64,000 nucleotides of DNA from Mesoterricola silvestris. GTDB taxonomy: Bacteria > Acidobacteriota > Holophagae > Holophagales > Holophagaceae. Where the stretch lies: positions 3,146,001-3,210,000 of the forward strand of contig NZ_AP027080.1 in the NCBI RefSeq assembly GCF_030295405.1, read 5' to 3'. Shown here piece by piece: positions 1 to 64,000 of the stretch (position 1 is its first letter; the number at the start of each line of letters is the position of its first letter). A program made the translations under genes and the position numbers. The notes below the pieces were generated by a model. The model had not been told where the DNA came from, did not search any database, and worked only from the letters and a program-made list of their open reading frames with translations.

Positions 1-1507
1 CCCGGGAGGCCATCAGGCCCAGGGACCCCGCCACCAGGGCCGCGGTGAGCCAGCGGGTGCGGCGGAAGCCCGCGTGGAGCTGGGCCAGCAGGATCCAGCC
101 CAGGGCCAGGGCGGCCCAGGGCCACAGGATTCCCGTGCCCAGGGGGACCACCCGGGCGAAGAGGGGCACCAGGGTTCCGCCCACCCAGGCCAGGAGGCGC
201 CCGATGGGCGCCACGGCCCAGGGCGCAGGCAGGAAGACCAGGGCCAGGCACAGGGGCGCCAGCACGGCCACCAGGGGCAGGAGGACCAGGTTGGCGGCGG
301 CGGACCACAGGGGCGCGCCCCCGTGGAACAGGGCCAGCAGAGGCAGGGTCGTCAGCCAGGGCGCCAGGACCCGCGCCAGGGCCCCGGCGAAGCGCCCCGC
401 CAGGGGCGCCACAAGCCCGGCCAGGGGCCGGCTCCCCCACAGGAGGCCCGTGAGGGCGAGCCAAGAAAGGAGGAAGCCCGGGTCGCACCCGGCGGCGGGA
501 TGGGCCAGGAGCCACGCGGCGAGGGCCCCGTGGAGGGTCACCACCTGGGGCGCCTTCCAGCCGGTGCCCCGGGCCGCGGCCCAGGCGACGCCCATGAGGA
601 AGCCCCGCCAAACCGGGGCCGTGAAGCCCACCAGGGCGCAATAGGCGAGGCCCCCCGCCATGGCGGCCCCGGCGCTGCCCCGGCCCAGGGCGCGCCGCCA
701 CAGGGCCTCCAGGCCCGCCATGACCAGCGACACCTGGAGCCCCGAGACCACCAGGGTGTGGATGGTCCCGCTCTGCACGAAGGGGCTGAAGGTCTCCCCG
801 TGGGCGGGGGGGATGCCCAGGGTCAGGGCGCCCCACAGGTCCCGGGCCGCGTCGGGAATGGGCAGGGCCGCGAACCGCGCGCGGACCCGGGCGCGCACCG
901 CCAGGAGCGGGGAGGGCCGGGGCGGGCCCAGCACCTCCATCACGAGGGCCGAGGGCAAGTGGATCCGCCGCGGGGCCCCCTCGTCCCGGGCCCGCCACAG
1001 GGGCCGGGCCGCGAGGAATGCGGGGCCCATGTCCACCCGCAGGAGATCGGCGCCGAAGGCCACGGGGGAGCCCGGCGGAGGCGGCGGGGCGCCGGAAGCG
1101 GGGAGGCTCAGGGGAAGCGTCAGGCCCCGCAGGGCCTCGGGGGCCTCCACGCGCAGGGCTCCGGCCCGGGCCCGGCCCCGCAGCGTCCAGGGCTCGGCCA
1201 GGACGCCCCGGACCCGCGCGGGGCCCGAGGGCAGCGCGCCCTCCCACCGGGCCAGGCGCCCCAGGGCGCCCAGGGTGCCCCAGGCCAGGGCGATGGCCAG
1301 GGGCAGCCCCATCCAGCGGCGGCTCACCGCCAGGGGCAGGGTGAGCGCCACGGCGGCCCACCCCCCCAGGCGGGCCCCGGGGGGAAGCGTGCCGTCCCAG
1401 GCCTCCGGCAGGACCCAGGGGACGGCGCAGGCCCCCGCCAGGGCCCAGGGGAGGGCCCAGAATCCGTCGCCGCTGAGACGCTGCCAGAGTTCATCCCGGG
1501 AAAGCAT
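1..1507 (-). CDS. comEC: ComEC/Rec2-type DNA uptake channel, C-terminal part outside window
   Basis: The reverse strand reads without a stop from an ATG at 1507 to the window edge (about 502 codons), so the gene is partial at its 3' end. The protein has an N-terminal pair of membrane segments, a soluble OB-like insert (about residues 90-205) and then a block of membrane helices typical of the ComEC competence family, which carries single-stranded DNA across the inner membrane during transformation. The family signature is visible near residue 265 as SGTIHTLVVSGLQVSL; the second histidine usually present in this motif (SGLH) is Gln here. The C-terminal metallo-hydrolase-like domain, if present, lies outside the window. 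Divergent from the secreted-protein gene that starts at 1572. Confidence 0.88.
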   Translation of the reverse strand, partial: MLSRDELWQRLSGDGFWALPWALAGACAVPWVLPEAWDGTLPPGARLGGWAAVALTLPLAVSRRWMGLPLAIALAWGTLGALGRLARWEGALPSGPARVRGVLAEPWTLRGRARAGALRVEAPEALRGLTLPLSLPASGAPPPPPGSPVAFGADLLRVDMGPAFLAARPLWRARDEGAPRRIHLPSALVMEVLGPPRPSPLLAVRARVRARFAALPIPDAARDLWGALTLGIPPAHGETFSPFVQSGTIHTLVVSGLQVSLVMAGLEALWRRALGRGSAGAAMAGGLAYCALVGFTAPVWRGFLMGVAWAAARGTGWKAPQVVTLHGALAAWLLAHPAAGCDPGFLLSWLALTGLLWGSRPLAGLVAPLAGRFAGALARVLAPWLTTLPLLALFHGGAPLWSAAANLVLLPLVAVLAPLCLALVFLPAPWAVAPIGRLLAWVGGTLVPLFARVVPLGTGILWPWAALALGWILLAQLHAGFRRTRWLTAALVAGSLGLMASR

Positions 1508-1571
1508 GGGGCCGAGTCTACGCGAAGGGCCGAAACGTGGGAAAATGGCCATTCATGCGGGATTCCAACTG

Positions 1572-2258
1572 ATGCGAAACCACCTGTTCCACCTTGCCGC
1601 ACCTCTGGCCCTGGCGGCGGCCCCCCTTGGCGCCTGGAGCCCGGCCTTCCACGAGGTGCAGACGGCCCGGGCGGCGAAGCTCCTTCCCAAACGCATGGCG
1701 GCCTTCCTCGCCACCCATTCCCGCGACCTGGCCACCGGCGCAAGGGGCCAAGCCAATGACCAGGTGCCCACCGTAGAGGACGTGGAGGAGCAGTTCCGGC
1801 GGGTGGTGGTCTTCACGGAGGAGCGCAAGCGCCCGGAACGCATCGCCCGGGAGCTGGGCGTCCTGGCCCACCAGGTCCAGCTCCTCCTGGACCCCTCGGC
1901 GGTGGTGGGCGTTTCCTCCCTGCGGGAGTCCTTCCAGGCCTACGGGGACGAAAAGCTGGCGAAACTGGTCCTGAGCCGGGAACCCTTCTGGGCGGTCACG
2001 GCGCCCCTGGACCCGAGGCCCCGGCTGGTGCAGTGGGCCCAGACCAAGTTCGACCGCAACCAGGCCCTCCAGCCCTTCTTCGACGAGGCCACGGGCCGCA
2101 GGAAGGGAGGGTGGGACGAGCTTTCGGTCCCCTTCGCCCAGCTCCAGCTTTCCTTCTCCAACGGGATTAACGCCACCGCCAACATCTGGATCCAGCTCTG
2201 GCGCGCCGTCGGGGACCAGTGGGACGCCCCCGGCGACGAAAGCATAGCCAGGGACTAG
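1572..2258 (+). CDS. Secreted protein of unknown function, possibly S1/P1 nuclease/phospholipase C-like
   Basis: A 228-residue protein with a clear Sec signal peptide (MRNHLFHLAAPLALAAAPLG, cleavage probably just before AWSP). The mature part is mostly helical. The Trp-Ser-Pro-x-x-His start and the LGVLAHQVQLLLDPS stretch resemble the zinc-binding Trp/His pattern of the S1/P1 nuclease and zinc phospholipase C fold, but I cannot confirm the full set of metal ligands, so function is open. An in-frame ATG at 1545 would add nine residues; the start at 1572 puts the signal peptide at the N-terminus. The pseudokinase gene follows after 27 bases and is probably co-transcribed. Confidence 0.7.
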   Translation: MRNHLFHLAAPLALAAAPLGAWSPAFHEVQTARAAKLLPKRMAAFLATHSRDLATGARGQANDQVPTVEDVEEQFRRVVVFTEERKRPERIARELGVLAHQVQLLLDPSAVVGVSSLRESFQAYGDEKLAKLVLSREPFWAVTAPLDPRPRLVQWAQTKFDRNQALQPFFDEATGRRKGGWDELSVPFAQLQLSFSNGINATANIWIQLWRAVGDQWDAPGDESIARD

Positions 2259-2285
2259 TCTTTTCGATATCTTCCTATCATCACA

Positions 2286-4082
2286 ATGGAGACAGGAATG
2301 ACCTCGTATACCCGGCTCGGTTCGTACATGCTTTCCAGTGAGCTCACCGCCGACCCCATCGGCAGGATCCATCGGGGACTCTCCCTCGCCGGCAGCGCCT
2401 TCGAGAAGCACAACCTGCTCCGGACCTTCTCGGACGAGCTCGTGGAGGCGGGCATCGGCGCCCGCATCGCGGAGGCCCAGAAGGTGGCCGGGATCCTCGC
2501 CGGCGGACGCGGCTTCGGCGTCAACTACCATGCCGAGGCCGGCAGGACGCCCCACGTGGTGTGCGACTACGTGGCCGGGCGCAGCCTGGCGCAGGTGCTC
2601 AAGAAGACCCGCGAGGAGCAGATCCCCCTGGGCGTGGACCATTCCCTCTCCGTCATCCAGGGCCTGGCCATGTCCCTCATGAGCCTCGCCGCCAAGGACC
2701 TCCACCACGGCGCCCTCAGCCCCCACAGCATCTGGGTGAGCTTCGAAGGGGCCACGCAGATCATCGATGCGCCCTACGCGGGCATCCTGGCGGGGCTCCT
2801 GCCCAAGGCCAAGGGCCTCGAGAAGGAGCTCGCGCCCTACCGCGCGCCGCTGGCGAAGGGCCCCCTGGCCCAGGACCTCTACGCGCTGGGCGCCGTGCTC
2901 TACGAGCTGCTCACCCTGGAGAAGCTCCCCGCGGCCGAGGCCATCCCCGCGGCGCTCTCCCGCGCGACCCTCAAGGCCGCCATGGAGGACGGCCCGCTCC
3001 CCGCGGAGATCGCGGGCCTCCTGAACCGCCTGCTCCTGGACACCACCGCCTTCGGCTCCATGGGCGACTTCAACAAGGAACTCGAGCGCGTCCTCTACGA
3101 CGGCGACTACAGCCCCACCACGTTCAACATGGCGTTCTACATGCACACCCTCTTCCGGGAGGAGAGCGACCAGGACGCCCAGGCCATGAAGGCCGACCAG
3201 AGCGTCGACTACGCCCCGTTCCTGCCCTCCGAGGGCGCGTCCCGCAGCGTCCTGGTCGGCGCCGACGGCCAGAGCCGGGTGAAGTACTTCGTCTACGCCG
3301 GCGCCGCGGCGGTCGCCCTCATCGGCTTCGCCGGCTACAAGTACCGGGAGCTGCGGTCCGAGAACAACGCCATCCAGGTCAAGCTCGCCGAGCTCCAGCA
3401 GCTGAAGGCGGCGAACGAGAACAAGCTCATGGACATCGCCAAGCAGGAAGAGTCCCAGAAGGCCCTCCAGGACCAGCTGGCGAAGAAGGCCGCCGAAGCC
3501 AAGACCGCCGAGGAGCGCGCCAAGGCGAAGAAGGACCTGGAGGAATCCAAGGCCAAGGCCCTGGAACTGGCCCGGCAGAAGGATGAGGCCCTGAAGAAGC
3601 AGCAGGAGCTCACCAACCGGGGCAACTCCATCGCCATGGCCGCCCAGAAGACCCCCCCGCCGCCTCCGCCGCAGCCCGCGACGCCTCCCCCGGCCCCCGC
3701 GCCCGCCAAGCAGGAAGCGCCCGTGGCGGTGGCCACCCCCGTGCCCCAGCCGGCGGCGCCCGCGGCCTCGCAGCAGGACACGGTGGAAACCGCCGCGACC
3801 CTCGTGCGCCGCGTGAGCCCCACGGTGCCCCGCCTCGCCAACAAGGCCTTCCTCCCCGCAAATGTCCGGGACAGCGACATCAAGGTCATCCTGAAGATCT
3901 TCGTGGACGCCCAGGGCCGCCCCGTGAAGGTGGTCATCGTCCAGGGCGTGGCCGGCCCCTTCGGCTACAACGACGCCGCCCAGACCGCCGCCCTCGCCTC
4001 CGGCTACGCCCCCGCCACCCGCAACGGCAAGCCCACCACCGGCTGGATGACGCTGGAGTACAACTTCGGCAAGGCCAGGTAG
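2286..4082 (+). CDS. Membrane pseudokinase with coiled coil and TonB-C-like domain
   Basis: 598 residues. Residues 10-270 look like a Ser/Thr kinase fold, but the catalytic HRD loop reads HHGALSPHSIW (140-150) and the DFG position reads IIDAPYA, so the Asp/Lys machinery is missing and it should not phosphorylate. A single membrane helix spans about 334-352, followed by a Lys/Glu/Ala-rich coiled coil (355-450), a Pro/Ala linker (455-500) and a C-terminal domain (515-598) whose ILKIFVDAQGRPVKVVIVQG pattern resembles the TonB C-terminal fold. The topology suggests a cytoplasmic sensor-like part coupled to a periplasmic TonB-like end. A second ATG at 2298 has a purine-rich ribosome site (GAGACAGGA) before it and may be the true start. 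Function is not established. Confidence 0.75.
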   Translation: METGMTSYTRLGSYMLSSELTADPIGRIHRGLSLAGSAFEKHNLLRTFSDELVEAGIGARIAEAQKVAGILAGGRGFGVNYHAEAGRTPHVVCDYVAGRSLAQVLKKTREEQIPLGVDHSLSVIQGLAMSLMSLAAKDLHHGALSPHSIWVSFEGATQIIDAPYAGILAGLLPKAKGLEKELAPYRAPLAKGPLAQDLYALGAVLYELLTLEKLPAAEAIPAALSRATLKAAMEDGPLPAEIAGLLNRLLLDTTAFGSMGDFNKELERVLYDGDYSPTTFNMAFYMHTLFREESDQDAQAMKADQSVDYAPFLPSEGASRSVLVGADGQSRVKYFVYAGAAAVALIGFAGYKYRELRSENNAIQVKLAELQQLKAANENKLMDIAKQEESQKALQDQLAKKAAEAKTAEERAKAKKDLEESKAKALELARQKDEALKKQQELTNRGNSIAMAAQKTPPPPPPQPATPPPAPAPAKQEAPVAVATPVPQPAAPAASQQDTVETAATLVRRVSPTVPRLANKAFLPANVRDSDIKVILKIFVDAQGRPVKVVIVQGVAGPFGYNDAAQTAALASGYAPATRNGKPTTGWMTLEYNFGKAR

Positions 4083-4086
4083 GCAC

Positions 4087-5133
4087 CTACCTTCCCGCCC
4101 CCCCCAGTACGATCGGCTCGTCGTCGTCGCCGTCGACGATGCGGATGTGGGACCCGGCATCCAGCAGGACCGCGTCCTCGAACATGTTGTGGAGCTTGGG
4201 CTCGTAGCGGTCCGCATCCAGGAGGCGGGGGTCCTCGGCCAGGTCCAGGCGGGTGCGCTCCAGGTGCGTGATGGCGGCGGGGTCCACGCCGAGGATCGCG
4301 CCCAGGAGCTTCTGGGGATTGGGGGCCTGGCCGGCGGCGATGCGTGTCGTGAACTCCAGGGCCCCGTCCCGCCAGGCCATGGCTTCCACCAGGGACCGGA
4401 TCTCCACGCGCTTGACACCTTTCTGGCCGCCGGTCTTGCCGGATTTCTCCATTTCGAAGCGCTCGGAGGCCATGAATTCCGCCGTGGCCACGGCGGCCCG
4501 GTCCGCCAGCTCCCCGGGGCAGCGCCAGCGCCAGGTGGCCGCGCGGCACAGATCCGACACGGGCGACGCGTGGTTGGGGACGATTTCGCAGCCGAGGACC
4601 TCCAGTCCTTCCGGCGCGTGGGCATTGATGCATCCGGGCAGCTCCGCCAGGGGCGTCCCCGCGCCCCGGGCCAGCACCGCATCGGCCCATTCGCCGCGGC
4701 CCGGAACGCCCAGGGGCAGCGGGTGCGCCAGGTGCAGGGCGGGCCGGGGCACCTTCTCCAGGCCCATGGCCAGGGGAAGGCCCGCATCCAGGATCGCCCT
4801 GGCCAGCTGGGCGGCCAGGGCCGGCGGGTGCTGGCCGCAGGCGGTTCCGGAAACGGCGAAGCGGATGCGGAGGGTCCGGCGGTTGGGGTCCGTCTGCCAG
4901 CGGTTCATGCGGCGGGCCCTGGACGTGGCGGCGGCGGCCCGGAGCTTCGCGCGCACGGGCTCCCAGGCCGGTCCGGCCTGGCGGAGGAGGGCCAGGGCGT
5001 GTTCGACCTGCCCTTCCATCTCCAGCGCCTGCAACACGGGACCCAGGCCCCGCGGTTCGGGCGGCCCCGCGGAAACCAGGCTCTGGAAGGCCTTCAGGGG
5101 CGGCAGTGCGGAATCTCGGGAGGCCTCGTCCAT
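4087..5133 (-). CDS. DUF2344 (radical SAM-linked) family protein
   Basis: 348 residues. From about residue 85 the sequence follows the DUF2344/TIGR03936 family: LRIRFAVSG, then a LARAILDAGLPLAMG segment and alternating strands with a LPGCINAHAPEGLEVLG stretch. Members are usually fused to or encoded beside a radical SAM protein; no such partner is present in the window, and the first 80 residues are unlike the family core. Convergent with the pseudokinase gene, only 4 bases apart, with no clear terminator between them. Confidence 0.65.
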   Translation of the reverse strand: MDEASRDSALPPLKAFQSLVSAGPPEPRGLGPVLQALEMEGQVEHALALLRQAGPAWEPVRAKLRAAAATSRARRMNRWQTDPNRRTLRIRFAVSGTACGQHPPALAAQLARAILDAGLPLAMGLEKVPRPALHLAHPLPLGVPGRGEWADAVLARGAGTPLAELPGCINAHAPEGLEVLGCEIVPNHASPVSDLCRAATWRWRCPGELADRAAVATAEFMASERFEMEKSGKTGGQKGVKRVEIRSLVEAMAWRDGALEFTTRIAAGQAPNPQKLLGAILGVDPAAITHLERTRLDLAEDPRLLDADRYEPKLHNMFEDAVLLDAGSHIRIVDGDDDEPIVLGGAGR

Positions 5134-5439
5134 AGCGCTCCAGTTTAACCCGCGGCGGCGGAGGGTCCAGGGTCCGGGTTTTCCGCGACGGCTGCTGATT
5201 TCTCTGCGGGGAATTCCAAAGTCGCCATGAGAATCAGGTAAGCGGTGAACTGCTGCGTTCCATGTGCAGGGAAAATCCTGAAGCCCCCCGGGGCTCTCCC
5301 GCCCAATGGATGCGCCATTCTCCGTGAAATCCGCCCGGATGATACAAGCCCCGGTGTTACGAAGTGCAACGGTTCAGGTCATGAATGCGGAGGGGGGCCG
5401 GCGACGTAATCGTGCGGGTCCCGGACATTCGCCCCGGGT

Positions 5440-5468
5440 CGTTGCTGCGGGCAAGGCCCGCAGCAACG
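5440..5468. repeat. 13-bp perfect hairpin
   Basis: CGTTGCTGCGGGC (5440-5452) and its exact complement (5456-5468) surround a three-base AAG loop. No T-run follows on either strand, so it is not a standard intrinsic terminator. Confidence 0.7.
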
Positions 5469-5754
5469 GAAGACCCTCGCTCCAATGGACAAGGCGGTCC
5501 GCGGGTCTGGGCTCGGGCTGACTCTGATCGGGTGTGGGCGCTTCCGCAGCCGCCACGTTCCCACAAGGCCCCAGGCAACCATTCAGCGTCGGCGCCCACC
5601 GGCACCTCAAGGACCCTCTCGAAGCGAACCCATGACCCCATGGAAGCCACGCTTCTCGCCAGGGCCCTTCAGGAGAGCCGTCCGCCCCCCAACTCCCAAC
5701 CCTTCAACGAAGTGAATGGGCGAAGCCCAGCCCCACCGTCCCCTCCGCCATCCC

Positions 5755-5783
5755 CGTCATCGCCGGCTTGTCCGGCGATGACG
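5755..5783. repeat. 12-bp perfect hairpin, possible terminator or REP-like element
   Basis: CGTCATCGCCGG (5755-5766), loop CTTGT, then the exact complement (5772-5783). It lies 47 bases past the stop of the leftward operon ending at 5830 and could act as a transcription stop or RNA-stabilising structure, but lacks a T-tract. The sequence type resembles extragenic palindromes dispersed in other GC-rich genomes. Confidence 0.65.
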
Positions 5784-5829
5784 AACCAGGGCGAAGGTCC
5801 GGGACACGCGCGATCACGCAGCCAGCCCC

Positions 5830-6900
5830 TTAGCCTTGCCGGGGCTGCTTGGATTCGAGGTAGCGCTTTGCTTCCCGGCGGAGGATCTCGGCGACGCCCT
5901 TGTCCCGCATGAGGAGCTTCAGGTCCATGTCGATGAGGCGCTTGAGGAGGTTCAGGGAAATGGCGATGGGGGTCTTGGGGTTGAGCACCAGGGCCTTGAC
6001 GATGGCGTACTTCTTCAGCCAGTCCCGGTTGGTGCCGATGATGCGGATGACCTCCTCGTTGACCGTGCGCATCTGCGCGATGAAGGCCACCTCCCCCTCG
6101 GTCATGCGCGGATTGCGGATGACGTTCACCTGGATGAGGCGGTTGGCCTCGCGGATGAGGAGGGTCCGCTCCTCCTTGCCGCCCTTGATGGCGAGCATGA
6201 TCTTCTGGTTGGTGCGCAGGCGCATCACCCGCTTGGCCAGGGAGGGCGGGACCTCGTGGCCGTCCTCGTCGATCACGGGCGCCAGGAGGGTCCTCACGGG
6301 GGCTTCCTCCTCCTCGGGCGATTCCTCGGGAAGGGGCAGTTCGGACCAGGCCTTGTCGAGGTGGCCCGCCTCCACCTCGTCGATGATCTCCAGCCGCTCC
6401 TCCGCGACCTCCTGGGTCACCAGGCGCAGCACGTCCCGGCGGAACTCGTTGACGCGGCGCTTGATCTGGTACTCGGCCTCGGGGTGCGTCTCCAGGAGAT
6501 CCAGGATCACGGGCCGTTCCAGCCAGAGCACCTGATTGTTCAGGGGGATTTCCAGGACGGGCCCGGGCAGGAAGGGCACCACGCGCTCCATCCACTCGGC
6601 GTTCATGTCCGGGTGGAGGAGGGCCGTCTCCAGCAGGGCCGGCTCCTTGCGGTGGATGAGGATGAGCCCCAGGGGATCGGGGGGGTCCTGGGGCCCCAGG
6701 ATCGCGTTGGAGAGCAGGCTCTCCGGCATGGCCTTCACCGTCTCCGCGGCGGCCTCGGCGAGGGGGGTCTCCTTGAAGAAGGCGTAGCTCAGGGCCTGGA
6801 GGAGGTCCGTGGGCGGAACGGGGAGATTGCCCGCCACCAGGGACTTCGCCATGGCCTCGGGCAGTTGGCCATCCATGAATTTCTGAACGATCAGATGCAC
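5830..6900 (-). CDS. Conserved protein of unknown function, helical-repeat type
   Basis: 356 residues from a GTG at 6900, two bases after the stop of the RodZ-like gene and preceded by AAGGGGA as ribosome site. All-helical appearance: repeated pairs of amphipathic helices (for example AKSLVAGNLPVPPTDLLQAL, EKEPALL-type repeats, then LAKRVMRLRTNQKIMLAIKG and KYAIVKALVLNPKTPIAISL) suggest a HEAT/armadillo-like fold. An acidic linker (EESPEEEEAP) divides it into two halves. I recognise the conserved C-terminal half as a type seen in Acidobacteria and Deltaproteobacteria without an assigned role. Last gene of the apparent mazG-aroDE-regulator-MoxR-RodZ operon. Confidence 0.75.
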   Translation of the reverse strand: MHLIVQKFMDGQLPEAMAKSLVAGNLPVPPTDLLQALSYAFFKETPLAEAAAETVKAMPESLLSNAILGPQDPPDPLGLILIHRKEPALLETALLHPDMNAEWMERVVPFLPGPVLEIPLNNQVLWLERPVILDLLETHPEAEYQIKRRVNEFRRDVLRLVTQEVAEERLEIIDEVEAGHLDKAWSELPLPEESPEEEEAPVRTLLAPVIDEDGHEVPPSLAKRVMRLRTNQKIMLAIKGGKEERTLLIREANRLIQVNVIRNPRMTEGEVAFIAQMRTVNEEVIRIIGTNRDWLKKYAIVKALVLNPKTPIAISLNLLKRLIDMDLKLLMRDKGVAEILRREAKRYLESKQPRQG

Positions 6901-6901
6901 G

Positions 6902-7726
6902 TCATTCCCCTTCCTGGTCGGTATCGGGAACCGTGGGCGGATTCCGGTCCTCCGGACTCTCCGGGACGATCCATTCCCCATTCTCGCCGAAATTCCCGGT
7001 CCAGGGCTGGCCGACCGCGGTCCCGTGGCGGATGCGGTGGCCGGCCACGTCCAGCACCGCGACCCCGCCGTTGTCCAGGCTGATGGAGAAGGGGCCCTTC
7101 ACCCGCAACCGCCAGGGATCCGAAACCCGCAGGCTCCGCTTCTGCGCGGGTCCAAGGGCGGGGGTCACGGTCACTTCGCAGGTGTCCTGGGCCCGCAGGG
7201 AGACCAGCACGCCCTCCTCGTTGACCGGAACCTCGGGGAGCACCTCGCCCACCACGGGATAGGGACCCTCCGGCACCGCGGGCTTCCAGCGCGCGGGGCC
7301 GGCGCGGTCCACCACCACTTCGGCCTGGCCCTGGTTCCGGCGCAGGTTGCGCCCGGGCACCACGAGCCAGAGCACCAGCAGGAGGGTGCCGGCGCTCAGC
7401 GCGCCCATGAGGATGCGCTCCTGGTGCTCCCGCCGCGGATCGGGGGGCTCCTGTTCCACGGACCCGGGGAGCTGGTTCCACTGCTCGGGGAAGGCTTCGG
7501 GATCCACGCCGAGGCGCTCGGCGATCTGGCGCGTGTAGGGCCGCTCCCGGCCCGCGGGGACGCGGTCCCAGGCTTCGGCCTCCACGGCCTCCAGGAGGCT
7601 CACGCTGAGGTTCAGGTCGAAGGCCAGGGCGTGCAGGGAGAGCCCGTGGGCGATGCGGGCCTGGCGGAGGGCCTCGCCGATGCCGTTGGCGTGGGGCGCC
7701 CCCTCGGGCCGGCTCAAGGCTTCCAC
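6902..7726 (-). CDS. rodZ: RodZ-like helix-turn-helix membrane protein
   Basis: 274 residues with the RodZ layout: an N-terminal Cro/C1-type helix-turn-helix (about 15-75; GEALRQARIAHGLSLHALA), one membrane helix (about 105-125), and a periplasmic C-terminal beta domain of the DUF4115 type (about 165-255; CEVTVTP...WRLRVKGPFSISLDNGG). RodZ links MreB filaments to the envelope and supports rod shape. Starts 13 bases inside the end of the MoxR gene, so translation is probably coupled. Confidence 0.78.
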   Translation of the reverse strand: MEALSRPEGAPHANGIGEALRQARIAHGLSLHALAFDLNLSVSLLEAVEAEAWDRVPAGRERPYTRQIAERLGVDPEAFPEQWNQLPGSVEQEPPDPRREHQERILMGALSAGTLLLVLWLVVPGRNLRRNQGQAEVVVDRAGPARWKPAVPEGPYPVVGEVLPEVPVNEEGVLVSLRAQDTCEVTVTPALGPAQKRSLRVSDPWRLRVKGPFSISLDNGGVAVLDVAGHRIRHGTAVGQPWTGNFGENGEWIVPESPEDRNPPTVPDTDQEGE

Positions 7727-8652
7727 CCCACGGGGATCTCGGCCACCATCCGCCCCAGCTGCTCCCGCCGCTCATCCCGGTTCAGGCGCCGGTCGTCCAT
7801 GGTCCCCCGGTGGGCCATGGCGTCGCCGAGGGTGGACTGGAGGTCGTCGGGCGTGAGGAAGTCACGGCCGTCGAGCCAGGCCTCCGCCTTGGCCAGGGCC
7901 AGCCAGTGCCCCGCGGCCCGGGTGGAGCAGAAGCCGCGGTTCTCGCGGATGCGCGCCACCACGCGTTCGGCGTAGTCCAGGGCGCCGTCGGAGGCGCGCA
8001 CCCTGCGCACGTCGGCGCGGGCCCGCCGCCACCCGTCCAGGTCCATGGCCGCCTCCAGGGATTCCAGGGTTCCCGAGCCGGCCTCGCCCCGCAGCACCAG
8101 CCGTTCGGAAACCGGGTCGGGATAGCCCAGGTGGAGGACGCAGGCGAAGCGGTCCATCTGGCTTTCCGGAAGGGGGAAGGTGCCGGAGGTGTCCATGGGG
8201 TTCTGGGTGGCGATGACGAAGAACGGATCGGGGAGGCGGTACGTGGTGCGGTCCAGGGTCACCTGGCCCTCCACCATCACCTCCAGCAGGGCGCTCTGGG
8301 TCTTGGGCCCGATGCGGTTCAGCTCGTCCAGGAGGACGACGTTGGCGAAGATCGGCCCCTCCTGGAACCGGAAGGTCTGGCCCGTGGCCTCCCACAGGTG
8401 GATGCCCAGCAGGTCCGAGGGCAGGAGGTCGTTGGTGCCCTGCACCCGCTGGTAGGACCCCCCCAGGAGCCGGCTGAGGCCCTTGGCCAGGGTGGTCTTG
8501 CCCACGCCGGGCAGATCCTCCAGCAGGAGGTGCCCGCCCGCGAGCAGCACGGCCACGGACCTGCGCACCGGTCCGTCCTTGCCCACCACCACCCGGGAAA
8601 GGGATCGCAGGCCCGCCCTCGCGAGCTCCCTCAGGTCGTCCGATCCGCGCAT
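7714..8652 (-). CDS. MoxR-family AAA+ ATPase
   Basis: 312 residues, normal for the family. Walker A is EDLPGVGKTTLAKGL (about 45-59), Walker B is NVVLLDELNRIGPKTQSALLE (103-123 region), followed by the FFVIATQNPMD sensor strand and the C-terminal helical lid. MoxR ATPases act as chaperones that mature or insert cofactors into partner proteins, often with VWA-domain proteins; no VWA gene is adjacent here. It starts at the base after the stop of the regulator gene and overlaps the RodZ-like gene, so the three form a tight unit. Confidence 0.88.
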   Translation of the reverse strand: MRGSDDLRELARAGLRSLSRVVVGKDGPVRRSVAVLLAGGHLLLEDLPGVGKTTLAKGLSRLLGGSYQRVQGTNDLLPSDLLGIHLWEATGQTFRFQEGPIFANVVLLDELNRIGPKTQSALLEVMVEGQVTLDRTTYRLPDPFFVIATQNPMDTSGTFPLPESQMDRFACVLHLGYPDPVSERLVLRGEAGSGTLESLEAAMDLDGWRRARADVRRVRASDGALDYAERVVARIRENRGFCSTRAAGHWLALAKAEAWLDGRDFLTPDDLQSTLGDAMAHRGTMDDRRLNRDERREQLGRMVAEIPVGWKP

Positions 8653-9864
8653 CTAGTCATCCTCCAGGGGAATGCCGTGCTCCCGCAGGGCCTTCGCCAG
8701 GGCCCGGGGCGTGAGGCCCAGTTCCAGGGCCAGGGCCGCGGGTTCGGAGGTCCGGCCCTCCAGGGCCCTGCGCAGCAGCACCCCCTCCGCCGCCCGGGAC
8801 ACGGCGCCCAGCATGGCTTCCAGGGTCCCGGCCTCCGGGAAGGGGAGCACCATGGAGCCGCCGCGCCGGGCGCCGTCGGGGGGCAGGGGCGCCAGCACCG
8901 AACCCGCGGTGCCGCCCAGGGCCTGGGTCAGGCCCCAGGTGAGCTGGCGCAGGTTGCCGGGCCAGTCCCGGTGCAGGAGTTCCTTCTCCATGGCCCGCTC
9001 CACGATGGGGACGGACCGTCCCTCGCGCCGGGCGTGGAGTTCCAGGAAGGTGCGGAAGAGGGGCAGGATGTCCTCGCGGCGCTCCCGCAGGGGCGGCAGG
9101 CGGAAGGTGAGGACGCCCATGCGGAGCCGGGTGGCCTCGGGCAGCGCCTCCGGATTCGCGCAGCCGCCCATCCAGTGCACGCCCTGCCCTTCCATGCCTT
9201 CCATGGCACCGACGAGGGCCGGCGCCGGGAGCCGGTCCAGGCCGGCCACGTAGACGCTGCCGCCCCGGAGGAGGCCCAGGTCCGCGGGGCCGGGAACGCC
9301 CAGGGCGCCGTCGCAGGCCAGGAAGGGGGCCTGGGGGTGGCGCAGGGCGTGGAGCCTGCGCGCCGCCCGGGCCTTGCCGGTGCCGGGCTCGCCGTGGAAA
9401 AGCACCGGCAGGGAGGTGCCGGCGGCCTTGACCAGGGCCTGGTCCAGGGCGGCCATGGCCGGGGAATGGACGATCCAGGGCTCCCGCGGATCCGGCGGGG
9501 GGGCCATGCGCAGGCTGCGCAGGCGCTCAAGCACGGCGGCGAAAACGTCCAGGTCGAAGGGCTTGGGCAGGAAATCGTCCGCGCCCCAGCGGATGGCCTC
9601 CACGATGTCGGCGGGCTCCCCGAAGGCGGACATGACCACCGCCCGCAGGTTGGGCTGGGCCCGCTTCGCGGCCTTCAGGAGCTCCAGCCCCGACATGGAG
9701 GGCAGGCGCAGGTCCGTCACCAGGATGTCGAAGGGACCCGCGTCCAGGACCCCCAGGGCCTCCCGGGGATCCCCCACGGCCGTGACCTCCCAGGGGCCCG
9801 CTTCCAGGGCCTGCACCAGCATCCTGCGGAAACTGTCCTTGTCCTCCACCAGCAGCACGCGCAT
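8653..9864 (-). CDS. NtrC-type response regulator with degenerate AAA+ domain
   Basis: 403 residues. Receiver domain (1-120) with the acidic pair in VEDKD, phospho-acceptor Asp in DILVTDLRLPS and Lys in LPKPFD. The central domain keeps Walker A (GEPGTGKARAARRL) and the LPPLRERREDILPLF and WPGNLRQL motifs, but the GAFTGA loop that contacts sigma-54 is absent, and the Walker B position reads SVYVAGLDRL instead of the usual LFLDE. A Fis-type helix-turn-helix closes the protein (ALALELGLTPRALAKALREH). It probably binds DNA and responds to phosphorylation but should not activate sigma-54 by itself. No cognate kinase gene is adjacent. Confidence 0.85.
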   Translation of the reverse strand: MRVLLVEDKDSFRRMLVQALEAGPWEVTAVGDPREALGVLDAGPFDILVTDLRLPSMSGLELLKAAKRAQPNLRAVVMSAFGEPADIVEAIRWGADDFLPKPFDLDVFAAVLERLRSLRMAPPPDPREPWIVHSPAMAALDQALVKAAGTSLPVLFHGEPGTGKARAARRLHALRHPQAPFLACDGALGVPGPADLGLLRGGSVYVAGLDRLPAPALVGAMEGMEGQGVHWMGGCANPEALPEATRLRMGVLTFRLPPLRERREDILPLFRTFLELHARREGRSVPIVERAMEKELLHRDWPGNLRQLTWGLTQALGGTAGSVLAPLPPDGARRGGSMVLPFPEAGTLEAMLGAVSRAAEGVLLRRALEGRTSEPAALALELGLTPRALAKALREHGIPLEDD

Positions 9865-9867
9865 GGG

Positions 9868-11229
9868 TCACCCGCCCCCGCAGCCGCGGATGAAGAGTTC
9901 CGACTGGGCCCGGGCCTGGCCCTCGAAGAGCGCCGCCCCCTCCACCAGGCGCAGCCCCGCCTCCCGCGCCCAGGCGGCGAAGGCGGTGTCCTCCTTGTAG
10001 ATCCATTCCACCGCCCATTTCGCCCCCGGGCCCGCGGCCTCCAGCAGGCGCGGGAAGGGCGCGGGGTCCCCGGGCGCCATGCCCAGGGCCGTGGCCTGGA
10101 CGATGCCCACGGGGGCGAAGGCCTCCACCTCCCCCTCGGCCACGGGCCGCCTGCGGGAGGCCTGGAGCACGGGCCAGCCGCGCCGCTGGAGCACCGCGAG
10201 GGTGGTCGCGGCCACGCCGCCGTCCCCCAGCAGGAGCACCGGCCCCCGGGCCAGGCCCTCCAGGGCCGCGTCCAGGGCCCCGGCGTCGGTGTTGGCGGCC
10301 TCCCAGGGAAGGCCGGGCCCGCGCCGGTGGAGGGTGTTGAGGGGCGCGGGCAGGCCCAGCAGGGGCGGCAGGGTCTCCTTCAGGGGGGCCGTGAGGCTCG
10401 CGCCCAGGAGCGGCAGGGCCTCCAGGGCCTCCAGCGCCTCGTCGGCCCCGGCGCATTCCAGGGGAAGGTAGAGAAGGTCCTTGAAGGCGGCCTGGAAGCG
10501 GGGGTTGTGGTAGGCGGGACCCCGGGAGTGGAGCACGGGGCTGCCCAGCACGCCGCAGAGGGCGTGGGCCGCGTGGAGCCGGTGGCAGCGCCAGGCGAGC
10601 ATCCGGGACAGGGGCACCTGCCCGGGCGCGGCCGCGGGCGCGTCGTCGGCGGCGGCGTAAGTGAACGCCCCGCCCCAGGCGAACTGCATGCACCGGCTGG
10701 GGATCCCCCGGGCCCCCATGAGGAAGGCCGAAAGGAGGACGCCGCGGTCCCGGGCCCAGGCCAGGCCGGCCTTGACCTTGGCGTTGTCGGCGAGGCGTCC
10801 GGCGCGGCCCACCCATTTGTAGGCGTCCCCCTCGGGCAGATGGGCCAGGCGCGCGTCCAGGTCGAACACCCCTTCGCCCACGTGCACGGAGCGCAGGAGC
10901 CGCAGGTGGGACCGGGCCTCGGCCAGGGGGGGAGGGATGGGCAGTTCCCATTCCAGGTCCAGCCAGGCGGGACGGCTCGCGGCGGCCTCCACGAGGCGGG
11001 CGATGCGGGAGGCCTCGTCCCCCTCCCAGGCGCCGCCATCCTCCCGGCGCCGGCAGGTCACCAGGCATTTCCGCCGCAGGGACCGCACCAGGTCGGCGGC
11101 GGGGACATCCGGAAAGAGGTCCAGCCGCACTTCGGCCAGGGCTTCGTCCGGGAGCCCGCGGGCGCAGGCCTCGGCGTCCTTCCAGTCGGAGTGGGCGAGG
11201 GTGACGAAGTAGGGCGGCGGCAGGGGCAT
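9868..11229 (-). CDS. aroDE: Fused 3-dehydroquinate dehydratase / shikimate dehydrogenase
   Basis: 453 residues. Residues 1-225 are a type I 3-dehydroquinase: the catalytic His lies in LRSVHVGEG, the Schiff-base Lys in DAYKWVGRA, and the FLMGARGIPSR and APGQVPLSRM segments match the family. Residues 235-453 are shikimate dehydrogenase: GSPVLHSRGPAYHN, the catalytic Lys in LTAPLKETL, Asp in ANTDAG and a dinucleotide loop GDGGVAATTL. It would carry out two consecutive shikimate steps. The fusion order is that of the plant and chlamydial bifunctional enzymes; most bacteria keep the two separate. ATG at 11229 overlaps the mazG stop (TGATG). Confidence 0.88.
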   Translation of the reverse strand: MPLPPPYFVTLAHSDWKDAEACARGLPDEALAEVRLDLFPDVPAADLVRSLRRKCLVTCRRREDGGAWEGDEASRIARLVEAAASRPAWLDLEWELPIPPPLAEARSHLRLLRSVHVGEGVFDLDARLAHLPEGDAYKWVGRAGRLADNAKVKAGLAWARDRGVLLSAFLMGARGIPSRCMQFAWGGAFTYAAADDAPAAAPGQVPLSRMLAWRCHRLHAAHALCGVLGSPVLHSRGPAYHNPRFQAAFKDLLYLPLECAGADEALEALEALPLLGASLTAPLKETLPPLLGLPAPLNTLHRRGPGLPWEAANTDAGALDAALEGLARGPVLLLGDGGVAATTLAVLQRRGWPVLQASRRRPVAEGEVEAFAPVGIVQATALGMAPGDPAPFPRLLEAAGPGAKWAVEWIYKEDTAFAAWAREAGLRLVEGAALFEGQARAQSELFIRGCGGG

Positions 11230-12026
11230 CAGGGCCCCTCCGGGGCCTTCTTGGCCTCCTGCCACGCGGCCTCCAGGGCCCCCAGGTCCTGGGCCTCCCA
11301 TCCCCCGTTGGCTTCGGCGAAATCCTCCACCTTCGTGAAGCGCCCCCTGAACCGGTCCATCTGGCGCCGCAGGGCCCGGTCCGGGTCCACGCCCTTCTTG
11401 CGGGCCCACTGCACGAGGCTGAAGAGCACGTCCCCGAACTCCGATTCCACGCGGTCCAGCTCCGTTTCGGCCTGCAGCTCGCCGATCTCCTCGCGCACCT
11501 TGTCCAGCACGCCCTCCAGGTCGGGCCACTCGAAGCCGACCTTGGCGCACCGCTTGCCGATCTCCATGGCCTCGTCCAGGGGCGAAAGGCTGGCGGCCAT
11601 GCCCTGCAGGAGCCGCTTGCGGGTCTCCTGGCCGCGCCCGGCCTTCTCGTCCCGCTTGATGGCGGCCCAGTTCACCAGCACGTCGGCGGCGTTCTCCACC
11701 TCCACGCCGGCGAACACGTGGGGGTGCCTGCGCACCAGCTTCTCCACCACCATGGCCTCCACGTCCCGCAGGTCGAAGGCGCCGCGCTCCTGGGCCAGCT
11801 GGGCGTGGAAGGCCACCTGCAGCCACAGGTCCCCCAGCTCCTCGCAGAAATGGCGCTCCTTTTCGGGATCCCCGGGCACGTGGGCCGCCAGGGCGTCCAG
11901 GACCTCGGCCGCCTCCTCCCGCAGGAACCGGGCCAGGGACTGGTGGTCCTGCTCCAGATCCCAGGGGCAGCCCGAGACGGGGTTGCGGAGGGCCTGCATC
12001 ACGGCGCGGAGGGAAGTGGGCGTCAT
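11229..12026 (-). CDS. mazG: MazG nucleoside triphosphate pyrophosphohydrolase
   Basis: 265 residues, the usual length of two-domain MazG. The metal-binding EExxE and ExxD elements are visible in the N-terminal domain (LREEAAEVLDAL and CEELGDLWLQVAFHAQLA), and the second domain repeats the pattern (EEIGELQAETE and EFGDVLFSLVQWARKKG). It hydrolyses noncanonical or excess NTPs to NMPs and pyrophosphate. First gene of the leftward run mazG-aroDE-regulator-MoxR-RodZ-like-unknown. Confidence 0.92.
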   Translation of the reverse strand: MTPTSLRAVMQALRNPVSGCPWDLEQDHQSLARFLREEAAEVLDALAAHVPGDPEKERHFCEELGDLWLQVAFHAQLAQERGAFDLRDVEAMVVEKLVRRHPHVFAGVEVENAADVLVNWAAIKRDEKAGRGQETRKRLLQGMAASLSPLDEAMEIGKRCAKVGFEWPDLEGVLDKVREEIGELQAETELDRVESEFGDVLFSLVQWARKKGVDPDRALRRQMDRFRGRFTKVEDFAEANGGWEAQDLGALEAAWQEAKKAPEGP

Positions 12027-12076
12027 CCCCTAAAGGTACCAGAAATGGCCCCGGGTTTCGGGGAATGGGCCCCGTC

Positions 12077-13477
12077 TCACCAGAGCCGGGTGATCCCCAG
12101 GAGGCCCTCCGGGTCGAAGTGGGCCCGCAGCGCCGCGCCCGCGGCCTTGACGGCCGGGGGAGTGTAGAGGTCGTGGTAGTGCTGGTTGTGGGGGCCCACG
12201 CCGTGCTCGGCGCTGTAGCTGCCCCGGTGCTCCAGCACGGCCAGGTCATAGACCTTGCGCTGCACTCGGGGCACCAGTTCGGCGGCGGGGAGGGGGCTGT
12301 CCGCCTCCCGCCACACCAGGTTCAGGTGGGTGCCGCCGTCGCCCCAGTGGCCGAAGTCGCACACCCGCATGAAGGGGTGCTCCCGGCCCAGCCAGGCCTT
12401 CACGGCCTCCGTGAAGGCGGGGAGGCCCGACCGGGGCACCGCGATGTCGAAGGCCAGGACCCTGCCCTCGCCGCGCAGGCTCTCGGAGACGTGGTGGCGG
12501 ATGGCCCAGAATTCGGCGGGCTTGCCGAAGCGCGCGTCCAGCACGCCCTCCCCGTGGGCCTCCATGTGGGCGCCCAGGGCCTCCTCCAGGAGCGAGGCCA
12601 GGTCGAGGCTGGATTCCGGCAGGGAACTGGCCAGTTCCACCAGGGCCGTGTAGGGCGGCACCTCGTCGAAGGGGTTGCGCAGGGTCTCCTGGTGCCGGAA
12701 CACGGCGGCCAGGGCCTCCCCGGAGATCACCTCGTAGGCCGTGAACACCTCGAAGAGGCCCCCCTCCAGGCTCCGCAGCAGATCCAGCACGGCCCCGCCG
12801 CCCGAAAGCGCCACCAGGGCCACGGCCCGCTGCCGCGGCAGGGGCGCCACCTGCAGCACCGCGCCGGTGACCACGCCGTACAGGCCCGAGGTGCCCGTGA
12901 AGAGCTGCTTCCAGTCCAGGCCCGTGTTGTTCTTGCGCAGGGCCGAAAGGGTGTCCACCACGGTGCCGTCGGCCAGCACCACCTCCAGGCCCAGGAGGTT
13001 CCGGCGCACGTCGCCGTACCGCAGGAGCCGGGTGCCGCCGGTGTTGGTGGCGATCATGCCCCCGATCTGGGGATCGGCGCCCAGGTCAACGGGGAAGTGC
13101 AGGCCGTGCTCCGCCAGGGCCCCGTTGAGGGCGCTGAGGAGGACGCCGCCGTCCACCAGGGCGGTGCGGTCCGTGGGATCGATCTCCATGCGGCGGTTCA
13201 GGCGCTCCAGGCTGAGCACGGCCATGGCCCCGCCCTCGTCGGGCACCGAGGCGCCCACGAGGCCCGTGTTGGCCCCCTGGACGATGACCCGCAGCCCCTT
13301 CCCGTGGCAGTACGCCATGAAGGCCGACACCTCGGCGGTGGTGGAGGGGCGCGCCACGACGCGGGCCCTGCCCTTCCCGTAGCGCCATCCGGTCTCGTAC
13401 TTCTCCCGTTCGGAGGGGTCGGCGAGCACCGCCCCCGGGCCCAGCAGGGCGGTGAGGTCCTCCAGCAATGCGTCCAC
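12077..13477 (-). CDS. FAD-linked D-2-hydroxyglutarate dehydrogenase (GlcD family)
   Basis: 466 residues from a GTG that directly follows the HglS stop, with GGGAG as ribosome site. An FAD-binding type 4 domain (about 30-210; VQGANTGLVGAS, DLGADPQIGGMIATNTGG) is followed by the FAD-oxidase C-terminal domain with the metal-binding histidines in GGTHLNL and the AEHGVG motif. The family oxidises D-2-hydroxy acids such as D-lactate, glycolate or D-2-hydroxyglutarate. Placement directly behind HglS, whose product is D-2-hydroxyglutarate, makes that the likely substrate, yielding 2-oxoglutarate. Substrate assignment is inferred from context. Confidence 0.82.
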   Translation of the reverse strand: MDALLEDLTALLGPGAVLADPSEREKYETGWRYGKGRARVVARPSTTAEVSAFMAYCHGKGLRVIVQGANTGLVGASVPDEGGAMAVLSLERLNRRMEIDPTDRTALVDGGVLLSALNGALAEHGLHFPVDLGADPQIGGMIATNTGGTRLLRYGDVRRNLLGLEVVLADGTVVDTLSALRKNNTGLDWKQLFTGTSGLYGVVTGAVLQVAPLPRQRAVALVALSGGGAVLDLLRSLEGGLFEVFTAYEVISGEALAAVFRHQETLRNPFDEVPPYTALVELASSLPESSLDLASLLEEALGAHMEAHGEGVLDARFGKPAEFWAIRHHVSESLRGEGRVLAFDIAVPRSGLPAFTEAVKAWLGREHPFMRVCDFGHWGDGGTHLNLVWREADSPLPAAELVPRVQRKVYDLAVLEHRGSYSAEHGVGPHNQHYHDLYTPPAVKAAGAALRAHFDPEGLLGITRLW

Positions 13478-14491
13478 TCAGTAGCTCCCCGGGGCGGTCA
13501 TCTTGAAAATGGCCTGGGCGTTGCCCGTGTCGAAGCCCAGGTCCAGGCCACCGCCGGCCAGGGGCCTGCGGGTGATGAATTCGAAGAAGGAGCCCGGCAC
13601 GGTCTTCAGGACCATGTGGCCTTCCAGGTCCCGGAAGGGCCGCTCCACCGGGTCGGCCTGGAAGGCGGTCTGGAGGACCCGGCCGCTGGCGGAGACCTCC
13701 ACGGTCTCCTTCATGGACCGGCCCAGCTCCTTCTGGGCCACCGCCAGGGCCTCCACGTCGGCCACGCGGTCCGTGGCGTGGTTGAAGGCGTTGCCTTCGG
13801 TGGCGATCCAGGCCATCTCGGCGCTCTCCTGGTAGAGGATCCGGTAGTCGGCGAGGGTGGGGGGCTCGTGCTGGCGGTCGAAGCACGCCACCAGGTCGGG
13901 CAGCAGGGCCCGGGCGTCCTCCAGGGGAAGGCTCCCCGTCCCTTCCAGCTCCGCCAGGGGCGCCCGGGCCCGCTCCGGCAGGGGATCCCGGGAGGTGGCC
14001 AGCACGCGGGCCACGGCCTGCTGGAAGGCGGGGCTGAAGGCCCCGGGGTGGAGTTCGCTGAGGAAGAACTGGGGGATGCCCTCGGGCAGGTCCACGTGGC
14101 GGTACGCGCGGCCCGTCATGGAAAGGCGGTCCAGGGGGTACACGTCGGCCAGTTCGTAGCCCAGGGGTCGCAGGATGCGCGTGATGGCCGCCTCCCCCGG
14201 GGGCAGCGGTCCGCTGGGGGCCAGCACGGTGCGCAGGGCGCCGTGGTCGAAGACCACCCGGCCCCCCGCCGCGGCCACGTCCAGCATGTAGGCCCGCGCG
14301 GAAGGCACCCGCTCCTGCAGGTCCCTCAGGAGGATCAGGTTCATGGCGAAGGCCAGCTGGCCCCGGGAAACCCTGGGCCCCCGCGGTTCCAGGAGCGGGC
14401 CGGGAACGGCCACGGAGGCCAGGAGGTCCTCCGCGCGCCGGGTGCCCAGCAGGGCTTCCAGAAGGGTCCGAAGGTTCGTTTCTGCGTGCAT
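13478..14491 (-). CDS. hglS: 2-oxoadipate dioxygenase/decarboxylase (DUF1338, HglS/YdcJ type)
   Basis: 337 residues. The DUF1338 fold is recognised from VFDHGALRT (His83, Arg87), NAFNHATDRVADVEAL (His238) and FFEFITRR (Glu304); these correspond to the iron-binding His-His-Glu set and the substrate-binding Arg known for the family. The enzyme converts 2-oxoadipate with oxygen to D-2-hydroxyglutarate and CO2, a late step of lysine breakdown. I chose the ATG at 14491 because GGAG sits seven bases before it; an upstream GTG at 14503 is possible. It lies between the aconitase-family gene and the D-2-hydroxyglutarate dehydrogenase, and a lysine 6-aminotransferase is encoded 5 kb away. Confidence 0.85.
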   Translation of the reverse strand: MHAETNLRTLLEALLGTRRAEDLLASVAVPGPLLEPRGPRVSRGQLAFAMNLILLRDLQERVPSARAYMLDVAAAGGRVVFDHGALRTVLAPSGPLPPGEAAITRILRPLGYELADVYPLDRLSMTGRAYRHVDLPEGIPQFFLSELHPGAFSPAFQQAVARVLATSRDPLPERARAPLAELEGTGSLPLEDARALLPDLVACFDRQHEPPTLADYRILYQESAEMAWIATEGNAFNHATDRVADVEALAVAQKELGRSMKETVEVSASGRVLQTAFQADPVERPFRDLEGHMVLKTVPGSFFEFITRRPLAGGGLDLGFDTGNAQAIFKMTAPGSY

Positions 14492-14552
14492 CAAGCTCTC
14501 CACAAGGGGACCCGCGCGGGCCCTTCCCTGTCCCTTTCGATGCCGGCGGCGC

Positions 14553-16505
14553 CTAGGGGGTTCCCGCCAGCGCGCGGAAACCGCAGATGGATCCCCGCAG
14601 GGCGCTGGCCGCCACGGTGGCGGGGCTCGCCAGCCACACCTGGCCGGGGCCGCTGCGGCCGGGGTTGTTGCGGTTGATGGCGCTGATGGTGACCTGCTCG
14701 GCCCGGGTGGAGACGCCGGGGCCGGCGTTGATGCAGGCGCCGCATCCGGGGCCCAGCACCCGCGCGCCGGCGGCCTCGAAGGCGTCCAGCCAGCCCTGGG
14801 ATTCCGCGTGGGCCCGCACGTCCTCGCTGCCGAGCTGGATGAAGAACTGGACCCGCAGGGGCACCGTGAGCCCCCGGTCCAGACCCCACTTCACCACGTC
14901 GTAGACCTTCTGCAGATCGGCGCGCTTGGCGCCCGTGCAGCTGCCCACGTAGGCGATGTCCACGGGCACGTCCCGGTCCAGGGAATCCAGGGGCAGGCCG
15001 TTTCCCGCGAAGCCCGGGGAGGCCAGCATGGGCACCACCCGGCCGCAGTCCACCTCCAGGTGGTCCGCGTAGGCGGCCCCCGGGTCCCCGGCCATCCAGG
15101 GTTCCAGGGCGAACCGGGCCCCCCGGCGCTCCGCCAGGTAGCGCACCGTTTCCTCGTCCGGGGCCATCACGCCCGCGAAGGCGCCGAAATCGGCGGCCAT
15201 GTTGGTGAGGGTGGCGCGCTCGTCGATCTGCAGGGCCCCCAGGGCCTCGCCGGCGTATTCGATGATGTGCCCCCGCACGTGCCCGTCCCGGAAGAAGGGC
15301 AGCGTCAGGAGGTGGAGCACCAGGTCCTTGGCGTAGACGCCGGGCTGGAGATGGCCCTTGAGCCGCACCAGGACGGTGGGAGGCACGGTGACCCGCACGT
15401 CCCCGGTGACCCAGGCGGTGGCGATGTCGGCCGCCCCCACCCCGAAGGCCAGGGCGCCCAGGGCGCCGCTGTGGGAGGTGTGGGAATCGGTGCCCACGAT
15501 GACCTGCCCGGGCAGGGCGTACCGCTCGGCCATGAGCAGGTGGCAGATGCCCTCGCAGCCCCCATCGGCGACGTCCCCGTGGAGGCGGATGCCGTTCGCC
15601 GCGCAGAACTCCTCCTGGAGCTTCTTGATGCGCCGGGCCACCTCCATGAGCCCGGGCTGGCCCTCGTCCTGGGTGTAGAACCGCCCCATGAAGGTGAGGT
15701 GGTCGCGGAAGGCCAGGATGGTGCCGGGGTCCTCCATGGGGACCTCCTCGCCCAGGCCCTTGCGGAGCATGGCCACGGCCAGGGGCGTCACCGTCTCGTG
15801 GGAGAAGCGCCAGTCGGCCTTCACCAGGATGCCGTCGCCCGGGGCCACGGAAGCCAGGCCGCGGCCCGCCCCGTTCCGCGCGGCCCGGGCCAGGATCTTC
15901 TCGCCGTAGGTCATGGGCGCGGGCCCGCGGCTCGGCACCGGGATCATGGCCGTCCCGTCGCGCCGGGCCCGGGTGAAGTCGAAGAGCCCGCCCTGGCGGA
16001 TGATCTCAGCCGTGAGCGCGTCCAGCCCATCGGTGAACGCGGACATGGGGATGGCTTCGCCGCCCCGGATGCGGTCCACCAGGGACAGGTCCGTGGAGGT
16101 GAGCAGGCCCAGGGAATGGCAGCAGGCACGGTAGGCCGGGTCGAAGCTCTCGGCGATGACGATGCGGATGCCCGAGGCGCGTTCGGCATAGGGCGCCGCC
16201 TCCCGGGGGCTGCCGATGCCGTGGCGCTTGCCGGACACGGCCACCTCGAAGCCGCCCCGCTTCACGAACCCCTCGTGCACCGGGAAGGCCCCGTCGCACA
16301 GGAGGCCCAGGTACGGGAAGTCCTCCAGGCGCTGGCCGAAGTAGTAGCACACCCAGCCCGGGGCGATCTCGTCCACGGAAACGTAGTCCCGCAGGCGGAC
16401 CTGCTCCAGGGGGAGATCCTCCCCCTGGAACTGCCTCTGCAGACCCGCGGGGTCTCCGCACAGGAGAAGCACCCGACCCTTGGTCTTAACAGAATCCGTC
16501 CTCAT
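14553..16505 (-). CDS. Aconitase-superfamily hydro-lyase with small domain first
   Basis: 650 residues. The N-terminal 180 residues carry the swivel (LeuD-like) domain, recognised by SGKRHGIGSPREAAPYAERA and IVIAESFDPAY. Residues from about 215 on are LeuC-like: VGTDSHTSHSGALGALAFGVGAAD and cluster cysteines in YVGSCTGAKR and GPGCGACINAG, which would bind a [4Fe-4S] cluster. In usual aconitases the swivel is C-terminal, and LeuC/LeuD are separate. Candidates are isopropylmalate isomerase, homoaconitase or a related hydro-lyase; the neighbours (HglS, D-2-hydroxyglutarate dehydrogenase) point to six- or five-carbon dicarboxylates but do not decide it. First gene of the three-gene leftward operon. 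Confidence 0.78.
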   Translation of the reverse strand: MRTDSVKTKGRVLLLCGDPAGLQRQFQGEDLPLEQVRLRDYVSVDEIAPGWVCYYFGQRLEDFPYLGLLCDGAFPVHEGFVKRGGFEVAVSGKRHGIGSPREAAPYAERASGIRIVIAESFDPAYRACCHSLGLLTSTDLSLVDRIRGGEAIPMSAFTDGLDALTAEIIRQGGLFDFTRARRDGTAMIPVPSRGPAPMTYGEKILARAARNGAGRGLASVAPGDGILVKADWRFSHETVTPLAVAMLRKGLGEEVPMEDPGTILAFRDHLTFMGRFYTQDEGQPGLMEVARRIKKLQEEFCAANGIRLHGDVADGGCEGICHLLMAERYALPGQVIVGTDSHTSHSGALGALAFGVGAADIATAWVTGDVRVTVPPTVLVRLKGHLQPGVYAKDLVLHLLTLPFFRDGHVRGHIIEYAGEALGALQIDERATLTNMAADFGAFAGVMAPDEETVRYLAERRGARFALEPWMAGDPGAAYADHLEVDCGRVVPMLASPGFAGNGLPLDSLDRDVPVDIAYVGSCTGAKRADLQKVYDVVKWGLDRGLTVPLRVQFFIQLGSEDVRAHAESQGWLDAFEAAGARVLGPGCGACINAGPGVSTRAEQVTISAINRNNPGRSGPGQVWLASPATVAASALRGSICGFRALAGTP

Positions 16506-16541
16506 GTCACAAGAATGCCACAGATCATGAGGCAGGGAAGG

Positions 16542-16913
16542 TTATTTGCCTTCCTCTTCCTCGAGCTTGGCGGAGAGTTCGTCCAGGTGGGCCAGGAGGC
16601 GCTGGGCGAAGGCTTCGTCCTCGAGGATGGTGAAATCGTCGCCCTTGACCTCGAAGATCTCGATGGTCAGGTTGCTGTCGCCTTCGGTGTCCTCGCCGGC
16701 TTCGCCGGCCTCGGAGTAGGCCTGGACCTCGGCGAGGGGGGCCATGATGGCGAAGTGGCGGTCTTCGAAGTCCACCTCCTCCAGGATGGCGAACTCCTCC
16801 TTTTCGCCGTTCTCGTCCTCGAGCTCGACTACCTCGATTTCATCGGCATGGTCCTCGTCGTGGCCGCAGCCGCACGCGTGATTGGGGTCATTGTGATCAT
16901 GGTCGTGGGCCAT
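16542..16913 (-). CDS. DUF1292 family acidic protein with His-rich N-terminus
   Basis: 123 residues, very acidic. The DUF1292 core is seen in EFAILEEVDFEDRHFAIMAPL and the later strand pair LTIEIFEVKGDDFTILEDEAF. Family function is unknown. The first 25 residues are unusual: MAHDHDHNDPNHACGCGHDEDH is rich in His, Asp and Cys and could bind a divalent metal. It stands alone between the aconitase-family operon and the flagellar genes. Confidence 0.8.
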   Translation of the reverse strand: MAHDHDHNDPNHACGCGHDEDHADEIEVVELEDENGEKEEFAILEEVDFEDRHFAIMAPLAEVQAYSEAGEAGEDTEGDSNLTIEIFEVKGDDFTILEDEAFAQRLLAHLDELSAKLEEEEGK

Positions 16914-16965
16914 GGCGAGCTCCTGTCAAGGCTCCAGACTATTGTCTTTGGCCCAGGGCCGCCAC

Positions 16966-17667
16966 CTATTTCGATCCGGCCCACTGGACCCGGGCCTCCC
17001 CCGGGCCGGTCACCACCGCCTGGACCATCCTGCGGGTGGTGGGCATTTCCAGCCTAACCTTGTCCCCGGCGGCCCCGCTGGACCGGGCCAGGGCGTCCAC
17101 CGTGACGGAAAGGGCGCCGTCCACCAGGGCGAGGCGGACCGGGTCCCCCGCGTTGATGAGGGGGATGGCCTCCACGTCGGTGCGCACCAGGATCTTCCCC
17201 TGGGCCACGGGGCCGCGCAGCCGGGAGCCCTCGGGCACCTCCCGCAGGGCCCCCGCCGGGGGGACGCCTTCGAAGTCGAAGGTTTCCAGCTGGCCAGCAT
17301 CCAGCACCGTGCGGCGCGTCTGGGGTGCCCGGAAGCGCAGCAGCCGCCCCTTCCACAGGCCCTCCATGTCCACCCGCACCATCCCCAGCGTCCGCCCACC
17401 CCCGATGGCGTTGAAGGACACGTAGAACCTGCCGGCCAGATCGGGCCGGCTCAGGTGGGCCGGTTCGAAGGACAGGGGCCCCTTGGGCGACCGGGGCAGG
17501 ATGGGCGTGGAGAGCACCCGGAAGGTGTAGGTGCCGTCCCGGCCCGCCACCTGGGCCTCGGCGTAGGCCAGGGCCTGGGCGTGGAGCTGGTCCCCCGGGG
17601 GGAGGGCGACCTCGGGCTCGGCCCCGAGGAGGGCGGCGCCCAGGAGGAATGCGGCCAGGAATCGCAT
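16966..17667 (-). CDS. flgA: Flagellar P-ring assembly chaperone FlgA
   Basis: 233 residues with a signal peptide (MRFLAAFLLGAALLGA). The C-terminal SAF-like domain shows the FlgA pattern: tandem segments LRGPVAQGKILVRTDVEAIPLI and NAGDPVRLALVDGALSVTVDA. FlgA works in the periplasm to help FlgI form the P ring. The ATG at 17667 is two bases downstream of the flgG stop. Last gene of the flgF-flgG-flgA operon; flgH/flgI would be expected just beyond but are not found here. Confidence 0.85.
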   Translation of the reverse strand: MRFLAAFLLGAALLGAEPEVALPPGDQLHAQALAYAEAQVAGRDGTYTFRVLSTPILPRSPKGPLSFEPAHLSRPDLAGRFYVSFNAIGGGRTLGMVRVDMEGLWKGRLLRFRAPQTRRTVLDAGQLETFDFEGVPPAGALREVPEGSRLRGPVAQGKILVRTDVEAIPLINAGDPVRLALVDGALSVTVDALARSSGAAGDKVRLEMPTTRRMVQAVVTGPGEARVQWAGSK

Positions 17668-17669
17668 GG

Positions 17670-18458
17670 CTAGCGCTTGAGGGCGGCCACCAGCTGCAGC
17701 ATGCTGTCGGCGGTCTGGATCGTCTTGGAATTGGCCTCGTAGGCCCGCTGGCCGATGATCATGTTCACCATCTCCTCGGCCATGTCCACGTTGGAAACCT
17801 CGAGGAAGTACTGCTGGATGGTGCCCAGGCCGGTGAGCCCGGGGGTGCCGTCGATGGCGTCGCCGCTGGCCAGGGTGGGCTGGTAGAGGTTGTGGCCCAT
17901 GGCGTTGAGGCCATTGGGGTTGATGAAATTCGAAATGGTGATCTGGCCCACCTGCTGGGGGGTGGACTGGCCGGGCTGGGTCACGGAGATGGTGCCGTCC
18001 GTGGCGATGGTGACGCTGAGGGCGTCCTGGGGGATGGTCACCTGGGGGTCCAGGGGGTTGCCGTTGGCGTTCACGATGTTGCCGTTCTGGTCCAGGCTGA
18101 AGGAGCCGTCCCGGGTGTAGGCGAAGGTCCCGTCCGGCATGGTCACCCGGAAGAAGCCCGAACCCTCGATGGCCATGTCGAACTGGCTGTTGGTGTTCTT
18201 GAGGCTGCCGGTGGTGAATTCCTTCACCATGGCCGCCAGGCGGGCCCCATGGCCGATCTGGATATTGCCCGGGTAGGTCGTGGAGGTGGAGGTGTTGGTG
18301 CCGGCCGTGTTGATGGTCTGGTACAGGAGGTCCTGGAACTCCGCGCGGGATTTCTTGAACCCGGTGGTGTTGATATTGGCCAGGTTGTTGGAGATGGTGT
18401 CCATGTTCGTCGTCTGCACGTTCATGCCGGCGGCGGCGGACCACATGGCTCTCATCAT
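17670..18458 (-). CDS. flgG: Flagellar distal rod protein FlgG
   Basis: 262 residues, the standard length. N-terminal rod motif MRAMWSAAAGMNVQTTNMDT with SNNLANINTTGFKKSRAEFQDLLYQ, central FDMAIEGSGFFRV and C-terminal VDMAEEMVNMIIGQRAYEANSKTIQTADSM core are all diagnostic of FlgG. It builds the distal part of the flagellar rod. Preceded by flgF by 25 bases. Confidence 0.95.
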   Translation of the reverse strand: MMRAMWSAAAGMNVQTTNMDTISNNLANINTTGFKKSRAEFQDLLYQTINTAGTNTSTSTTYPGNIQIGHGARLAAMVKEFTTGSLKNTNSQFDMAIEGSGFFRVTMPDGTFAYTRDGSFSLDQNGNIVNANGNPLDPQVTIPQDALSVTIATDGTISVTQPGQSTPQQVGQITISNFINPNGLNAMGHNLYQPTLASGDAIDGTPGLTGLGTIQQYFLEVSNVDMAEEMVNMIIGQRAYEANSKTIQTADSMLQLVAALKR

Positions 18459-18483
18459 GGGAGGCTCCTAGGATGGGGGGTTT

Positions 18484-19224
18484 TCAGCGCGGGGCCACAT
18501 CGGAGATGCTGCGGCTGTCCATGTCGTTGGTGATGGTGGACGCCACCTTCATGCTCATTTCGAAAAGGCGGTTCAGGCGGATCATGTCGATCATGCAGGT
18601 GGCCATGTCCACGGAACTCTGCTCCAGGGAGCCCTGCACCACCGTGGCCGTGGCGGCCTTGGCGGGGGTGCCCGCGGGGTCGAAGCGGTTGGACCCCATG
18701 CGCTGGAGGGCATCCAGGTTGGCGTAGTCCCGGATATCGATCTGGCCCCGGGCCTCGGGGCCCTGCATGACGGTGCCGTCGCCCAGGACGGTGAAGGCGG
18801 GATCGTTCACGTCCAGGCGGATGGGTTGGCCATTTTTGCCCAGCACCTGGGCCCCGTCCAGGGTCTGCAGCTCCCCGGTCTTGGACAGGCCGAAGCGCCC
18901 GTCCCGGGTGGCCTGCACCCCGGAGGGCGTCTGCACCAGGAAGAACCCGGAGCCTTCGAGGGCCAGGTCCATGTTCCGGCCCGTGGTCTTGAGGGTGCCC
19001 TGGGAGAAATCCGTGCCCCGGGAGGCCAGGACGGTGCCGTCGTTGAGGAACCCGGACAGGGGCAGCCCCGAGCCGTCGTTCACGGCCTTGTTGAACACCG
19101 CGAAAAAGCTCTTCTCGGGCTTGTAGCCCACCGTGGCGGAATTGGCCAGATTGTTCGACACCGTGTCCAGCTGGAAGGAACGGGCCTTCAGGCTTCCGGC
19201 TGCGACGTAGTATGCGGGATCCAT
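18484..19224 (-). CDS. flgF: Flagellar proximal rod protein FlgF
   Basis: 246 residues. It shares the rod-protein motifs (LDTVSNNLANSATVGYKPEK, MDLALEGSGFF, SSVDMATCMIDMIRLNRLFEMSM) but is shorter and less like FlgG, as FlgF usually is. Its N-terminus, MDPAYYVAAGSLKARSFQLD, is the FlgF type. ATG at 19224 is preceded by AGAGGTG. A sigma-54 promoter lies 27-43 bases upstream, so this gene heads the operon. Confidence 0.88.
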   Translation of the reverse strand: MDPAYYVAAGSLKARSFQLDTVSNNLANSATVGYKPEKSFFAVFNKAVNDGSGLPLSGFLNDGTVLASRGTDFSQGTLKTTGRNMDLALEGSGFFLVQTPSGVQATRDGRFGLSKTGELQTLDGAQVLGKNGQPIRLDVNDPAFTVLGDGTVMQGPEARGQIDIRDYANLDALQRMGSNRFDPAGTPAKAATATVVQGSLEQSSVDMATCMIDMIRLNRLFEMSMKVASTITNDMDSRSISDVAPR

Positions 19225-19250
19225 GGGTGGGCACCTCTGACCGGGGACGG

Positions 19251-19267
19251 TGCAGAGGTCGTGCCAG
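19251..19267 (-). promoter_or_regulatory. Sigma-54 promoter of flgF-flgG-flgA
   Basis: On the minus strand the sequence CTGGCACGACCTCTGCA matches the -24/-12 consensus TTGGCACGNNNNTTGCW with GG and GC exactly ten bases apart. Transcription would begin near 19241, just before the AGAGGTG ribosome site and ATG at 19224. It overlaps no coding sequence except the last codons of the moaE gap. Confidence 0.75.
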
Positions 19268-19270
19268 TTT

Positions 19271-19690
19271 TCACTGCCGGTTCTCGCCTTCCACCCAGGC
19301 CTTCTCCCCATCCCGGTAGTTCTCCCGCTTCCAGATGGGCACCGATTCCTTGATGCGGTCCATGATCCAGGCCACGGCCTCGAAGGCCTCCTTCCGGTGG
19401 CCGGAGGAGACGCCCACGACCACGGCGGCCTCCAGCAGGGGGACCTCGCCGGTGCGGTGGTGGATGACGCACCGGATCAGGCCGAAGCGCTCCATGGCCT
19501 CCCCGCGGATGCGGGCCAGCTCCTGCAGGGCCATGGGCGTGAAGGCCTCGTACGCCAGGAGGTCCACGCTCCGGCCCTGGTGGTTGTCCCGGGCGCAGCC
19601 CTCGAAGACCACCACGGCGCCCGCGCCCGGATCCAGGAGCTCTTCCCGGATTCCCGCCGCGTCAAGCCTCGCGTCTGTGACATCGATCAT
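19271..19690 (-). CDS. moaE: Molybdopterin synthase large (catalytic) subunit MoaE
   Basis: 139 residues. MoaE features are seen in [50 protein letters not shown] and the catalytic lysine segment [11 protein letters not shown]. With MoaD it inserts sulfur into precursor Z to make molybdopterin. No other moa gene is in the window. I prefer the ATG at 19690; a GTG at 19699 is in frame. Orphan position beside the flgF promoter. Confidence 0.9.
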
Positions 19691-19749
19691 AGTATGCACT
19701 TCGAGCCCCCAGGAACCCCATGGTAGTCTGGCTCATAACCGAGGCCGCC

Positions 19750-21114
19750 ATGAAAAAATCGCAGGAAACCCATGTACAGCCCTCCGAGGTCTTCGACGTC
19801 CTCGGCCGCCATCTCCTCGTGGACGGCTTCCACATGGTCATGGACCTGGAGAAATCCCACGGGTCCTGGATCGTGGACGCCCGCGACGGGAAGCGCTACC
19901 TCGACTTCTACACCTTCTTCGCCACCGCGCCCCTGGGCCACAACCATCCCCGCCTGAGGGACGAAGCCTTCCAGGCCAGGCTGGGCTCCATCGCCGTGAA
20001 CAAGCCCGCCAACTCCGATATCTACACCACCGCCTACGCCGAATGGGTGGAGGCCTTCGCCACCAAGGCGGCCCCGGACTTCCTGCCCCACCTGTTCTGG
20101 ATCGACGGCGGCGCCCTGGCCGTGGAGAACGCCCTCAAGGCCGCCTTCGACTGGAAGGTGCGCAAGAACCTGGAGAAGGGCCTTCCCGAGAAGGGCTCCA
20201 AGGTCATCCACTTCAAGGAGGCCTTCCACGGGCGCTCGGGCTACACCCTCAGCCTCACCAACACCGCCGACCCGAGGAAGTACCAGTACTTCCCCAAGTT
20301 CGACTGGCCCCGCATCCCCAATCCCAAGATCACCTTCCCCCTGGACGCCGAGAACCTGGCCAAGGTCGAGCAGATGGAGAAGGTCGCCCTGGACCAGATC
20401 GAGGCCGTGATCCGGCAGGATCCCGCCGAGGTGGCCTGCCTGATCATCGAGCCCATCCAGGGCGAGGGCGGCGACAACCACTTCCGCACCGAGTTCCTGC
20501 AGGCCCTGCGCGTCCTGGCCGACCGGCACGAGTTCCTCCTGATCTTCGACGAGGTTCAGACGGGCTTCGGCGCCACCGGCAAGTGGTGGGCCCACGAGCA
20601 CCACGCCGTGCGCCCCGACATCCTCGTCTTCGGCAAGAAGACCCAGTGCTGCGGCATCGCCGCCAGCGCGCGCCTGGACGAGGTCGAGGGCGTGTTCAAG
20701 GTGCCCAGCCGCATCAACAGCACCTGGGGCGGCAACCTCGTGGACATGGTCCGCGGCACCCGCATCATCGACGTGATGGTCGAGGACCAGCTGGTGGAGC
20801 ACTGCGCCACCCAGGGCAAGCGGCTGCTCAAGGGCCTCCAGGAGATCCACGCGGAGTTCCCCGAATTCACCAGCAACCCCCGCGGCAAGGGCCTCTTCTG
20901 CGCCCTGGACATGGCCACCCCCGCCCTGCGCACCACCACGGTGTCCAAGGCCCAGGACCTGGGCATGATCATCCTCTCCACCGGCCACAACGGCCTCCGG
21001 TTCCGGCCCGCCCTCAACCTGGCCACCGAGGACCTGGACCTGGGCGTGGAGCTCCTGCAGAAGAGCATCCGCCTCGCCGTGGACGCCACCCGCCCCCACA
21101 TGGCGAAGGTCTAG
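19750..21114 (+). CDS. lat: L-lysine 6-aminotransferase (lysine epsilon-aminotransferase)
   Basis: 454 residues, class III PLP aminotransferase. The lysine-specific subgroup is recognised by [40 protein letters not shown] and FGKKTQCCG; Lys296/297 in the last motif is the PLP Schiff base. It moves the epsilon amino group of lysine to 2-oxoglutarate, giving 2-aminoadipate 6-semialdehyde. I use the ATG at 19750 (CGAGG before it) rather than one 30 bases upstream. With HglS and the D-2-hydroxyglutarate dehydrogenase nearby it supplies the first step of a lysine-to-2-oxoglutarate route. Confidence 0.9.
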
Positions 21115-21557
21115 TGCAGGTCGAGCTCTACTGCGACGGCGCGTGTCTCGGGAACCCCGGCCCCGGCGGCTGGGGTTTCCTGCTTCGCGTGAAGACCACC
21201 GACGGCGTGAAGGAACGGGAGGGCTCCGGCGCCGAGGCCGGCACCACCAACAACAAGATGGAGCTCACCGCCGCCATCGAGGGCCTGAAGCTCCTCACCA
21301 AGCCCTGCTCCGTGGCCCTGCACAGCGACAGCCAGTACGTGGTGAAGGGCATCCAGTCCTGGATCAAGGGCTGGAAGGCCAAGGCCTGGCGCAAGGCCGA
21401 CGGCAAGCCGGTGCTCAATGTGGAACTGTGGAAGGAACTGGACGCCCTCTGCCTGAAACACCGGGTGGAGGCCCATTGGGTGAAGGGCCACGCCGGGCAT
21501 CCCGAAAACGAGCGCGTGGACCGGCTGGCTTCGGAGGCGGCGAAGGGGATCGCCTAG
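21114..21557 (+). CDS. rnhA: Ribonuclease HI
   Basis: 147 residues from a GTG that overlaps the last base of the lat stop (TAGTG). All acidic catalytic positions are in place: Asp in [14 protein letters not shown], Glu in NNKMELTAA, Asp in [11 protein letters not shown] and Asp in NERVDRLA, along with the basic handle-type segment [16 protein letters not shown]. It removes RNA from RNA-DNA hybrids. The overlap implies translational coupling with lat. Confidence 0.92.
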
Positions 21558-21626
21558 GGTGTGCCGGCAAACCCCAGGTGCCTTGAAACCGTGATGAAGG
21601 GGCCATTCCCGGTTGAGCCGATCCCG

Positions 21627-21690
21627 GTTCATCCCATGGATCGGCGTTCATCCCTGTTTCCGCAGGGCTGCCGCAGAGGTGGGTCGGAGC
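21627..21690 (+). repeat. Half copy of the 32.4-kb palindromic repeat
   Basis: This stretch aligns with the left arm of the repeat at 32341: both contain TTCATCCCA, then GTTCATCCCTGT, CCGCAGGGC and GGGTCGG in the same order and spacing. The right arm is nearly lost; a remnant GGGATAAACAGGATCC occurs near 21752. The rest of the 21558-21861 intergenic stretch contains no gene I can support. Confidence 0.65.
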
Positions 21691-21861
21691 GCATGTTGCT
21701 TGACGTCCAGGACCCAGAGGTGCCGACAACTCCCCGCGAAGTTCAAACGGGGATAAACAGGATCCAGGGGAAAAGGCAGGATAAAGAACGTCAGGTCAAA
21801 GCTGGGGCCAGATCACTTCGTGCAACCTATCGATTCATGACCTAGGGTCTGCCGGGACACG

Positions 21862-22371
21862 CTACCCGGTGATGGACTGGATCGCCAACGGCCACAGCTC
21901 CTGGGGATCCTCCGGCATGAGCCATTCGGGGTTCAGGGGCACCCGCACCCAGGCCCCCTCCTGGATCTCCTGGTCCAGCTGCCCGGCTCCCCAGCCCGCA
22001 TAGCCCAGGAAGAGCCGGAAGGTGGAGCGGGGCTCCACCAGGAGGGATTCCAGGAGGTCCTTGCGGTAGCTGATGAAATCCGTGAAGTCCAGGACCGTGT
22101 CCTCGGCCTCGGGGAGGCCCCCGCGCACCAGGATGATGCCCCGCTGGGGATCCACGGGGCCGCCCCGCCAGGCGGTGGCGTCCTCGTCCCCCGTGAAGGC
22201 CAGGCGGCTCTCCTGGCAGATCTGCTGGAGGGTCACGGGCAGGGGGCGGTTGAGGATCACGCCCATGCCGCCGGCTTCGTCGTGCTCCACCAGGAGCACC
22301 ACCGAGTGGAGGAAGTTCGGGTCCAGGAGCATTGGACTCGCCACAAGCAGACATGGGGCCAGTTGACTCAT
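21862..22371 (-). CDS. YqgE/AlgH (UPF0301) family protein
   Basis: 169 residues. Family hallmarks: ASPMLLDPNFLHSVVLLVEHD, GGMGVILNRPLP, WRGGPVDPQRGIILVRGG and FLGYAGWGAGQLDQEIQEGAW. Members are small cytosolic proteins of uncertain role; AlgH was first linked to alginate regulation in Pseudomonas. ATG at 22371; an in-frame start 12 bases upstream is possible. Divergent from the membrane protein at 22403. Confidence 0.9.
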   Translation of the reverse strand: MSQLAPCLLVASPMLLDPNFLHSVVLLVEHDEAGGMGVILNRPLPVTLQQICQESRLAFTGDEDATAWRGGPVDPQRGIILVRGGLPEAEDTVLDFTDFISYRKDLLESLLVEPRSTFRLFLGYAGWGAGQLDQEIQEGAWVRVPLNPEWLMPEDPQELWPLAIQSITG

Positions 22372-22402
22372 GCCCACGATCATAACGCGCTACCCTCAGA
22401 GA

Positions 22403-23131
22403 ATGATCAAGTCACCCAAATCCGATCTCGCCAGCTTCTCCGAGGGGATGGCCCTCCTGGCCCGGCGTCCCCTCGCTTCCCTGGCCCTGGCCGCGGCGGG
22501 CATGGTCCTGGCGGCCCTCCCGCCCCTGCTCCAGATCAAGGTGGGCCTGCCGGACGATGACGTGGTGCGCTTCGTCCTCACTTTCGCATGCCTGATACCC
22601 CTGGAGATGTACGTCATCCCCCGCTTCCTGGCCGAAGCGGACGCCAGCCGGGGGGACCGGACCCTGAACCCCCCGGCGGGGTGGGCGCACCTCTTCGAGG
22701 AGCGGTGGATGCCGGCCATGGCCGCCCGGATCCTCCTGTACGCCGGGGTCTTCCTGGGAATGGTCCTGCTCATCGTGCCGGGCCTCATGATCCTCTTCGC
22801 CTTCGGGTGGGCGCCCCTGCGGGTCCTGCTGCGGGGCGAACCGCTGCCCGTGGCGGCCCGGGGCAGCCTGCGCATGATGGTGCGGGCCTGGCGCCGGGTG
22901 ATGCTGGTCGTCCTGGCCCTGGCGGCCCTGTACCTGGCCTACATGGCCGTGCTGGCCCTGGCCCTCACGCCCATGGGGGAGGCGCCCACCCCCTGGGTGC
23001 GCCTGACGCATCCCGGCATGTGGGTGGGGAATTTCTTCGGCACCCTCCTGAACCTCTGGACCAGCACCACGGTGCTGGCGCTGTTCAGGCGGGTGGAAGG
23101 CTTCGCCGGCGAGCCGGCCCCTGGGGATTAA
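22403..23131 (+). CDS. Polytopic membrane protein of unknown function
   Basis: 242 residues with about five to six hydrophobic segments (near residues 22-42, 55-72, 105-135, 160-185 and 210-230). The segment GVFLGMVLLIVPGLMILFAFGW followed by APLRVLLRGEPLPVAARGSL resembles membrane proteins of the DUF975/glycerophosphodiesterase-membrane-domain type, but I cannot assign a family firmly. It begins 31 bases from the divergent YqgE gene. Confidence 0.7.
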   Translation: MIKSPKSDLASFSEGMALLARRPLASLALAAAGMVLAALPPLLQIKVGLPDDDVVRFVLTFACLIPLEMYVIPRFLAEADASRGDRTLNPPAGWAHLFEERWMPAMAARILLYAGVFLGMVLLIVPGLMILFAFGWAPLRVLLRGEPLPVAARGSLRMMVRAWRRVMLVVLALAALYLAYMAVLALALTPMGEAPTPWVRLTHPGMWVGNFFGTLLNLWTSTTVLALFRRVEGFAGEPAPGD

Positions 23132-23217
23132 TCACTGATTCCATTACCCATGGCCGATTTTTGACATTGAATCCGGGTCGCAGGGAGCCATACTCCTGGC
23201 AACGCCCCGGATGCCCC

Positions 23218-25233
<2,016 letters not shown>

Positions 25234-25238
25234 CCGGC

Positions 25239-26396
25239 CTACTTGAGGGCTTCCGCCCCCCCGAAGACCCGCGCGGGGCTCAGTTCCTCCAGGACGGCGG
25301 CGTCGCCTTCCCGCAGGCTGTCCGTAGCCAGGCGCGCCACCAGTGCGCCCACGCCGGGACCCAGCATGTAGCCCTGGCCGCACATGCCGATGGCGTCGAT
25401 GTAGCCCTCAAGCCCCGCGGAACGGCCCACCAGCGGCGCGCCGTCGGGGGTCATGGGGTAGAGGCCGCGCCAGGTGCGGCGGACCTTCAGGTTGCCCAGC
25501 TTGGGCATGAGGTCCACCATGCGCCGGGCGATCATCGGCAGGTAGGCGCTGGTCTCCCGGCGGTCGGAGCCCACCGCGGGCGGGTTCGGCGTGATGCAGA
25601 AGACCACCTGGCCGGGCTTGTGCTGGTAGAAGTAGAAGTTCTCGGAGCCGGGGGCGGGGCGGATATCCACCACCATGGGATCCAGGAAGGGGGCCACGGC
25701 CTCGCTGATGCCCGCCTCGTGGCAGTCCGGCACCACCGGGGCGTCGAGGCCCCCGGCCTGGGCCACGGCGCGGGCCCAGGGGCCCGCCGCGTTCACGACG
25801 CACGCGGTGGCGTAGCCGCCCTTGTCGGTGCGCACGCCCACGACCTTGCCCTTGCGCCGCATGATGCTGGTGACCCGCTCGTTGAAGCGGCAGTCCACCC
25901 CCAGCTCCACCGCGCGGCGGTGGAAGCCCAGGCAGCTTCGCATGGGGGAGGCCGAGCCGTCCTCGGGGGAGAAGGTCCCGCCCAGGAGGCCTTCCCGGCG
26001 CAGGCCCGGGGCCACCTCCAGCAGCTCGTCCCGGTCCTTCCACTCGATGTTGAGGCCGGCCTTCTTCTGCAGCACCAGGAGGTTCTTCAGCAGCTTCTCC
26101 TCGTGCTCGCGGTAGGCCACGAAGGCGTAGCCGCCCCGGGCCCACTCGATGTCCCAGCCGTGCTCCTCCTTCCAGTGCCCGAAGGTCTCCAGGCTGTCCA
26201 GGCAGAGGCGGATCTTGGCGGGGGCGGAGTGCGTGGCGCGGATGCCGCCGATGGCGCACTTGTTGCTGCCCTGGCCCGGGGAGGCGAACTGGTCCAGGCA
26301 GAGCACCTTCAGGCCCTTTTCCGCCAGATACATGGCCGTGGGCATGCCGACGCTGCCCGCGCCGATGACGATGACATCGTAGACGGCGGTGCTCAT
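25239..26396 (-). CDS. FAD-dependent amino-acid dehydrogenase, DAO-type subunit
   Basis: 385 residues of the D-amino-acid oxidase/sarcosine oxidase beta superfamily. The FAD loop is VIVIGAGSVGMPTAMYLAEKG at the N-terminus, and the C-terminal GLYPMTPDGAPLVGR and GMCGQGYMLGPGVG segments are typical. Such subunits oxidise the C-N bond of secondary or D-amino acids (proline, hydroxyproline, sarcosine, opines) and pass electrons to a partner. Its ATG overlaps the stop of the 711-residue iron-sulfur/flavin gene, which is the likely partner. The substrate is not evident. Confidence 0.82.
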   Translation of the reverse strand: MSTAVYDVIVIGAGSVGMPTAMYLAEKGLKVLCLDQFASPGQGSNKCAIGGIRATHSAPAKIRLCLDSLETFGHWKEEHGWDIEWARGGYAFVAYREHEEKLLKNLLVLQKKAGLNIEWKDRDELLEVAPGLRREGLLGGTFSPEDGSASPMRSCLGFHRRAVELGVDCRFNERVTSIMRRKGKVVGVRTDKGGYATACVVNAAGPWARAVAQAGGLDAPVVPDCHEAGISEAVAPFLDPMVVDIRPAPGSENFYFYQHKPGQVVFCITPNPPAVGSDRRETSAYLPMIARRMVDLMPKLGNLKVRRTWRGLYPMTPDGAPLVGRSAGLEGYIDAIGMCGQGYMLGPGVGALVARLATDSLREGDAAVLEELSPARVFGGAEALK

Positions 26397-28531
26397 CACA
26401 GACCTCCCTGGAAGGCGCTCACCGCGTGCGCGCGCGCCACGTCCCGCACGGGGCCCTCCCCCGTCACCACGCCCGCGAAGGCCCCCAGGGGCACTTCCAT
26501 GAAGATGGGCCGCTGGGTGAAATCGGTGATCTCCGAATCCTTCACCCCCTCCTCCCGGAAGATGCGCCGGATGAGGCTGGGGCAGGTCTTCCCGCCGCAG
26601 GCGCCCATGCCGGCCCGGGTGGCGGCCTTGAGCTCGTTCATGTCCCGAACCCCGGCCCGGATCCGGGCCCGGATCTCGCCGGCGGTGACCCGCTCGCAGC
26701 GGCAGACGATCTCGTCGTCCGCGACCCGCTCCACCTTCTCGGCCATGGGCTCGGAGACCCAGGGCTGCTGCACCCGGATCCCCGCGATCTGCTTGGCGAT
26801 GTCCAGCGGCGCCCGCACCTTCACCAGCATCGCGTGGTCGGCGAATTTCGGCGAGCGCACCCGGTCCACCTTCACGTTGCCCAGGATCCGGCCCAGGGTG
26901 TCCAGCACCGTGACCGTGTCGCCGGCCTTGAGGGTCGACCCGGGGAATTCGTAGGGGATCGACACCAGCACCTCGTCGCCGCCCCGGCGGTAGTCCAGGA
27001 GGGTGATGGCGAGGCCGGGGCAGACCGCCACGCACTGCTCGCACGCGATGCAGTCCTTCTCGTTGAAGGTGGGCACCCCCAGGATGTCGTTGCCCTCGAT
27101 CATGATCGAGCCCTGCGGGCAGATGCTGGTGCAGGGGTTGCAGGGGATCTCCTGGCTGCAGTGGAAGACCGGGAAGACCCCCTTCTCGTCCTCGGGGATC
27201 TCCTCGGTGATGGTGGCGCCCGGGCGCGACTTGAGCACGGCGGCGGTGCGGTGCCACTCCGCGGGCACGTCCCCGGTGTCCCGGCCCAGGGCCTTGGCGA
27301 TCTCCAGGCCCCGGATCTTGCCCGTGAACATGGCCGCCGAAGCCTCGGCGATCTCCTCCGCGTCGCCGGCGGAATAGACCGGAAGCCCGAAATCCTTGGC
27401 CTTGTTCAGGAACTCGTTCACCGGCTCCAGCCCCACGGCCACCAGGACCGTATCGCACTTGAAGGTCTTCTCGGAGCCCGGCACCACCCGCCAGGCCGCG
27501 TCCAGCTTGGCGATGGTCACCGACTCCACCTCCCCGTCCCCGTTGGCGGAGACGACGGTGTGGCTGGTGTGGATGGGCACGCCCATGCGCACCAGCTTGT
27601 CCCGGTGGACCTTGTAGCCGCCGCATTCGGGCAGGGCCTCGCAGAGGCCCACCACCTCGATGCCGGCCTGCAGCGCATGGTAGGCCGCGATCAGGCCCAC
27701 GTTGCCGCCGCCGATGACGAAGAGCCGCTCGGAAGGCTTGACCATGTCGCGGTTCACCAGGGTCTGGAAGGCGCCGGCGCCGTAGACCCCCGGCAGGGTG
27801 TTGCCCCGGAACACCAGGGACTTCTCCCGGGCGCCGGTGGCCACCAGCAGCACCTGGGGCTGCACGAGGACGTAGTGCCCCTCGCGCAGGATGCCCACCT
27901 TGCGGTCCGAGAACACCGCCAGGGCGTTGCTGTTGGTCCAGATGCGCACATTCTCGTAGGTGCGGACCTCGGCCTCCAGCTTGCGGCCGATGTCCATGCC
28001 GCGGGTCCCCGCGTGGCAGGCGTCGATGGACCCGAAGAACTTGTGGGTCTGCAGCACCAGCTTGCCGCCCAGATCGGCCTTGTCGTCCACCAGGACGACG
28101 CCCACCCCCGCCTTGCCCAGCTCCACCGCCGCCGAGAGGCCCGCGGGGCCGCCGCCCAGGATGAGGCACTCCACGCTGAGGGTCTCGATGTCGCGGAAGG
28201 CCAGGTCCCCCTCCCCCACCTCCGGCAGCGTGGGCTTGCCGTCCAGGGGGACCACCACCATGCCCTCCTTCACGGGGACCATGCAGGACTTCACCGGCAG
28301 CCCGTCGGCGATGACCGAGCACTGGGCGCACTGGCCGTTGGCGCAGAAGATGCCCATGGGGGCGCCGTCCTTGTGGTGGTGCCCGAAGGTGCGGATCCCG
28401 TTGGAGAAGAGGGCCGAGGAGAGGGTCTCGCCCGCCCTCGCCCTGAGTTCCCTGCCCTGCCAGGTGAAGGCCAGGGTGGGCTCCGCCGGGATGGGCAGAA
28501 TGGGGTGTTCCTTGATCCGGTAGTCCGACAT
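26396..28531 (-). CDS. Fused iron-sulfur/FAD subunit of amino-acid dehydrogenase complex
   Basis: 711 residues combining parts that are often separate proteins. Residues 20-100 form a [2Fe-2S] domain of the sarcosine oxidase alpha/HcnA type (GIFCANGQCAQCSV). Residues 120-440 are a pyridine-nucleotide-disulfide-type FAD domain (LILGGGPAGLSAAVELGKAG, LFVIGGGNVGLIAAYHAL). Residues 455-520 hold two 4Fe-4S sites (CNPCTSICPQG and CIACEQCVAVCPG). Residues 615-675 are a BFD-like [2Fe-2S] domain (EIVCRCERVTAGEI and GMGACGGKTCPSLIRR). It would relay electrons from the adjacent DAO-type subunit. Divergent from the aspartase-like gene. Confidence 0.82.
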   Translation of the reverse strand: MSDYRIKEHPILPIPAEPTLAFTWQGRELRARAGETLSSALFSNGIRTFGHHHKDGAPMGIFCANGQCAQCSVIADGLPVKSCMVPVKEGMVVVPLDGKPTLPEVGEGDLAFRDIETLSVECLILGGGPAGLSAAVELGKAGVGVVLVDDKADLGGKLVLQTHKFFGSIDACHAGTRGMDIGRKLEAEVRTYENVRIWTNSNALAVFSDRKVGILREGHYVLVQPQVLLVATGAREKSLVFRGNTLPGVYGAGAFQTLVNRDMVKPSERLFVIGGGNVGLIAAYHALQAGIEVVGLCEALPECGGYKVHRDKLVRMGVPIHTSHTVVSANGDGEVESVTIAKLDAAWRVVPGSEKTFKCDTVLVAVGLEPVNEFLNKAKDFGLPVYSAGDAEEIAEASAAMFTGKIRGLEIAKALGRDTGDVPAEWHRTAAVLKSRPGATITEEIPEDEKGVFPVFHCSQEIPCNPCTSICPQGSIMIEGNDILGVPTFNEKDCIACEQCVAVCPGLAITLLDYRRGGDEVLVSIPYEFPGSTLKAGDTVTVLDTLGRILGNVKVDRVRSPKFADHAMLVKVRAPLDIAKQIAGIRVQQPWVSEPMAEKVERVADDEIVCRCERVTAGEIRARIRAGVRDMNELKAATRAGMGACGGKTCPSLIRRIFREEGVKDSEITDFTQRPIFMEVPLGAFAGVVTGEGPVRDVARAHAVSAFQGGL

Positions 28532-28667
28532 TCGTGAACTCCTCTCATTCGCGCAGGTTCAATTCAACCACCCCCGCGGCCCGGGCCGCGGCGAGTTGTG
28601 ACCGGGGTCGCAGGGCTGTGACGGAATCTCAGGAACGGAGACCCCGCCGGTATCCTATCCTTAGGCC

Positions 28668-30071
28668 ATGAGCGCGACCCGCAGGGAGAAGGACACCCTT
28701 GGAGAACTGGCCGTTCCGGCCGGGGCCCGCCACGGCGTCCACACCGCCCGGGCCCTGGAGAACTTCCCGCTGCTGGGCCGGGCCGTGCACCCCGCGCTGA
28801 TCCGGGCCTTCGGGGCCGTGAAGCTGGCCGCGCTTCGCACCAACCGGAACCTGGGCTTCTTCCCCGACCCCGCCAGGGCCGACGCCCTGGAGCGGGCCTG
28901 CCGGGAGCTCATGGACGGCCTCCTGGACGCGGACATCGCCGTGGACGCCCTGCAGGGCGGGGCCGGCACCTCCACCAACATGAACGTCAACGAGGTCCTG
29001 GCCAACCGGGCCCTGGAGCTGCTGGGGCTGCCCCGGGGCGACTACGGGACCGTCTCGCCGCTGGACCACGTGAACCTCCACCAGAGCACCAACGACACCT
29101 TCCCCACCGCCCTGCGCATCGCCGCCATCCGCGGCCTGCGGGAACTGGAGCGCCAGGTGCTGGCCCTCCAGGAGGCCTTCCAGGCCCAGGAGAAGGCCAT
29201 GGCCCACGTGGTCAAGGTCGCCCGCACCGAGCTGCAGGACGCCGTGCTCACCACCCTGGGGCGGTCCATGGGCGCCTACGCCGAGGCCCTCAACCGCGAC
29301 CGCTGGCGCCTGGCCAAGGCCGAGGAGCGCCTGCGGGTGGTGAACCTGGGAGGCACCGCCATCGGCACGGGGCTCGCGGCGCCCACGGACTACATCTTCC
29401 GGGTGGTGGACGAGCTGCGCGAGCTCACGGGCATGGGCCTGGCCCGGGCCGAGAACCTCGTGGAGGCCACCCAGAACCTCGATGCGCTCGTGGAGGTCTC
29501 GGGCCTCCTCAAGGCCCTGGCCACCACCCTCATCAAGATCTCCACCGACCTGCGCGTGCTCTCCAGCGGCCCCGAGGCGGGCCTGGGCGAGCTGCGGCTC
29601 CCCCCGCGCCAGGCGGGAAGCTCCATCATGCCCGGCAAGGTGAACCCGGTGATCCCGGAAGCCGCCACCCAGGCCGCGATCCTGGCCATCGCCCACGACC
29701 AGGCCCTTTCCACGGCCGCGGCCATGGGCTCCCTGGAACTGAACCCCTTCCTGCCCCTGGCCGCCCACAGCCTGCTGGAGAGCTTCGATCTCCTGGCCCG
29801 GGCCTGCGGGATCCTGCGCGCCCACTGCGTGGAGGGCATGACCGCCGACGAGGACCGGTGCCGGAGCCAGGTGGTCAACGGCACCGCCGCCGCCACCGCC
29901 CTCCTGCCCCTGCTGGGCTACGAGCGCGTCAGCGATCTGGTGGCCCGGGCCGCGGGCCGCGGCCTGCGCGCCGCCGGCATCGAGGAGGGCTTCTTCACCG
30001 CCGCCCAGTTCGACGAGCTCACCAGCCCCGAGGCGGTGGGCCGCCTCGGCTTCAGGAAACCCCGCCCATGA
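28668..30071 (+). CDS. aspA: Aspartate ammonia-lyase/fumarase-superfamily enzyme in hydrogenase-maturation operon
   Basis: 467 residues. The superfamily signature GSSIMPGKVNPVIPEA (about 322-337) contains the catalytic Ser, and GGAGTSTNMNVNEVLANRA plus HVNLHQSTNDTFPTALRI bind the dicarboxylate; the pattern is closer to aspartase than to fumarase. It releases ammonium from aspartate. Its stop overlaps the hydF start (ATGA), so it is part of the [FeFe]-hydrogenase maturation operon, where aspartase-like genes recur; a role in supplying ammonium for the bridging ligand of the H-cluster is a reasonable inference. Confidence 0.82.
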   Translation: MSATRREKDTLGELAVPAGARHGVHTARALENFPLLGRAVHPALIRAFGAVKLAALRTNRNLGFFPDPARADALERACRELMDGLLDADIAVDALQGGAGTSTNMNVNEVLANRALELLGLPRGDYGTVSPLDHVNLHQSTNDTFPTALRIAAIRGLRELERQVLALQEAFQAQEKAMAHVVKVARTELQDAVLTTLGRSMGAYAEALNRDRWRLAKAEERLRVVNLGGTAIGTGLAAPTDYIFRVVDELRELTGMGLARAENLVEATQNLDALVEVSGLLKALATTLIKISTDLRVLSSGPEAGLGELRLPPRQAGSSIMPGKVNPVIPEAATQAAILAIAHDQALSTAAAMGSLELNPFLPLAAHSLLESFDLLARACGILRAHCVEGMTADEDRCRSQVVNGTAAATALLPLLGYERVSDLVARAAGRGLRAAGIEEGFFTAAQFDELTSPEAVGRLGFRKPRP

Positions 30072-31294
30072 CCCAACCCGCCCCCCGCTCCCTACGCCTG
30101 CACATCGGCCTCTTCGGCCGCCGAAACGTGGGCAAATCCTCCCTCCTCAACGCCTTCACCCGGCAGCAGGTGAGCATCGTTTCGGACGTGAAGGGCACCA
30201 CCACCGACCCGGTGGAAAAGCCCATGGAGCTCCTGCCCCTGGGCCCCGTGCTCTTCGTGGACACGGCCGGGGTCGACGACGAGGGGGCCCTGGGCGAGCT
30301 GCGCATGGCCCGCACCCGCGCCGTGCTGGACCGGGTGGACCTGGGCGTCATCGTCACCGAAGGCACCAGCTGGGGCGAATTCGAGGCCGGGCTCCTGGCC
30401 GAGCTCCAGGCCCGCAAGGTGCCGGCCCTGGTGGTGCACAACAAGGCCGATCTGGGCGGCGACGCCGCCCCCCGCCACCCCGCGGACCTGCCCTTCGTGG
30501 CCGTGAGCGCCCTGCGGGGCATGGGCATCCCCGCCCTCAAGGAGGCCCTGCTGCGGCTCGCCCCGGCGGACTTCTTCGACAACCGCCGCCTGGTGTCGGA
30601 CCTGGTGCCGCCCGGGGGCCTCGCCGTGCTGGTGGTGCCCATCGACAAGGAGGCCCCCAAGGGCCGGCTCATCCTGCCCCAGGTCATGGCCATAAGGGAC
30701 CTTCTGGACGGCGAGTCCATGGTGATGGTCGTGCAGGAGCGCGAATTGAGGCCCGCCCTGGCGCGGCTCAAGGAGCCTCCCGCGCTGGTGGTCACCGACT
30801 CCCAGGCCTTCCTCAAGGTGGCCGCCGACGTGCCCCGGGACGTGCCCATGACCAGCTTCTCCATCCTCATGAGCCGCTTCCAGGGGGACCTGGCCGAGCA
30901 GGTGCGGGGGACCCTGGGCATCGAGCGCCTCAAGGGCGGCGACAAGGTCCTGGTGGCCGAGACCTGCGGCCACCACCCCGTGGGCGAGGACATCGGCCGC
31001 GTCAAGATCCCCCGGTGGCTCACCCAGTACGTGGGGGCCCGGCTGGAGTTCGAGCACGTGCAGGGCCGGGACTTCCCCGAGGACCTCACGCCCTACGGCC
31101 TCGTGGTGCACTGCGGCAACTGCACCGGCAACCGCCGGGAGATGCTCAGCCGCATCCACCGGGCCCGGGAGGCCGGGGTCCCCCTCACCAACTACGGCCT
31201 GACCATCGCGTATTCCCTGGGGATCTTCGAGCGGGCCCTGGAGCCCTTCCCCGCCGCCAAGGCCCTGCTGGAGTCCACGCATGCAGCGAACTGA
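30068..31294 (+). CDS. hydF: [FeFe]-hydrogenase maturation GTPase HydF
   Basis: 408 residues. The GTPase domain has GRRNVGKSSLLNAF (G1), GTTTDPVEK (G2), DTAG (G3) and HNKADLG (G4). The C-terminal cluster-binding domain carries the HydF ligands in AETCGHHPVGEDIG and VVHCGNCTGNRREM. HydF is the scaffold on which the two-iron subcluster is assembled and from which it is passed to HydA. It overlaps the aspA-like gene by four bases and hydE by 14. Confidence 0.93.
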   Translation: MTQPAPRSLRLHIGLFGRRNVGKSSLLNAFTRQQVSIVSDVKGTTTDPVEKPMELLPLGPVLFVDTAGVDDEGALGELRMARTRAVLDRVDLGVIVTEGTSWGEFEAGLLAELQARKVPALVVHNKADLGGDAAPRHPADLPFVAVSALRGMGIPALKEALLRLAPADFFDNRRLVSDLVPPGGLAVLVVPIDKEAPKGRLILPQVMAIRDLLDGESMVMVVQERELRPALARLKEPPALVVTDSQAFLKVAADVPRDVPMTSFSILMSRFQGDLAEQVRGTLGIERLKGGDKVLVAETCGHHPVGEDIGRVKIPRWLTQYVGARLEFEHVQGRDFPEDLTPYGLVVHCGNCTGNRREMLSRIHRAREAGVPLTNYGLTIAYSLGIFERALEPFPAAKALLESTHAAN

Positions 31295-32315
31295 GATCCT
31301 TCACTGGCTCCAGGAGACCGACGAGGCCCGCCTGGAGGAGCTGTGGGCGCGCGCCGACGCGGTGCGCGCGGCCAACGTGGGCGACGAGGTGCACCTGCGC
31401 GGCCTCATCGAGATCAGCAATTTCTGCGTGCGCCAGTGCGCCTACTGCGGCATCAACGCCTGCTCCCAGGGCATCACCCGCTACCGCATGCCCCCCGCCG
31501 AGATCCTCGCCTGCGCCCGGGAGGCGCACCGCCTGGGCTACGGCTCCGTGGTCATGCAGTCCGGGGAGGACCCGGGCCTCAGGGCGGAGACCATCGCCGA
31601 CATCGTGCGGGAGATCAAGACCACCACGCCCCTGGCCGTCACCCTCAGCCTGGGCGAGCGCGACGACGACGAACTCAAGGCCTGGAAGGCCGCGGGCGCG
31701 GACCGGTTCCTGCTGCGCTTCGAGACCAGCGACCCCGCCCTCTACGACGTCATCCACCCCTCCCTGCCCGGAACCCTCTCGGACCGCATGGCCCAGCTGG
31801 ACCGCATGCGCGCCTTCGGCTACGAGATCGGCACCGGCGTCATGGTGGGCATCCCCGGCCAGACCTGGGAGATCCTCGCCCAGGACATCGACACCTTCCG
31901 CCGCTACGACATGGACATGATCGGCATCGGCCCCTTCCTGCCCAGCCCCCGAACCCCCCTGGGGGGCCCGGACGCAGCGTCCTACCTGGCGCCTCCGGAC
32001 CGGCAGGTGCCCAACGACGAGCTGACCACCCTCAAGGCCGTGGCCCTCACCCGCATCGTCTGCCCCCGGTCCAACATCCCCAGCACCACCGCCCTGGCCA
32101 CCCTCGACCCCAAGGCCGGGCGCGAACTGGGCCTGTGCCGCGGCGCCAACGTCGTCATGCCCAACGTCACCCCCCCCGAGTACCGGGTCCTCTACGAGAT
32201 CTACCCCGGCAAGGCCTGCGTCCACGAAACCGCCCAGGTCTGCCACGGCTGCATGGAGGCCCGGATCCGCTCCATCGGCCGGACCATGGGCAAGGGCCCC
32301 GGGGGCCGGAGGTAG
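31281..32315 (+). CDS. hydE: [FeFe]-hydrogenase maturation radical SAM enzyme HydE
   Basis: 344 residues. The radical SAM motif CX3CX2C is at Cys49, Cys53 and Cys56 in ISNFCVRQCAYCGIN. The BATS-type C-terminal half includes MGIGPFLPSPRTPL-like residues (DMIGIGPFLPSPRTPL) and ANVVMPNVTPPEYR, the HydE pattern. HydE processes the organometallic precursor during H-cluster assembly. Neither hydG nor a HydA hydrogenase gene is present in the window, so they must lie elsewhere. The start overlaps hydF. Confidence 0.93.
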   Translation: MQRTEILHWLQETDEARLEELWARADAVRAANVGDEVHLRGLIEISNFCVRQCAYCGINACSQGITRYRMPPAEILACAREAHRLGYGSVVMQSGEDPGLRAETIADIVREIKTTTPLAVTLSLGERDDDELKAWKAAGADRFLLRFETSDPALYDVIHPSLPGTLSDRMAQLDRMRAFGYEIGTGVMVGIPGQTWEILAQDIDTFRRYDMDMIGIGPFLPSPRTPLGGPDAASYLAPPDRQVPNDELTTLKAVALTRIVCPRSNIPSTTALATLDPKAGRELGLCRGANVVMPNVTPPEYRVLYEIYPGKACVHETAQVCHGCMEARIRSIGRTMGKGPGGRR

Positions 32316-32340
32316 CCGGGAACCCGTAGGCCTCATCCCC

Positions 32341-32479
32341 TTCATCCCAGACATCACTGTTCATCCCTGTTCCGCAGGGCCAAGGCTTGGATGGGTCGGC
32401 GAATGTGGGTAATTTGCGCGCCGACCCATGCCATCGCTGGCCCTGCGGAACAGGGATGAACAGTGATGTCCGGGATGAA
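32341..32479. repeat. 139-bp palindromic repeat, arms 39/40 identical
   Basis: Left arm 32341-32380 and right arm 32440-32479 are reverse complements with one mismatch in 40. Inside them ATGGGTCGGCG (32390-32400 region) pairs with CGCCGACCCAT (32419-32429 region), leaving a short apical loop. The element fills the gap after hydE and may act as a bidirectional transcription block or be a dispersed extragenic palindrome. A half copy lies at 21627. Confidence 0.85.
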
Positions 32480-32558
32480 CAGGATTCCACGCGAGGCATT
32501 CGGGTTGGGCACAGGAGGCCCCCCTCCCTCCGGCTCCGGCATGCGCACCTAAATCAGC

Positions 32559-32586
32559 TTGATTGGCAATCTCGACGGAATATATT
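32559..32586 (+). promoter_or_regulatory. Sigma-70-type promoter for the flavoprotein lipoprotein
   Basis: TTGATT (32559-32564), 16-base spacer and TATATT (32581-32586) lie in an AT-rich patch that stands out from the surrounding sequence. Transcription would start near 32593, between two possible ATGs, which supports the downstream start at 32610. Confidence 0.55.
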
Positions 32587-32609
32587 AATATTTTATGTCG
32601 AGGTTGCCC

Positions 32610-34760
32610 ATGCAGCGTCCCATCCCTCTCCCTGTGCCCCTCCTGCTGGCCCTCCTTCTCGCCTGCAATTCCCACCCACCGGCCAAACACGGGGACAGCT
32701 CTACCCCCATCCCCGCCCCCCCTTCGGCCGATCCCCGGGTGTCCGCCCTGAACCTGGCCCTGGCGGGGGATCCCATCCTGGATCACCCGGCGGTGCGGGA
32801 GGCGGTGAAGGCCGCCTGCTTCAGCCCCGCGGGCATCTGGGCCGCGGCGGGCGGCACCGACAGCGCCGCCCCCTCAAGTGATAAATTACTCAAGACACTC
32901 GCCCGTCCCTTGTTCCGCCCCATCCTCATGGAGGCCCTGGACAGGACCGTGCAGGACCGCTCCCGGGCCCTGGCCGCAGCCCAGGGCCCCTACCACTACA
33001 ACGTCGCCATCCTGGGATCCGGCCCCGTGGGGGCGGTGGCCGCCCTCAACCTCCGCCGGGCGAATCCGGCCCTGAAGGTGGCCCTCATCGAGGAGAACCC
33101 GCGCCCGGGACAGACCTTCCGCACCTTCGGTCGCTTCACCTGGATCAACAGCCCGGAGCGGGGACCGGCCTCCACCAACCGGTTCCCGGGGCTGTCACTG
33201 GCCGCCCGGGATCTCCTGGATCCGGGAACCGTCCGGGACACGCCCTATTTCCTCATGCCCTACCACCTGGCCGACCTGACTGAACTGGCGGTGCTGGCCA
33301 GCGGCGCGGACTGTTGGCTGGGGGTCCAGGCCGAGCGCCTGGAGCCCAGCCCGGGCCAGGGCCTGGCGATCCAGGTGCGGGGGGGCGGCCCCCAGCTCAC
33401 CGCCGACCGCATCCTGGTGGCCAGCGGACTGGGCCAGGTGGCGCCGCCCGACGACCCCGCGCACCCCGCCCCGGCCGTGGACACCTTCGAGCACATCACG
33501 GCGCGCGCGACCCGGATCCTGGAGCGCAACCGGCTCCACCCCGGCGCGGCGGCGTCCTTCATGGCCCCCTACGCCGGAAAGACCCTCGCCATCATCGGCG
33601 CGGGGGATTCGGCCAACAACCTCGCCGAACTCGCCGCCGGCTACGGTCCGCCGGGGCTGTACGGCAAGGCTTCCACCGGCGGTTCCCAGCCGGGCCCCCG
33701 GAACGGCCCCGCCATCGGGGATCCCCTGGGCCCCGCCTCCGTGCTCTGGGTGCGCCAGCGCGCCGCCGACGCCGCCGCCTTCAAGGCCGCCAACAAGCTG
33801 CGCTACCACCAGACCGTCACCGCCGCCTACGGTGCCTTCACCCTGGCCCCGGAGCGCCTCCGTGCCCTCCAGGTCCTGCCCTCGGGCCAGGTGGACCTGG
33901 AGCTCGAGGCCGCCGGGGCGGGCCCGGGCCGCCACGTCACCGTGGACTTCGTCTGGCGCGCCACGGGCCAGGAGGTGGCCTCCTCCCCCGTCATTCGCTC
34001 CCTGTACCAGGACGCCCACGGCCACCGGGGCAGCCCCGCGGCGGTGAGAAGCTGGCTCGCGGCCCTGGACACCGTGCGTGGCCCCATCACCGGCAACGCC
34101 CCGGGCCCCTTCAAGGACAGGACGGTGGACACGGCTGTGGGAAGGCGGATGCCCGTCACCAGTGCGCTCATGGAGACCTACTTCGGCGGCGCCGTGGCCA
34201 GTCCCCTGGCCACCCCCCAGGAACTCCAGGACCTGTCCATCACCCGCAACGCCGCGTCCCTCGAGACCAACCTTCCCCGCGCGGCCTCCCTGGCCTCCCA
34301 CCTCGCGGCGCTCCCCGGCTACCGCCCGGCGGCGGCCCCCGCCCCCGGCGCCGCCCCCCGGGGCACGGTCCTTTCCCCCGGCGCGGGCTACGGGCCCTGC
34401 GCCGCCCACGTGCGCCACCCCCTGGGCCGGCCGGGAATCCTCATGGCGGGCCTGCCCTCGGAGCCCTCCCGCCGCCGAACCTACACCCGCATCGCCCTGG
34501 CGTCGATCCTGGGTCGCACCCTCCAGGGCCAGCGGTTCTCCACGGACTTCACCCTGACCTTCCATGCCCACGGCGGAAAGCTGACGGTGGGCGCCGACCG
34601 CCTCGAGCCGGGCCAGGCCAAGGGCCTGATCCACGACCTGGGAGCCCGCACGGAATTCCTGCTCCTGGCCGCGGATCTGGCCGGCCGGCATCCCGGCGGC
34701 ATGGTCGTGCGGGTGCGGGGCGGGCTGGACGCCGACGCCTCCAGCGTGCGCGTCCAATAG
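32610..34760 (+). CDS. Large flavoprotein-like lipoprotein of unknown substrate
   Basis: 716 residues. A lipoprotein signal peptide ends in the lipobox LLLALLLAC (Cys about 19), so the protein is probably membrane-anchored in the envelope. A Rossmann FAD loop appears near residue 132 (VAILGSGPVGAVAALNLRRA), and a second dinucleotide loop near 322 (LAIIGAGDSANNLAELAAGYG), the layout of FAD/NADPH monooxygenases and lysine/ornithine hydroxylase-like proteins. Export of such an enzyme by a lipoprotein signal is unusual. ATG at 32610 has GAGG seven bases upstream; an ATG at 32595 would leave almost no leader. Function not assigned. Confidence 0.7.
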   Translation: MQRPIPLPVPLLLALLLACNSHPPAKHGDSSTPIPAPPSADPRVSALNLALAGDPILDHPAVREAVKAACFSPAGIWAAAGGTDSAAPSSDKLLKTLARPLFRPILMEALDRTVQDRSRALAAAQGPYHYNVAILGSGPVGAVAALNLRRANPALKVALIEENPRPGQTFRTFGRFTWINSPERGPASTNRFPGLSLAARDLLDPGTVRDTPYFLMPYHLADLTELAVLASGADCWLGVQAERLEPSPGQGLAIQVRGGGPQLTADRILVASGLGQVAPPDDPAHPAPAVDTFEHITARATRILERNRLHPGAAASFMAPYAGKTLAIIGAGDSANNLAELAAGYGPPGLYGKASTGGSQPGPRNGPAIGDPLGPASVLWVRQRAADAAAFKAANKLRYHQTVTAAYGAFTLAPERLRALQVLPSGQVDLELEAAGAGPGRHVTVDFVWRATGQEVASSPVIRSLYQDAHGHRGSPAAVRSWLAALDTVRGPITGNAPGPFKDRTVDTAVGRRMPVTSALMETYFGGAVASPLATPQELQDLSITRNAASLETNLPRAASLASHLAALPGYRPAAAPAPGAAPRGTVLSPGAGYGPCAAHVRHPLGRPGILMAGLPSEPSRRRTYTRIALASILGRTLQGQRFSTDFTLTFHAHGGKLTVGADRLEPGQAKGLIHDLGARTEFLLLAADLAGRHPGGMVVRVRGGLDADASSVRVQ

Positions 34761-34827
34761 GGTTGCCGCAGCCGGTTCCTCGTCCCATGATGGAAACCTG
34801 AGGCTCCCCTGGGGCACTGAGGAAAGC

Positions 34828-35817
34828 ATGGAAGAGGAAGTTCATTCCCAACGATCCCGGATCCGCGTTTCGGCGCTTTCCATCACCGCGGGCCTCTGCA
34901 TCCTCGCCCTGAAGTACTACGCCTTCCAGATCTCCCATTCCGCGGCCCTGAAATCCGACGCCATCGAGAACGTGGTCAACGTAGTGGCGGCGGTGTTCGC
35001 CCTGGGGGCCATCATCTTCGCGGGCAAGCCGGCGGACAGGGAACACCCCTACGGCCACGGCAAGATCGAGCATTTCTCCGCGGCCTTCGAGGGGGGCATG
35101 ATCAGCCTCGCGGCGGTGCTCATCGGCTACGAGGCGGTGCATTCCCTCGTGGACCGCCCCCCCCTGGAGCACCTCGGCCGGGGCATGGCCGTCAACTTCA
35201 CCGCCGGCGTCCTCAACGGCGCGCTGGGCCTCTATCTCATCCACTGCGGGAAGAAGCAGAAGTCCCTGGCCCTGGAGGCCGACGGCCACCACGTGCTTTC
35301 GGATTTCTACACCACGGTGGGCATGGGTCTGGGTCTCATCCTCCTCACCCTCACCGGCTGGCAGTGGCTGGACGCGATCATCGCCCTGGGCGTGGGCGCG
35401 CTCCTGGCCTGGACCGGTTTCAAGCTGGTGCGCTCCTCCAGCGCCGCCCTGCTGGACACCGAGGACCCGGACCTCCTGGACAAGATCGTGGCGGCCATCA
35501 ACCGCATCCGCCCCAAGGACATCCTGGCCATCCACGAACTGCGCACCCTGCGCTCCGGGCGCCACATCCACGTGGACATCCACATGGTGGTTCCCGAGTT
35601 CTACGGCATCGCCCAGAGCCACGACCTGGCCGACGCCTTCGCCAAGTCCGTGGTGAGGGAGGCCGGCATCGACGGGGAGTTCCACACCCACGTGGATCCC
35701 TGCCAGCGGTGCCACTGCGAGCATTGCGCGGTGGAGCCCTGCCCCATCCGCACCCAGGCCCAGGAGCGCACCCTGCCCATCACCATCGAAGAAGCCGTGG
35801 CGGCTGGCCCCGTCTAG
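34828..35817 (+). CDS. Cation diffusion facilitator (CDF) metal exporter
   Basis: 329 residues with six predicted membrane helices. The metal sites are visible: SDAIENVVN in helix 2, EHPYGHGKIE in the following loop, and ADGHHVLSDF in helix 5. The cytoplasmic domain (about 215-295) has HELRTLRSGRHIHVDIHMVVP and HTHVDP. A C-terminal extension, DPCQRCHCEHCAVEPC, is rich in Cys and His and is not part of the standard CDF; it may add a soft-metal binding site. Likely exports Zn, Fe, Co or Mn by proton antiport. Confidence 0.9.
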   Translation: MEEEVHSQRSRIRVSALSITAGLCILALKYYAFQISHSAALKSDAIENVVNVVAAVFALGAIIFAGKPADREHPYGHGKIEHFSAAFEGGMISLAAVLIGYEAVHSLVDRPPLEHLGRGMAVNFTAGVLNGALGLYLIHCGKKQKSLALEADGHHVLSDFYTTVGMGLGLILLTLTGWQWLDAIIALGVGALLAWTGFKLVRSSSAALLDTEDPDLLDKIVAAINRIRPKDILAIHELRTLRSGRHIHVDIHMVVPEFYGIAQSHDLADAFAKSVVREAGIDGEFHTHVDPCQRCHCEHCAVEPCPIRTQAQERTLPITIEEAVAAGPV

Positions 35818-35827
35818 GAGGCATCCC

Positions 35828-37438
35828 ATGGCCCTTCGCTTCCACCCCGGTGCGGTTCCCCGGCGGTGGCGCGGGGTGCTGGGGGCGATCCTGCTCCTGG
35901 CGGGGGCCGCCGCCCTGGGGGACCGGATCCTCGCCGGACCCGTGCGGGGCTGGGCCGAACGCGCCATGAACCGGCATCTGGTGGGCTACCAGGTGCGCAT
36001 CGCCCGGGCCCGCCCCCACTTCTGGAGGCTGGCCCTCGCGCTGGAGGGGGTGACCCTCACCCAGGTGGGCCATCCCGAGCCCCCGGTGGCCGACATCGGC
36101 GCCCTGCGGTTCAGCCTCATCGCCCACGAACTGGTTCGCTTCCGGGTGGCCGGGGACCTGACCCTGGACCATCCCGACCTGCACGTGAACCTGGACCAGA
36201 TCCAGACCGAGGCCCGCAGCGGGAAACGGCTCCAGGACAAGGGCTGGCAGGAGGCCGTGGAGTCCGTGTTCCCCTTCAAGCTCAACCGGGTGGAGGTCCG
36301 GCAGGGTTCCCTCCTCTACCTCTCCGGCGACCCCGGGGACAAGCCCCTGCGGCTCACCCGCCTGGAGATGGAGGCCCGGAACGTGCGCAACATCCGGGCC
36401 GTCAAGGGAACCTACCCCTCGCCCGTGTCCCTGGACGGCACCCTCTTCGACCAGGGCCGGATCCACTTCCAGGGGGAGGCGGATTTCCTCCGGGAGCCCC
36501 ACGTGGCCGTCCGGGGAGCGCTCAGCCTGGAGCGGGTTCCCCTGGACCGCCTGGATCCCCTGGGCCGGAGCGTCCAACTGTCCACGTCCGGGGGGACCCT
36601 CTCGGCCCACGGGCAGGTGGCGTACGGCCCGGAGGCCCGGGAGGCGCATTTCACGGAGGTGCTCCTGGAGGACCTGACCCTGGATTACACCAGCCGCGCG
36701 GCCACCCGGGAACGGGAGCGGGCCCAGGCCCGGATGGTCGCGGCCGCGGCCCGGAACGTCCGGAACCGGAAGGGCCTCCTCCTCAAGGTGGACACCCTTC
36801 GCCTGGCCAGGGCCCGCCTGGGCTTCGAGAACCGCTCGGCCAAACCGCCCTACCGGGTCTTCCTCACCGGCGTGCACATGGACCTGGCCAACCTCAGCAA
36901 CCAGTCCAGCCAGGGCCGCTCCACCTTCCGGGTGCGGGGGGCCCTCATGGGCACCGGCACGGTGGAGGCCAGCGGAGGCTTCCAGCCCGCCGCCGAACCG
37001 GATTTCGACCTGCGCCTGCGCATGGAGGACACCGACCTCACCCGGCTTAACCCCCTGCTCCTGGCCGCCACCGGGGTGGACGTGGCCCAGGGCACCCTCT
37101 CGGTCTTCACGGAGCTCGCCGTGCGCGAAGGCAGGGTGGAGGGCTACTTCAAGCCCCTGGTGAAGGACCTGCGGATCTACGACGCGGCCAAGGACCGGCA
37201 CAAGCCCCTGGGCCTGCGGACCGAACTGCGCCTCCTGCAGGTCCTGGCCGGGCTGTTCAAGAGCGGATCCACGAAGGAGGTGGCCGCCGTCACCCACCTT
37301 TCGGGCCCCGCGGGCTCGCCCCGGTACGGCACCTGGGAGGCCCTGGGCAGCCTCCTGCGCAACGGCCTCATCCAGGCCATCCGGCCCGGCTTCCTGGGGC
37401 CGCCCCGGGCGGCTCCGCTAACCCACCGGCACCGTTAG
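35828..37438 (+). CDS. AsmA/DUF748-like envelope protein
   Basis: 536 residues with one N-terminal membrane helix (about 17-33) and then a long beta-rich periplasmic part. Repeated strand units such as VGYQVRIARARPHFWRLALA and VNLDQIQTEA...FPFKLNRVEVRQGSLLY are of the DUF748/AsmA type, related to lipid-bridge proteins between the two membranes. Ends with the short TELRLLQVLAGLFKSG...AVTHLSGP segment common in DUF748. Starts ten bases after the CDF gene. Its last 21 bases overlap the convergent lipoprotein gene. Confidence 0.7.
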   Translation: MALRFHPGAVPRRWRGVLGAILLLAGAAALGDRILAGPVRGWAERAMNRHLVGYQVRIARARPHFWRLALALEGVTLTQVGHPEPPVADIGALRFSLIAHELVRFRVAGDLTLDHPDLHVNLDQIQTEARSGKRLQDKGWQEAVESVFPFKLNRVEVRQGSLLYLSGDPGDKPLRLTRLEMEARNVRNIRAVKGTYPSPVSLDGTLFDQGRIHFQGEADFLREPHVAVRGALSLERVPLDRLDPLGRSVQLSTSGGTLSAHGQVAYGPEAREAHFTEVLLEDLTLDYTSRAATRERERAQARMVAAAARNVRNRKGLLLKVDTLRLARARLGFENRSAKPPYRVFLTGVHMDLANLSNQSSQGRSTFRVRGALMGTGTVEASGGFQPAAEPDFDLRLRMEDTDLTRLNPLLLAATGVDVAQGTLSVFTELAVREGRVEGYFKPLVKDLRIYDAAKDRHKPLGLRTELRLLQVLAGLFKSGSTKEVAAVTHLSGPAGSPRYGTWEALGSLLRNGLIQAIRPGFLGPPRAAPLTHRHR

Positions 37439-38485
37439 CGTCGCCTTCAGGCTGTCCCCGGCCTCGTTGGTGATCTCGCACACCAGGTCCAGCTTCGGCC
37501 CTTCCCCGGCGTCGAAGGTCACCTGCGGCGCGTCGGCCCCCGAGGTGAGGGTCCCCCCCGTGATCTTCCAGGCGTAGCGGCACCCGGCCTGTTCCGGCAC
37601 GCTGGCCCGCAGGGCCCGGGCTCCGGGGACGACCTTGCCGGGGCCCTTCACGGCCCCGGCCGGGGCGGCGACGACCTTCACCGGCACCGCGGCCTTGATG
37701 GACGGATCGTCCTTGGAGACCACCAGCACCGTGTAGGCGCCGGGCTTGGCGGGGGCGCGGTACCGGCCCGTAGCGTCCACCGCGCCGCCACCGGCCTCCC
37801 GCACGGACCACTTCACTTCGCCGGAGGTCCCCCCCTCCAGGCTGAACCCGAACTTCAGGCTGGCCCCGGCGGTCACCGTGGCCGAGGCCGGATCCACGGA
37901 AAGGGCCACGCCCGGCACCAGGGGCAGTTCCAGGGAGGCCGTGAGGCCCAGGCCCGCGGCGTTCACCACCCGGCAGGAGAGGACGGCCTTGGAGTCCGAC
38001 CCGGCGTCGAAGAGCACCGAGGGGCCCCGGCCATCGCCCCGGAGGGTCCCGCCCTCCACCTTCCAGGCGTACGTGGCCCCCTCCTGGGCGGGCACCGAGG
38101 CCTTCACGCCCCGGGCGCCGGTCCACACCGTCCGGGGCGCCGTGACGGTACCCCGGGGGGGAGCCACCACCTTCACCGCCGCCGAGGCCGTGCGCCCCCC
38201 GTAGGCCCGGGCCACCACCGTGGCCGTGGCGGGTTCGTCCCCGGCCGTGAAGTGGCCGGAGGCATCGATGGAGCCGCCCTGGGCCTCCCAGGTGACGGCG
38301 GGCCGCGAACCGTCCCGGGCCCGGGCCTTGAAATCCGCCCCCTGCCCCGTGGTCACGGCCAGGGAGCCCGGCTCGACCACCAGGGGCGAAGGCGCCATGG
38401 GGGACACCGGCGCCACGGCCCTGGGTTCGACGCAGCCCAGCGCGAGCAGGAGGCATGCCGGAATCAGGAGGGTGGAATGGGCCAT
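37418..38485 (-). CDS. Lipoprotein with repeated Ig-like/BIG2-type domains
   Basis: 355 residues. Signal peptide with lipobox CLLLALGC. The mature protein has four beta-sandwich units of about 80 residues: two of the BIG2 type (LVVEPGSLAVTTGQGADFKA and LSVDPASATVTAGASLKFGF, each followed by a TWEAQGGSIDASGHFTAG-like strand set) alternating with two PKD-like units (YAWKVEGGTLRGDG and YAWKITGGTLTSGA). Probably an outer-surface or periplasmic adhesion or scaffold lipoprotein. Divergent from flhA. Confidence 0.75.
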   Translation of the reverse strand: MAHSTLLIPACLLLALGCVEPRAVAPVSPMAPSPLVVEPGSLAVTTGQGADFKARARDGSRPAVTWEAQGGSIDASGHFTAGDEPATATVVARAYGGRTASAAVKVVAPPRGTVTAPRTVWTGARGVKASVPAQEGATYAWKVEGGTLRGDGRGPSVLFDAGSDSKAVLSCRVVNAAGLGLTASLELPLVPGVALSVDPASATVTAGASLKFGFSLEGGTSGEVKWSVREAGGGAVDATGRYRAPAKPGAYTVLVVSKDDPSIKAAVPVKVVAAPAGAVKGPGKVVPGARALRASVPEQAGCRYAWKITGGTLTSGADAPQVTFDAGEGPKLDLVCEITNEAGDSLKATLTVPVG

Positions 38486-38600
38486 GAGCGTCTCCCCAGG
38501 ATTCCCCCCAGTCTACCAAAGCCAAGGTTCCGCACCCGGCGCCCGGGTCGCCGGGGGCGTCCGCATTATCCAACAACCTGTTATTGCAGCATTTGATTGG

Positions 38601-38617
38601 TTGGCATCCCTTTCGCT
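38601..38617 (+). promoter_or_regulatory. Probable sigma-54 promoter of the flhA operon
   Basis: TTGGCATCCCTTTCGCT has GG and GC exactly ten bases apart and agrees with TTGGCACGNNNNTTGCW at the -24 half but less well at -12. Transcription would start near 38628, 11 bases before the ATG at 38639, which supports that start. Confidence 0.45.
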
Positions 38618-38638
38618 CCCGCCTACCCCGGTGTCAAC

Positions 38639-40723
38639 ATGCTGACCTTCCTGGACAGGCTCCTTCCGTACATGACCCGCCTTTCAAAGCGGGCGGACCT
38701 GGCCACGCCCGTTTTCGTCCTCATCGTCATGGTGGTCATGATCCTGCCCCTGCCGGCGTTCGTGATCGACATCCTGATCGTCTTCAACATCACCCTTTCC
38801 CTCCTGATCCTGATGGTGGGCATGTATGTGTCCAAGCCCCAGGAATTCAACGCCTACCCCTCCATCCTGCTGATCATCACCCTGTTCCGGCTGGCCCTGA
38901 ACGTGGCCACCACCCGGCGGATCCTGCTGTTCGGGGGCGAGCAGGGGCCCGAAGCGGCCGGGCACATGGTGCAGGCCTTCGGCCAGTTCGTGGTGGGCGG
39001 CAGCTACGTCATCGGCCTGGTGGTCTTCCTCATCCTCCTGGCCATCCAGTTCCTGGTCATCAACCACGGCTCCGGGCGCATCGCCGAGGTGACGGCCCGG
39101 TTCACCCTGGACGCCATGCCCGGCAAGCAGATGGCCATCGACGCCGACCTGAACGCCGGCTACATCGACGAGGTGGAGGCCCGCAAGCGCCGCCGGGAAC
39201 TGGGGGAGGAAGCCAACTTCTACGGGGCCATGGACGGCGCCGTCAAGTTCACCCAGCGGGACGCCGTGGCGGCCCTGCTCATCCTGGCCGTGAACATCAT
39301 CGCCGGCATCCTCATCGGCGTCCTCAAGTACAACCTGCCCGTCATGCAGTCCATGGAGACCTTCACCCTGCTGACCGTGGGCGACGGCCTGGTAACGGCC
39401 GTTCCCAGCCTCCTCATCTCCGTGGGCGGCGCCATCCTCACCACCCGCAGCGGCTCCCAGTCCCCCAACCTGGGCGTGGAGGTCCTGGGCCAGCTGGGCA
39501 TGGACTACCGGCCCCTGGCCATCGCCGCCTCGGTGCTCTTCCTCTTCGGGGCGGTGCCGGGCCTGCCCCTGGTGCCCTTCTGGATCATGGGCATCATCTT
39601 CGGGATCATGGCCTACGCCACCCGCAAGTTCGCCCACCAGCGCCTGGAGACCAAGGCCGAACCCAAGGAGAAGGCCAAGTCCGAGGCCCCCGAGCGGGTG
39701 GAGGCCCTCCTCAAGGTGGATCCCCTGGGCCTGGAGGTGGGCTACGGCCTCATCAGCCTCCTGGACGTGAACCAGGGCGGCACGGTCCTGGAGCGCATCA
39801 AGGCCCTGCGCCGCCAGATGGCCCAGGAACTGGGCATCGTGGTGCCCCCCATCCGCATCCGGGACAACCTCCAGCTCCCGGCCAACACCTACCGGGTCCA
39901 GCTGCGGGGCGAGGAGATCGCCCGCAGCGAGGTCACCCCCGGCGCCTTCCTGGCCATGAACCCCGGCACCGCCACCGGCGACGTGCAGGGCACCCCCACC
40001 ACCGAGCCCGCGTTCGGGCTCCCCGCCTTCTGGATCCAGGAGGCCCAGCGGGACCACGCCCAGCTCATGGGCTACACCGTCGTGGACCCCGCCACCGTCA
40101 TCACCACCCACCTTTCCGAGCTCATCAAGCAGCAGTCCCCCGAACTGGTGGGCCGCCCCGAGCTGCAGCAGCTCCTGGACAACCTCAAGGAGACCACCCC
40201 CAAGCTCGTGGAGGAGCTGGTGCCCGCCGTGGTGCCCGTGGGCGTGCTCCTCAAGGTGGTGCAGAACCTCCTGCGCGAAAGGGTCCCCGTGCGCGACCTG
40301 GGCCGGATCCTGGAGGCCACCGCCGACGCCATCGCCATCACCCGCGATCCCCTGACCCTCACCGAGTACGTGCGCCAGCACCTGGGGCGCTCCCTCACCA
40401 CGCCCCACGTCTCCGAGAACAACGAACTGGGCGTGCTGATGCTGGACCCCCAGCTGGAGCAGACCATCCAGTCCGGCATCGAGACCACGGACCGGGGCAG
40501 CTTCCTGGCCCTGGACCCGGGCCGCCTGCAGGAGATCCTCGGCCGCATCTCCACGGGCATCACCAACCTCCTGCCCGGAGCCCAGCCCGTGCTCCTCACC
40601 AACCCCGTCGTGCGCCCCCACCTGCGAAGGCTCCTGGAGCGGGCCCTGCCCCACCTGGTCGTCCTGAGCCACAGCGAGATCCCCATGGACGTGCGCGTGG
40701 TGAACCTCGGGACGGTCGCATGA
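38639..40723 (+). CDS. flhA: Flagellar export gate protein FlhA
   Basis: 694 residues. Eight membrane helices fill the first 320 residues, with the FHIPEP-type signature region RLALNVATTRRILL and the conserved loop GSGRIAEVTARFTLDAMPGKQMAIDADLNAGYID. The cytoplasmic domain (about 355-694) forms part of the nonameric ring of the type III export gate. An upstream in-frame TTG at 38597 would add 14 residues, but it lies before the sigma-54 element. Heads the run flhA-flhF-flhG-fliA-fliM-fliN. Confidence 0.95.
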   Translation: MLTFLDRLLPYMTRLSKRADLATPVFVLIVMVVMILPLPAFVIDILIVFNITLSLLILMVGMYVSKPQEFNAYPSILLIITLFRLALNVATTRRILLFGGEQGPEAAGHMVQAFGQFVVGGSYVIGLVVFLILLAIQFLVINHGSGRIAEVTARFTLDAMPGKQMAIDADLNAGYIDEVEARKRRRELGEEANFYGAMDGAVKFTQRDAVAALLILAVNIIAGILIGVLKYNLPVMQSMETFTLLTVGDGLVTAVPSLLISVGGAILTTRSGSQSPNLGVEVLGQLGMDYRPLAIAASVLFLFGAVPGLPLVPFWIMGIIFGIMAYATRKFAHQRLETKAEPKEKAKSEAPERVEALLKVDPLGLEVGYGLISLLDVNQGGTVLERIKALRRQMAQELGIVVPPIRIRDNLQLPANTYRVQLRGEEIARSEVTPGAFLAMNPGTATGDVQGTPTTEPAFGLPAFWIQEAQRDHAQLMGYTVVDPATVITTHLSELIKQQSPELVGRPELQQLLDNLKETTPKLVEELVPAVVPVGVLLKVVQNLLRERVPVRDLGRILEATADAIAITRDPLTLTEYVRQHLGRSLTTPHVSENNELGVLMLDPQLEQTIQSGIETTDRGSFLALDPGRLQEILGRISTGITNLLPGAQPVLLTNPVVRPHLRRLLERALPHLVVLSHSEIPMDVRVVNLGTVA

Positions 40724-40754
40724 AGCCACTCACCCCCCCACATCGGATGGACCC

Positions 40755-42020
40755 ATGCGTGTGAAGACTTTCGAAGCCGCTTCCATGCAGGAGGCCCTCG
40801 CCGTCGTGAAGCGCGACATGGGCGAGGAGGCCTTCATCCTGTCCACCCGCACCAAGCGGCGGAAATCCCTCATGGGCGAGGAGACCTACATCGAAGTGAC
40901 CGCCGCCGTGGACGAGCAGCCCGCCCCCGCCAGCCCCACCTACGGCCTGCGCGACCCCCTCGCCAGCCGCCCCCCGGAGCCCCCGAAGCCCGCCCCGGCC
41001 AAGGCCCCCCAGGCGGCCCCCCCCGCCCCCGCGCCGGCGCCGCCCGTGGACCTCCAGCCCCTGCGCCGGGAGCTCCTGGAGATCAAGGGCGCCGTGGAGG
41101 CCCTCAAGGACGTGGAGCAGCGCAACGCCTCCATCCTGCGCGAACTGGACCTCATGAAGGCCCAGCTCACCCGCATCCAGAAGCAGGGCATGCCCCAGTC
41201 CCAGCTGCAGCTCCCCCAGACCCTGCTGGAGCTCTACGGGGACCTGGTGGCCAACGACGTGGATCCCTTCATCGCCCTGCGCCTGTGCGAATACACCCAG
41301 CGCACCCTCCTGGACCAGGACGGCGAGAACCCCCTGGACCCCGAGAAGGCGCGGATCTTCATGCGGCGGATCATCGCCGACTTCATCCCGGTGGCCCCGC
41401 CCATCCAGCTGGAATCGGGCCGCACCCGCGTGGTGGCCCTGGTGGGCCCCACGGGCGTGGGCAAGACCACCACCATCGCCAAGCTCGCCGCCTTCGCCAA
41501 GCTCGAGCTCAAGCAGAAGGTCGCCCTGCTCACCCTGGACACCTTCCGCATCGCCGCGGTGGACCAGCTCCACCAGTACGCCGAGATCCTCCAGGTCCCC
41601 CTGCACGTGGCCCTCACCGTCGAGGACCTCAAGAGCGCCCTGCGCTTCTACCAGGACCGCACCCTGGTGCTCATCGACACCCCCGGCCACAGCCCCAAGG
41701 ACGCCGACATGATGGCCCAGCTCCGGCGCTTCCTGGACGAGCTCCCGGACGTGGAGGTGCACCTGGTGCTTTCGGCCACCACCAAGCCCCGGGACCTGGC
41801 CGACATCGCCCAGCGCTTCGAATCCCTCAAGCCCACGCGCCTGGTCTTCACCAAGCTGGACGAGACCAGCACCCTGGGGCCCCTGCTCAGCACCCTGGTC
41901 CGGGTCAAGCGCCCCCTGAGCTACCTGGGCACCGGCCAGGAGGTCCCCCAGGACCTCGAAATGGCCACCAGCCGCCGCCTGGCGGACCTGATCCTCCCCC
42001 TGTCCCAGCCGGCCTGCTAA
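40755..42020 (+). CDS. flhF: SRP-type GTPase FlhF
   Basis: 421 residues: an N-terminal B domain with MRVKTFEAASMQEALAVVKRD, a Pro/Ala-rich linker (about 58-100), then NG GTPase domains with VALVGPTGVGKTTTIAKLAA (G1), LDTFRIAAVDQL, DTPGHSPKD (G3) and FTKLDET (G4/G5 region). FlhF fixes the number and placement of flagella. Located between flhA and flhG as usual. Confidence 0.94.
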   Translation: MRVKTFEAASMQEALAVVKRDMGEEAFILSTRTKRRKSLMGEETYIEVTAAVDEQPAPASPTYGLRDPLASRPPEPPKPAPAKAPQAAPPAPAPAPPVDLQPLRRELLEIKGAVEALKDVEQRNASILRELDLMKAQLTRIQKQGMPQSQLQLPQTLLELYGDLVANDVDPFIALRLCEYTQRTLLDQDGENPLDPEKARIFMRRIIADFIPVAPPIQLESGRTRVVALVGPTGVGKTTTIAKLAAFAKLELKQKVALLTLDTFRIAAVDQLHQYAEILQVPLHVALTVEDLKSALRFYQDRTLVLIDTPGHSPKDADMMAQLRRFLDELPDVEVHLVLSATTKPRDLADIAQRFESLKPTRLVFTKLDETSTLGPLLSTLVRVKRPLSYLGTGQEVPQDLEMATSRRLADLILPLSQPAC

Positions 42021-42045
42021 CCCTGCACGTAATCCTGGCGGTACC

Positions 42046-42909
42046 ATGAACGATCAAGCCAATCGACTCCGCGCCCTCTCCCGCAACCAGCCGGCCCCCA
42101 ACACCCTCTTCGGTTCCCGGGTGATGGCCATCGCCTCCGGCAAGGGCGGCGTGGGCAAGACCAACGTGGTGGCCGGCCTGGCCATGTCCCTGGCCCAGAT
42201 GGGCCAGCGGGTCGTCGTCCTGGACGCCGACTTCGGCCTGGCCAACCTGGACATCCTCCTGGGGATGAGCCCCCAATGGACTCTCGAGCACGTGCTGCGG
42301 GGGGAGAAGCTCCTGGAGGAGATCCTCCTGGACGGCCCCTTCGGCATCCGCATCATCCCCGCCTCCAGCGGCATCCAGGAACTCACCCGCCTGGACGCGG
42401 CCGCCGAGCTGCGCCTGGTGCAGGGCCTCCAGCGGGTGTCCCAGGGCATCGACTGGCTGCTCATCGACACCGCCGCCGGCATCCATGATTCCGTCATCAA
42501 GCTCCTCATGGCCGCCCAGGAGGTGCTCCTGGTGACCACCCCCGAGCCCACCGCCCTGGTGGACGCCTACGCCATGGTGAAGACCGTCCACCTGCGGGAC
42601 CCCCACAAACCGCTATGGTTGCTCGTGAATAACGCCCAGAACGGGGAGGAGGCCGAGGAGACCATCGAACAGCTCCAGGCCGCCACCCGCCGCTTCCTGA
42701 GCCGGGATCTCCAGGTCCTGGGCATGGTCCCCACGGACCCCTTCATGCTCCAGGCCGTCCGCCAGCAGCGGTGCGTGGCCGACCTGTACCCCCAGGCCCC
42801 CTCCGCCCAGGCCTTCCTCGCCGCCGCCCAGCAGTTGCAGCAGAAGATACCCTTACAAAAAGAGGGATTTGCTGCATTCTGGAAAGGCCTTAGCGTAGAG
42901 GAGCCATGA
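42046..42909 (+). CDS. flhG: MinD-like ATPase FlhG/FleN
   Basis: 287 residues. The deviant Walker A is ASGKGGVGKTNVVAGLA; Walker A' and B elements are VVVLDADFGLANLD and WLLIDTAAGIHD. The N-terminal DQANRLRAL matches the DQxxxLR motif by which FlhG stimulates FlhF GTP hydrolysis. It limits flagellar number. Its stop overlaps the fliA start. Confidence 0.93.
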   Translation: MNDQANRLRALSRNQPAPNTLFGSRVMAIASGKGGVGKTNVVAGLAMSLAQMGQRVVVLDADFGLANLDILLGMSPQWTLEHVLRGEKLLEEILLDGPFGIRIIPASSGIQELTRLDAAAELRLVQGLQRVSQGIDWLLIDTAAGIHDSVIKLLMAAQEVLLVTTPEPTALVDAYAMVKTVHLRDPHKPLWLLVNNAQNGEEAEETIEQLQAATRRFLSRDLQVLGMVPTDPFMLQAVRQQRCVADLYPQAPSAQAFLAAAQQLQQKIPLQKEGFAAFWKGLSVEEP

Positions 42910-43754
42910 CGGAGGGAAGCCAGGGAGGAAACGGCCCCGAGGCCAGGAAGCCCGCGTCGCCCGCCGCCCGGGCGGCCTTGACCGCCTACGGCCGCAACAC
43001 CCCGCCGCCGGCCCCCAAGGCCGAGGCCCCGGACGCGGAGCCGGATTTCCAGGACCGGGAGAAGCTCATCACCGAGTGCCTGCCCCTGGTGAAGTTCGTG
43101 GCCCACCGCATCTCCAGCCGCCTCCCCTCCCACGTGGAGATGGACGACCTCATCCACTCCGGCATCCTGGGCCTCATGGACGCCGTGCGCAAGTTCGAGC
43201 CCGACCGCAACGTCAAGTTCAAGACCTACGCCGAGCAGCGCATCCGGGGCGCCATCCTGGACGGCCTGCGGGACCTGGACTGGGTGCCCCGCAGCCTGCG
43301 CCGCAAGAAGAAGGACATCGAGACCGCCTACCACCTCCTGGAACAGCAGCACGGCAGGGCCGCCACCGACGAGGAGGTGGCCACCCACCTGGGCCTGAGC
43401 CTGGAGGACCTCCACCACAGCCTGGACGAGCTCAAGGGGGTGACCCTGGGCGCCTTCGTGGAGGCCGGGGAGAACGGCGAGGGGGAGAACCTCATCAGCT
43501 TCGTGCCCGACCCCGACGGGGAGAACCCGCACATCCTCCTGCAGGCCCGGGAGGTGCGACTCCTTCTCAAGGCCGCCGTGGACCGCCTCCCCACCAAGGA
43601 GCGGTTCGTGGTGCAGCTCTACTACTTCGAGGAGCTGACCATGAAGGAAATCGGCACGCTCCTCAACATCACCGAAAGTCGGGTATCGCAATTGCATACC
43701 AAGTCCATGCTCCGCCTCCGGGGCAAGCTGAAAGAACGGCGCATCGATGGTTGA
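42906..43754 (+). CDS. fliA: Flagellar sigma factor FliA (sigma-28)
   Basis: 282 residues. Region 2 is clear in LPLVKFVAHRISSRLPSHVE, MDDLIHSGILGLMDAVRKF and KFKTYAEQRIRGAILDGLRD, region 3 in RSLRRKKKDIETAY and region 4 in LPTKERFVVQLYYFEELTMKEIG with ITESRVSQLHTKSM. A 45-residue Pro/Ala-rich N-terminal extension is longer than in enterics. Controls late flagellar genes. Overlaps flhG by four bases. Confidence 0.94.
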   Translation: MTEGSQGGNGPEARKPASPAARAALTAYGRNTPPPAPKAEAPDAEPDFQDREKLITECLPLVKFVAHRISSRLPSHVEMDDLIHSGILGLMDAVRKFEPDRNVKFKTYAEQRIRGAILDGLRDLDWVPRSLRRKKKDIETAYHLLEQQHGRAATDEEVATHLGLSLEDLHHSLDELKGVTLGAFVEAGENGEGENLISFVPDPDGENPHILLQAREVRLLLKAAVDRLPTKERFVVQLYYFEELTMKEIGTLLNITESRVSQLHTKSMLRLRGKLKERRIDG

Positions 43755-43766
43755 ATGGACTGACAA

Positions 43767-44792
43767 ATGGCCAAGATTCTAAGCCAGGAAGAGGTAGATG
43801 CCCTCCTGAAGTCCCACGCCAAGGGGGCCAAGGCCCCTGCACCCGCTGCCGCCTCCGCGGAGCGGCCCTCGGCGGGACCCGCCCCCCAGAAGGCAAAAAA
43901 AGCCCAGCTGCAGAAGAAGGTCAGCCTCTACAACTTCCGCCGCCCGGACCGGGTGAGCCGGGAGCAGATGCGCAGCCTCCACTTCATGCACGACCGGTTC
44001 GCCCGGAACTTCTCCAGTTCCCTTTCCGCCTACCTGCGCACCATCACCGAAGTGAACCTGGTCTCCGTGGAGCAGCTCAGCTACCAGGAGTTCCTCCTCT
44101 CCGTGCCCGACCCCACCTGCTTCAACGCCATCTCCATCCGCCCCCTGGAAGGCGCCTTCGCCCTGGAGGTGAACCCCCAGCTCGTGTTCCCCATCATCGA
44201 CAAGATGCTGGGCGGCCCCGGGGACCCCCTCAAGAACCTGCGCACCATGACCGACATCGAGCAGTCCATCTTCGACGGCGTGCTCAAGCTGGCCCTGGAC
44301 GACCTTCGCGAGGCCTGGCGCGGCATCATCGAGCTGGACTTCAAGATCCAGGCCCGGGAGACCAGCCCCCAGCTCATCCAGATCGTGGCCCCCAACGAGG
44401 TGGTCCTCCTGGTGGTCTTCGAGGTGAAGATGGGCACCGTGGTGGGCATGATCAACCTGGCCATCCCCTCCATCATCCTGGAGCCCGTGGCCAACAAGTT
44501 CGACCAGGAGATGTACACCGGCTACAAGAAGTCCGGCACCTTCGAGGAGGCCCGCCTCCTCATGGAGAGCATGAAGCGCTGCGACATGGCCGTGGCCGCC
44601 GAGATCCGCGGCACCAACCTGCGCCTGTCGGAGATCCTCGCGCTGCAGGAGGGGGACCTCATCCCCCTCACCAAGCGCTTCGACGCCATGCTCGACCTCA
44701 CCGTGGACGGCATTCCCCGCTTCCACGGATACGTGGCCCTGAACTCAAACCAGAAGCGGGTGTTCCAAGTGACCGCAAGCAAGGAGGGATGA
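43767..44792 (+). CDS. fliM: Flagellar motor switch protein FliM
   Basis: 341 residues. It starts with the typical ILSQEEVDALLKS, has the CheC-like middle domain (NFRRPDRVSREQMRSLHFMHDRFARN; FPIIDKMLGGPGD) and ends in a SpoA domain (LRLSEILALQEGDLIPL). FliM binds phosphorylated CheY through its N-terminus and sets rotation direction. Follows fliA by 12 bases. Confidence 0.95.
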   Translation: MAKILSQEEVDALLKSHAKGAKAPAPAAASAERPSAGPAPQKAKKAQLQKKVSLYNFRRPDRVSREQMRSLHFMHDRFARNFSSSLSAYLRTITEVNLVSVEQLSYQEFLLSVPDPTCFNAISIRPLEGAFALEVNPQLVFPIIDKMLGGPGDPLKNLRTMTDIEQSIFDGVLKLALDDLREAWRGIIELDFKIQARETSPQLIQIVAPNEVVLLVVFEVKMGTVVGMINLAIPSIILEPVANKFDQEMYTGYKKSGTFEEARLLMESMKRCDMAVAAEIRGTNLRLSEILALQEGDLIPLTKRFDAMLDLTVDGIPRFHGYVALNSNQKRVFQVTASKEG

Positions 44793-44793
44793 C

Positions 44794-45771
44794 ATGGATC
44801 CCGTGATGTCCGACCTCGACCAGAAGATCGGCGGATGCTTCTCCGAAAGCATGTCGAGCGTGTTCTCCATGCTCACGGGCCGGGAGTTCGCCATCAAGCC
44901 CCAGGACGGCAACACCCTGGACCACGTGGGCGTCTCGGTGCTCCACCAGGCCACGGTGGTGTACGTGAAGGCCCACTACACCAAGGGCATGACCGGCACC
45001 CTCCTCTTCGCCCTCCCCCTCAAGGAGGGCACCATGCTGGTGGACCTCATGCTGGGCGGGGACGGCACCCCCTCCACCGAGCTCGCCGGCGACAGCCGGG
45101 ACGCCCTGGCCGAGACCTTCAACCAGATCATGGGTTCGGCCAACCAGGCCCTCTCCGACCTGGCCGGCGAGACCCTCTCCATCTCCAACGTGGAGATCTT
45201 CTCCGCCGAGGGCGGCGATTCCAGCGGCCTCGAGGAGATCATGGGCCCCGGCCCCTTCTACGACCTGCCCCTGGAGACGAGCCAGGAGAGCCTGGGCACC
45301 GTCATCCACCTCCTGATCCCCGACCTGCTCATCCAGCAGCTCAAGCGCAAGCTGGGCATCGGCGAGGCCCCCGCGGCCCCCGCCCCCGCCGCCCCCGAGC
45401 CCCCCGGTCGCCGCCGCCGCCGCGGCCCCGCCCCCGCGCCGCCGGAGCCCCGCCCCGGCCCCGCGGCCGTCCCCGCCGCGGGCCCCCAGCGCCAGGCCTC
45501 CACCGTGGAAACGGGCAACCTGGACCTGCTCCTGGACATCGAACTGCCCCTCATGGTCCGCATGGGCCAAACCGAAATGCAGCTGGGGGAACTGCTCAAG
45601 CTCACCCCCGGTTCCATCCTCGAACTGAACCGCGCCGCCGACGCCCCCGTGGAGCTGCTGGTCAACAGCAAGCTCATCGCCCGGGGCGAAGTGGTGGTGG
45701 TGGACGGCAACTTCGCCTTCCGCATAACCGAAATCGAAAGCACCGACGCCCGCATCCGGAGCCTCGTCTAA
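44794..45771 (+). CDS. fliN: Motor switch protein FliN with CheC/CheX-like N-domain (FliY-like)
   Basis: 325 residues. Residues 1-190 resemble the CheC/CheX/FliY phosphatase-like fold (ALAETFNQIMGSANQALSDLAG carries an ExxN pattern like the catalytic motif of CheC). A Pro/Ala/Arg-rich linker (about 192-238) leads to a C-terminal SpoA domain typical of FliN (LDIELPLMVRMGQTEMQLGELLKLTPGSILEL). It forms the C ring with FliM and may also dephosphorylate CheY, as FliY does; the second part is inference. The gene starts one base after the fliM stop. Confidence 0.9.
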   Translation: MDPVMSDLDQKIGGCFSESMSSVFSMLTGREFAIKPQDGNTLDHVGVSVLHQATVVYVKAHYTKGMTGTLLFALPLKEGTMLVDLMLGGDGTPSTELAGDSRDALAETFNQIMGSANQALSDLAGETLSISNVEIFSAEGGDSSGLEEIMGPGPFYDLPLETSQESLGTVIHLLIPDLLIQQLKRKLGIGEAPAAPAPAAPEPPGRRRRRGPAPAPPEPRPGPAAVPAAGPQRQASTVETGNLDLLLDIELPLMVRMGQTEMQLGELLKLTPGSILELNRAADAPVELLVNSKLIARGEVVVVDGNFAFRITEIESTDARIRSLV

Positions 45772-45795
45772 GGGGGGGCGTACGGGTTCCGGACT

Positions 45796-46018
45796 TGCGC
45801 CAGGGATTCGCTGACGCAGGCAAGCTGCGTCAGCGGATGGGCTCGCCTTGAGGGTGTGGTGGGTGTTGCCACACTCCGGCTTCGATGGACGGGCCGGGGC
45901 TTGGGGGAGCTGGGCTCTCTGGATGGGCCTAGGGTTCAGCGACACGCTTCGAGTTTTGCGGGATGGGGGGCGGGGCGCGCCGACGCAAGGTTGTTTGCGT
46001 CAGCGAATTTCTGGCGCA
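45796..46018. repeat. 223-bp element with 40-bp terminal inverted repeats
   Basis: Bases 45796-45835 and the reverse complement of about 45978-46018 align with only a few mismatches (both begin TGCGCCAG, then ATTCGCTGACGCA). Each end can also fold on itself: CTGACGCA with TGCGTCAG on the left and GACGCAA with TTTGCGTC on the right. No gene lies inside. The form is that of a miniature non-autonomous element or a composite extragenic palindrome; no target duplication was identified. Confidence 0.6.
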
Positions 46019-46060
46019 CGTCTGGGACATGGGCGACATGCGGGTCAACCCTTCAGGGGA

Positions 46061-46080
46061 GTGTGGCAAATTTGCCACAC
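46061..46080. promoter_or_regulatory. Perfect 20-bp palindrome upstream of glmS
   Basis: GTGTGGCAAATTTGCCACAC is a perfect palindrome, 46 bases before the -35 element of the proposed glmS promoter. It has the size and symmetry of a dimeric regulator site. A weaker inverted repeat, CCACACGC/GCGTGTGG, follows at about 46088-46112. Confidence 0.5.
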
Positions 46081-46125
46081 CTTGCGCCACACGCATGGCT
46101 ACGGCGTGTGGGTGAATGAACCACA

Positions 46126-46154
46126 TTGGCAAAATCCTGCAAATGGGATCTACT
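46126..46154 (+). promoter_or_regulatory. Proposed sigma-70 promoter of glmS
   Basis: TTGGCA (46126-46131), a 17-base spacer and TCTACT (46149-46154). Transcription would begin near 46161, followed by AGGAG and the glmS ATG at 46179. Confidence 0.45.
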
Positions 46155-46178
46155 TGGGGCTGAAACCAGGAGCTCCCC

Positions 46179-48011
46179 ATGTGCGGAATCGTCGGATACA
46201 TCGGCAGCGAAGGCGCGGCGCCCATTCTCGTTGAGGGGCTGAAGAGCCTGGAGTACCGGGGGTATGACAGCGCGGGGATCGCGCTGGCTCCTGGGGGCGG
46301 GGAGTTCCGGATCACGCGGGCCTCGGGGAAGTTGCGCAATCTCCAGAACCGGGTGGATATGAACGATCCGGCCACCACCGGGATCGGGCACACGCGGTGG
46401 GCCACCCATGGGCGGCCCACGGAGGAGAATGCGCATCCCCACCGCAGCGCCGATGGGCAGGTGGTGGCGGTGCACAACGGGATCTTCGAGAACTTCCTGG
46501 AGCTGCGGGCTGAGCTCAAGGGGGCGGGGCATACCTTCGTCACTGAGACCGACACCGAGTGCTTCCCCGTCATGGTCTCCCAGATCATGCGCACCGAACC
46601 TGATTTCAAGGAGGCCTTCCGCCTCGCCGTGGGGCGCATGCACGGGATCTATGCCATCGGGTGCCTGCTGGCCACCGACCCCGGGCGCATCCTCGTGGGG
46701 CGCAGTGGGCCCCCCCTCGTCATCGGGCTGGGCGACGGCGAGAACTTCATCGCCTCGGACGTGGTTCCCCTGCTCCGGCACACCCGGCGGGTCATCTACC
46801 TGGAGGACGGCGATCTGGCGGAGATCACCCGGGACGCCGTCACCATCTTCCGCCAGGACGGGAGCCCCGTGGAGCGGCCCGTCTTCGTGGTGCCCTTCGA
46901 CCCCGTCGCGGCCGAAAAGGGCGGTTTCAAGCACTTCATGCAGAAGGAGATCTTCGAGCAGCCCCTGGCGGTGTCCAACACCCTCCTGGACCGGCTGCCC
47001 CTGGACGGCGGCGGCGTGCCCCTGGGGCTCGCCTTCACCGATGAGGAGCTGCGGAGCTTCCAGCGCATCACCATCCTCGCCTGCGGCACCAGCCGCCACG
47101 CGGGCCTGGTGGGCCAGTTCTACCTGGAGCAGCTGGCCCGCATCGGCGTGGAAGTGGACTACGGCTCCGAGTACCGCTACCGGGACCCCGTCGTCATGGC
47201 CGACACCCTGGCCATCGGCATCACCCAGAGCGGCGAGACCGCGGACACCCTGGCCGCCATGAAGGAGGCCGCCGCCCGCGGCGCCCGGGGCATGGCCATC
47301 TGCAATGTCCAGGGCTCCACCGCCGCGCGCCTCGCCGAGGCCACCCTCCTCACCCACGCCGGCCCCGAGATCGGCGTCGCCTCCACCAAGGCCTTCACCA
47401 CCCAGCTCGTGGTCCTGCTGCTCCTGGCCCTGCGCCTGGGCGAGGCCCGGGGCACCCTGGACCCCGCCGTGCGCGCCGAGATCATCCAGGCCCTGCGCGA
47501 ACTCCCCGCCCTCCTGGAACGGGTGGCCTCCACGGAGCGCAAGATCCACCAGTGGGCCCAGAAGTGGCATGAGGCCACCGATTTCCTCTACCTGGGCCGG
47601 GGCCCCCTCTACCCCATCGCCCTGGAAGGCGCCCTGAAGCTCAAGGAGCTCTCCTACATCCACGCCGAGGGCTATCCCGCCGGCGAAATGAAGCACGGCC
47701 CCATCGCCCTCATCGACCGCCACCTGCCCATCGTGGCCGTCATGCCCCGGGACGCCCACCGGGAGAAGGTCCTCTCCAACCTCCAGGAGGCCGCCGCCCG
47801 CGACGGCCGCATCCTGGCCCTGGTGGAGGAGGGCGACACCGGCCTGGACCACATCGCCGAGGACGTCCTGCACCTCCCCAAGGTCAACCCCTGGCTGGCG
47901 CCCATCCTCTACGTGGTGCCCCTCCAGCTCCTCAGCTACCACATCGCCGTCATCCGCGGCTGCGACGTGGACCAGCCCCGGAACCTCGCCAAGAGCGTCA
48001 CCGTGGAATGA
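46179..48011 (+). CDS. glmS: Glucosamine-6-phosphate synthase
   Basis: 610 residues. The N-terminal glutaminase starts MCGIVGYIGSEGAAPIL with catalytic Cys2 exposed after Met removal; TRWATHGRPTEENAHPH and the amidotransferase core follow. Two SIS domains (about 290-425 and 460-600) show ILACGTSRHAGLVGQF, ITQSGETADTLAAM, and the end DVDQPRNLAKSVTVE is diagnostic. It makes glucosamine 6-phosphate from fructose 6-phosphate and glutamine for cell-wall and lipid synthesis. The upstream leader is too short and lacks the conserved core of a glmS ribozyme. Confidence 0.96.
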   Translation: MCGIVGYIGSEGAAPILVEGLKSLEYRGYDSAGIALAPGGGEFRITRASGKLRNLQNRVDMNDPATTGIGHTRWATHGRPTEENAHPHRSADGQVVAVHNGIFENFLELRAELKGAGHTFVTETDTECFPVMVSQIMRTEPDFKEAFRLAVGRMHGIYAIGCLLATDPGRILVGRSGPPLVIGLGDGENFIASDVVPLLRHTRRVIYLEDGDLAEITRDAVTIFRQDGSPVERPVFVVPFDPVAAEKGGFKHFMQKEIFEQPLAVSNTLLDRLPLDGGGVPLGLAFTDEELRSFQRITILACGTSRHAGLVGQFYLEQLARIGVEVDYGSEYRYRDPVVMADTLAIGITQSGETADTLAAMKEAAARGARGMAICNVQGSTAARLAEATLLTHAGPEIGVASTKAFTTQLVVLLLLALRLGEARGTLDPAVRAEIIQALRELPALLERVASTERKIHQWAQKWHEATDFLYLGRGPLYPIALEGALKLKELSYIHAEGYPAGEMKHGPIALIDRHLPIVAVMPRDAHREKVLSNLQEAAARDGRILALVEEGDTGLDHIAEDVLHLPKVNPWLAPILYVVPLQLLSYHIAVIRGCDVDQPRNLAKSVTVE

Positions 48012-48030
48012 TCCCCGGTTATCCTGGGGC

Positions 48031-48579
48031 ATGCCCGCCCGATCCGCCCCCAAACGCAACGTGGCCCTGGTGCTCCTATGGACGGTGGTCCTGCTCACCG
48101 CTTGGCTGGTCGCGGTGCAGTTCGCCCTCATCGCCTTCGCCCACCAGGGCGAATGGCAGTGGCCCGACGTCTACCGCGCCGAAGTGGTGGAGGTCTTCAA
48201 GGACACCTCCAACGCCTTCACCCGCGACGTCTACGTCACCATCGACGGCGAACTGGAGACCATCACCCTCCCCAAGCCCGACGCCGCCCGCCTCCAGCCC
48301 CACGACACCATCCGCGTCCTGGACAACTTCTACGCCACCCCCCTGCGCCCCGCCCAGTTCATCCTCACTCCCCGCCGGGTCCTGGCCGAGTACCCCGAGA
48401 TCCTCCTCCTCCTGGCCCTCCTGGCCATCCAGCTCATCCGCCGCTCCCGCTGGGGCCTCATCCCCGACCCGCCCCCCGTCCCCGAAGCCGAGAAGAAGGT
48501 CTACCGCGACACCTTCCACCAGCGCGCCCAGCGCCACGGCGAGAACCCCTCGACAAACCCGCCCGATGCGCTAGAATAA
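48031..48579 (+). CDS. Small membrane protein of unknown function
   Basis: 182 residues with a helix near 11-35 and another near 126-142, and a soluble beta-rich segment between (VYRAEVVEVFKDTSNAFTRDVYVTIDGE). The arrangement suggests an extracytoplasmic domain between two anchors. No family recognised. Follows glmS by 19 bases and probably shares its transcript. The tRNA promoter overlaps its 3' end. Confidence 0.65.
   Translation: MPARSAPKRNVALVLLWTVVLLTAWLVAVQFALIAFAHQGEWQWPDVYRAEVVEVFKDTSNAFTRDVYVTIDGELETITLPKPDAARLQPHDTIRVLDNFYATPLRPAQFILTPRRVLAEYPEILLLLALLAIQLIRRSRWGLIPDPPPVPEAEKKVYRDTFHQRAQRHGENPSTNPPDALE
48550..48577 (+). promoter_or_regulatory. Promoter of tRNA-Val
   Basis: TCGACA (48550-48555), 16-base spacer, TAGAAT (48572-48577). 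It lies inside the end of the preceding coding region; the tRNA begins 16 bases after the -10. Confidence 0.6.
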
Positions 48580-48593
48580 AGCTTCGTCGTTTT

Positions 48594-48669
48594 TGGCGCG
48601 TAGCTCAGGGGTTAGAGCACTACCTTGACACGGTAGGGGTCGGTGGTTCGATTCCACTCGCGCCAACCA
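48594..48669 (+). tRNA. tRNA-Val (anticodon GAC)
   Basis: A 76-base cloverleaf: acceptor TGGCGCG pairs with CGCGCCA, D stem GCTC/GAGC, anticodon stem CTACC/GGTAG with loop TTGACAC (anticodon GAC), T stem GGTGG/CCACT with loop TTCGATT, discriminator A and an encoded CCA end. It reads GUC and GUU valine codons. Confidence 0.95.
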
Positions 48670-48682
48670 AAGAAGAGAAAGT

Positions 48683-48718
48683 AAACAGGGCACCCTCGGG
48701 TGCCCTGTTTCTTCGTTT
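48683..48718 (+). terminator. Rho-independent terminator after tRNA-Val
   Basis: AAACAGGGCACC (48683-48694) pairs exactly with GGTGCCCTGTTT (48699-48710) around CTCG, followed by CTTCGTTT. It closes the glmS/tRNA unit and marks the left edge of the accessory island. Confidence 0.88.
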
Positions 48719-48796
48719 GAGTGCGGAATACTCAAGGTCCCGGGACTCCGGTGAAGGATTGCGCGAAGCTCCCGCTTGAAGTGTGACCAAGGTCCA

Positions 48797-48825
48797 TTGA
48801 CCAATTGAGAGCATATGCTCATTAT
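48797..48825 (+). promoter_or_regulatory. Promoter with palindromic operator in the spacer
   Basis: TTGACC (48797-48802), a 17-base spacer and CATTAT (48820-48825) form a sigma-70-like promoter 18 bases before the start of the plus-strand island. The perfect palindrome GAGCATATGCTC (48809-48820) fills the spacer, the classic place for a repressor. AGAGCATATGCTCATT recurs with one change in front of the SCO1 operon at 59.25 kb. Confidence 0.65.
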
Positions 48826-48842
48826 TAATCCAGAGGTTTCCC

Positions 48843-48989
48843 ATGCCCGCCACCCCCACCCGAATCGCGATCACCTGTGAGGGTCCGGCCGTGTCGGATC
48901 CCGTGGATCCCTGGTTCGGAAAGGCGGGCGAGGCCGCCGAACCGTTCAAGGCCGGCCGGCTCGCCTTTTCCGACGCCCCAGGCGAGTAG
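48843..48989 (+). CDS. Truncated NifX/COG1433-type protein
   Basis: 48 residues. The start RIAITCEGPAVSDPVDPWFG matches the N-terminus of dinitrogenase iron-molybdenum cofactor (COG1433) proteins, whose full length is 100-130 residues; here the reading frame stops after the first strand-helix, so the glycine-rich cofactor-binding half is missing. AGAGG lies before the ATG. Either a remnant or a minimal peptide kept as leader of the operon. First gene behind the operator-bearing promoter. Confidence 0.55.
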   Translation: MPATPTRIAITCEGPAVSDPVDPWFGKAGEAAEPFKAGRLAFSDAPGE

Positions 48990-48998
48990 GGGCCGGCC

Positions 48999-49559
48999 AT
49001 GATCGTCACGGTGGCCAGCGGCAAGGAGGGGACGGGCAAGACGCTGGTCTCGGCGTCCCTGGCCTCGGTGTGGCTGCGGCCGGTGCACGGACTGCGGCAT
49101 CTGCGCGGACGTCTGCGCCTTCGGCGCTATCCGCGCCGAGGGCGGGCGCCGGATCGTCGACACCACCCATTGCGAGGGCTGCAAGGTGTGCGTGGCGTTC
49201 TGCCCGGAACAGGCCATCGCGTTTCCCGAGCGCCTGTGCGGCACCTGGTTCGAGAGCACCACGCGGTTCAGGCCCAGGGTCCACGCCCAGCTCGACCCCG
49301 GGCAGGAGAACTCCGGCAAGCTGGTCGCCCTTCTCAAGACCAAGGCCCGGGCTACCGGGCAGCCATCGAAGCCTTCTGCCGGACCCGGGCGATCCCCGTG
49401 GCCGGCCACCTGCCCTACGATTCGGCCGTGCCCGGGGCCATGGTCCGGGCCCAGGCCGTGACCGAGGGCCCAGACACGCCGTTCGGGGCCCAGGTCCGCC
49501 GGATCTGGTCGAACCTCCAACCCCTCCTCGAAACACCTTCCACGGAGATCCATCCATGA
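48999..49559 (+). pseudogene. Decayed MinD-type ATPase with ferredoxin domain (COG1149)
   Basis: Pieces of one protein lie in two frames. Frame 1 begins MIVTVASGKEGTGKTLVSASLA, the deviant Walker A of MinD/NBP35 ATPases. From 49084 the next frame gives two ferredoxin motifs, CTDCGICADVCAFGA and CEGCKVCVAFCPEQA, then CGTWFESTTRFRPRV...LDPGQENSGKLVALLKTKA. From about 49355 the first frame resumes with the C-terminal AIEAFCRTRAIPVAGHLPYD. The stretch between Walker A and ferredoxin and the Walker B/switch region before the C-terminus are missing, so frameshifts and deletions have both occurred. Such ATPases are components of ORP-type loci. Confidence 0.78.
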
Positions 49560-49942
49560 CCAAGTCCCGCATCGCCATCCCCTCCTCCCTCCCCGGCGGC
49601 CTCCAGGCCCAGGTGGGGGCCCACTTCGGCCACTGCGACGTCTACACGATGATCGACGTGGAAGACGGCCTCATCACCCAGGTGGGCCTTCTACCCCCCG
49701 TGCCTCACGAGCAGGGCGGGTGCCTGGCGGCCGTGAACCACCTGGCCCTGGCCGGCGCCACCGTGCTCATCGCCGGCGGCCTGGGCCTTCGCCCCCTAAT
49801 GGGTTTCAACCAGGCGGGCATCGAGGTCTACCGCGGCACCGCCTTCCCCAACGTGGAGGACGCGGTGAAAGCCATGATCAAGGGCGACCTCGAACGCTTC
49901 ACCCGCGAATTCACCTGCGGCGGCGGCCAGGGGCACAACTAG
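49556..49942 (+). CDS. NifX/COG1433 cofactor-binding-type protein
   Basis: 128 residues, full length for the family. RIAIPSSLP, VGAHFGHCDVYTMIDVEDG, HEQGGCLAAVNHLALAGATVLIAGGLGLRPL and the end EFTCGGGQGHN are the hallmarks of the dinitrogenase iron-molybdenum cofactor fold, related to the orange protein that binds a Mo-Cu-S cluster and to NifX/NifB C-domains. The HFGHCD and CGGG cysteines are candidate cluster contacts. It starts at the end of the ATPase pseudogene. Confidence 0.85.
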   Translation: MTKSRIAIPSSLPGGLQAQVGAHFGHCDVYTMIDVEDGLITQVGLLPPVPHEQGGCLAAVNHLALAGATVLIAGGLGLRPLMGFNQAGIEVYRGTAFPNVEDAVKAMIKGDLERFTREFTCGGGQGHN

Positions 49943-49944
49943 CC

Positions 49945-50811
49945 ATGAGAATCGCCTTGATCACTCCGCGGGAGGAAGGCCTGTCCGCCTTCCGGGCCGG
50001 CCTTGAGGGCCGCAACGCCCGGATCGAGTGCTACCGGGACGACATCGACTTCCTCCAGACGGCCCGCAGCCGCACCTGGGACCTTGTAATCGTGGACGGC
50101 CTGTACACGCCCTTCCACGGGATCCTGGAACGCCTGCTGGAAATCAACGCCAGCCTGAACACCGCCGTCATCACGAACCTGTCCGCGGAGGCCTTCCACG
50201 AGGCCGGCGAGGGCCTGGGCATCCTCGCGGCTCTGCCGGCCAAGCCCGCGGCGGCGGACGTGGATCCGCTCCTGGCGAGATTGCGGGCCATCGGCGGGCT
50301 GGACCCCGCGGTGGAGGAGGCCCAGGCGCGCCTGGACGCCGCGCGCTTCCGGCACCACCCGCACTGCGTGGTGTGCTGGGACCGCCATCCCTTCGGCCTG
50401 CAGGTGGACTACCGGGTCACCGGCGTCCACCGCGTGGAAGGGGCTTTCGGCTGCGGCAAATCCTATGAAGGCTACGAGGGCCTCGTCCACGGCGGCGTCG
50501 TCTCCAGCCTCCTGGACGGGGCCATGGCCAGTTGCATGCTCGCCATGGGGCTGGAGGCCTACACCGCGGAGATGCGGGTGCGCTTCCGTGGCCCGGTGCG
50601 AACCGGGCGGCCGGCGGTTCTGAAGGGCGAATGGGTCCGGGGGGAGGGACCCCTGCACCTGCTCACCGCCACCCTCGAACAGGAAGGGAAGGTCCGGGCG
50701 ACGGCACGGGCCAAATTCTATCAGGTCAGGTTGGACGCGGATCCGGCCCCCCTGCCCAGGGGCGGCGGCATGCGGTATCTGCTGAGCCAGGCCCGGAAAC
50801 GTCTCGTCTGA
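49945..50811 (+). CDS. Receiver-like domain fused to hotdog thioesterase
   Basis: 288 residues. Residues 1-115 follow the receiver alpha/beta order (MRIALITPREEGL, TWDLVIVDGLYTP, TAVITNLSAEAF), with an Asp at the usual phosphorylation strand but no standard acidic pair, so it may be a pseudo-receiver. Residues 140-260 are a PaaI-type hotdog domain: HCVVCWDRHPFGLQVDYRV, YEGLVHGGVVSSLLDGAMASC and TAEMRVRFRGPVRTG. The hotdog domain would hydrolyse or bind an acyl-CoA. I do not know this domain pair as an assigned family. Lies two bases after the NifX-type gene. Confidence 0.7.
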   Translation: MRIALITPREEGLSAFRAGLEGRNARIECYRDDIDFLQTARSRTWDLVIVDGLYTPFHGILERLLEINASLNTAVITNLSAEAFHEAGEGLGILAALPAKPAAADVDPLLARLRAIGGLDPAVEEAQARLDAARFRHHPHCVVCWDRHPFGLQVDYRVTGVHRVEGAFGCGKSYEGYEGLVHGGVVSSLLDGAMASCMLAMGLEAYTAEMRVRFRGPVRTGRPAVLKGEWVRGEGPLHLLTATLEQEGKVRATARAKFYQVRLDADPAPLPRGGGMRYLLSQARKRLV

Positions 50812-50825
50812 ACCCAGGAGCCCCC

Positions 50826-52010
50826 ATGGACACCCAAACCAAAGGTTTCAACACCAAGCTCGTCCACGCGGGCATCCGCGAGGATGCCCACGGCAGCGTC
50901 GTGACGCCCATCTACCAGACCTCCACCTTCGCCTTCCGGAACGCCCAGCAGGGCGCGGACCGCTTCGCGGGCCGGGAGGACGGCTACATCTACACCCGCA
51001 TCGGCAATCCCACCACCGCGGCCCTGGAGGAGAACGTCGCCCAGCTGGAGAACGGCTTCGGGGCCACGGCCATGGCCAGCGGCATGGGCGCGGTGAGCAC
51101 CGTGTACCTCGCCCTCCTGAACGCGGGCGATCACGTGGTCAGCACGGACTCCGTGTACGGCCCCAGCCGCGGCCTCATGGAAAAGCACATGAGCCGGTTC
51201 AAGGTCGAATCCACCTACGTGGACACCTCCGACCTGGAGAACCTGCGCCGGGCCATGCGGCCCGCGACGAAGCTGGTGTACGTGGAGACCCCCAGCAATC
51301 CCGCCATGTCCGTCACGGACATCCGCGCCGCCGCGGAGATCGCCCACGCCGCCGGGGCCCTGCTGGTGGTGGACAACACCTTCGCCAGCCCCCACCTGCA
51401 GAAGCCCCTGGACCTGGGCGCGGACGTGGTGCTGCACTCCGTGACCAAGTTCATCAACGGCCACGCCGACATCGTCGGCGGCATCGTCGTGGCGAACACC
51501 GAGGCCCTGCACAAGCAGCTCCGGGCCATGCTCGTGAACCTGGGCGCGAACATGGATCCGCACCAGGCCTACATGGTCAGCCGCGGCCTCAAGACCCTGG
51601 CCCTGCGGGTGGAGCGCGCCCAGGAGAACGCCCAGGTGGTGGCGGGCTGGCTGGCCAAGCACCCCGCCATCGCGTGGGTGCGCTACGTGGGCCTGCCATC
51701 CCACCCCCAGTTCGAACTGGCCAGGCGCCAGATGTCGGGCCCCGGCTCCATGATCGCCTTCGAGCTCAAGGGCGGCACCGAGGCCGGCAGGGTCCTCATG
51801 GACAACGTCCACCTGGCGGGCCTCGCGGTCTCACTGGGGGGCGTGGAGACCCTGATCAGCCATCCCGCCTCCATGACGCACGCCGGCATGGCCCGGGAGG
51901 ACCGCCTTGAGGCGGGCATCACGGACGGACTGGTCCGCCTGTCGGTGGGCATCGAGGACCTGGAGGACATTATCCAGGACCTGGAGCAGGCCCTGGCCCG
52001 CGTCCACTGA
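50826..52010 (+). CDS. PLP-dependent gamma-lyase (methionine/cystathionine type)
   Basis: 394 residues of the Cys/Met metabolism PLP family. PLP Lys208 lies in LHSVTKFINGHADIVGG, and YIYTRIGNPTTAALE contains the cofactor phosphate-binding Tyr and Arg. Methionine gamma-lyases carry Cys in the YGC motif; here it is YGP (111-113), so either cystathionine gamma-lyase or a methionine/homocysteine lyase is possible. It would release a thiol or hydrogen sulfide plus a 2-oxo acid. In this operon it may act as a sulfur donor for the IscU-Mrp protein. Confidence 0.85.
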   Translation: MDTQTKGFNTKLVHAGIREDAHGSVVTPIYQTSTFAFRNAQQGADRFAGREDGYIYTRIGNPTTAALEENVAQLENGFGATAMASGMGAVSTVYLALLNAGDHVVSTDSVYGPSRGLMEKHMSRFKVESTYVDTSDLENLRRAMRPATKLVYVETPSNPAMSVTDIRAAAEIAHAAGALLVVDNTFASPHLQKPLDLGADVVLHSVTKFINGHADIVGGIVVANTEALHKQLRAMLVNLGANMDPHQAYMVSRGLKTLALRVERAQENAQVVAGWLAKHPAIAWVRYVGLPSHPQFELARRQMSGPGSMIAFELKGGTEAGRVLMDNVHLAGLAVSLGGVETLISHPASMTHAGMAREDRLEAGITDGLVRLSVGIEDLEDIIQDLEQALARVH

Positions 52011-52037
52011 AGCTTTCCCCTTTCCCTAGGAGTCGCC

Positions 52038-53282
52038 ATGACCTGGCTCGAACCCATCGGTGCCCGCATCCACCCCGCCAATTTCGGCCCCATGCGCGCG
52101 AGTTCCACCCATGCCCGCATCGAGGGGTCCTGCGGAGACACCATGGAATTCTGGCTGAGCATGGAGGACGTCACGGTCCTCAAGGCCACCTTCACCACCG
52201 ACGGCTGCGAGACCTCGGTGGCCTGCGGCAGCGCCGCGGCCCACCTGAGCCAGGGCAGAAGCCTGGGCGAGATCCGGAAGATCCGCCCCATCGACGTGCT
52301 GGACCTGATCGGTCAGGGCGATAACGAGGAGGCCCACCACTGCGCGGACCTGGCCCTGCGCACCCTGGGCAAGGCCCTGGAATTCCACGAGAGGAACCTG
52401 AAGGCCAAGAAGGAGCCCTGCGCCGGCGGCTGCGGGGAGACCTGCGCGGAACCGTCCTGCGAGGGCTGCGGCCAGGATGCCGCGTGTTCCCGGCCCCCCC
52501 TGGACGCGGGCGTGGGCCAGGTCCGCCGCCGCCTCCTCGTGATGTCAGGCATGGGCGGCGTCGGCAAGAGCACCGTGGCCGTGAACCTGGCCATGGGCTT
52601 CGCCGCGGAAGGCCTGTCCGTGGGCCTCCTGGACGTCGATCTGCACGGCCCCAGCGTCCCCAGGCTGCTCGGCCTGGACCACGAGACCCTGCACATGGAA
52701 GGGGGGACCCTCCTGCCCGTGGAACTCGGCCCCCTGAAGGTGATGTCCATGGGCTTCGCCCTGCAGCCGGGCCAGGCGGCCATCTGGAGGGGACCCATGA
52801 AGGCCGGCGTCGTTGACCAGTTCGTCCAGCAGGTGCAGTGGGGGCCCCTGGACATGCTGGTGGTGGACTGCCCCCCGGGCACGGGGGACGAACACCTCTC
52901 CGTCCACCAGGCCCTGGGCGCCCTGGAAGGCGCGGTCATCGTCACCACCCCCCAGGAGGTGGCCACCCTGGATGCCCGCAAGGCCATCACGTTCTGCCGC
53001 ACCGCGGGCATCCCGGTGCTCGGGATCCTGGAGAACATGAGCGGCTTCGTCTGCCCCGCCTGCGGCACCTGCACGCCCATCTTCCGGGAGGGCGGCGGCC
53101 AGCTCCTGGCGGAGGAACTGGGCCTGCCCTTCCTGGGCGCCCTGCCCCTGGACCCGGAAGTGGGCGCGGGCGGGGAAGCCGGCCTGCCCCGCCTCTACGC
53201 CGGGGGAGACGAAGGGGCCGCCCGGGCTTTCCGGCCCGTCCTCCAGGCGCTCCTCCAGGGCAGCGGAGCCCCCGTCCGATGA
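52038..53282 (+). CDS. IscU-like scaffold fused to Mrp/NBP35 ATPase
   Basis: 414 residues. Residues 25-125 have the IscU/NifU-N cysteines: GSCGDTMEFWL, TTDGCETSVACGSAA and HHCADLALRTLGKALEFH. A Cys-rich link (CAGGCGETCAEPSCEGCGQDAAC, about 133-155) leads to an Mrp/ApbC ATPase with deviant Walker A MSGMGGVGKSTVAVNLA, LLDVDLHGPSVPRLLG, WRGPMKAG, VDCPPGTGDEHL and the cluster-binding CPAC pair. Both halves carry Fe-S clusters, so one chain could build and transfer them. Related MRP proteins occur in ORP loci. Follows the gamma-lyase by 27 bases. Confidence 0.85.
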   Translation: MTWLEPIGARIHPANFGPMRASSTHARIEGSCGDTMEFWLSMEDVTVLKATFTTDGCETSVACGSAAAHLSQGRSLGEIRKIRPIDVLDLIGQGDNEEAHHCADLALRTLGKALEFHERNLKAKKEPCAGGCGETCAEPSCEGCGQDAACSRPPLDAGVGQVRRRLLVMSGMGGVGKSTVAVNLAMGFAAEGLSVGLLDVDLHGPSVPRLLGLDHETLHMEGGTLLPVELGPLKVMSMGFALQPGQAAIWRGPMKAGVVDQFVQQVQWGPLDMLVVDCPPGTGDEHLSVHQALGALEGAVIVTTPQEVATLDARKAITFCRTAGIPVLGILENMSGFVCPACGTCTPIFREGGGQLLAEELGLPFLGALPLDPEVGAGGEAGLPRLYAGGDEGAARAFRPVLQALLQGSGAPVR

Positions 53283-53830
53283 CCGGGGCGGCCGTGATCC
53301 TCCACCCCCTCGGCGTGATCCGCACCCCCCACCAGGACCCGGACCGGACCCCCATCCAGCCCTGCTTCGCGGGCGCCGCGCCGGGGGAGGTCCAGCTGGA
53401 CCCGGCCTACGCCGAGGGACTGGAGGGATTGGCGGCCTTCAGCCACGCGTTCCTGATCTATCACCTGCACAGGGCCACGCCCGGGCCCCTTCGCGTGAAG
53501 CCCTTCATGCTGGACGAGCTCAAGGGGGTCTTCGCCTGCCGCTACCCGCACCGCCCCAATGCCCTGGGCATGAGCCTCGTGAAGATCCTCGCCGTCGAGG
53601 GGGACCGGGTGCGCTTCGAGGGGGCCGACATGCTGGACGGCACCCCCCTGCTGGACATCAAGCCCTACTACCCCAAGGCGGATTGCCCCGACGCGGCCTG
53701 GGGGGGCTGGACGGACCGGGTTGGCATGGACGAGGCGTGGAGGATCGGAACCCGGCAGACGCGAACCTGTCTGGTTCCCGAAGGGACCTACATCCACGCT
53801 GACCGTTTGCCGAGCCAGCCGCTAGACTGA
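53279..53830 (+). CDS. TrmO/UPF0066 (TsaA-like) family protein
   Basis: 183 residues. The family pattern is seen in LHPLGVIRTPH, EGLEGLAAFSHAFLIYHLHRA, GVFACRYPHRPNALGMSLVKIL and DGTPLLDIKPYYP. E. coli TrmO methylates the t6A37 base of tRNA with SAM; in anaerobes paralogues often sit in metal or cofactor clusters with unknown substrates. Starts within the stop of the IscU-Mrp gene (ATGA), so it belongs to the same operon. Confidence 0.85.
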   Translation: MTGAAVILHPLGVIRTPHQDPDRTPIQPCFAGAAPGEVQLDPAYAEGLEGLAAFSHAFLIYHLHRATPGPLRVKPFMLDELKGVFACRYPHRPNALGMSLVKILAVEGDRVRFEGADMLDGTPLLDIKPYYPKADCPDAAWGGWTDRVGMDEAWRIGTRQTRTCLVPEGTYIHADRLPSQPLD

Positions 53831-53873
53831 ACCCATCCCCATCCCATTCCCTGTACAACCCGGAGGGTCGGCC

Positions 53874-54317
53874 ATGACCAAGATCGGCATCATCATCTGC
53901 GGGCGCTACCAGACCTGCGGAGGCGGCAAGTGCTTTCGCGCCCTGCGGGAGCGCCGGGGCTCCTTCGCGCGCTACGCCCCGGACGAGCAGGTCGAGGTCG
54001 TCGGCTACTCCACTTGCGGCGGGTGCCCGGGCGGCAACATCGAGTATGTCCCCGAGGAGATGAAGAAGAACGGCGCCGAAGTCATCCACCTGGCCACCTG
54101 CTTCCTGGTGGGCTACCCCCCCTGCCCCGACACCGCCCGCTTCAAGGCCTTCATCGAGACCGCCCACGGCCTGCAGGTGGAGATCGGCTCGCACCCGATC
54201 CCCCAGAAGTACCTGGAACGCCACGCGCGGCTGCCGTTCTGGCAGGAGCAGGACACCTTCCGCCTGGCCGCGCCCCTCATGGCCGAAGCCGATGAGATCA
54301 AGCTCGCCTACAACTGA
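53874..54317 (+). CDS. CGGC-domain protein
   Basis: 147 residues. MTKIGIIICGRYQTCGGGKCFRAL and STCGGCPGGNIEYVPEEMKKNGAEVIHLATC define the CGGC (PF08821) family: conserved Cys pairs suggest a metal or Fe-S site, but the role is unknown. CGGAGG precedes the start. Last intact gene of the rightward island operon. Confidence 0.85.
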   Translation: MTKIGIIICGRYQTCGGGKCFRALRERRGSFARYAPDEQVEVVGYSTCGGCPGGNIEYVPEEMKKNGAEVIHLATCFLVGYPPCPDTARFKAFIETAHGLQVEIGSHPIPQKYLERHARLPFWQEQDTFRLAAPLMAEADEIKLAYN

Positions 54318-54335
54318 CGGGTCCACGGAGGGGAG

Positions 54336-54531
54336 TGGGAGCCACCTGGCCGTCCAGCGCGTCCTCGTGACCCGGCCGAAGGAAGGGTCCGCCCTCGCCG
54401 CCGAGCTGTTCGCGGGCGTCCGCATCGCCGCCATCGGCCGGGGCACGGCGCAGGCTCTCCAGGAAAGGGGCCTCCACGCGAGTGCACGGTGGAGGGCCTC
54501 ATCGTGGCCATGGAGCCTAGAACGGCCCTGA
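54336..54531 (+). pseudogene. Probable uroporphyrinogen-III synthase remnant
   Basis: The frame reads QRVLVTRPKEGSALAAEL and then, after a short gap, VRIAAIGRGTAQALQERGL. These resemble the N-terminal and the late C-terminal conserved segments of HemD, which are normally about 150 residues apart, so an internal deletion would have joined them. The match rests on two short motifs. It overlaps the end of the convergent NosL-like gene. Confidence 0.4.
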
Positions 54532-54987
54532 ATCCAGACTCCTCGTAACGCCTCCCGTCACCTCCGCGAAGCGGAGCACGCGCCGGCCCTTGTGGTCTCT
54601 CAGGAATTCAGCCGCATCGTCCGCGGATGCGAACGGCACCAGCTCGTGCCCCATGGGGCCCAGCACATCGGACCCCACCACGTACCAGGCGGCCTCCGCC
54701 GGGATCCGCTTCAGGCCGTAGAATTCGGTGACGAACAGGGCACCGACGCCCTCCCGCTTGCGGCCGGGCAGGAAGGCCCCGGGGGCCTGGAGGAACTTGA
54801 ACAGGTCCTTGGCGCCGTCGAAGTGGTGGACGCCGCCGTCCTTCCAGACCACCGCGGCCTGCCAGGCGGGGTACTTGGCCACATTCATGCCGCAGACCGG
54901 GCAGAGGTCCCGCGGGCCTGGCCTGGGAGGCTCCCTGGGCGCCTGGGTGAGGAGGGCCGCCACCAGCAGGAATCCCGGTACCGGCAT
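54517..54987 (-). CDS. NosL-like protein (second copy)
   Basis: 156 residues with a signal peptide (MPVPGFLLVAALLTQA). LCPVCGMNVAKYPAWQAAVVWKDGG and FDGAKDLFKFL with later FYGLKRIPAEAAWYVVGSDVLGPMGHELVPF are the NosL fold; Cys-x-x-Cys-Gly-Met is the likely Cu(I) site. NosL proteins deliver copper to nitrous oxide reductase and similar enzymes. No lipobox is evident, unlike typical NosL. The ATG overlaps the stop of the first NosL-like gene. Confidence 0.82.
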   Translation of the reverse strand: MPVPGFLLVAALLTQAPREPPRPGPRDLCPVCGMNVAKYPAWQAAVVWKDGGVHHFDGAKDLFKFLQAPGAFLPGRKREGVGALFVTEFYGLKRIPAEAAWYVVGSDVLGPMGHELVPFASADDAAEFLRDHKGRRVLRFAEVTGGVTRSLDSGPF

Positions 54988-55577
54988 CAGGGCCTGGCCC
55001 CTGGCGTGCCAACTTCCTGCATCCGCCTGCGGCGCTCCGCGCGCATCTTGCGGATGCGGGCGACGTCCTTGGACATGTCGGTGTAGGCGGCCAGGAGGGC
55101 CTGGTCGAAGTTCACGAGTTCGCCGCCCTGGGCGGCCTGGGCGGCCTTGGCGGCGGCCGCGGTCCCGAAGGCCACCTTGCTGGAGGCGGTCATGACGCCA
55201 GGCAGCTTGCTGCCCACCAGGAAGGTGGCCCGGTCCACGTCCACCAGCGGCGCGATCTCGCCGGCGGCCCCGTTGTCCCCCACCCAGATGCCCACGGGAT
55301 CCCGGTCCACGTGGAGGGAGAGACTGATGGCCGCGCAGTGCAGGGAGCAGGTGCCTTCCAGCAGGCCGTCGCTGTACTGCACGAGCATCCGCGCCTTGTG
55401 GAACATCTTGCGGTCCATCCCGCAGTAGGGACATTTGGGGCACTTCGCCAATTCGTTCTCCGGAATCACCGCTGCGGCAGGCCGCCCGGCAACGCCCTGG
55501 GCGGGCGCCGGGGTCGCCCCGAACGCCAGTCCGAGGCAGAAGCAGAGACTTCGCATGAGAATCCCGCGTGCCGGCAT
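54987..55577 (-). CDS. NosL-like protein (first copy)
   Basis: 196 residues, starting at 55577 or at an in-frame ATG at 55556 (MRSLCFCLGLAFGATPAPAQ, signal peptide). The core CPKCPYCGMDRKMFHKARML, SDGLLEGTCSLHCAAISLSL and FLVGSKLPGVMTASSKVAFG is of the NosL superfamily, with an extra Cys pair (CPKCPYC) and a CSLHC motif not seen in the second copy. A basic C-terminal tail follows. Probably another periplasmic copper-binding protein. Confidence 0.75.
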   Translation of the reverse strand: MPARGILMRSLCFCLGLAFGATPAPAQGVAGRPAAAVIPENELAKCPKCPYCGMDRKMFHKARMLVQYSDGLLEGTCSLHCAAISLSLHVDRDPVGIWVGDNGAAGEIAPLVDVDRATFLVGSKLPGVMTASSKVAFGTAAAAKAAQAAQGGELVNFDQALLAAYTDMSKDVARIRKMRAERRRRMQEVGTPGARP

Positions 55578-55589
55578 GGGGCACCTCCT

Positions 55590-56579
55590 TCAGAAAAGGA
55601 TGAGATGGGACCGCCCGAGGATGGCAAGGGCGACCAGGAGAACCAGGAGGAAGCCCGCGGCCGCCACCCGGGAAAGCCGGGCGGATACCGCGGGCACGAG
55701 GGCCGACAGGGTCGGAACCCCGCGGAAGGGCTGGAGGACCGCGGTGCCCAGACCCGCGGCCGTGGCCAGGAACAGCGGGATGTAGAGGGCGTAGCCGACG
55801 AAGTGGAACTCCGCCTTGAGCATGCAGAACGGGCAGTGGTGGTGGGGATGCTCGTAGACGTAGAGCGACAGGAAGGAGGTGATGCCGGCAAGGGTGGCGG
55901 CGAAGGCCGCGGCGCTGGCCAGGCCCGTCAGGTATCCGCCCCGGCGGCGCAGGAACCAGGCCGCGGCCACGGCGAACGCCAGGCAGCCGAACAAGGCCGC
56001 CATGGCCGGGCCCGGAGGAAGTGCCGCCAGGTCGCCCGCGAGCCCTCCGGCCCCTTCGGCGAAGAGGCTGCCGCAGCAGGATGTGAGCGTCTGGGCCCGC
56101 AGGCCGGAAAGGTAGGTCCACTGGAGCGCCAGGACCGCCGACGCCGGGAGCAGCAGCCCGATCATCAGGGCGTACTTGATCCTCACCAGCGGATAGTCGC
56201 GGCCCAGGGAATCCACATGGTTCAGGGTCAGCCACATGCCGGCCAGGAAGAACAGGGCCACCTGGCCCAGCAGCGCCCCGAAACCGAACCGGCCCGCGTT
56301 GAGGGTGCCCACCGCGCACATGGCCCCGGGGAACTGCACCGCCATGCGGTCGGCGTTGAAGACGAAGAGCAGGATCCCGGCGAGCTGCAGGGCCATGACG
56401 AACGCCACGAGGGTGGAGAAGAGGTAGGTCCTGCGCTCGAGCCGCAGCTGCAGTTCCGAGCCGCTGGCCAGGTCCCACCGCCGGATGACCTGCAGGGCGA
56501 AGGGCGCCGCCGCCAGCAGCACCGCCACCCCCAGAGCGGAGATCAGCAGGAGGGTAAGGACCGCCGCCTGCAGGATCAT
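55590..56579 (-). CDS. Polytopic membrane protein with HPHHHCPFC motif
   Basis: 329 residues, about eight membrane helices. An exposed loop near residue 245 reads YVYEHPHHHCPFCMLKAEFH, which could bind copper or another soft metal, and TLTSCCGSLF adds a second Cys pair. No family name is certain. Its ATG overlaps the ATPase stop (ATGA), so it belongs to the SCO1-ABC-NosL operon. Confidence 0.72.
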   Translation of the reverse strand: MILQAAVLTLLLISALGVAVLLAAAPFALQVIRRWDLASGSELQLRLERRTYLFSTLVAFVMALQLAGILLFVFNADRMAVQFPGAMCAVGTLNAGRFGFGALLGQVALFFLAGMWLTLNHVDSLGRDYPLVRIKYALMIGLLLPASAVLALQWTYLSGLRAQTLTSCCGSLFAEGAGGLAGDLAALPPGPAMAALFGCLAFAVAAAWFLRRRGGYLTGLASAAAFAATLAGITSFLSLYVYEHPHHHCPFCMLKAEFHFVGYALYIPLFLATAAGLGTAVLQPFRGVPTLSALVPAVSARLSRVAAAGFLLVLLVALAILGRSHLILF

Positions 56580-57247
56580 GGCTCCAACCGCCCGTCCCGG
56601 ATGCCCACCACCCGGTGGACGGCGCCGCTTTCCACCACGAGGGGATCGTGGCTGGTGAAGATCACCGTGCGCCCGCCCGCGTTGAGTTCCTCCAGGAGGC
56701 CCACGAACTGCCGGGAGAGGACCGAGTCCAGATTGGCGGTGGGTTCGTCCGCGATCAGCACCTCCGGATCGTTGATGAGGGCCCGGGCGATGGCCACCCG
56801 CTGCTGCTCCCCCGCCGACAGCCACTCCACCCGCTCCTGGCCCCGCCGGCCCAGGCGGAGCTGTTCCAGCAGTCCGAGCGCCCGGTCCTGCACGTCCCGC
56901 CGGGGACGGCCCGTGGGCACGGCGGGCAGCATGACGTTCTGGAGGACCGAGAGGCCCCGGATGAGGTGGAACTGCTGGAAGACGAAGCCGAAGCTCCGCC
57001 GGCGGAGGTCCGTGAGGAAGCGCTCGGGCAGGCTTGAAACCACCTCGCCCTTGAAGGTCACGCGGCCCGCGGTCGGCCGGGCCAGGCAGCCCACCAGGGT
57101 CAGCAGGGTGGTCTTCCCGGACCCGCTGGGGCCCCGGAAGGCGGTGATCTTCCCCGCCTCGATGACCAGGTCGATGCCGTCCAGGGCCCAGAACTCGTTG
57201 GGCCGGCCCTGGTTGAAGGCCTTGCGGAGACCCGACAGCGCGATCAT
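56576..57247 (-). CDS. ABC transporter ATPase (LolD/MacB type)
   Basis: 223 residues. Walker A FRGPSGSGKTTLLTLVGCLA, Q-loop FVFQQFHLI, signature EWLSAGEQQRVAIARAL and Walker B VLIADEPTANLDS are all intact. The signature has SAGEQQ in place of SGGQQQ, as in LolD/MacB relatives. It pairs with the FtsX-type permease whose stop it overlaps. Confidence 0.9.
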   Translation of the reverse strand: MIALSGLRKAFNQGRPNEFWALDGIDLVIEAGKITAFRGPSGSGKTTLLTLVGCLARPTAGRVTFKGEVVSSLPERFLTDLRRRSFGFVFQQFHLIRGLSVLQNVMLPAVPTGRPRRDVQDRALGLLEQLRLGRRGQERVEWLSAGEQQRVAIARALINDPEVLIADEPTANLDSVLSRQFVGLLEELNAGGRTVIFTSHDPLVVESGAVHRVVGIRDGRLEP

Positions 57248-58377
57248 GACCGCATCACCGAATCGGGGTCCGTGGTGGCCGCGCGCCAGGTGGGCACCAG
57301 CACCGCGGCCGTGTAGGGCACGCAGGTTAGCAGGAGGAGGGTCAGGAGGTCCAGGCCGTCCAGGACCGGTGTCAGGGTGAACCGGGGGTAGAGCACCGCC
57401 CAGCCCTTGAGCACGGGTTCCAGAAGGCCCGCGCCACCATGGAACACGTGGGCATAGGCGGCCACGTACCCCAGGACGAAGGCCGAGAGGCACAGGAGGA
57501 CGCCCTCCCAGGCCTTTATGCGCAGGATGTCGCCGGTCTCCCAGCCGATGGCCTTGAGGATGCCGATCTCCCGGCGCTCCTCGGCCGAGAGCCCCGAGGC
57601 CTTGTCCCAGGCCAGGATCCCGAAGGCCAGCAGGGCGCCGGCGAACAGGGCCAGGACCAGGCCCTCCCTCCAGTCGAAGAGCGAGGCGTAGGTGCGAAGG
57701 CTGTCATCCCGCAGGATGGCCCGGGCATCCGGCAGGTCCCGCACCAGCTTGGCGGCGACGGTGCGCGCCTCCTGGGGATTGGCCACGGAGAAGGCCAGGT
57801 CAGTGAAACAGCCCTCGGGATAGGCGAAGAACGCGCGGAAGTCCTTCTCGGAGACCAGCACCAGGTCGGCGCTGGCCAGTTCGGTGCTCTGCGGCAGCAC
57901 AGCGGCGATCCGAAAGGCGCGCAACTCGCCCGTGTAGGACCGGAAGGCCAGCGTGCCCCCTTCCGCCAGGCCGCGTATGCGCGCCAGGGCCGGGCCGATG
58001 GTGATGGTGCCGTCCCCCGGGGCCGATTCCGTCACCATGAACGTATAGTTCGCCTGGAGGACGGGATCGAAGTAGTACCCCCACAACCGGCCCTCCACCT
58101 TCTGGACCCCCCGGATACGGCCCAGGCGCTCCCGGTAGCCGGGGGGGACCAGCTCGTGCCGTCCGGCCACCATGCGCTGCAGGATCACTTCGGGCGTGCC
58201 CGCAAGCACCGCCGCCGCCTCCTGCCGCAGCGCCCGGGTGAAGAGCGTCACGGAGGCCATCAGGAAGACCAGCAGCGCGAAGACCGCCAGCAGGCCCAGG
58301 TTGCGAGCCTTGCGCCGCGCCAGGGAGGCCAGCGTGAAATCCAGAAGGGCGAGCTGGCGCTCAATCCCGGCGCGCAT
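57244..58377 (-). CDS. FtsX/MacB-type ABC permease
   Basis: 377 residues: helix near 25-47, large extracytoplasmic domain (about 50-240), then three helices in the FtsX fold (LALFAGALLAFGILAWDKASG, EGVLLCLSAFVLGYVAAY, LDLLTLLLLTCVPYTAAVLVP). The cytoplasmic EERREIGILKAIGWETGDILRIK segment is the family coupling helix. Such permeases use mechanotransmission to extract lipoproteins or other substrates in the envelope; here the copper-protein neighbours suggest a role in enzyme maturation. Confidence 0.85.
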   Translation of the reverse strand: MRAGIERQLALLDFTLASLARRKARNLGLLAVFALLVFLMASVTLFTRALRQEAAAVLAGTPEVILQRMVAGRHELVPPGYRERLGRIRGVQKVEGRLWGYYFDPVLQANYTFMVTESAPGDGTITIGPALARIRGLAEGGTLAFRSYTGELRAFRIAAVLPQSTELASADLVLVSEKDFRAFFAYPEGCFTDLAFSVANPQEARTVAAKLVRDLPDARAILRDDSLRTYASLFDWREGLVLALFAGALLAFGILAWDKASGLSAEERREIGILKAIGWETGDILRIKAWEGVLLCLSAFVLGYVAAYAHVFHGGAGLLEPVLKGWAVLYPRFTLTPVLDGLDLLTLLLLTCVPYTAAVLVPTWRAATTDPDSVMRS

Positions 58378-58660
58378 GGGACCTCGGAGGCAGCAGGCTG
58401 CCGCTGGGGAAGTGATCGAAGGCCAAGGGATGGTCCTGGAACGCCGAATGGCGGTCTGCCTGGGTTGGGTGGCGCGTGTACCGCGCCTCGTTGAAAAGGG
58501 CCAGGTCGGTGAGACCGGCCTGGGCCGCGAACCGCGCCGTCCCGGCCTGCTCCGCACGCCGGGCCCGCCGGATCCTGGCCGCGTCCAGGAACGTCAGCCC
58601 CAGCAGCAGCACCAGCGCGCCCAGGGCCAGAAAGGCGCGGATGGCGGGGCGGAGGCTCAC
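58361..58660 (-). CDS. Small single-pass membrane protein
   Basis: 99 residues from a GTG that overlaps the SCO1 stop (GTGA). One membrane helix (about 8-25; FLALGALVLLLGLTFLDAAR), then an arginine-rich turn and a hydrophilic domain with several histidines (FNEARYTRHPTQADRHSAF, DHPLAFDHF). No family recognised. Overlap with both neighbours shows it is part of the operon. Confidence 0.7.
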   Translation of the reverse strand: MSLRPAIRAFLALGALVLLLGLTFLDAARIRRARRAEQAGTARFAAQAGLTDLALFNEARYTRHPTQADRHSAFQDHPLAFDHFPSGSLLPPRSHARRD

Positions 58661-59217
58661 AGGACCTTCCGCGCGGCGGCCAGGATCTGCGCCTCCGTGG
58701 CGCCCCGTCCCAGGACCGCCGCCAGCCTGCCGTCCGGGGCCACCACGTAGATGCGTTCCGTGTGGCCCACGTCGTAGCTGCCGTCGGCACGGGGCTCCTG
58801 CCTGAGGTAGGCCGCGTCGTAGGACTTGGCCACGGCGGCGATCTCCGCCGGGGTACCGGTGAGACCGGTGAGGGCCGGGCTCACAAAGGCGGCGTAGTCC
58901 TTCATGCGGGCGGGGGTGTCCCGCCCGGGGTCCACGGTCACCAGGATCAGCCGCACCCGGGCCTGCTCCGCGGGCGTCAGGTGGCCGAAGGCCAGGGCGC
59001 CGTTGCGCAGGTGGGAGGGACATACGTCCGGGCAGTGGGTGTAGCTGAAGAAGAGGAGGAGCGCCTGGCCGCGGAGGGTCCGGGTGTCCAGCGGGCCCTC
59101 CGGGGCCCGCAAAACGAAGTCTCCGCCTTCCGGGAGCTTTCCCCCAGGCCGCCCGCAGGCGCAGACCGCCAGGATCCCCACCGCGAGGAACGACCTGAAC
59201 CGTGGGTGCCAAGACAT
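58657..59217 (-). CDS. SCO1/SenC copper chaperone lipoprotein
   Basis: 186 residues. Lipoprotein signal ending in ILAVCAC; the thioredoxin-like fold has the copper CxxxC in FSYTHCPDVCPSHL and the third ligand His in DVGHTERIYVVAPDG. SCO proteins load copper on or reduce thiols of cytochrome oxidase and other cuproenzymes. First gene of the leftward operon through the NosL-like genes; ATG at 59217 follows the operator copy at 59253. Confidence 0.9.
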   Translation of the reverse strand: MSWHPRFRSFLAVGILAVCACGRPGGKLPEGGDFVLRAPEGPLDTRTLRGQALLLFFSYTHCPDVCPSHLRNGALAFGHLTPAEQARVRLILVTVDPGRDTPARMKDYAAFVSPALTGLTGTPAEIAAVAKSYDAAYLRQEPRADGSYDVGHTERIYVVAPDGRLAAVLGRGATEAQILAAARKVL

Positions 59218-59252
59218 GCCGGGAAGTGTACCAGGGCACCGCCCAAAGCCAA

Positions 59253-59267
59253 TGAGCATATACTCTT
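59253..59267 (-). promoter_or_regulatory. Operator-like palindrome in front of the SCO1 operon
   Basis: Read toward SCO1, AGAGTATATGCTCATT differs in one base from AGAGCATATGCTCATT at 48808-48823, and both face the gene they precede in the same orientation. It lies about 36-50 bases before the ATG. No good -35 accompanies this copy. Confidence 0.55.
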
Positions 59268-59276
59268 TTGGGCGCC

Positions 59277-59903
59277 TTACCTGGTGGAACGCGCCCCCGG
59301 ATCCTCATATCCCGTGACCATCGCCCGCAGAAGGCTCAGCGGCGTCTTCCCTGTGGTGGCCAGGTAGATGTGCCCGATCAGGAAGGCCAGGAAAAAGTAG
59401 GCCCCCAGGGTGTGCGCTGGCCCCAGGACCCTCAGCCCGCCCAGCATCTCGAACACGGAGGGCCAGCGGGTGACCCCCCACATCAGGAGTCCAGTGAGGA
59501 TCTGGTAGGGCAGGAGGAGGTTGAGCAGGGACAGGTAGGTGACCCGCTGCAGGGGGTTGAGCTTGTGCCTGGCGTCGGTCTCGAAGGGGTGGGGTTCACC
59601 CTTGAAAATCCCGTAAAGGTAGAAGCGACCCTGGCGCACGGCGCCTTCCGTGAAGTCGTCCATGCGGGGCAGGAAGTGATGGTACTTTTCCGCCGTGAAA
59701 TGGTAGAAGAGGCCCAGGAACGCGTTGGCGATCAGGGCGAAGGCGAGCCAGGTGTGCAGCGTCAGAGCCCGCATCATGGAACCGAAGATCCCGACCCGGT
59801 CCGGGTAGTGGAGGGAAAAGCCGGTCAGGACCAGCAGCACCAGGGCCGTGGCCTGGATCCAGTGCCACACCCGCTCGTGGAGGCTGTAGAGAGGTTCGGT
59901 CAT
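59277..59903 (-). CDS. Cytochrome b (b561/FdnI-like) membrane subunit
   Basis: 208 residues with four or five helices. Likely haem histidines are in MTEPLYSLHERVWHWIQA, ALTLHTWLAF, NAFLGLFYHF and AFLIGHIYLATTGKTPL, the pattern of di-haem b561 subunits of formate dehydrogenase or thiosulfate reductase. It would connect the octaheme cytochrome to the quinone pool. Start overlaps the octaheme stop (ATGA). Confidence 0.82.
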   Translation of the reverse strand: MTEPLYSLHERVWHWIQATALVLLVLTGFSLHYPDRVGIFGSMMRALTLHTWLAFALIANAFLGLFYHFTAEKYHHFLPRMDDFTEGAVRQGRFYLYGIFKGEPHPFETDARHKLNPLQRVTYLSLLNLLLPYQILTGLLMWGVTRWPSVFEMLGGLRVLGPAHTLGAYFFLAFLIGHIYLATTGKTPLSLLRAMVTGYEDPGARSTR

Positions 59904-61987
59904 TTGGAGGCTCCCAGGAAACGGATCAGGCCGTGGATCAGGCTGAACAGCAGGGCCCCGGCCACGGAAAGCCAGCCGAGGACCTCGACCCCCATCACGC
60001 GGCTGTTGCCGATGAGGTAGAAAGACTTGAGCAGGGACCGGTTGTCGAAGGCCGGCTCCTTGCCGGAACGGTCGAGGATGTCCACCCGCTTGCCGCCGTA
60101 GAAGACCGGAACGCCTTCGGGGAGGTAGTCCACCAGATCGACGGCCCGGTGCAGGATGCTGTCCCTGCCATGGCAGGCCTTGCAGTCCCGGATAGCCTGG
60201 GCCTTGCCCATGGTGCTGTGGCTCATGGCCCAGGGAACCACCTCCGCCCGCAGCTCGGGCGCCTCGACGCCGGCGTAGGTCCGGAGCAGCTCCTTGACCA
60301 GGGCCACCTTGGCGGGGGTGTCGTACCGGGCCTGCGGGAAATCGATGATGCCCTCCTTGTCGGCGAAGGCCGCCAGGATCTCGGGCCGGTACTCCCAGCC
60401 GCCCCCGGCCTTGCGGTCCAGGAAGAAGGCCTTCTGCATCTGCCAGGTGAAGGCGGGGCGGCCCTTGGCCTGGTCGAACCAGTAGAGGCCGGTGATGAGG
60501 TTGGTGGGCCGGATCTCCAGGTGCCCGTCCCGGGCGGCGGTGGGCACATAGGCGGGCTTGAAGCCGGTGACTTCGGACTCGGGGTCCACGATGTCCCCCT
60601 TGACGCCGCGGAAGGTGATCTTGCTGGCACCGGTGTCCATGAGGAAGGCCCACTCGTCGCTTCGATAGGCCCAGAAGTGCACCTCGGGGATGTGGCAGGT
60701 CTGGCAGGCCAGCGCCTTGAAGTGCTGGGCCTTGTAGGGAAGGAAGGCGTGGGCCTTCTCCGCGTCATGGCACTCGGAGCAGCCCCGCATGGTGTTGTGG
60801 CGGGTGATGTTGACGGTCTCGGGGGGGATGTTGCCCCGGGCGAAGTTGTGGTCGGGGCGCTTCAGGTATTCGGCCAGGTCCTCGCCCGCGGGCTTGTAGC
60901 TCAGGTGCTTGGAGGGGTCGGCCTGGAGCTTGCGGCCGGGGTTGTTGGGGGAGAAGTGGCAGTCGATGCAACCCAGGCCCTTGGCGGCGTGGATGTCCCA
61001 CGGGTAGTCCATCTTCTCCCTGCCCACGATGTTCGGGGAGCGTGTCTCGCTGATCTTGCTGCCGTTGTACACCCAGCCCGCCTTTTCGGCGCCCCGCAGG
61101 ATATCGGCGTGCTGGATGGGCTGGATCGAGTCCGCCCTGAGGGCCGAGAACCCGTGGCACTGGGCGCAGGCATCCAGAGGAGGGTCGGACAGATCCAGCA
61201 CTTCGGACTTGACGGTTCCGTTGGCATTGAAAGCCTGTCGGTTGTATGAGAAGCGCCCCTTGGCGTCCTTCGAGACGATCCCGCTATTCGCGAGGGTGCC
61301 GTTGTTGGCCCAGCGGAAGGCGCCCGCGGCCATGGCTTCCCTGCGGTAGCCCCGGCTGGCCCGGGGCGTGTGGCACAGGAAGCAGTCCGCCTCGGCCACG
61401 CCGCTCTTGTGCCAGTCCCAGGGCGTCACGGCGCCCGTGAGCCGGTCCCGCACAGTGTAGCTGGGGTCCAGGGGTCCGTCGGCCTTGGCCTCCGGGGAAA
61501 GCAGCTGCCGCCCTTTCAGGTCGAACTCGGAAATGCCTCCGCCGGTGTGGCACACGCCGCACTTGGTCAGCCATTCCGGCTGGGTGAGGTCCACGTCGGC
61601 CGGGTCGGCCACCGTCGCGGGCGTGAGCTGCCGGTTGGGCAGGATCGAGAACTTGCCAAACATGCCGGGCGAGGTGTTGAAGGAAGCGAAACCGTGCCCC
61701 TTCAGCAGGTTTCGATCCATCTCGGTCTTGCCCTGCTGGAAATGGAAGCTGTCGGTGATGAAGGCGTAGTCGTGGCATTCCCCGCAGGTCTTCCGGGTGC
61801 TGATCGCCTTGGCGCTGGCAAGCACGTTCCGGCCATCCTCGTCCTTGAGGACGATCGAGGGGTGGGCCATCCTGAGGGAAGGCTGATTGGGGAGGGCGGC
61901 TGGCAAGGCCATGGCACTCACGAGCAGCGCCAGCGCGAGCCGGGAGTTCCCTCCCCGCCTGGGGAAGGGCCAGGAACCTGGATTCAT
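59900..61987 (-). CDS. Octaheme c-type cytochrome, possibly tetrathionate reductase/HAO-like
   Basis: 695 residues with a signal peptide (about 15-33) and eight CxxCH sites at residues 68, 143, 202, 274, 340, 403, 428 and 602. A C-terminal helix (about 668-690) anchors it. Eight haems plus a b-type partner fit the octaheme tetrathionate reductase-related group; hydroxylamine, nitrite or tetrathionate are plausible substrates, but it may also be an electron conduit. GGAGAT precedes the ATG. Third gene of the sigma-54 operon from 63316. Confidence 0.85.
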   Translation of the reverse strand: MNPGSWPFPRRGGNSRLALALLVSAMALPAALPNQPSLRMAHPSIVLKDEDGRNVLASAKAISTRKTCGECHDYAFITDSFHFQQGKTEMDRNLLKGHGFASFNTSPGMFGKFSILPNRQLTPATVADPADVDLTQPEWLTKCGVCHTGGGISEFDLKGRQLLSPEAKADGPLDPSYTVRDRLTGAVTPWDWHKSGVAEADCFLCHTPRASRGYRREAMAAGAFRWANNGTLANSGIVSKDAKGRFSYNRQAFNANGTVKSEVLDLSDPPLDACAQCHGFSALRADSIQPIQHADILRGAEKAGWVYNGSKISETRSPNIVGREKMDYPWDIHAAKGLGCIDCHFSPNNPGRKLQADPSKHLSYKPAGEDLAEYLKRPDHNFARGNIPPETVNITRHNTMRGCSECHDAEKAHAFLPYKAQHFKALACQTCHIPEVHFWAYRSDEWAFLMDTGASKITFRGVKGDIVDPESEVTGFKPAYVPTAARDGHLEIRPTNLITGLYWFDQAKGRPAFTWQMQKAFFLDRKAGGGWEYRPEILAAFADKEGIIDFPQARYDTPAKVALVKELLRTYAGVEAPELRAEVVPWAMSHSTMGKAQAIRDCKACHGRDSILHRAVDLVDYLPEGVPVFYGGKRVDILDRSGKEPAFDNRSLLKSFYLIGNSRVMGVEVLGWLSVAGALLFSLIHGLIRFLGASK

Positions 61988-62030
61988 TTTGTATCTCCTT
62001 GCGGGTGCTCCGGCGGCCCGGAATGCGAGT

Positions 62031-62957
62031 TCAGTGCTTGGCTGCGGATTGGAGGACCTTGAGGAGATGGTCGAAAAGGCTGGCGTAGGACTTCGCCCCT
62101 GGAATGCCCTCAAGGGAGGAGGGCACCGTGAGCACCGTCAAGCCCGGACGTTCTCTGCAAGCCTCCACATACTCAGGAGGCGTGTTGGGATCCACCAGGA
62201 CGATCTGCGCCTTCATCTGGGTCACGTAGTCCAGCAGCGCGGCCGGGGCCGGCAACTGCCCGGGCGTCGCCTTGCACACGATGAACTTGGGGCCGCCCAT
62301 GCTCGAGAAGTTTTGCCAGCCGCACTGGAAGCTGAAAATCCGGACACCGTGGAGGGGCTTGAGGTCCTTCTTCCACCGGACGAGATCGGCCTTCAGGGCC
62401 GCGATGAAGGCCGCGGCATTGGCATGGAAATAGACTTCCGACGCGGGGGCCGCCTTGCTCAGGCCCTTGGCGACGTTGCGGGCGATCACGGCGCCGTTCT
62501 CGGGATTGAGCCAGAAGAAGGGATCGCCGGCCGAATACAGCGGGTCGGCGAAGCCCTCGCAGGTGCTGAAGGGCACGTTGGTCCGGAAGGCGCTCGGAGA
62601 GACGTCGACCCACTGGACGGCTGCGGTGGTGGCGCCCGGGGCCACCTGCAGAACCTTGTTTATGGCCTCCGTCTCCCGCAGGAAACCCGTCCAGACGATG
62701 ACGCGGGCCTTGGTGAGCAGGTCCTTGGCGGACGCTTCCACGGCCAGGTCCTTCCGCAGGATGCAGCCCTTGAACAGGCTGAAGGTCTCCACCTGGTTGC
62801 CGCCCACCGCCTTGACGATGGCCTCCACGTCGGCCTCGGCCACGGCCACCGGCAGCCGTTTGCCTTCCCCGGCCAAGGCCACGGCCGCCAGCCCTCCGGC
62901 GGCGAAGAGTGTGAGAAGCGCGCGCAGCGCCTTTTTCGTGACAGGGTTGTTCATCAA
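62031..62957 (-). CDS. ZnuA-like periplasmic protein without canonical metal histidines
   Basis: 308 residues with a Sec signal (cleavage near AVALAGEG). Fold of the cluster A-I metal-binding proteins (ZnuA/TroA): LTKARVIVWTGFLRETEAINKVL, AGDPFFWLNPENGAVIARNVA and the late MKAQIVLVDPNTPPEYVEAC. The usual His ligands are missing: HDYE-type, DPH (here DPF) and the third His site have no histidine, while Cys is present in FKGCILRK, FSTCEGF and FSFQCGWQ. No ABC permease or ATPase gene accompanies it. It may bind a different ligand or metal cluster. Confidence 0.8.
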   Translation of the reverse strand: MMNNPVTKKALRALLTLFAAGGLAAVALAGEGKRLPVAVAEADVEAIVKAVGGNQVETFSLFKGCILRKDLAVEASAKDLLTKARVIVWTGFLRETEAINKVLQVAPGATTAAVQWVDVSPSAFRTNVPFSTCEGFADPLYSAGDPFFWLNPENGAVIARNVAKGLSKAAPASEVYFHANAAAFIAALKADLVRWKKDLKPLHGVRIFSFQCGWQNFSSMGGPKFIVCKATPGQLPAPAALLDYVTQMKAQIVLVDPNTPPEYVEACRERPGLTVLTVPSSLEGIPGAKSYASLFDHLLKVLQSAAKH

Positions 62958-63316
62958 GCACCTCCAGGAATGGGCGGGTTGCCGGGCGCACCAGGAATCC
63001 GGAAACGGGGTTCATGCAGAGCCCCCGTCGTGAATGCCGTGAGGACCTCGCGCACCTCCCCGGCGATGCCGGACAGCACCTGGATGCCCATGGCCTCCAG
63101 GTGTATCTTCAGGACCGTCCCGATGGCTCCGCAGAGCAGCATTTCCGTGCCCATGGCCTGGAGCCTCACGGCCTTCTCGAAAGGGTCGGTTGGTCGGCAC
63201 TTCTTGTTCGCGAGCTTCTGGAAGGCCATGCCTTCCACCTGCCAGAAGGTGACCCTGTGGCAGAAATCAAAGGTCGGCGAAACACGACCATGAAAAGTTG
63301 GAACGGCCACCAGCAT
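62954..63316 (-). CDS. NifX/COG1433-type protein
   Basis: 120 residues. MLVAVPTFHGRVSPTFDFCHRVTF, MGTEMLLCGAIGTVLKIHLEAMGIQVLSG and GEVREVLTAFTTG follow the dinitrogenase cofactor fold, with Cys in FDFCH. It differs clearly from the copy at 49.6 kb. GGAGG seven bases before the ATG at 63316 fixes the start. Heads the operon behind the sigma-54 promoter; its stop overlaps the ZnuA-like start. Confidence 0.75.
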   Translation of the reverse strand: MLVAVPTFHGRVSPTFDFCHRVTFWQVEGMAFQKLANKKCRPTDPFEKAVRLQAMGTEMLLCGAIGTVLKIHLEAMGIQVLSGIAGEVREVLTAFTTGALHEPRFRIPGAPGNPPIPGGA

Positions 63317-63336
63317 GAAACCTCCAGTCATGGGAG

Positions 63337-63353
63337 GGCAAACGGCGGGCCAA
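63337..63353 (-). promoter_or_regulatory. Sigma-54 promoter of the NifX-octaheme operon
   Basis: On the minus strand TTGGCCCGCCGTTTGCC matches TTGGCACGNNNNTTGCW except at two positions, with GG and GC ten bases apart. The start point would be near 63327, just before the GGAGG and ATG at 63316. Confidence 0.72.
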
Positions 63354-63412
63354 AACGTTAACTGATATTTTAATTACACTTTATTTGCAAAATTGCCACT
63401 GAGTCGCTGCCT

Positions 63413-63466
63413 GATTGCAAAGCGCACCCCTCCCAAGGGGCTTGAGATTGCAACCTGCACCCTCCG
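63413..63466. promoter_or_regulatory. Tandem 21-bp direct repeats, candidate enhancer sites
   Basis: GATTGCAAAGCGCACCCCTCC (63413-63433) and GATTGCAACCTGCACCCTCC (63446-63465) share the order GATTGCAA, GCACCC, TCC and start 33 bases apart, about three turns of the helix. They lie 60-110 bases upstream of the sigma-54 element, the normal distance for binding sites of an enhancer-binding protein. A further TTGCAA occurs at 63385. Confidence 0.55.
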
Positions 63467-63467
63467 T

Positions 63468-64000
63468 TCAGATCCGCTTCAGTTTTCGCCAAAGGGTGGT
63501 CTTGTTAATGCCCAGTTCCTTGGCGACTTCCACCCGGTTGCCGCCATGGCGTTCCATGGCCGCCAGGATCATGGTCCTTTCCATCCCCTTGAGATCCGGC
63601 GCCGCGGGCACGTCGGCCCTGGCCCTCCAGGGCGCGGCCAGGGTCGGAGGCAGGCATTCCGGGCGGATCAAGGTGTGCCTGCACAACACGCAGGCATGCT
63701 CGACCGCGTTCTCCAATTCCCGGATATTGCCCGGCCACCCATAGCGCATGAGCGCTGCCATGGCCTCCGGCGTGAAGCCGCGGACCTGCTTCCCGTGCAG
63801 GCCATTCTGCTTCTCCAGGAAGCGGTGGGCCAGGGCCGGAATATCCTCCGCCCTTTCGCGCAGAGGGGGGATTGCAATCTGCAATACGTTCAACCGGTAA
63901 TAGAGGTCCTCGCGGAACCGCCCCGCTTCCATCTCGGCGCGCAGATCCTTGTGGGTCGCGGCCACGAAACGCACATTGGCCTTGAGGGTGCCGTTGGACC
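63468..64000 (-). CDS. Sigma-54 enhancer-binding regulator, N-terminal part outside window
   Basis: About 177 C-terminal residues; the gene runs off the window end. The AAA+ sensor region is typical: VRFVAATHKDLRAEM, FREDLYYRLNVLQIAIPPLRERAEDI and YGWPGNIRELENAVEHA. A Fis-type helix-turn-helix ends it (GGNRVEVAKELGINKTTLWRKL). The GAFTGA loop and signal domain lie beyond 64000. It ends two bases from the tandem repeats and is transcribed toward the sigma-54 operon, so it is the obvious candidate activator of that operon. Confidence 0.9.
   Translation of the reverse strand, partial: SNGTLKANVRFVAATHKDLRAEMEAGRFREDLYYRLNVLQIAIPPLRERAEDIPALAHRFLEKQNGLHGKQVRGFTPEAMAALMRYGWPGNIRELENAVEHACVLCRHTLIRPECLPPTLAAPWRARADVPAAPDLKGMERTMILAAMERHGGNRVEVAKELGINKTTLWRKLKRI

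Follow-up and report, generated by a model that had tools for sequence, protein, structure and literature searches.

A separate swivel-first subfamily of the aconitase superfamily, with a probably incidental link to HglS and a rewritten active site in one genus

What does an aconitase-type protein do directly upstream of an HglS-family gene? Within the window (the whole 64,000-nucleotide stretch analyzed here), we confirmed a minus-strand open reading frame at 14553 to 16505 with an ATG start, which encodes a permuted (swivel-first) aconitase-superfamily protein of 650 amino acids according to Pfam matches, an AlphaFold2 model, and structure alignment (here called PermAcn). As the first-pass annotation had proposed, its neighbors are hglS and D2HGDH. 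An HglS/DUF1338-family protein (2-oxoadipate dioxygenase/decarboxylase family; 13478 to 14503, minus strand; PF07063, 94.1 bits, cut-off 25) follows after 49 nt, and an FAD-linked 2-hydroxyacid dehydrogenase (D2HGDH-like; 12077 to 13477, minus strand; Pfam FAD_binding_4/FAD-oxidase_C) follows that gene after 0 nt. For the HglS-family gene, an ATG at 14491 may be the better start. MazG (11229 to 12026, minus strand; profile match) forms the downstream end of the run. Directly upstream on the same strand, the gene for a conserved small protein of 123 amino acids (16542 to 16913, minus strand; no Pfam match) ends 36 nt before PermAcn, and is itself preceded by a flagellar group comprising a flgA-like gene, called on the basis of PF13144, and genes that we take from their sequence to be flgF and flgG. 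Because these upstream genes continue the run at gaps of ≤52 nt, PermAcn lies inside it rather than clearly at its head, and the earlier description of a gene leading an hglS-D2HGDH operon does not clearly apply. A divergent L-lysine 6-transaminase gene (LAT; 19720 to 21114, plus strand; TIGR03251, 639 bits, cut-off 520.8) adds a lysine catabolism context. Beyond it, the frames at 21120 to 21557 (plus strand) and 21862 to 22383 (minus strand) presumably encode RNase HI and a YqgE/AlgH-family protein, as read by eye.

Two further features of this neighborhood were observed. The 123-residue protein is rich in histidine and acidic residues and is very strongly conserved (dN/dS 0.02 to 0.13). Its gene immediately precedes PermAcn throughout the window genus, and elsewhere in the Holophagaceae it occurs near PermAcn whether HglS is present or not. 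The gap between PermAcn and HglS (14504 to 14552, minus strand) contains a GC-rich inverted repeat, and similar repeats were seen by eye in several members of the genus. This repeat showed no excess stability over shuffled sequences (z = −0.38); it may influence read-through or translation of HglS. A consensus search detected no promoter between the genes, and the organism may use other promoters.

The domain order of PermAcn was determined first by profile and then in a predicted structure. Pfam placed Aconitase_C (swivel, domain 4) at residues 86 to 136 (16098 to 16250, minus strand; 30.4 bits, cut-off 22.8) and aconitase domains 1 to 3 at residues 226 to 638 (14592 to 15830, minus strand; PF00330, 297.5 bits). 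In the AlphaFold2 model (a single prediction; pLDDT 89.4, pTM 0.90), residues 1 to 185 adopted a swivel fold that aligned to LeuD-type small subunits, and residues 197 to 646 aligned to LeuC/HacA large subunits, with 4kp2 as the best structural match for the large half (Z 47.3, rmsd 1.6 over 409 residues). Together, the Pfam matches and the model alignments indicate that the swivel-before-catalytic order is real rather than due to chance, which bears out the earlier claim that a LeuD-like domain precedes a LeuC-like one. The accompanying statement that this order is opposite to that of canonical aconitase stands relative to AcnA and mitochondrial aconitase but not relative to AcnB and AcnX type I: domain 4 is described as N-terminal in AcnB, fungal isopropylmalate isomerase, and AcnX type I (PMC8184944). 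PermAcn has both the fold that marks the superfamily (domains 1 to 3 plus swivel, by Pfam and model) and its three cluster cysteines, C523, C588, and C591, in six of six genomes of the window genus.

The superfamily is divided into eight subfamilies in PMC8184944, and several known families resemble PermAcn. AcnB (Escherichia coli, 1l5j) is likewise a single chain with the swivel N-terminal to domains 1 to 3, and it aligned to model residues 1 to 649 (Z 36.5, rmsd 3.6 over 573 residues). However, PermAcn leaves no room for the extra HEAT-like domain of AcnB (650 versus 862 amino acids), it scored 69.4 bits with NCBIfam acnB (TIGR00117; cut-off, 1287.2), and the window genome has a separate AcnB-like gene. 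AcnX type I (7cnp, 7d2r) is also a single chain with the order 4-1-2-3 (PMC8184944); its alignment spanned PermAcn residues 7 to 644 at 12 to 14% identity (Z 17.4, rmsd 5.9 over 462). Unlike AcnX, PermAcn matches the PF00330 aconitase family and has three conserved cysteines, and AcnX families were absent among the matches listed (both for Pfam; the best 25 of 26 for NCBIfam); the likeness is one of fold only. Membership in AcnB was set aside, given a TIGR00117 score far below cut-off, and so, less firmly, was membership in AcnX, given the match to PF00330 instead. Nearest to both halves of PermAcn, by sequence and by structure, are the LeuCD/HacAB enzymes (Methanocaldococcus jannaschii 4kp1, 4kp2, and 3vba), and the swivel loop resembles that of the isopropylmalate/citramalate isomerase small subunit. 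In contrast to these enzymes, PermAcn is fused, has the small half first, and forms its own clade. It reached none of the NCBIfam cut-offs seen for LeuC, HacA, AcnA, AcnB, and AcnD, among them those of NF001614 (290.2 versus 385 bits), TIGR01343 (273.9 versus 385.7), TIGR02086 (254.5 versus 410.15), and TIGR00170 (172.2 versus 560.25).

A phylogeny of permuted aconitases, which the first-pass annotation had proposed as a check, placed all permuted rows in one clade (58/58, SH-aLRT 100) in a rapid LG+G4 analysis in which AcnB and the fused rows had long branches. In the same tree, the Holophagaceae permuted rows clustered with Pseudomonadota (support 99). The best-supported view is that the PermAcn clade is a separate, uncharacterized, well-supported swivel-first subfamily of the known aconitase superfamily. 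A literature search on permuted and swivel aconitases, HglS, AcnX, maleate/citraconate hydratases, and Ser642, made mostly at the level of titles and the beginnings of abstracts, found no published family matching PermAcn and no paper on its operon partners. As a separate observation, three genomes with the permuted enzyme (G071, G063, and G210) also encode single-chain aconitase-like proteins of 652 to 707 amino acids in the canonical order, large half first (L206, L207, and L209).

The PermAcn clade is widespread in soil bacteria. Among 297 sampled genomes of the phylum, PermAcn was matched in 73, and 67 holders remained after removal of six genomes with only LeuC-like matches (G004, G006, G240, G256, G264, and G274); the clade also occurs in Pseudomonadota, Gemmatimonadota, Planctomycetota, and Myxococcota. 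At most of its loci in Acidobacteriota, PermAcn has no conserved operon partner. Relatives elsewhere lie in catabolic operons that include dicarboxylate transport; the partners in Pseudomonadota are LysR regulators, TctC or major facilitator superfamily (MFS) uptake systems, and either class III CoA-transferases with proteins like HMG-CoA lyase (HMGL) or RraA-like aldolases. HMGL-like and class III CoA-transferase sequences lie beside PermAcn on plasmids of Paraburkholderia, where they adjoin each other and are accompanied by an HPPD-like VOC dioxygenase, and of Roseomonas, where they are fused; TctC and RraA-like partners occur in Comamonas and Diaphorobacter. The Paraburkholderia dioxygenase gene (L194, 6333 to 7409) lies inside the HMGL-CoA-transferase-PermAcn operon, a curious parallel to the window, since HglS is itself an Fe(II) dioxygenase related to the HPPD-like VOC fold.

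Dehydrogenases and the swivel loop bear on the class of substrate. An isopropylmalate/tartrate-type dehydrogenase scoring above the NF002898 cut-off adjoins PermAcn in G066, in G221, and in a Krumholzibacteriota locus (L163), where the two genes overlap by 4 nt. Seven computed Geothrix loci have a related dehydrogenase 3.0 to 4.6 kb from PermAcn; the G205 enzyme and the copy in the window genome, which is not near PermAcn, both exceed the tartrate dehydrogenase cut-off. Dehydrogenases of the NF002898 type (E ≤ 1e-85) were found in 55 of 67 PermAcn holders versus 84 of 230 other genomes, a comparison that ignores phylogeny, and 12 of the 67 holders had none at this threshold. In the swivel loop, a region that follows a rule of substrate specificity in this superfamily, PermAcn lines up with the YLVY region in the small subunit of isopropylmalate/citramalate isomerase, and the arginine that homoaconitase has there is missing. 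The substrates of RraA-type aldolases and of tartrate/D-malate dehydrogenases are known, and maleate and citraconate are plausible here. Taken together, the operon partners, the dehydrogenases, and the swivel loop suggest that the family may act as a hydro-lyase for small hydroxy-dicarboxylates (D-malate/maleate, citramalate/citraconate), and from them we infer the substrate class. The earlier suggestion that the enzyme isomerizes a related dicarboxylate is thus plausible for the family by its operon partners. It fares worse in the window genus, whose protein may not even isomerize a dicarboxylate, as residues expected for ordinary aconitase chemistry have been lost.

We favor, with a probability of roughly 60%, the explanation that PermAcn represents a separate, dicarboxylate-type, swivel-first subfamily, that its link to HglS is incidental, and that its active site has been rewritten in the window genus. 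Under this explanation, PermAcn belongs to a monophyletic aconitase-superfamily subfamily with the domain order 4-1-2-3. To hydrate, dehydrate, or isomerize small hydroxy-dicarboxylates resembling malate or citramalate, ordinary members of this subfamily most likely rely on a [4Fe-4S] cluster and an S642-type serine. The product would then undergo oxidative decarboxylation by a tartrate/isopropylmalate-type dehydrogenase or, alternatively, activation by a class III CoA-transferase followed by cleavage by a lyase. In the window genus, the cluster cysteines, arginines, and fold have been retained, but the substrate and base positions have been rewritten; the protein there probably does not carry out the ancestral reaction any more, even though the gene is still maintained by selection.

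The rewriting of the active site was evident when six genomes of the window genus were compared with 112 distinct relatives (not independent lineages), with equivalences taken from a profile alignment to pig aconitase (5acn). The cluster ligands are unchanged: C588 and C591 (14733 to 14744, minus strand; equivalents of aconitase C421 and C424) and the third cysteine, C523 (14937 to 14939, minus strand), are kept by all six members of the genus and by all relatives in which the column is filled. Equivalents of R447, R452, and R644 are likewise kept in six of six genus genomes. In contrast, S99-P100 (16206 to 16211, minus strand), corresponding to the aconitase base S642 and to S643, is S-S in relatives. 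At the S642 position, Ser is found in 111 of 112 relatives (L097 being the one that also departs), against S, S, S, N, G, and G in the genus; at the S643 position, Ser is found in 111 of 112 relatives, against P or A. The N671 equivalent, C128 (16122 to 16124, minus strand), is Asn in 112/112 relatives and C, Y, Y, Y, Q, and H in the six genus members. D439 (15189 to 15191, minus strand) replaces a Glu that is found in 112/112 relatives at the E262 position; the genus has D in five genomes and V in one. N614 (14664 to 14666, minus strand) is equivalent to F449, which is Phe/Tyr in 111/111 relatives with the column filled and N or S in the genus. Thus, the S643, E262, and N671 equivalents are altered in six of six genus genomes and the S642 equivalent in three. 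Of the near-invariant positions, 56 lie in the swivel and 145 in the rest of the chain; G000 differs at 13 and 15 of them, respectively, and G115, an HglS holder of another genus, at 2 and 1. S643, E262, and F449 each have a role in aconitase. S642 serves as the general base in aconitase; in AcnX, the corresponding mutation, S70A, left almost no activity (PMC8184944).

Despite these substitutions, the gene does not look abandoned. Each of the six genus genomes has one such gene at E ≤ 1e-100, and no in-match stop codon was found in any of them. Among the four closest genus genomes, PermAcn dN/dS was 0.15 to 0.28, similar to the values for HglS (0.20 to 0.39) and D2HGDH (0.14 to 0.33). The Geothrix clade gave a median of 0.171 (range, 0.094 to 0.305) over 153 pairs of 21 sequences, after 2 of the 23 found were left out for an in-frame stop; the values for the four genus genomes fall within this range or close to it. 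Values in the genus reached 0.49 against G299, where dS is probably underestimated; dS saturates at larger distances. Considering the rewritten site, the purifying dN/dS values, and the base role of S642 with the S70A result, we conclude that PermAcn in the window genus is kept under purifying selection and that its ancestral chemistry has probably been lost or changed; the enzyme has probably been repurposed. A repurposed enzyme or pseudoenzyme that senses iron or a metabolite, serves as a partner protein for D2HGDH and HglS, or catalyzes a non-aconitase reaction is a possibility to which we give a low probability. If a sensor or partner role were true, it would mirror, in a bacterium, the moonlighting of IRP1. 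Simple decay after loss of the pathway is an unlikely account of the same data. It would explain the loss of the general base in three of six genomes and the variable residues at positions 124 to 131; it sits poorly with matches free of stop codons in all six genomes, with dN/dS values in close relatives that resemble those of HglS and D2HGDH, with fixed cluster cysteines, and with the finding that most large-domain changes are common to five or six of the six genomes, that is, fixed and then kept.

A role in amino acid biosynthesis, as an isopropylmalate isomerase or homoaconitase, is improbable. HacA/LeuC large and LeuD small subunits are the nearest relatives by structure and sequence, and an isopropylmalate-type dehydrogenase is adjacent in three loci. 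However, the best score against any NCBIfam LeuC/HacA model was below cut-off (290.2 versus 385), and the first-pass annotation's own objection, that the HglS linkage would be incidental if the genome lacked any other leuCD and this enzyme complemented leucine auxotrophy, does not arise here: the window genome has a leuD-leuC-leuB-leuA operon at genome positions 4361462 to 4364762 and a second LeuC/LeuD-like pair at 268.6 to 270.0 kb, besides an AcnB-like gene at 1505514. PermAcn also persists in four genomes (G267, G067, G238, and G001) that have AcnA and neither another LeuC nor a LeuA dimer domain; in four genomes examined, it is the sole PF00330 gene besides AcnA. A leucine role was rejected on these grounds, and PermAcn is therefore neither the leucine enzyme nor the only aconitase. 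The second pair, at C1:264800-270600 (L200), is common to Geothrix and lies with a dehydrogenase whose nearest matches, below cut-off, are methanogen homoisocitrate dehydrogenases; it could belong to another isomerase/dehydrogenase pathway.

The HglS linkage itself had been read in the first-pass annotation as a possible new branch of lysine catabolism. In such a branch, PermAcn would work together with HglS, either between 2-oxoadipate, 2-hydroxyglutarate, and 2-oxoglutarate or on homocitrate-type acids. Some observations point that way: PermAcn lies directly upstream of HglS-D2HGDH in six genomes of two genera (G000, G300, G297, G298, G097, and G115), lysine 6-transaminase is nearby, and the active site is altered in the same genus. 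Across the phylum, no association was found. With PF07063 matched in 16 of the 297 genomes, 5 genomes had both genes, 62 had PermAcn only, 11 of the 16 had HglS only, and 219 had neither; HglS occurred in 5/67 holders versus 11/230 nonholders (P = 0.37) and, outside the window organism's own family, in 2/42 versus 11/228 (P = 1.0), in tests that ignore phylogeny. The proposal that permuted enzymes might recur beside DUF1338 fared no better: HglS adjoined PermAcn in 3 of 41 neighborhoods (the one in the window and 40 more selected among the 67 holders, with heuristic gene calls) and was near it in 1 of 80 named loci (L095, a metagenome-assembled genome of the same genus). Linkage to HglS as a general rule was rejected on these counts. 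Lysine 6-transaminase, found in 59 of the 77 genomes of the family versus 8 of 77 for HglS, was likewise rejected as specific to HglS holders; G115 has HglS without it, and in G298 only a fragment of it was seen, at a contig end.

The order of genes in relatives suggests how the linkage arose. Geothrix keeps the arrangement flg, small protein, (sometimes one or two genes), PermAcn, another gene, and mazG, without HglS. Of six Geothrix genomes tested, five (G220, G205, G133, G236, and G053) have the D2HGDH orthologue (65 to 67% identity), located far from PermAcn, and G244 does not. Because the same PermAcn site exists there without HglS, insertion of HglS-D2HGDH at a later time between a resident PermAcn and mazG looks like the simplest history. 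The HglS-D2HGDH pair also occurs in G176 (60% identity), with no PermAcn found in the 1.26 kb upstream, and none was found within ∼1.3 kb upstream of HglS in two other holders (G341 and G342). All seven examined Holophagaceae loci have D2HGDH after PermAcn, and six have HglS. In the remaining one, that of genus member G299 (L182/L096), PermAcn is followed directly by D2HGDH, and PF07063 has no match anywhere in this 94%-complete genome, so HglS would appear to be a dispensable part of the trio. The link between PermAcn and HglS looks recent and probably incidental, and the seven D2HGDH and six HglS neighbors leave room for a lineage-specific one.

The chemistry also argues against a lysine branch. 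The His/His/Glu metal triad and Arg74 of HglS are described in PMC7286885, and of the 2-oxoacids assayed there, the published enzyme used 2-oxoadipate alone. All six HglS sequences carry the motifs D-H-G-A-[LV]-R, [NC]-A-F-N-H, and F-[FH]-E-F-I-T-R, which by motif and spacing retain the triad and the Arg74 equivalent. The HglS-family protein in the window scored 24.5 bits against the NF050083 equivalog (cut-off, 600), a weak test as that model is mycobacterial. PermAcn is a protein different from this PF07063 neighbor, and D-2-hydroxyglutarate, on chemical reasoning, lacks a hydrogen suited to aconitase-type elimination. Nor do the linkage and the altered site go together, as G115 is linked yet its site is unchanged, and in G299 the site is changed although HglS is absent. 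HglS needs no hydro-lyase, and no new lysine branch is required; with no co-occurrence, the pair alone in G176, and the Geothrix site without HglS, such a branch is very improbable. Instead, HglS-D2HGDH would form a self-sufficient module at the end of lysine breakdown (2-oxoadipate to D-2-hydroxyglutarate to 2-oxoglutarate), inserted downstream of an already resident PermAcn, and the linkage would provide at most shared transcription rather than a new hydro-lyase step.

In mitochondrial aconitase, R580 has a known role. A spare citrate/isocitrate isoenzyme is the least probable reading, since membership in the superfamily and a swivel-first order common to AcnB are offset by an AcnA or AcnB in nearly all PermAcn holders examined, the window genome included, and by the lack of an arginine at the aligned place of the R580 loop in the sequences compared.

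A separate dicarboxylate-type subfamily, present in at least six phyla, would extend the aconitase superfamily beyond its usual small set. From its operon partners a reaction class can be predicted, which could fill gaps in how dicarboxylate catabolism is annotated, and recognition of the link to HglS as probably incidental keeps a false lysine branch out of annotation. The lineage with the rewritten site offers a natural experiment on an Fe-S hydro-lyase changing or losing its reaction.
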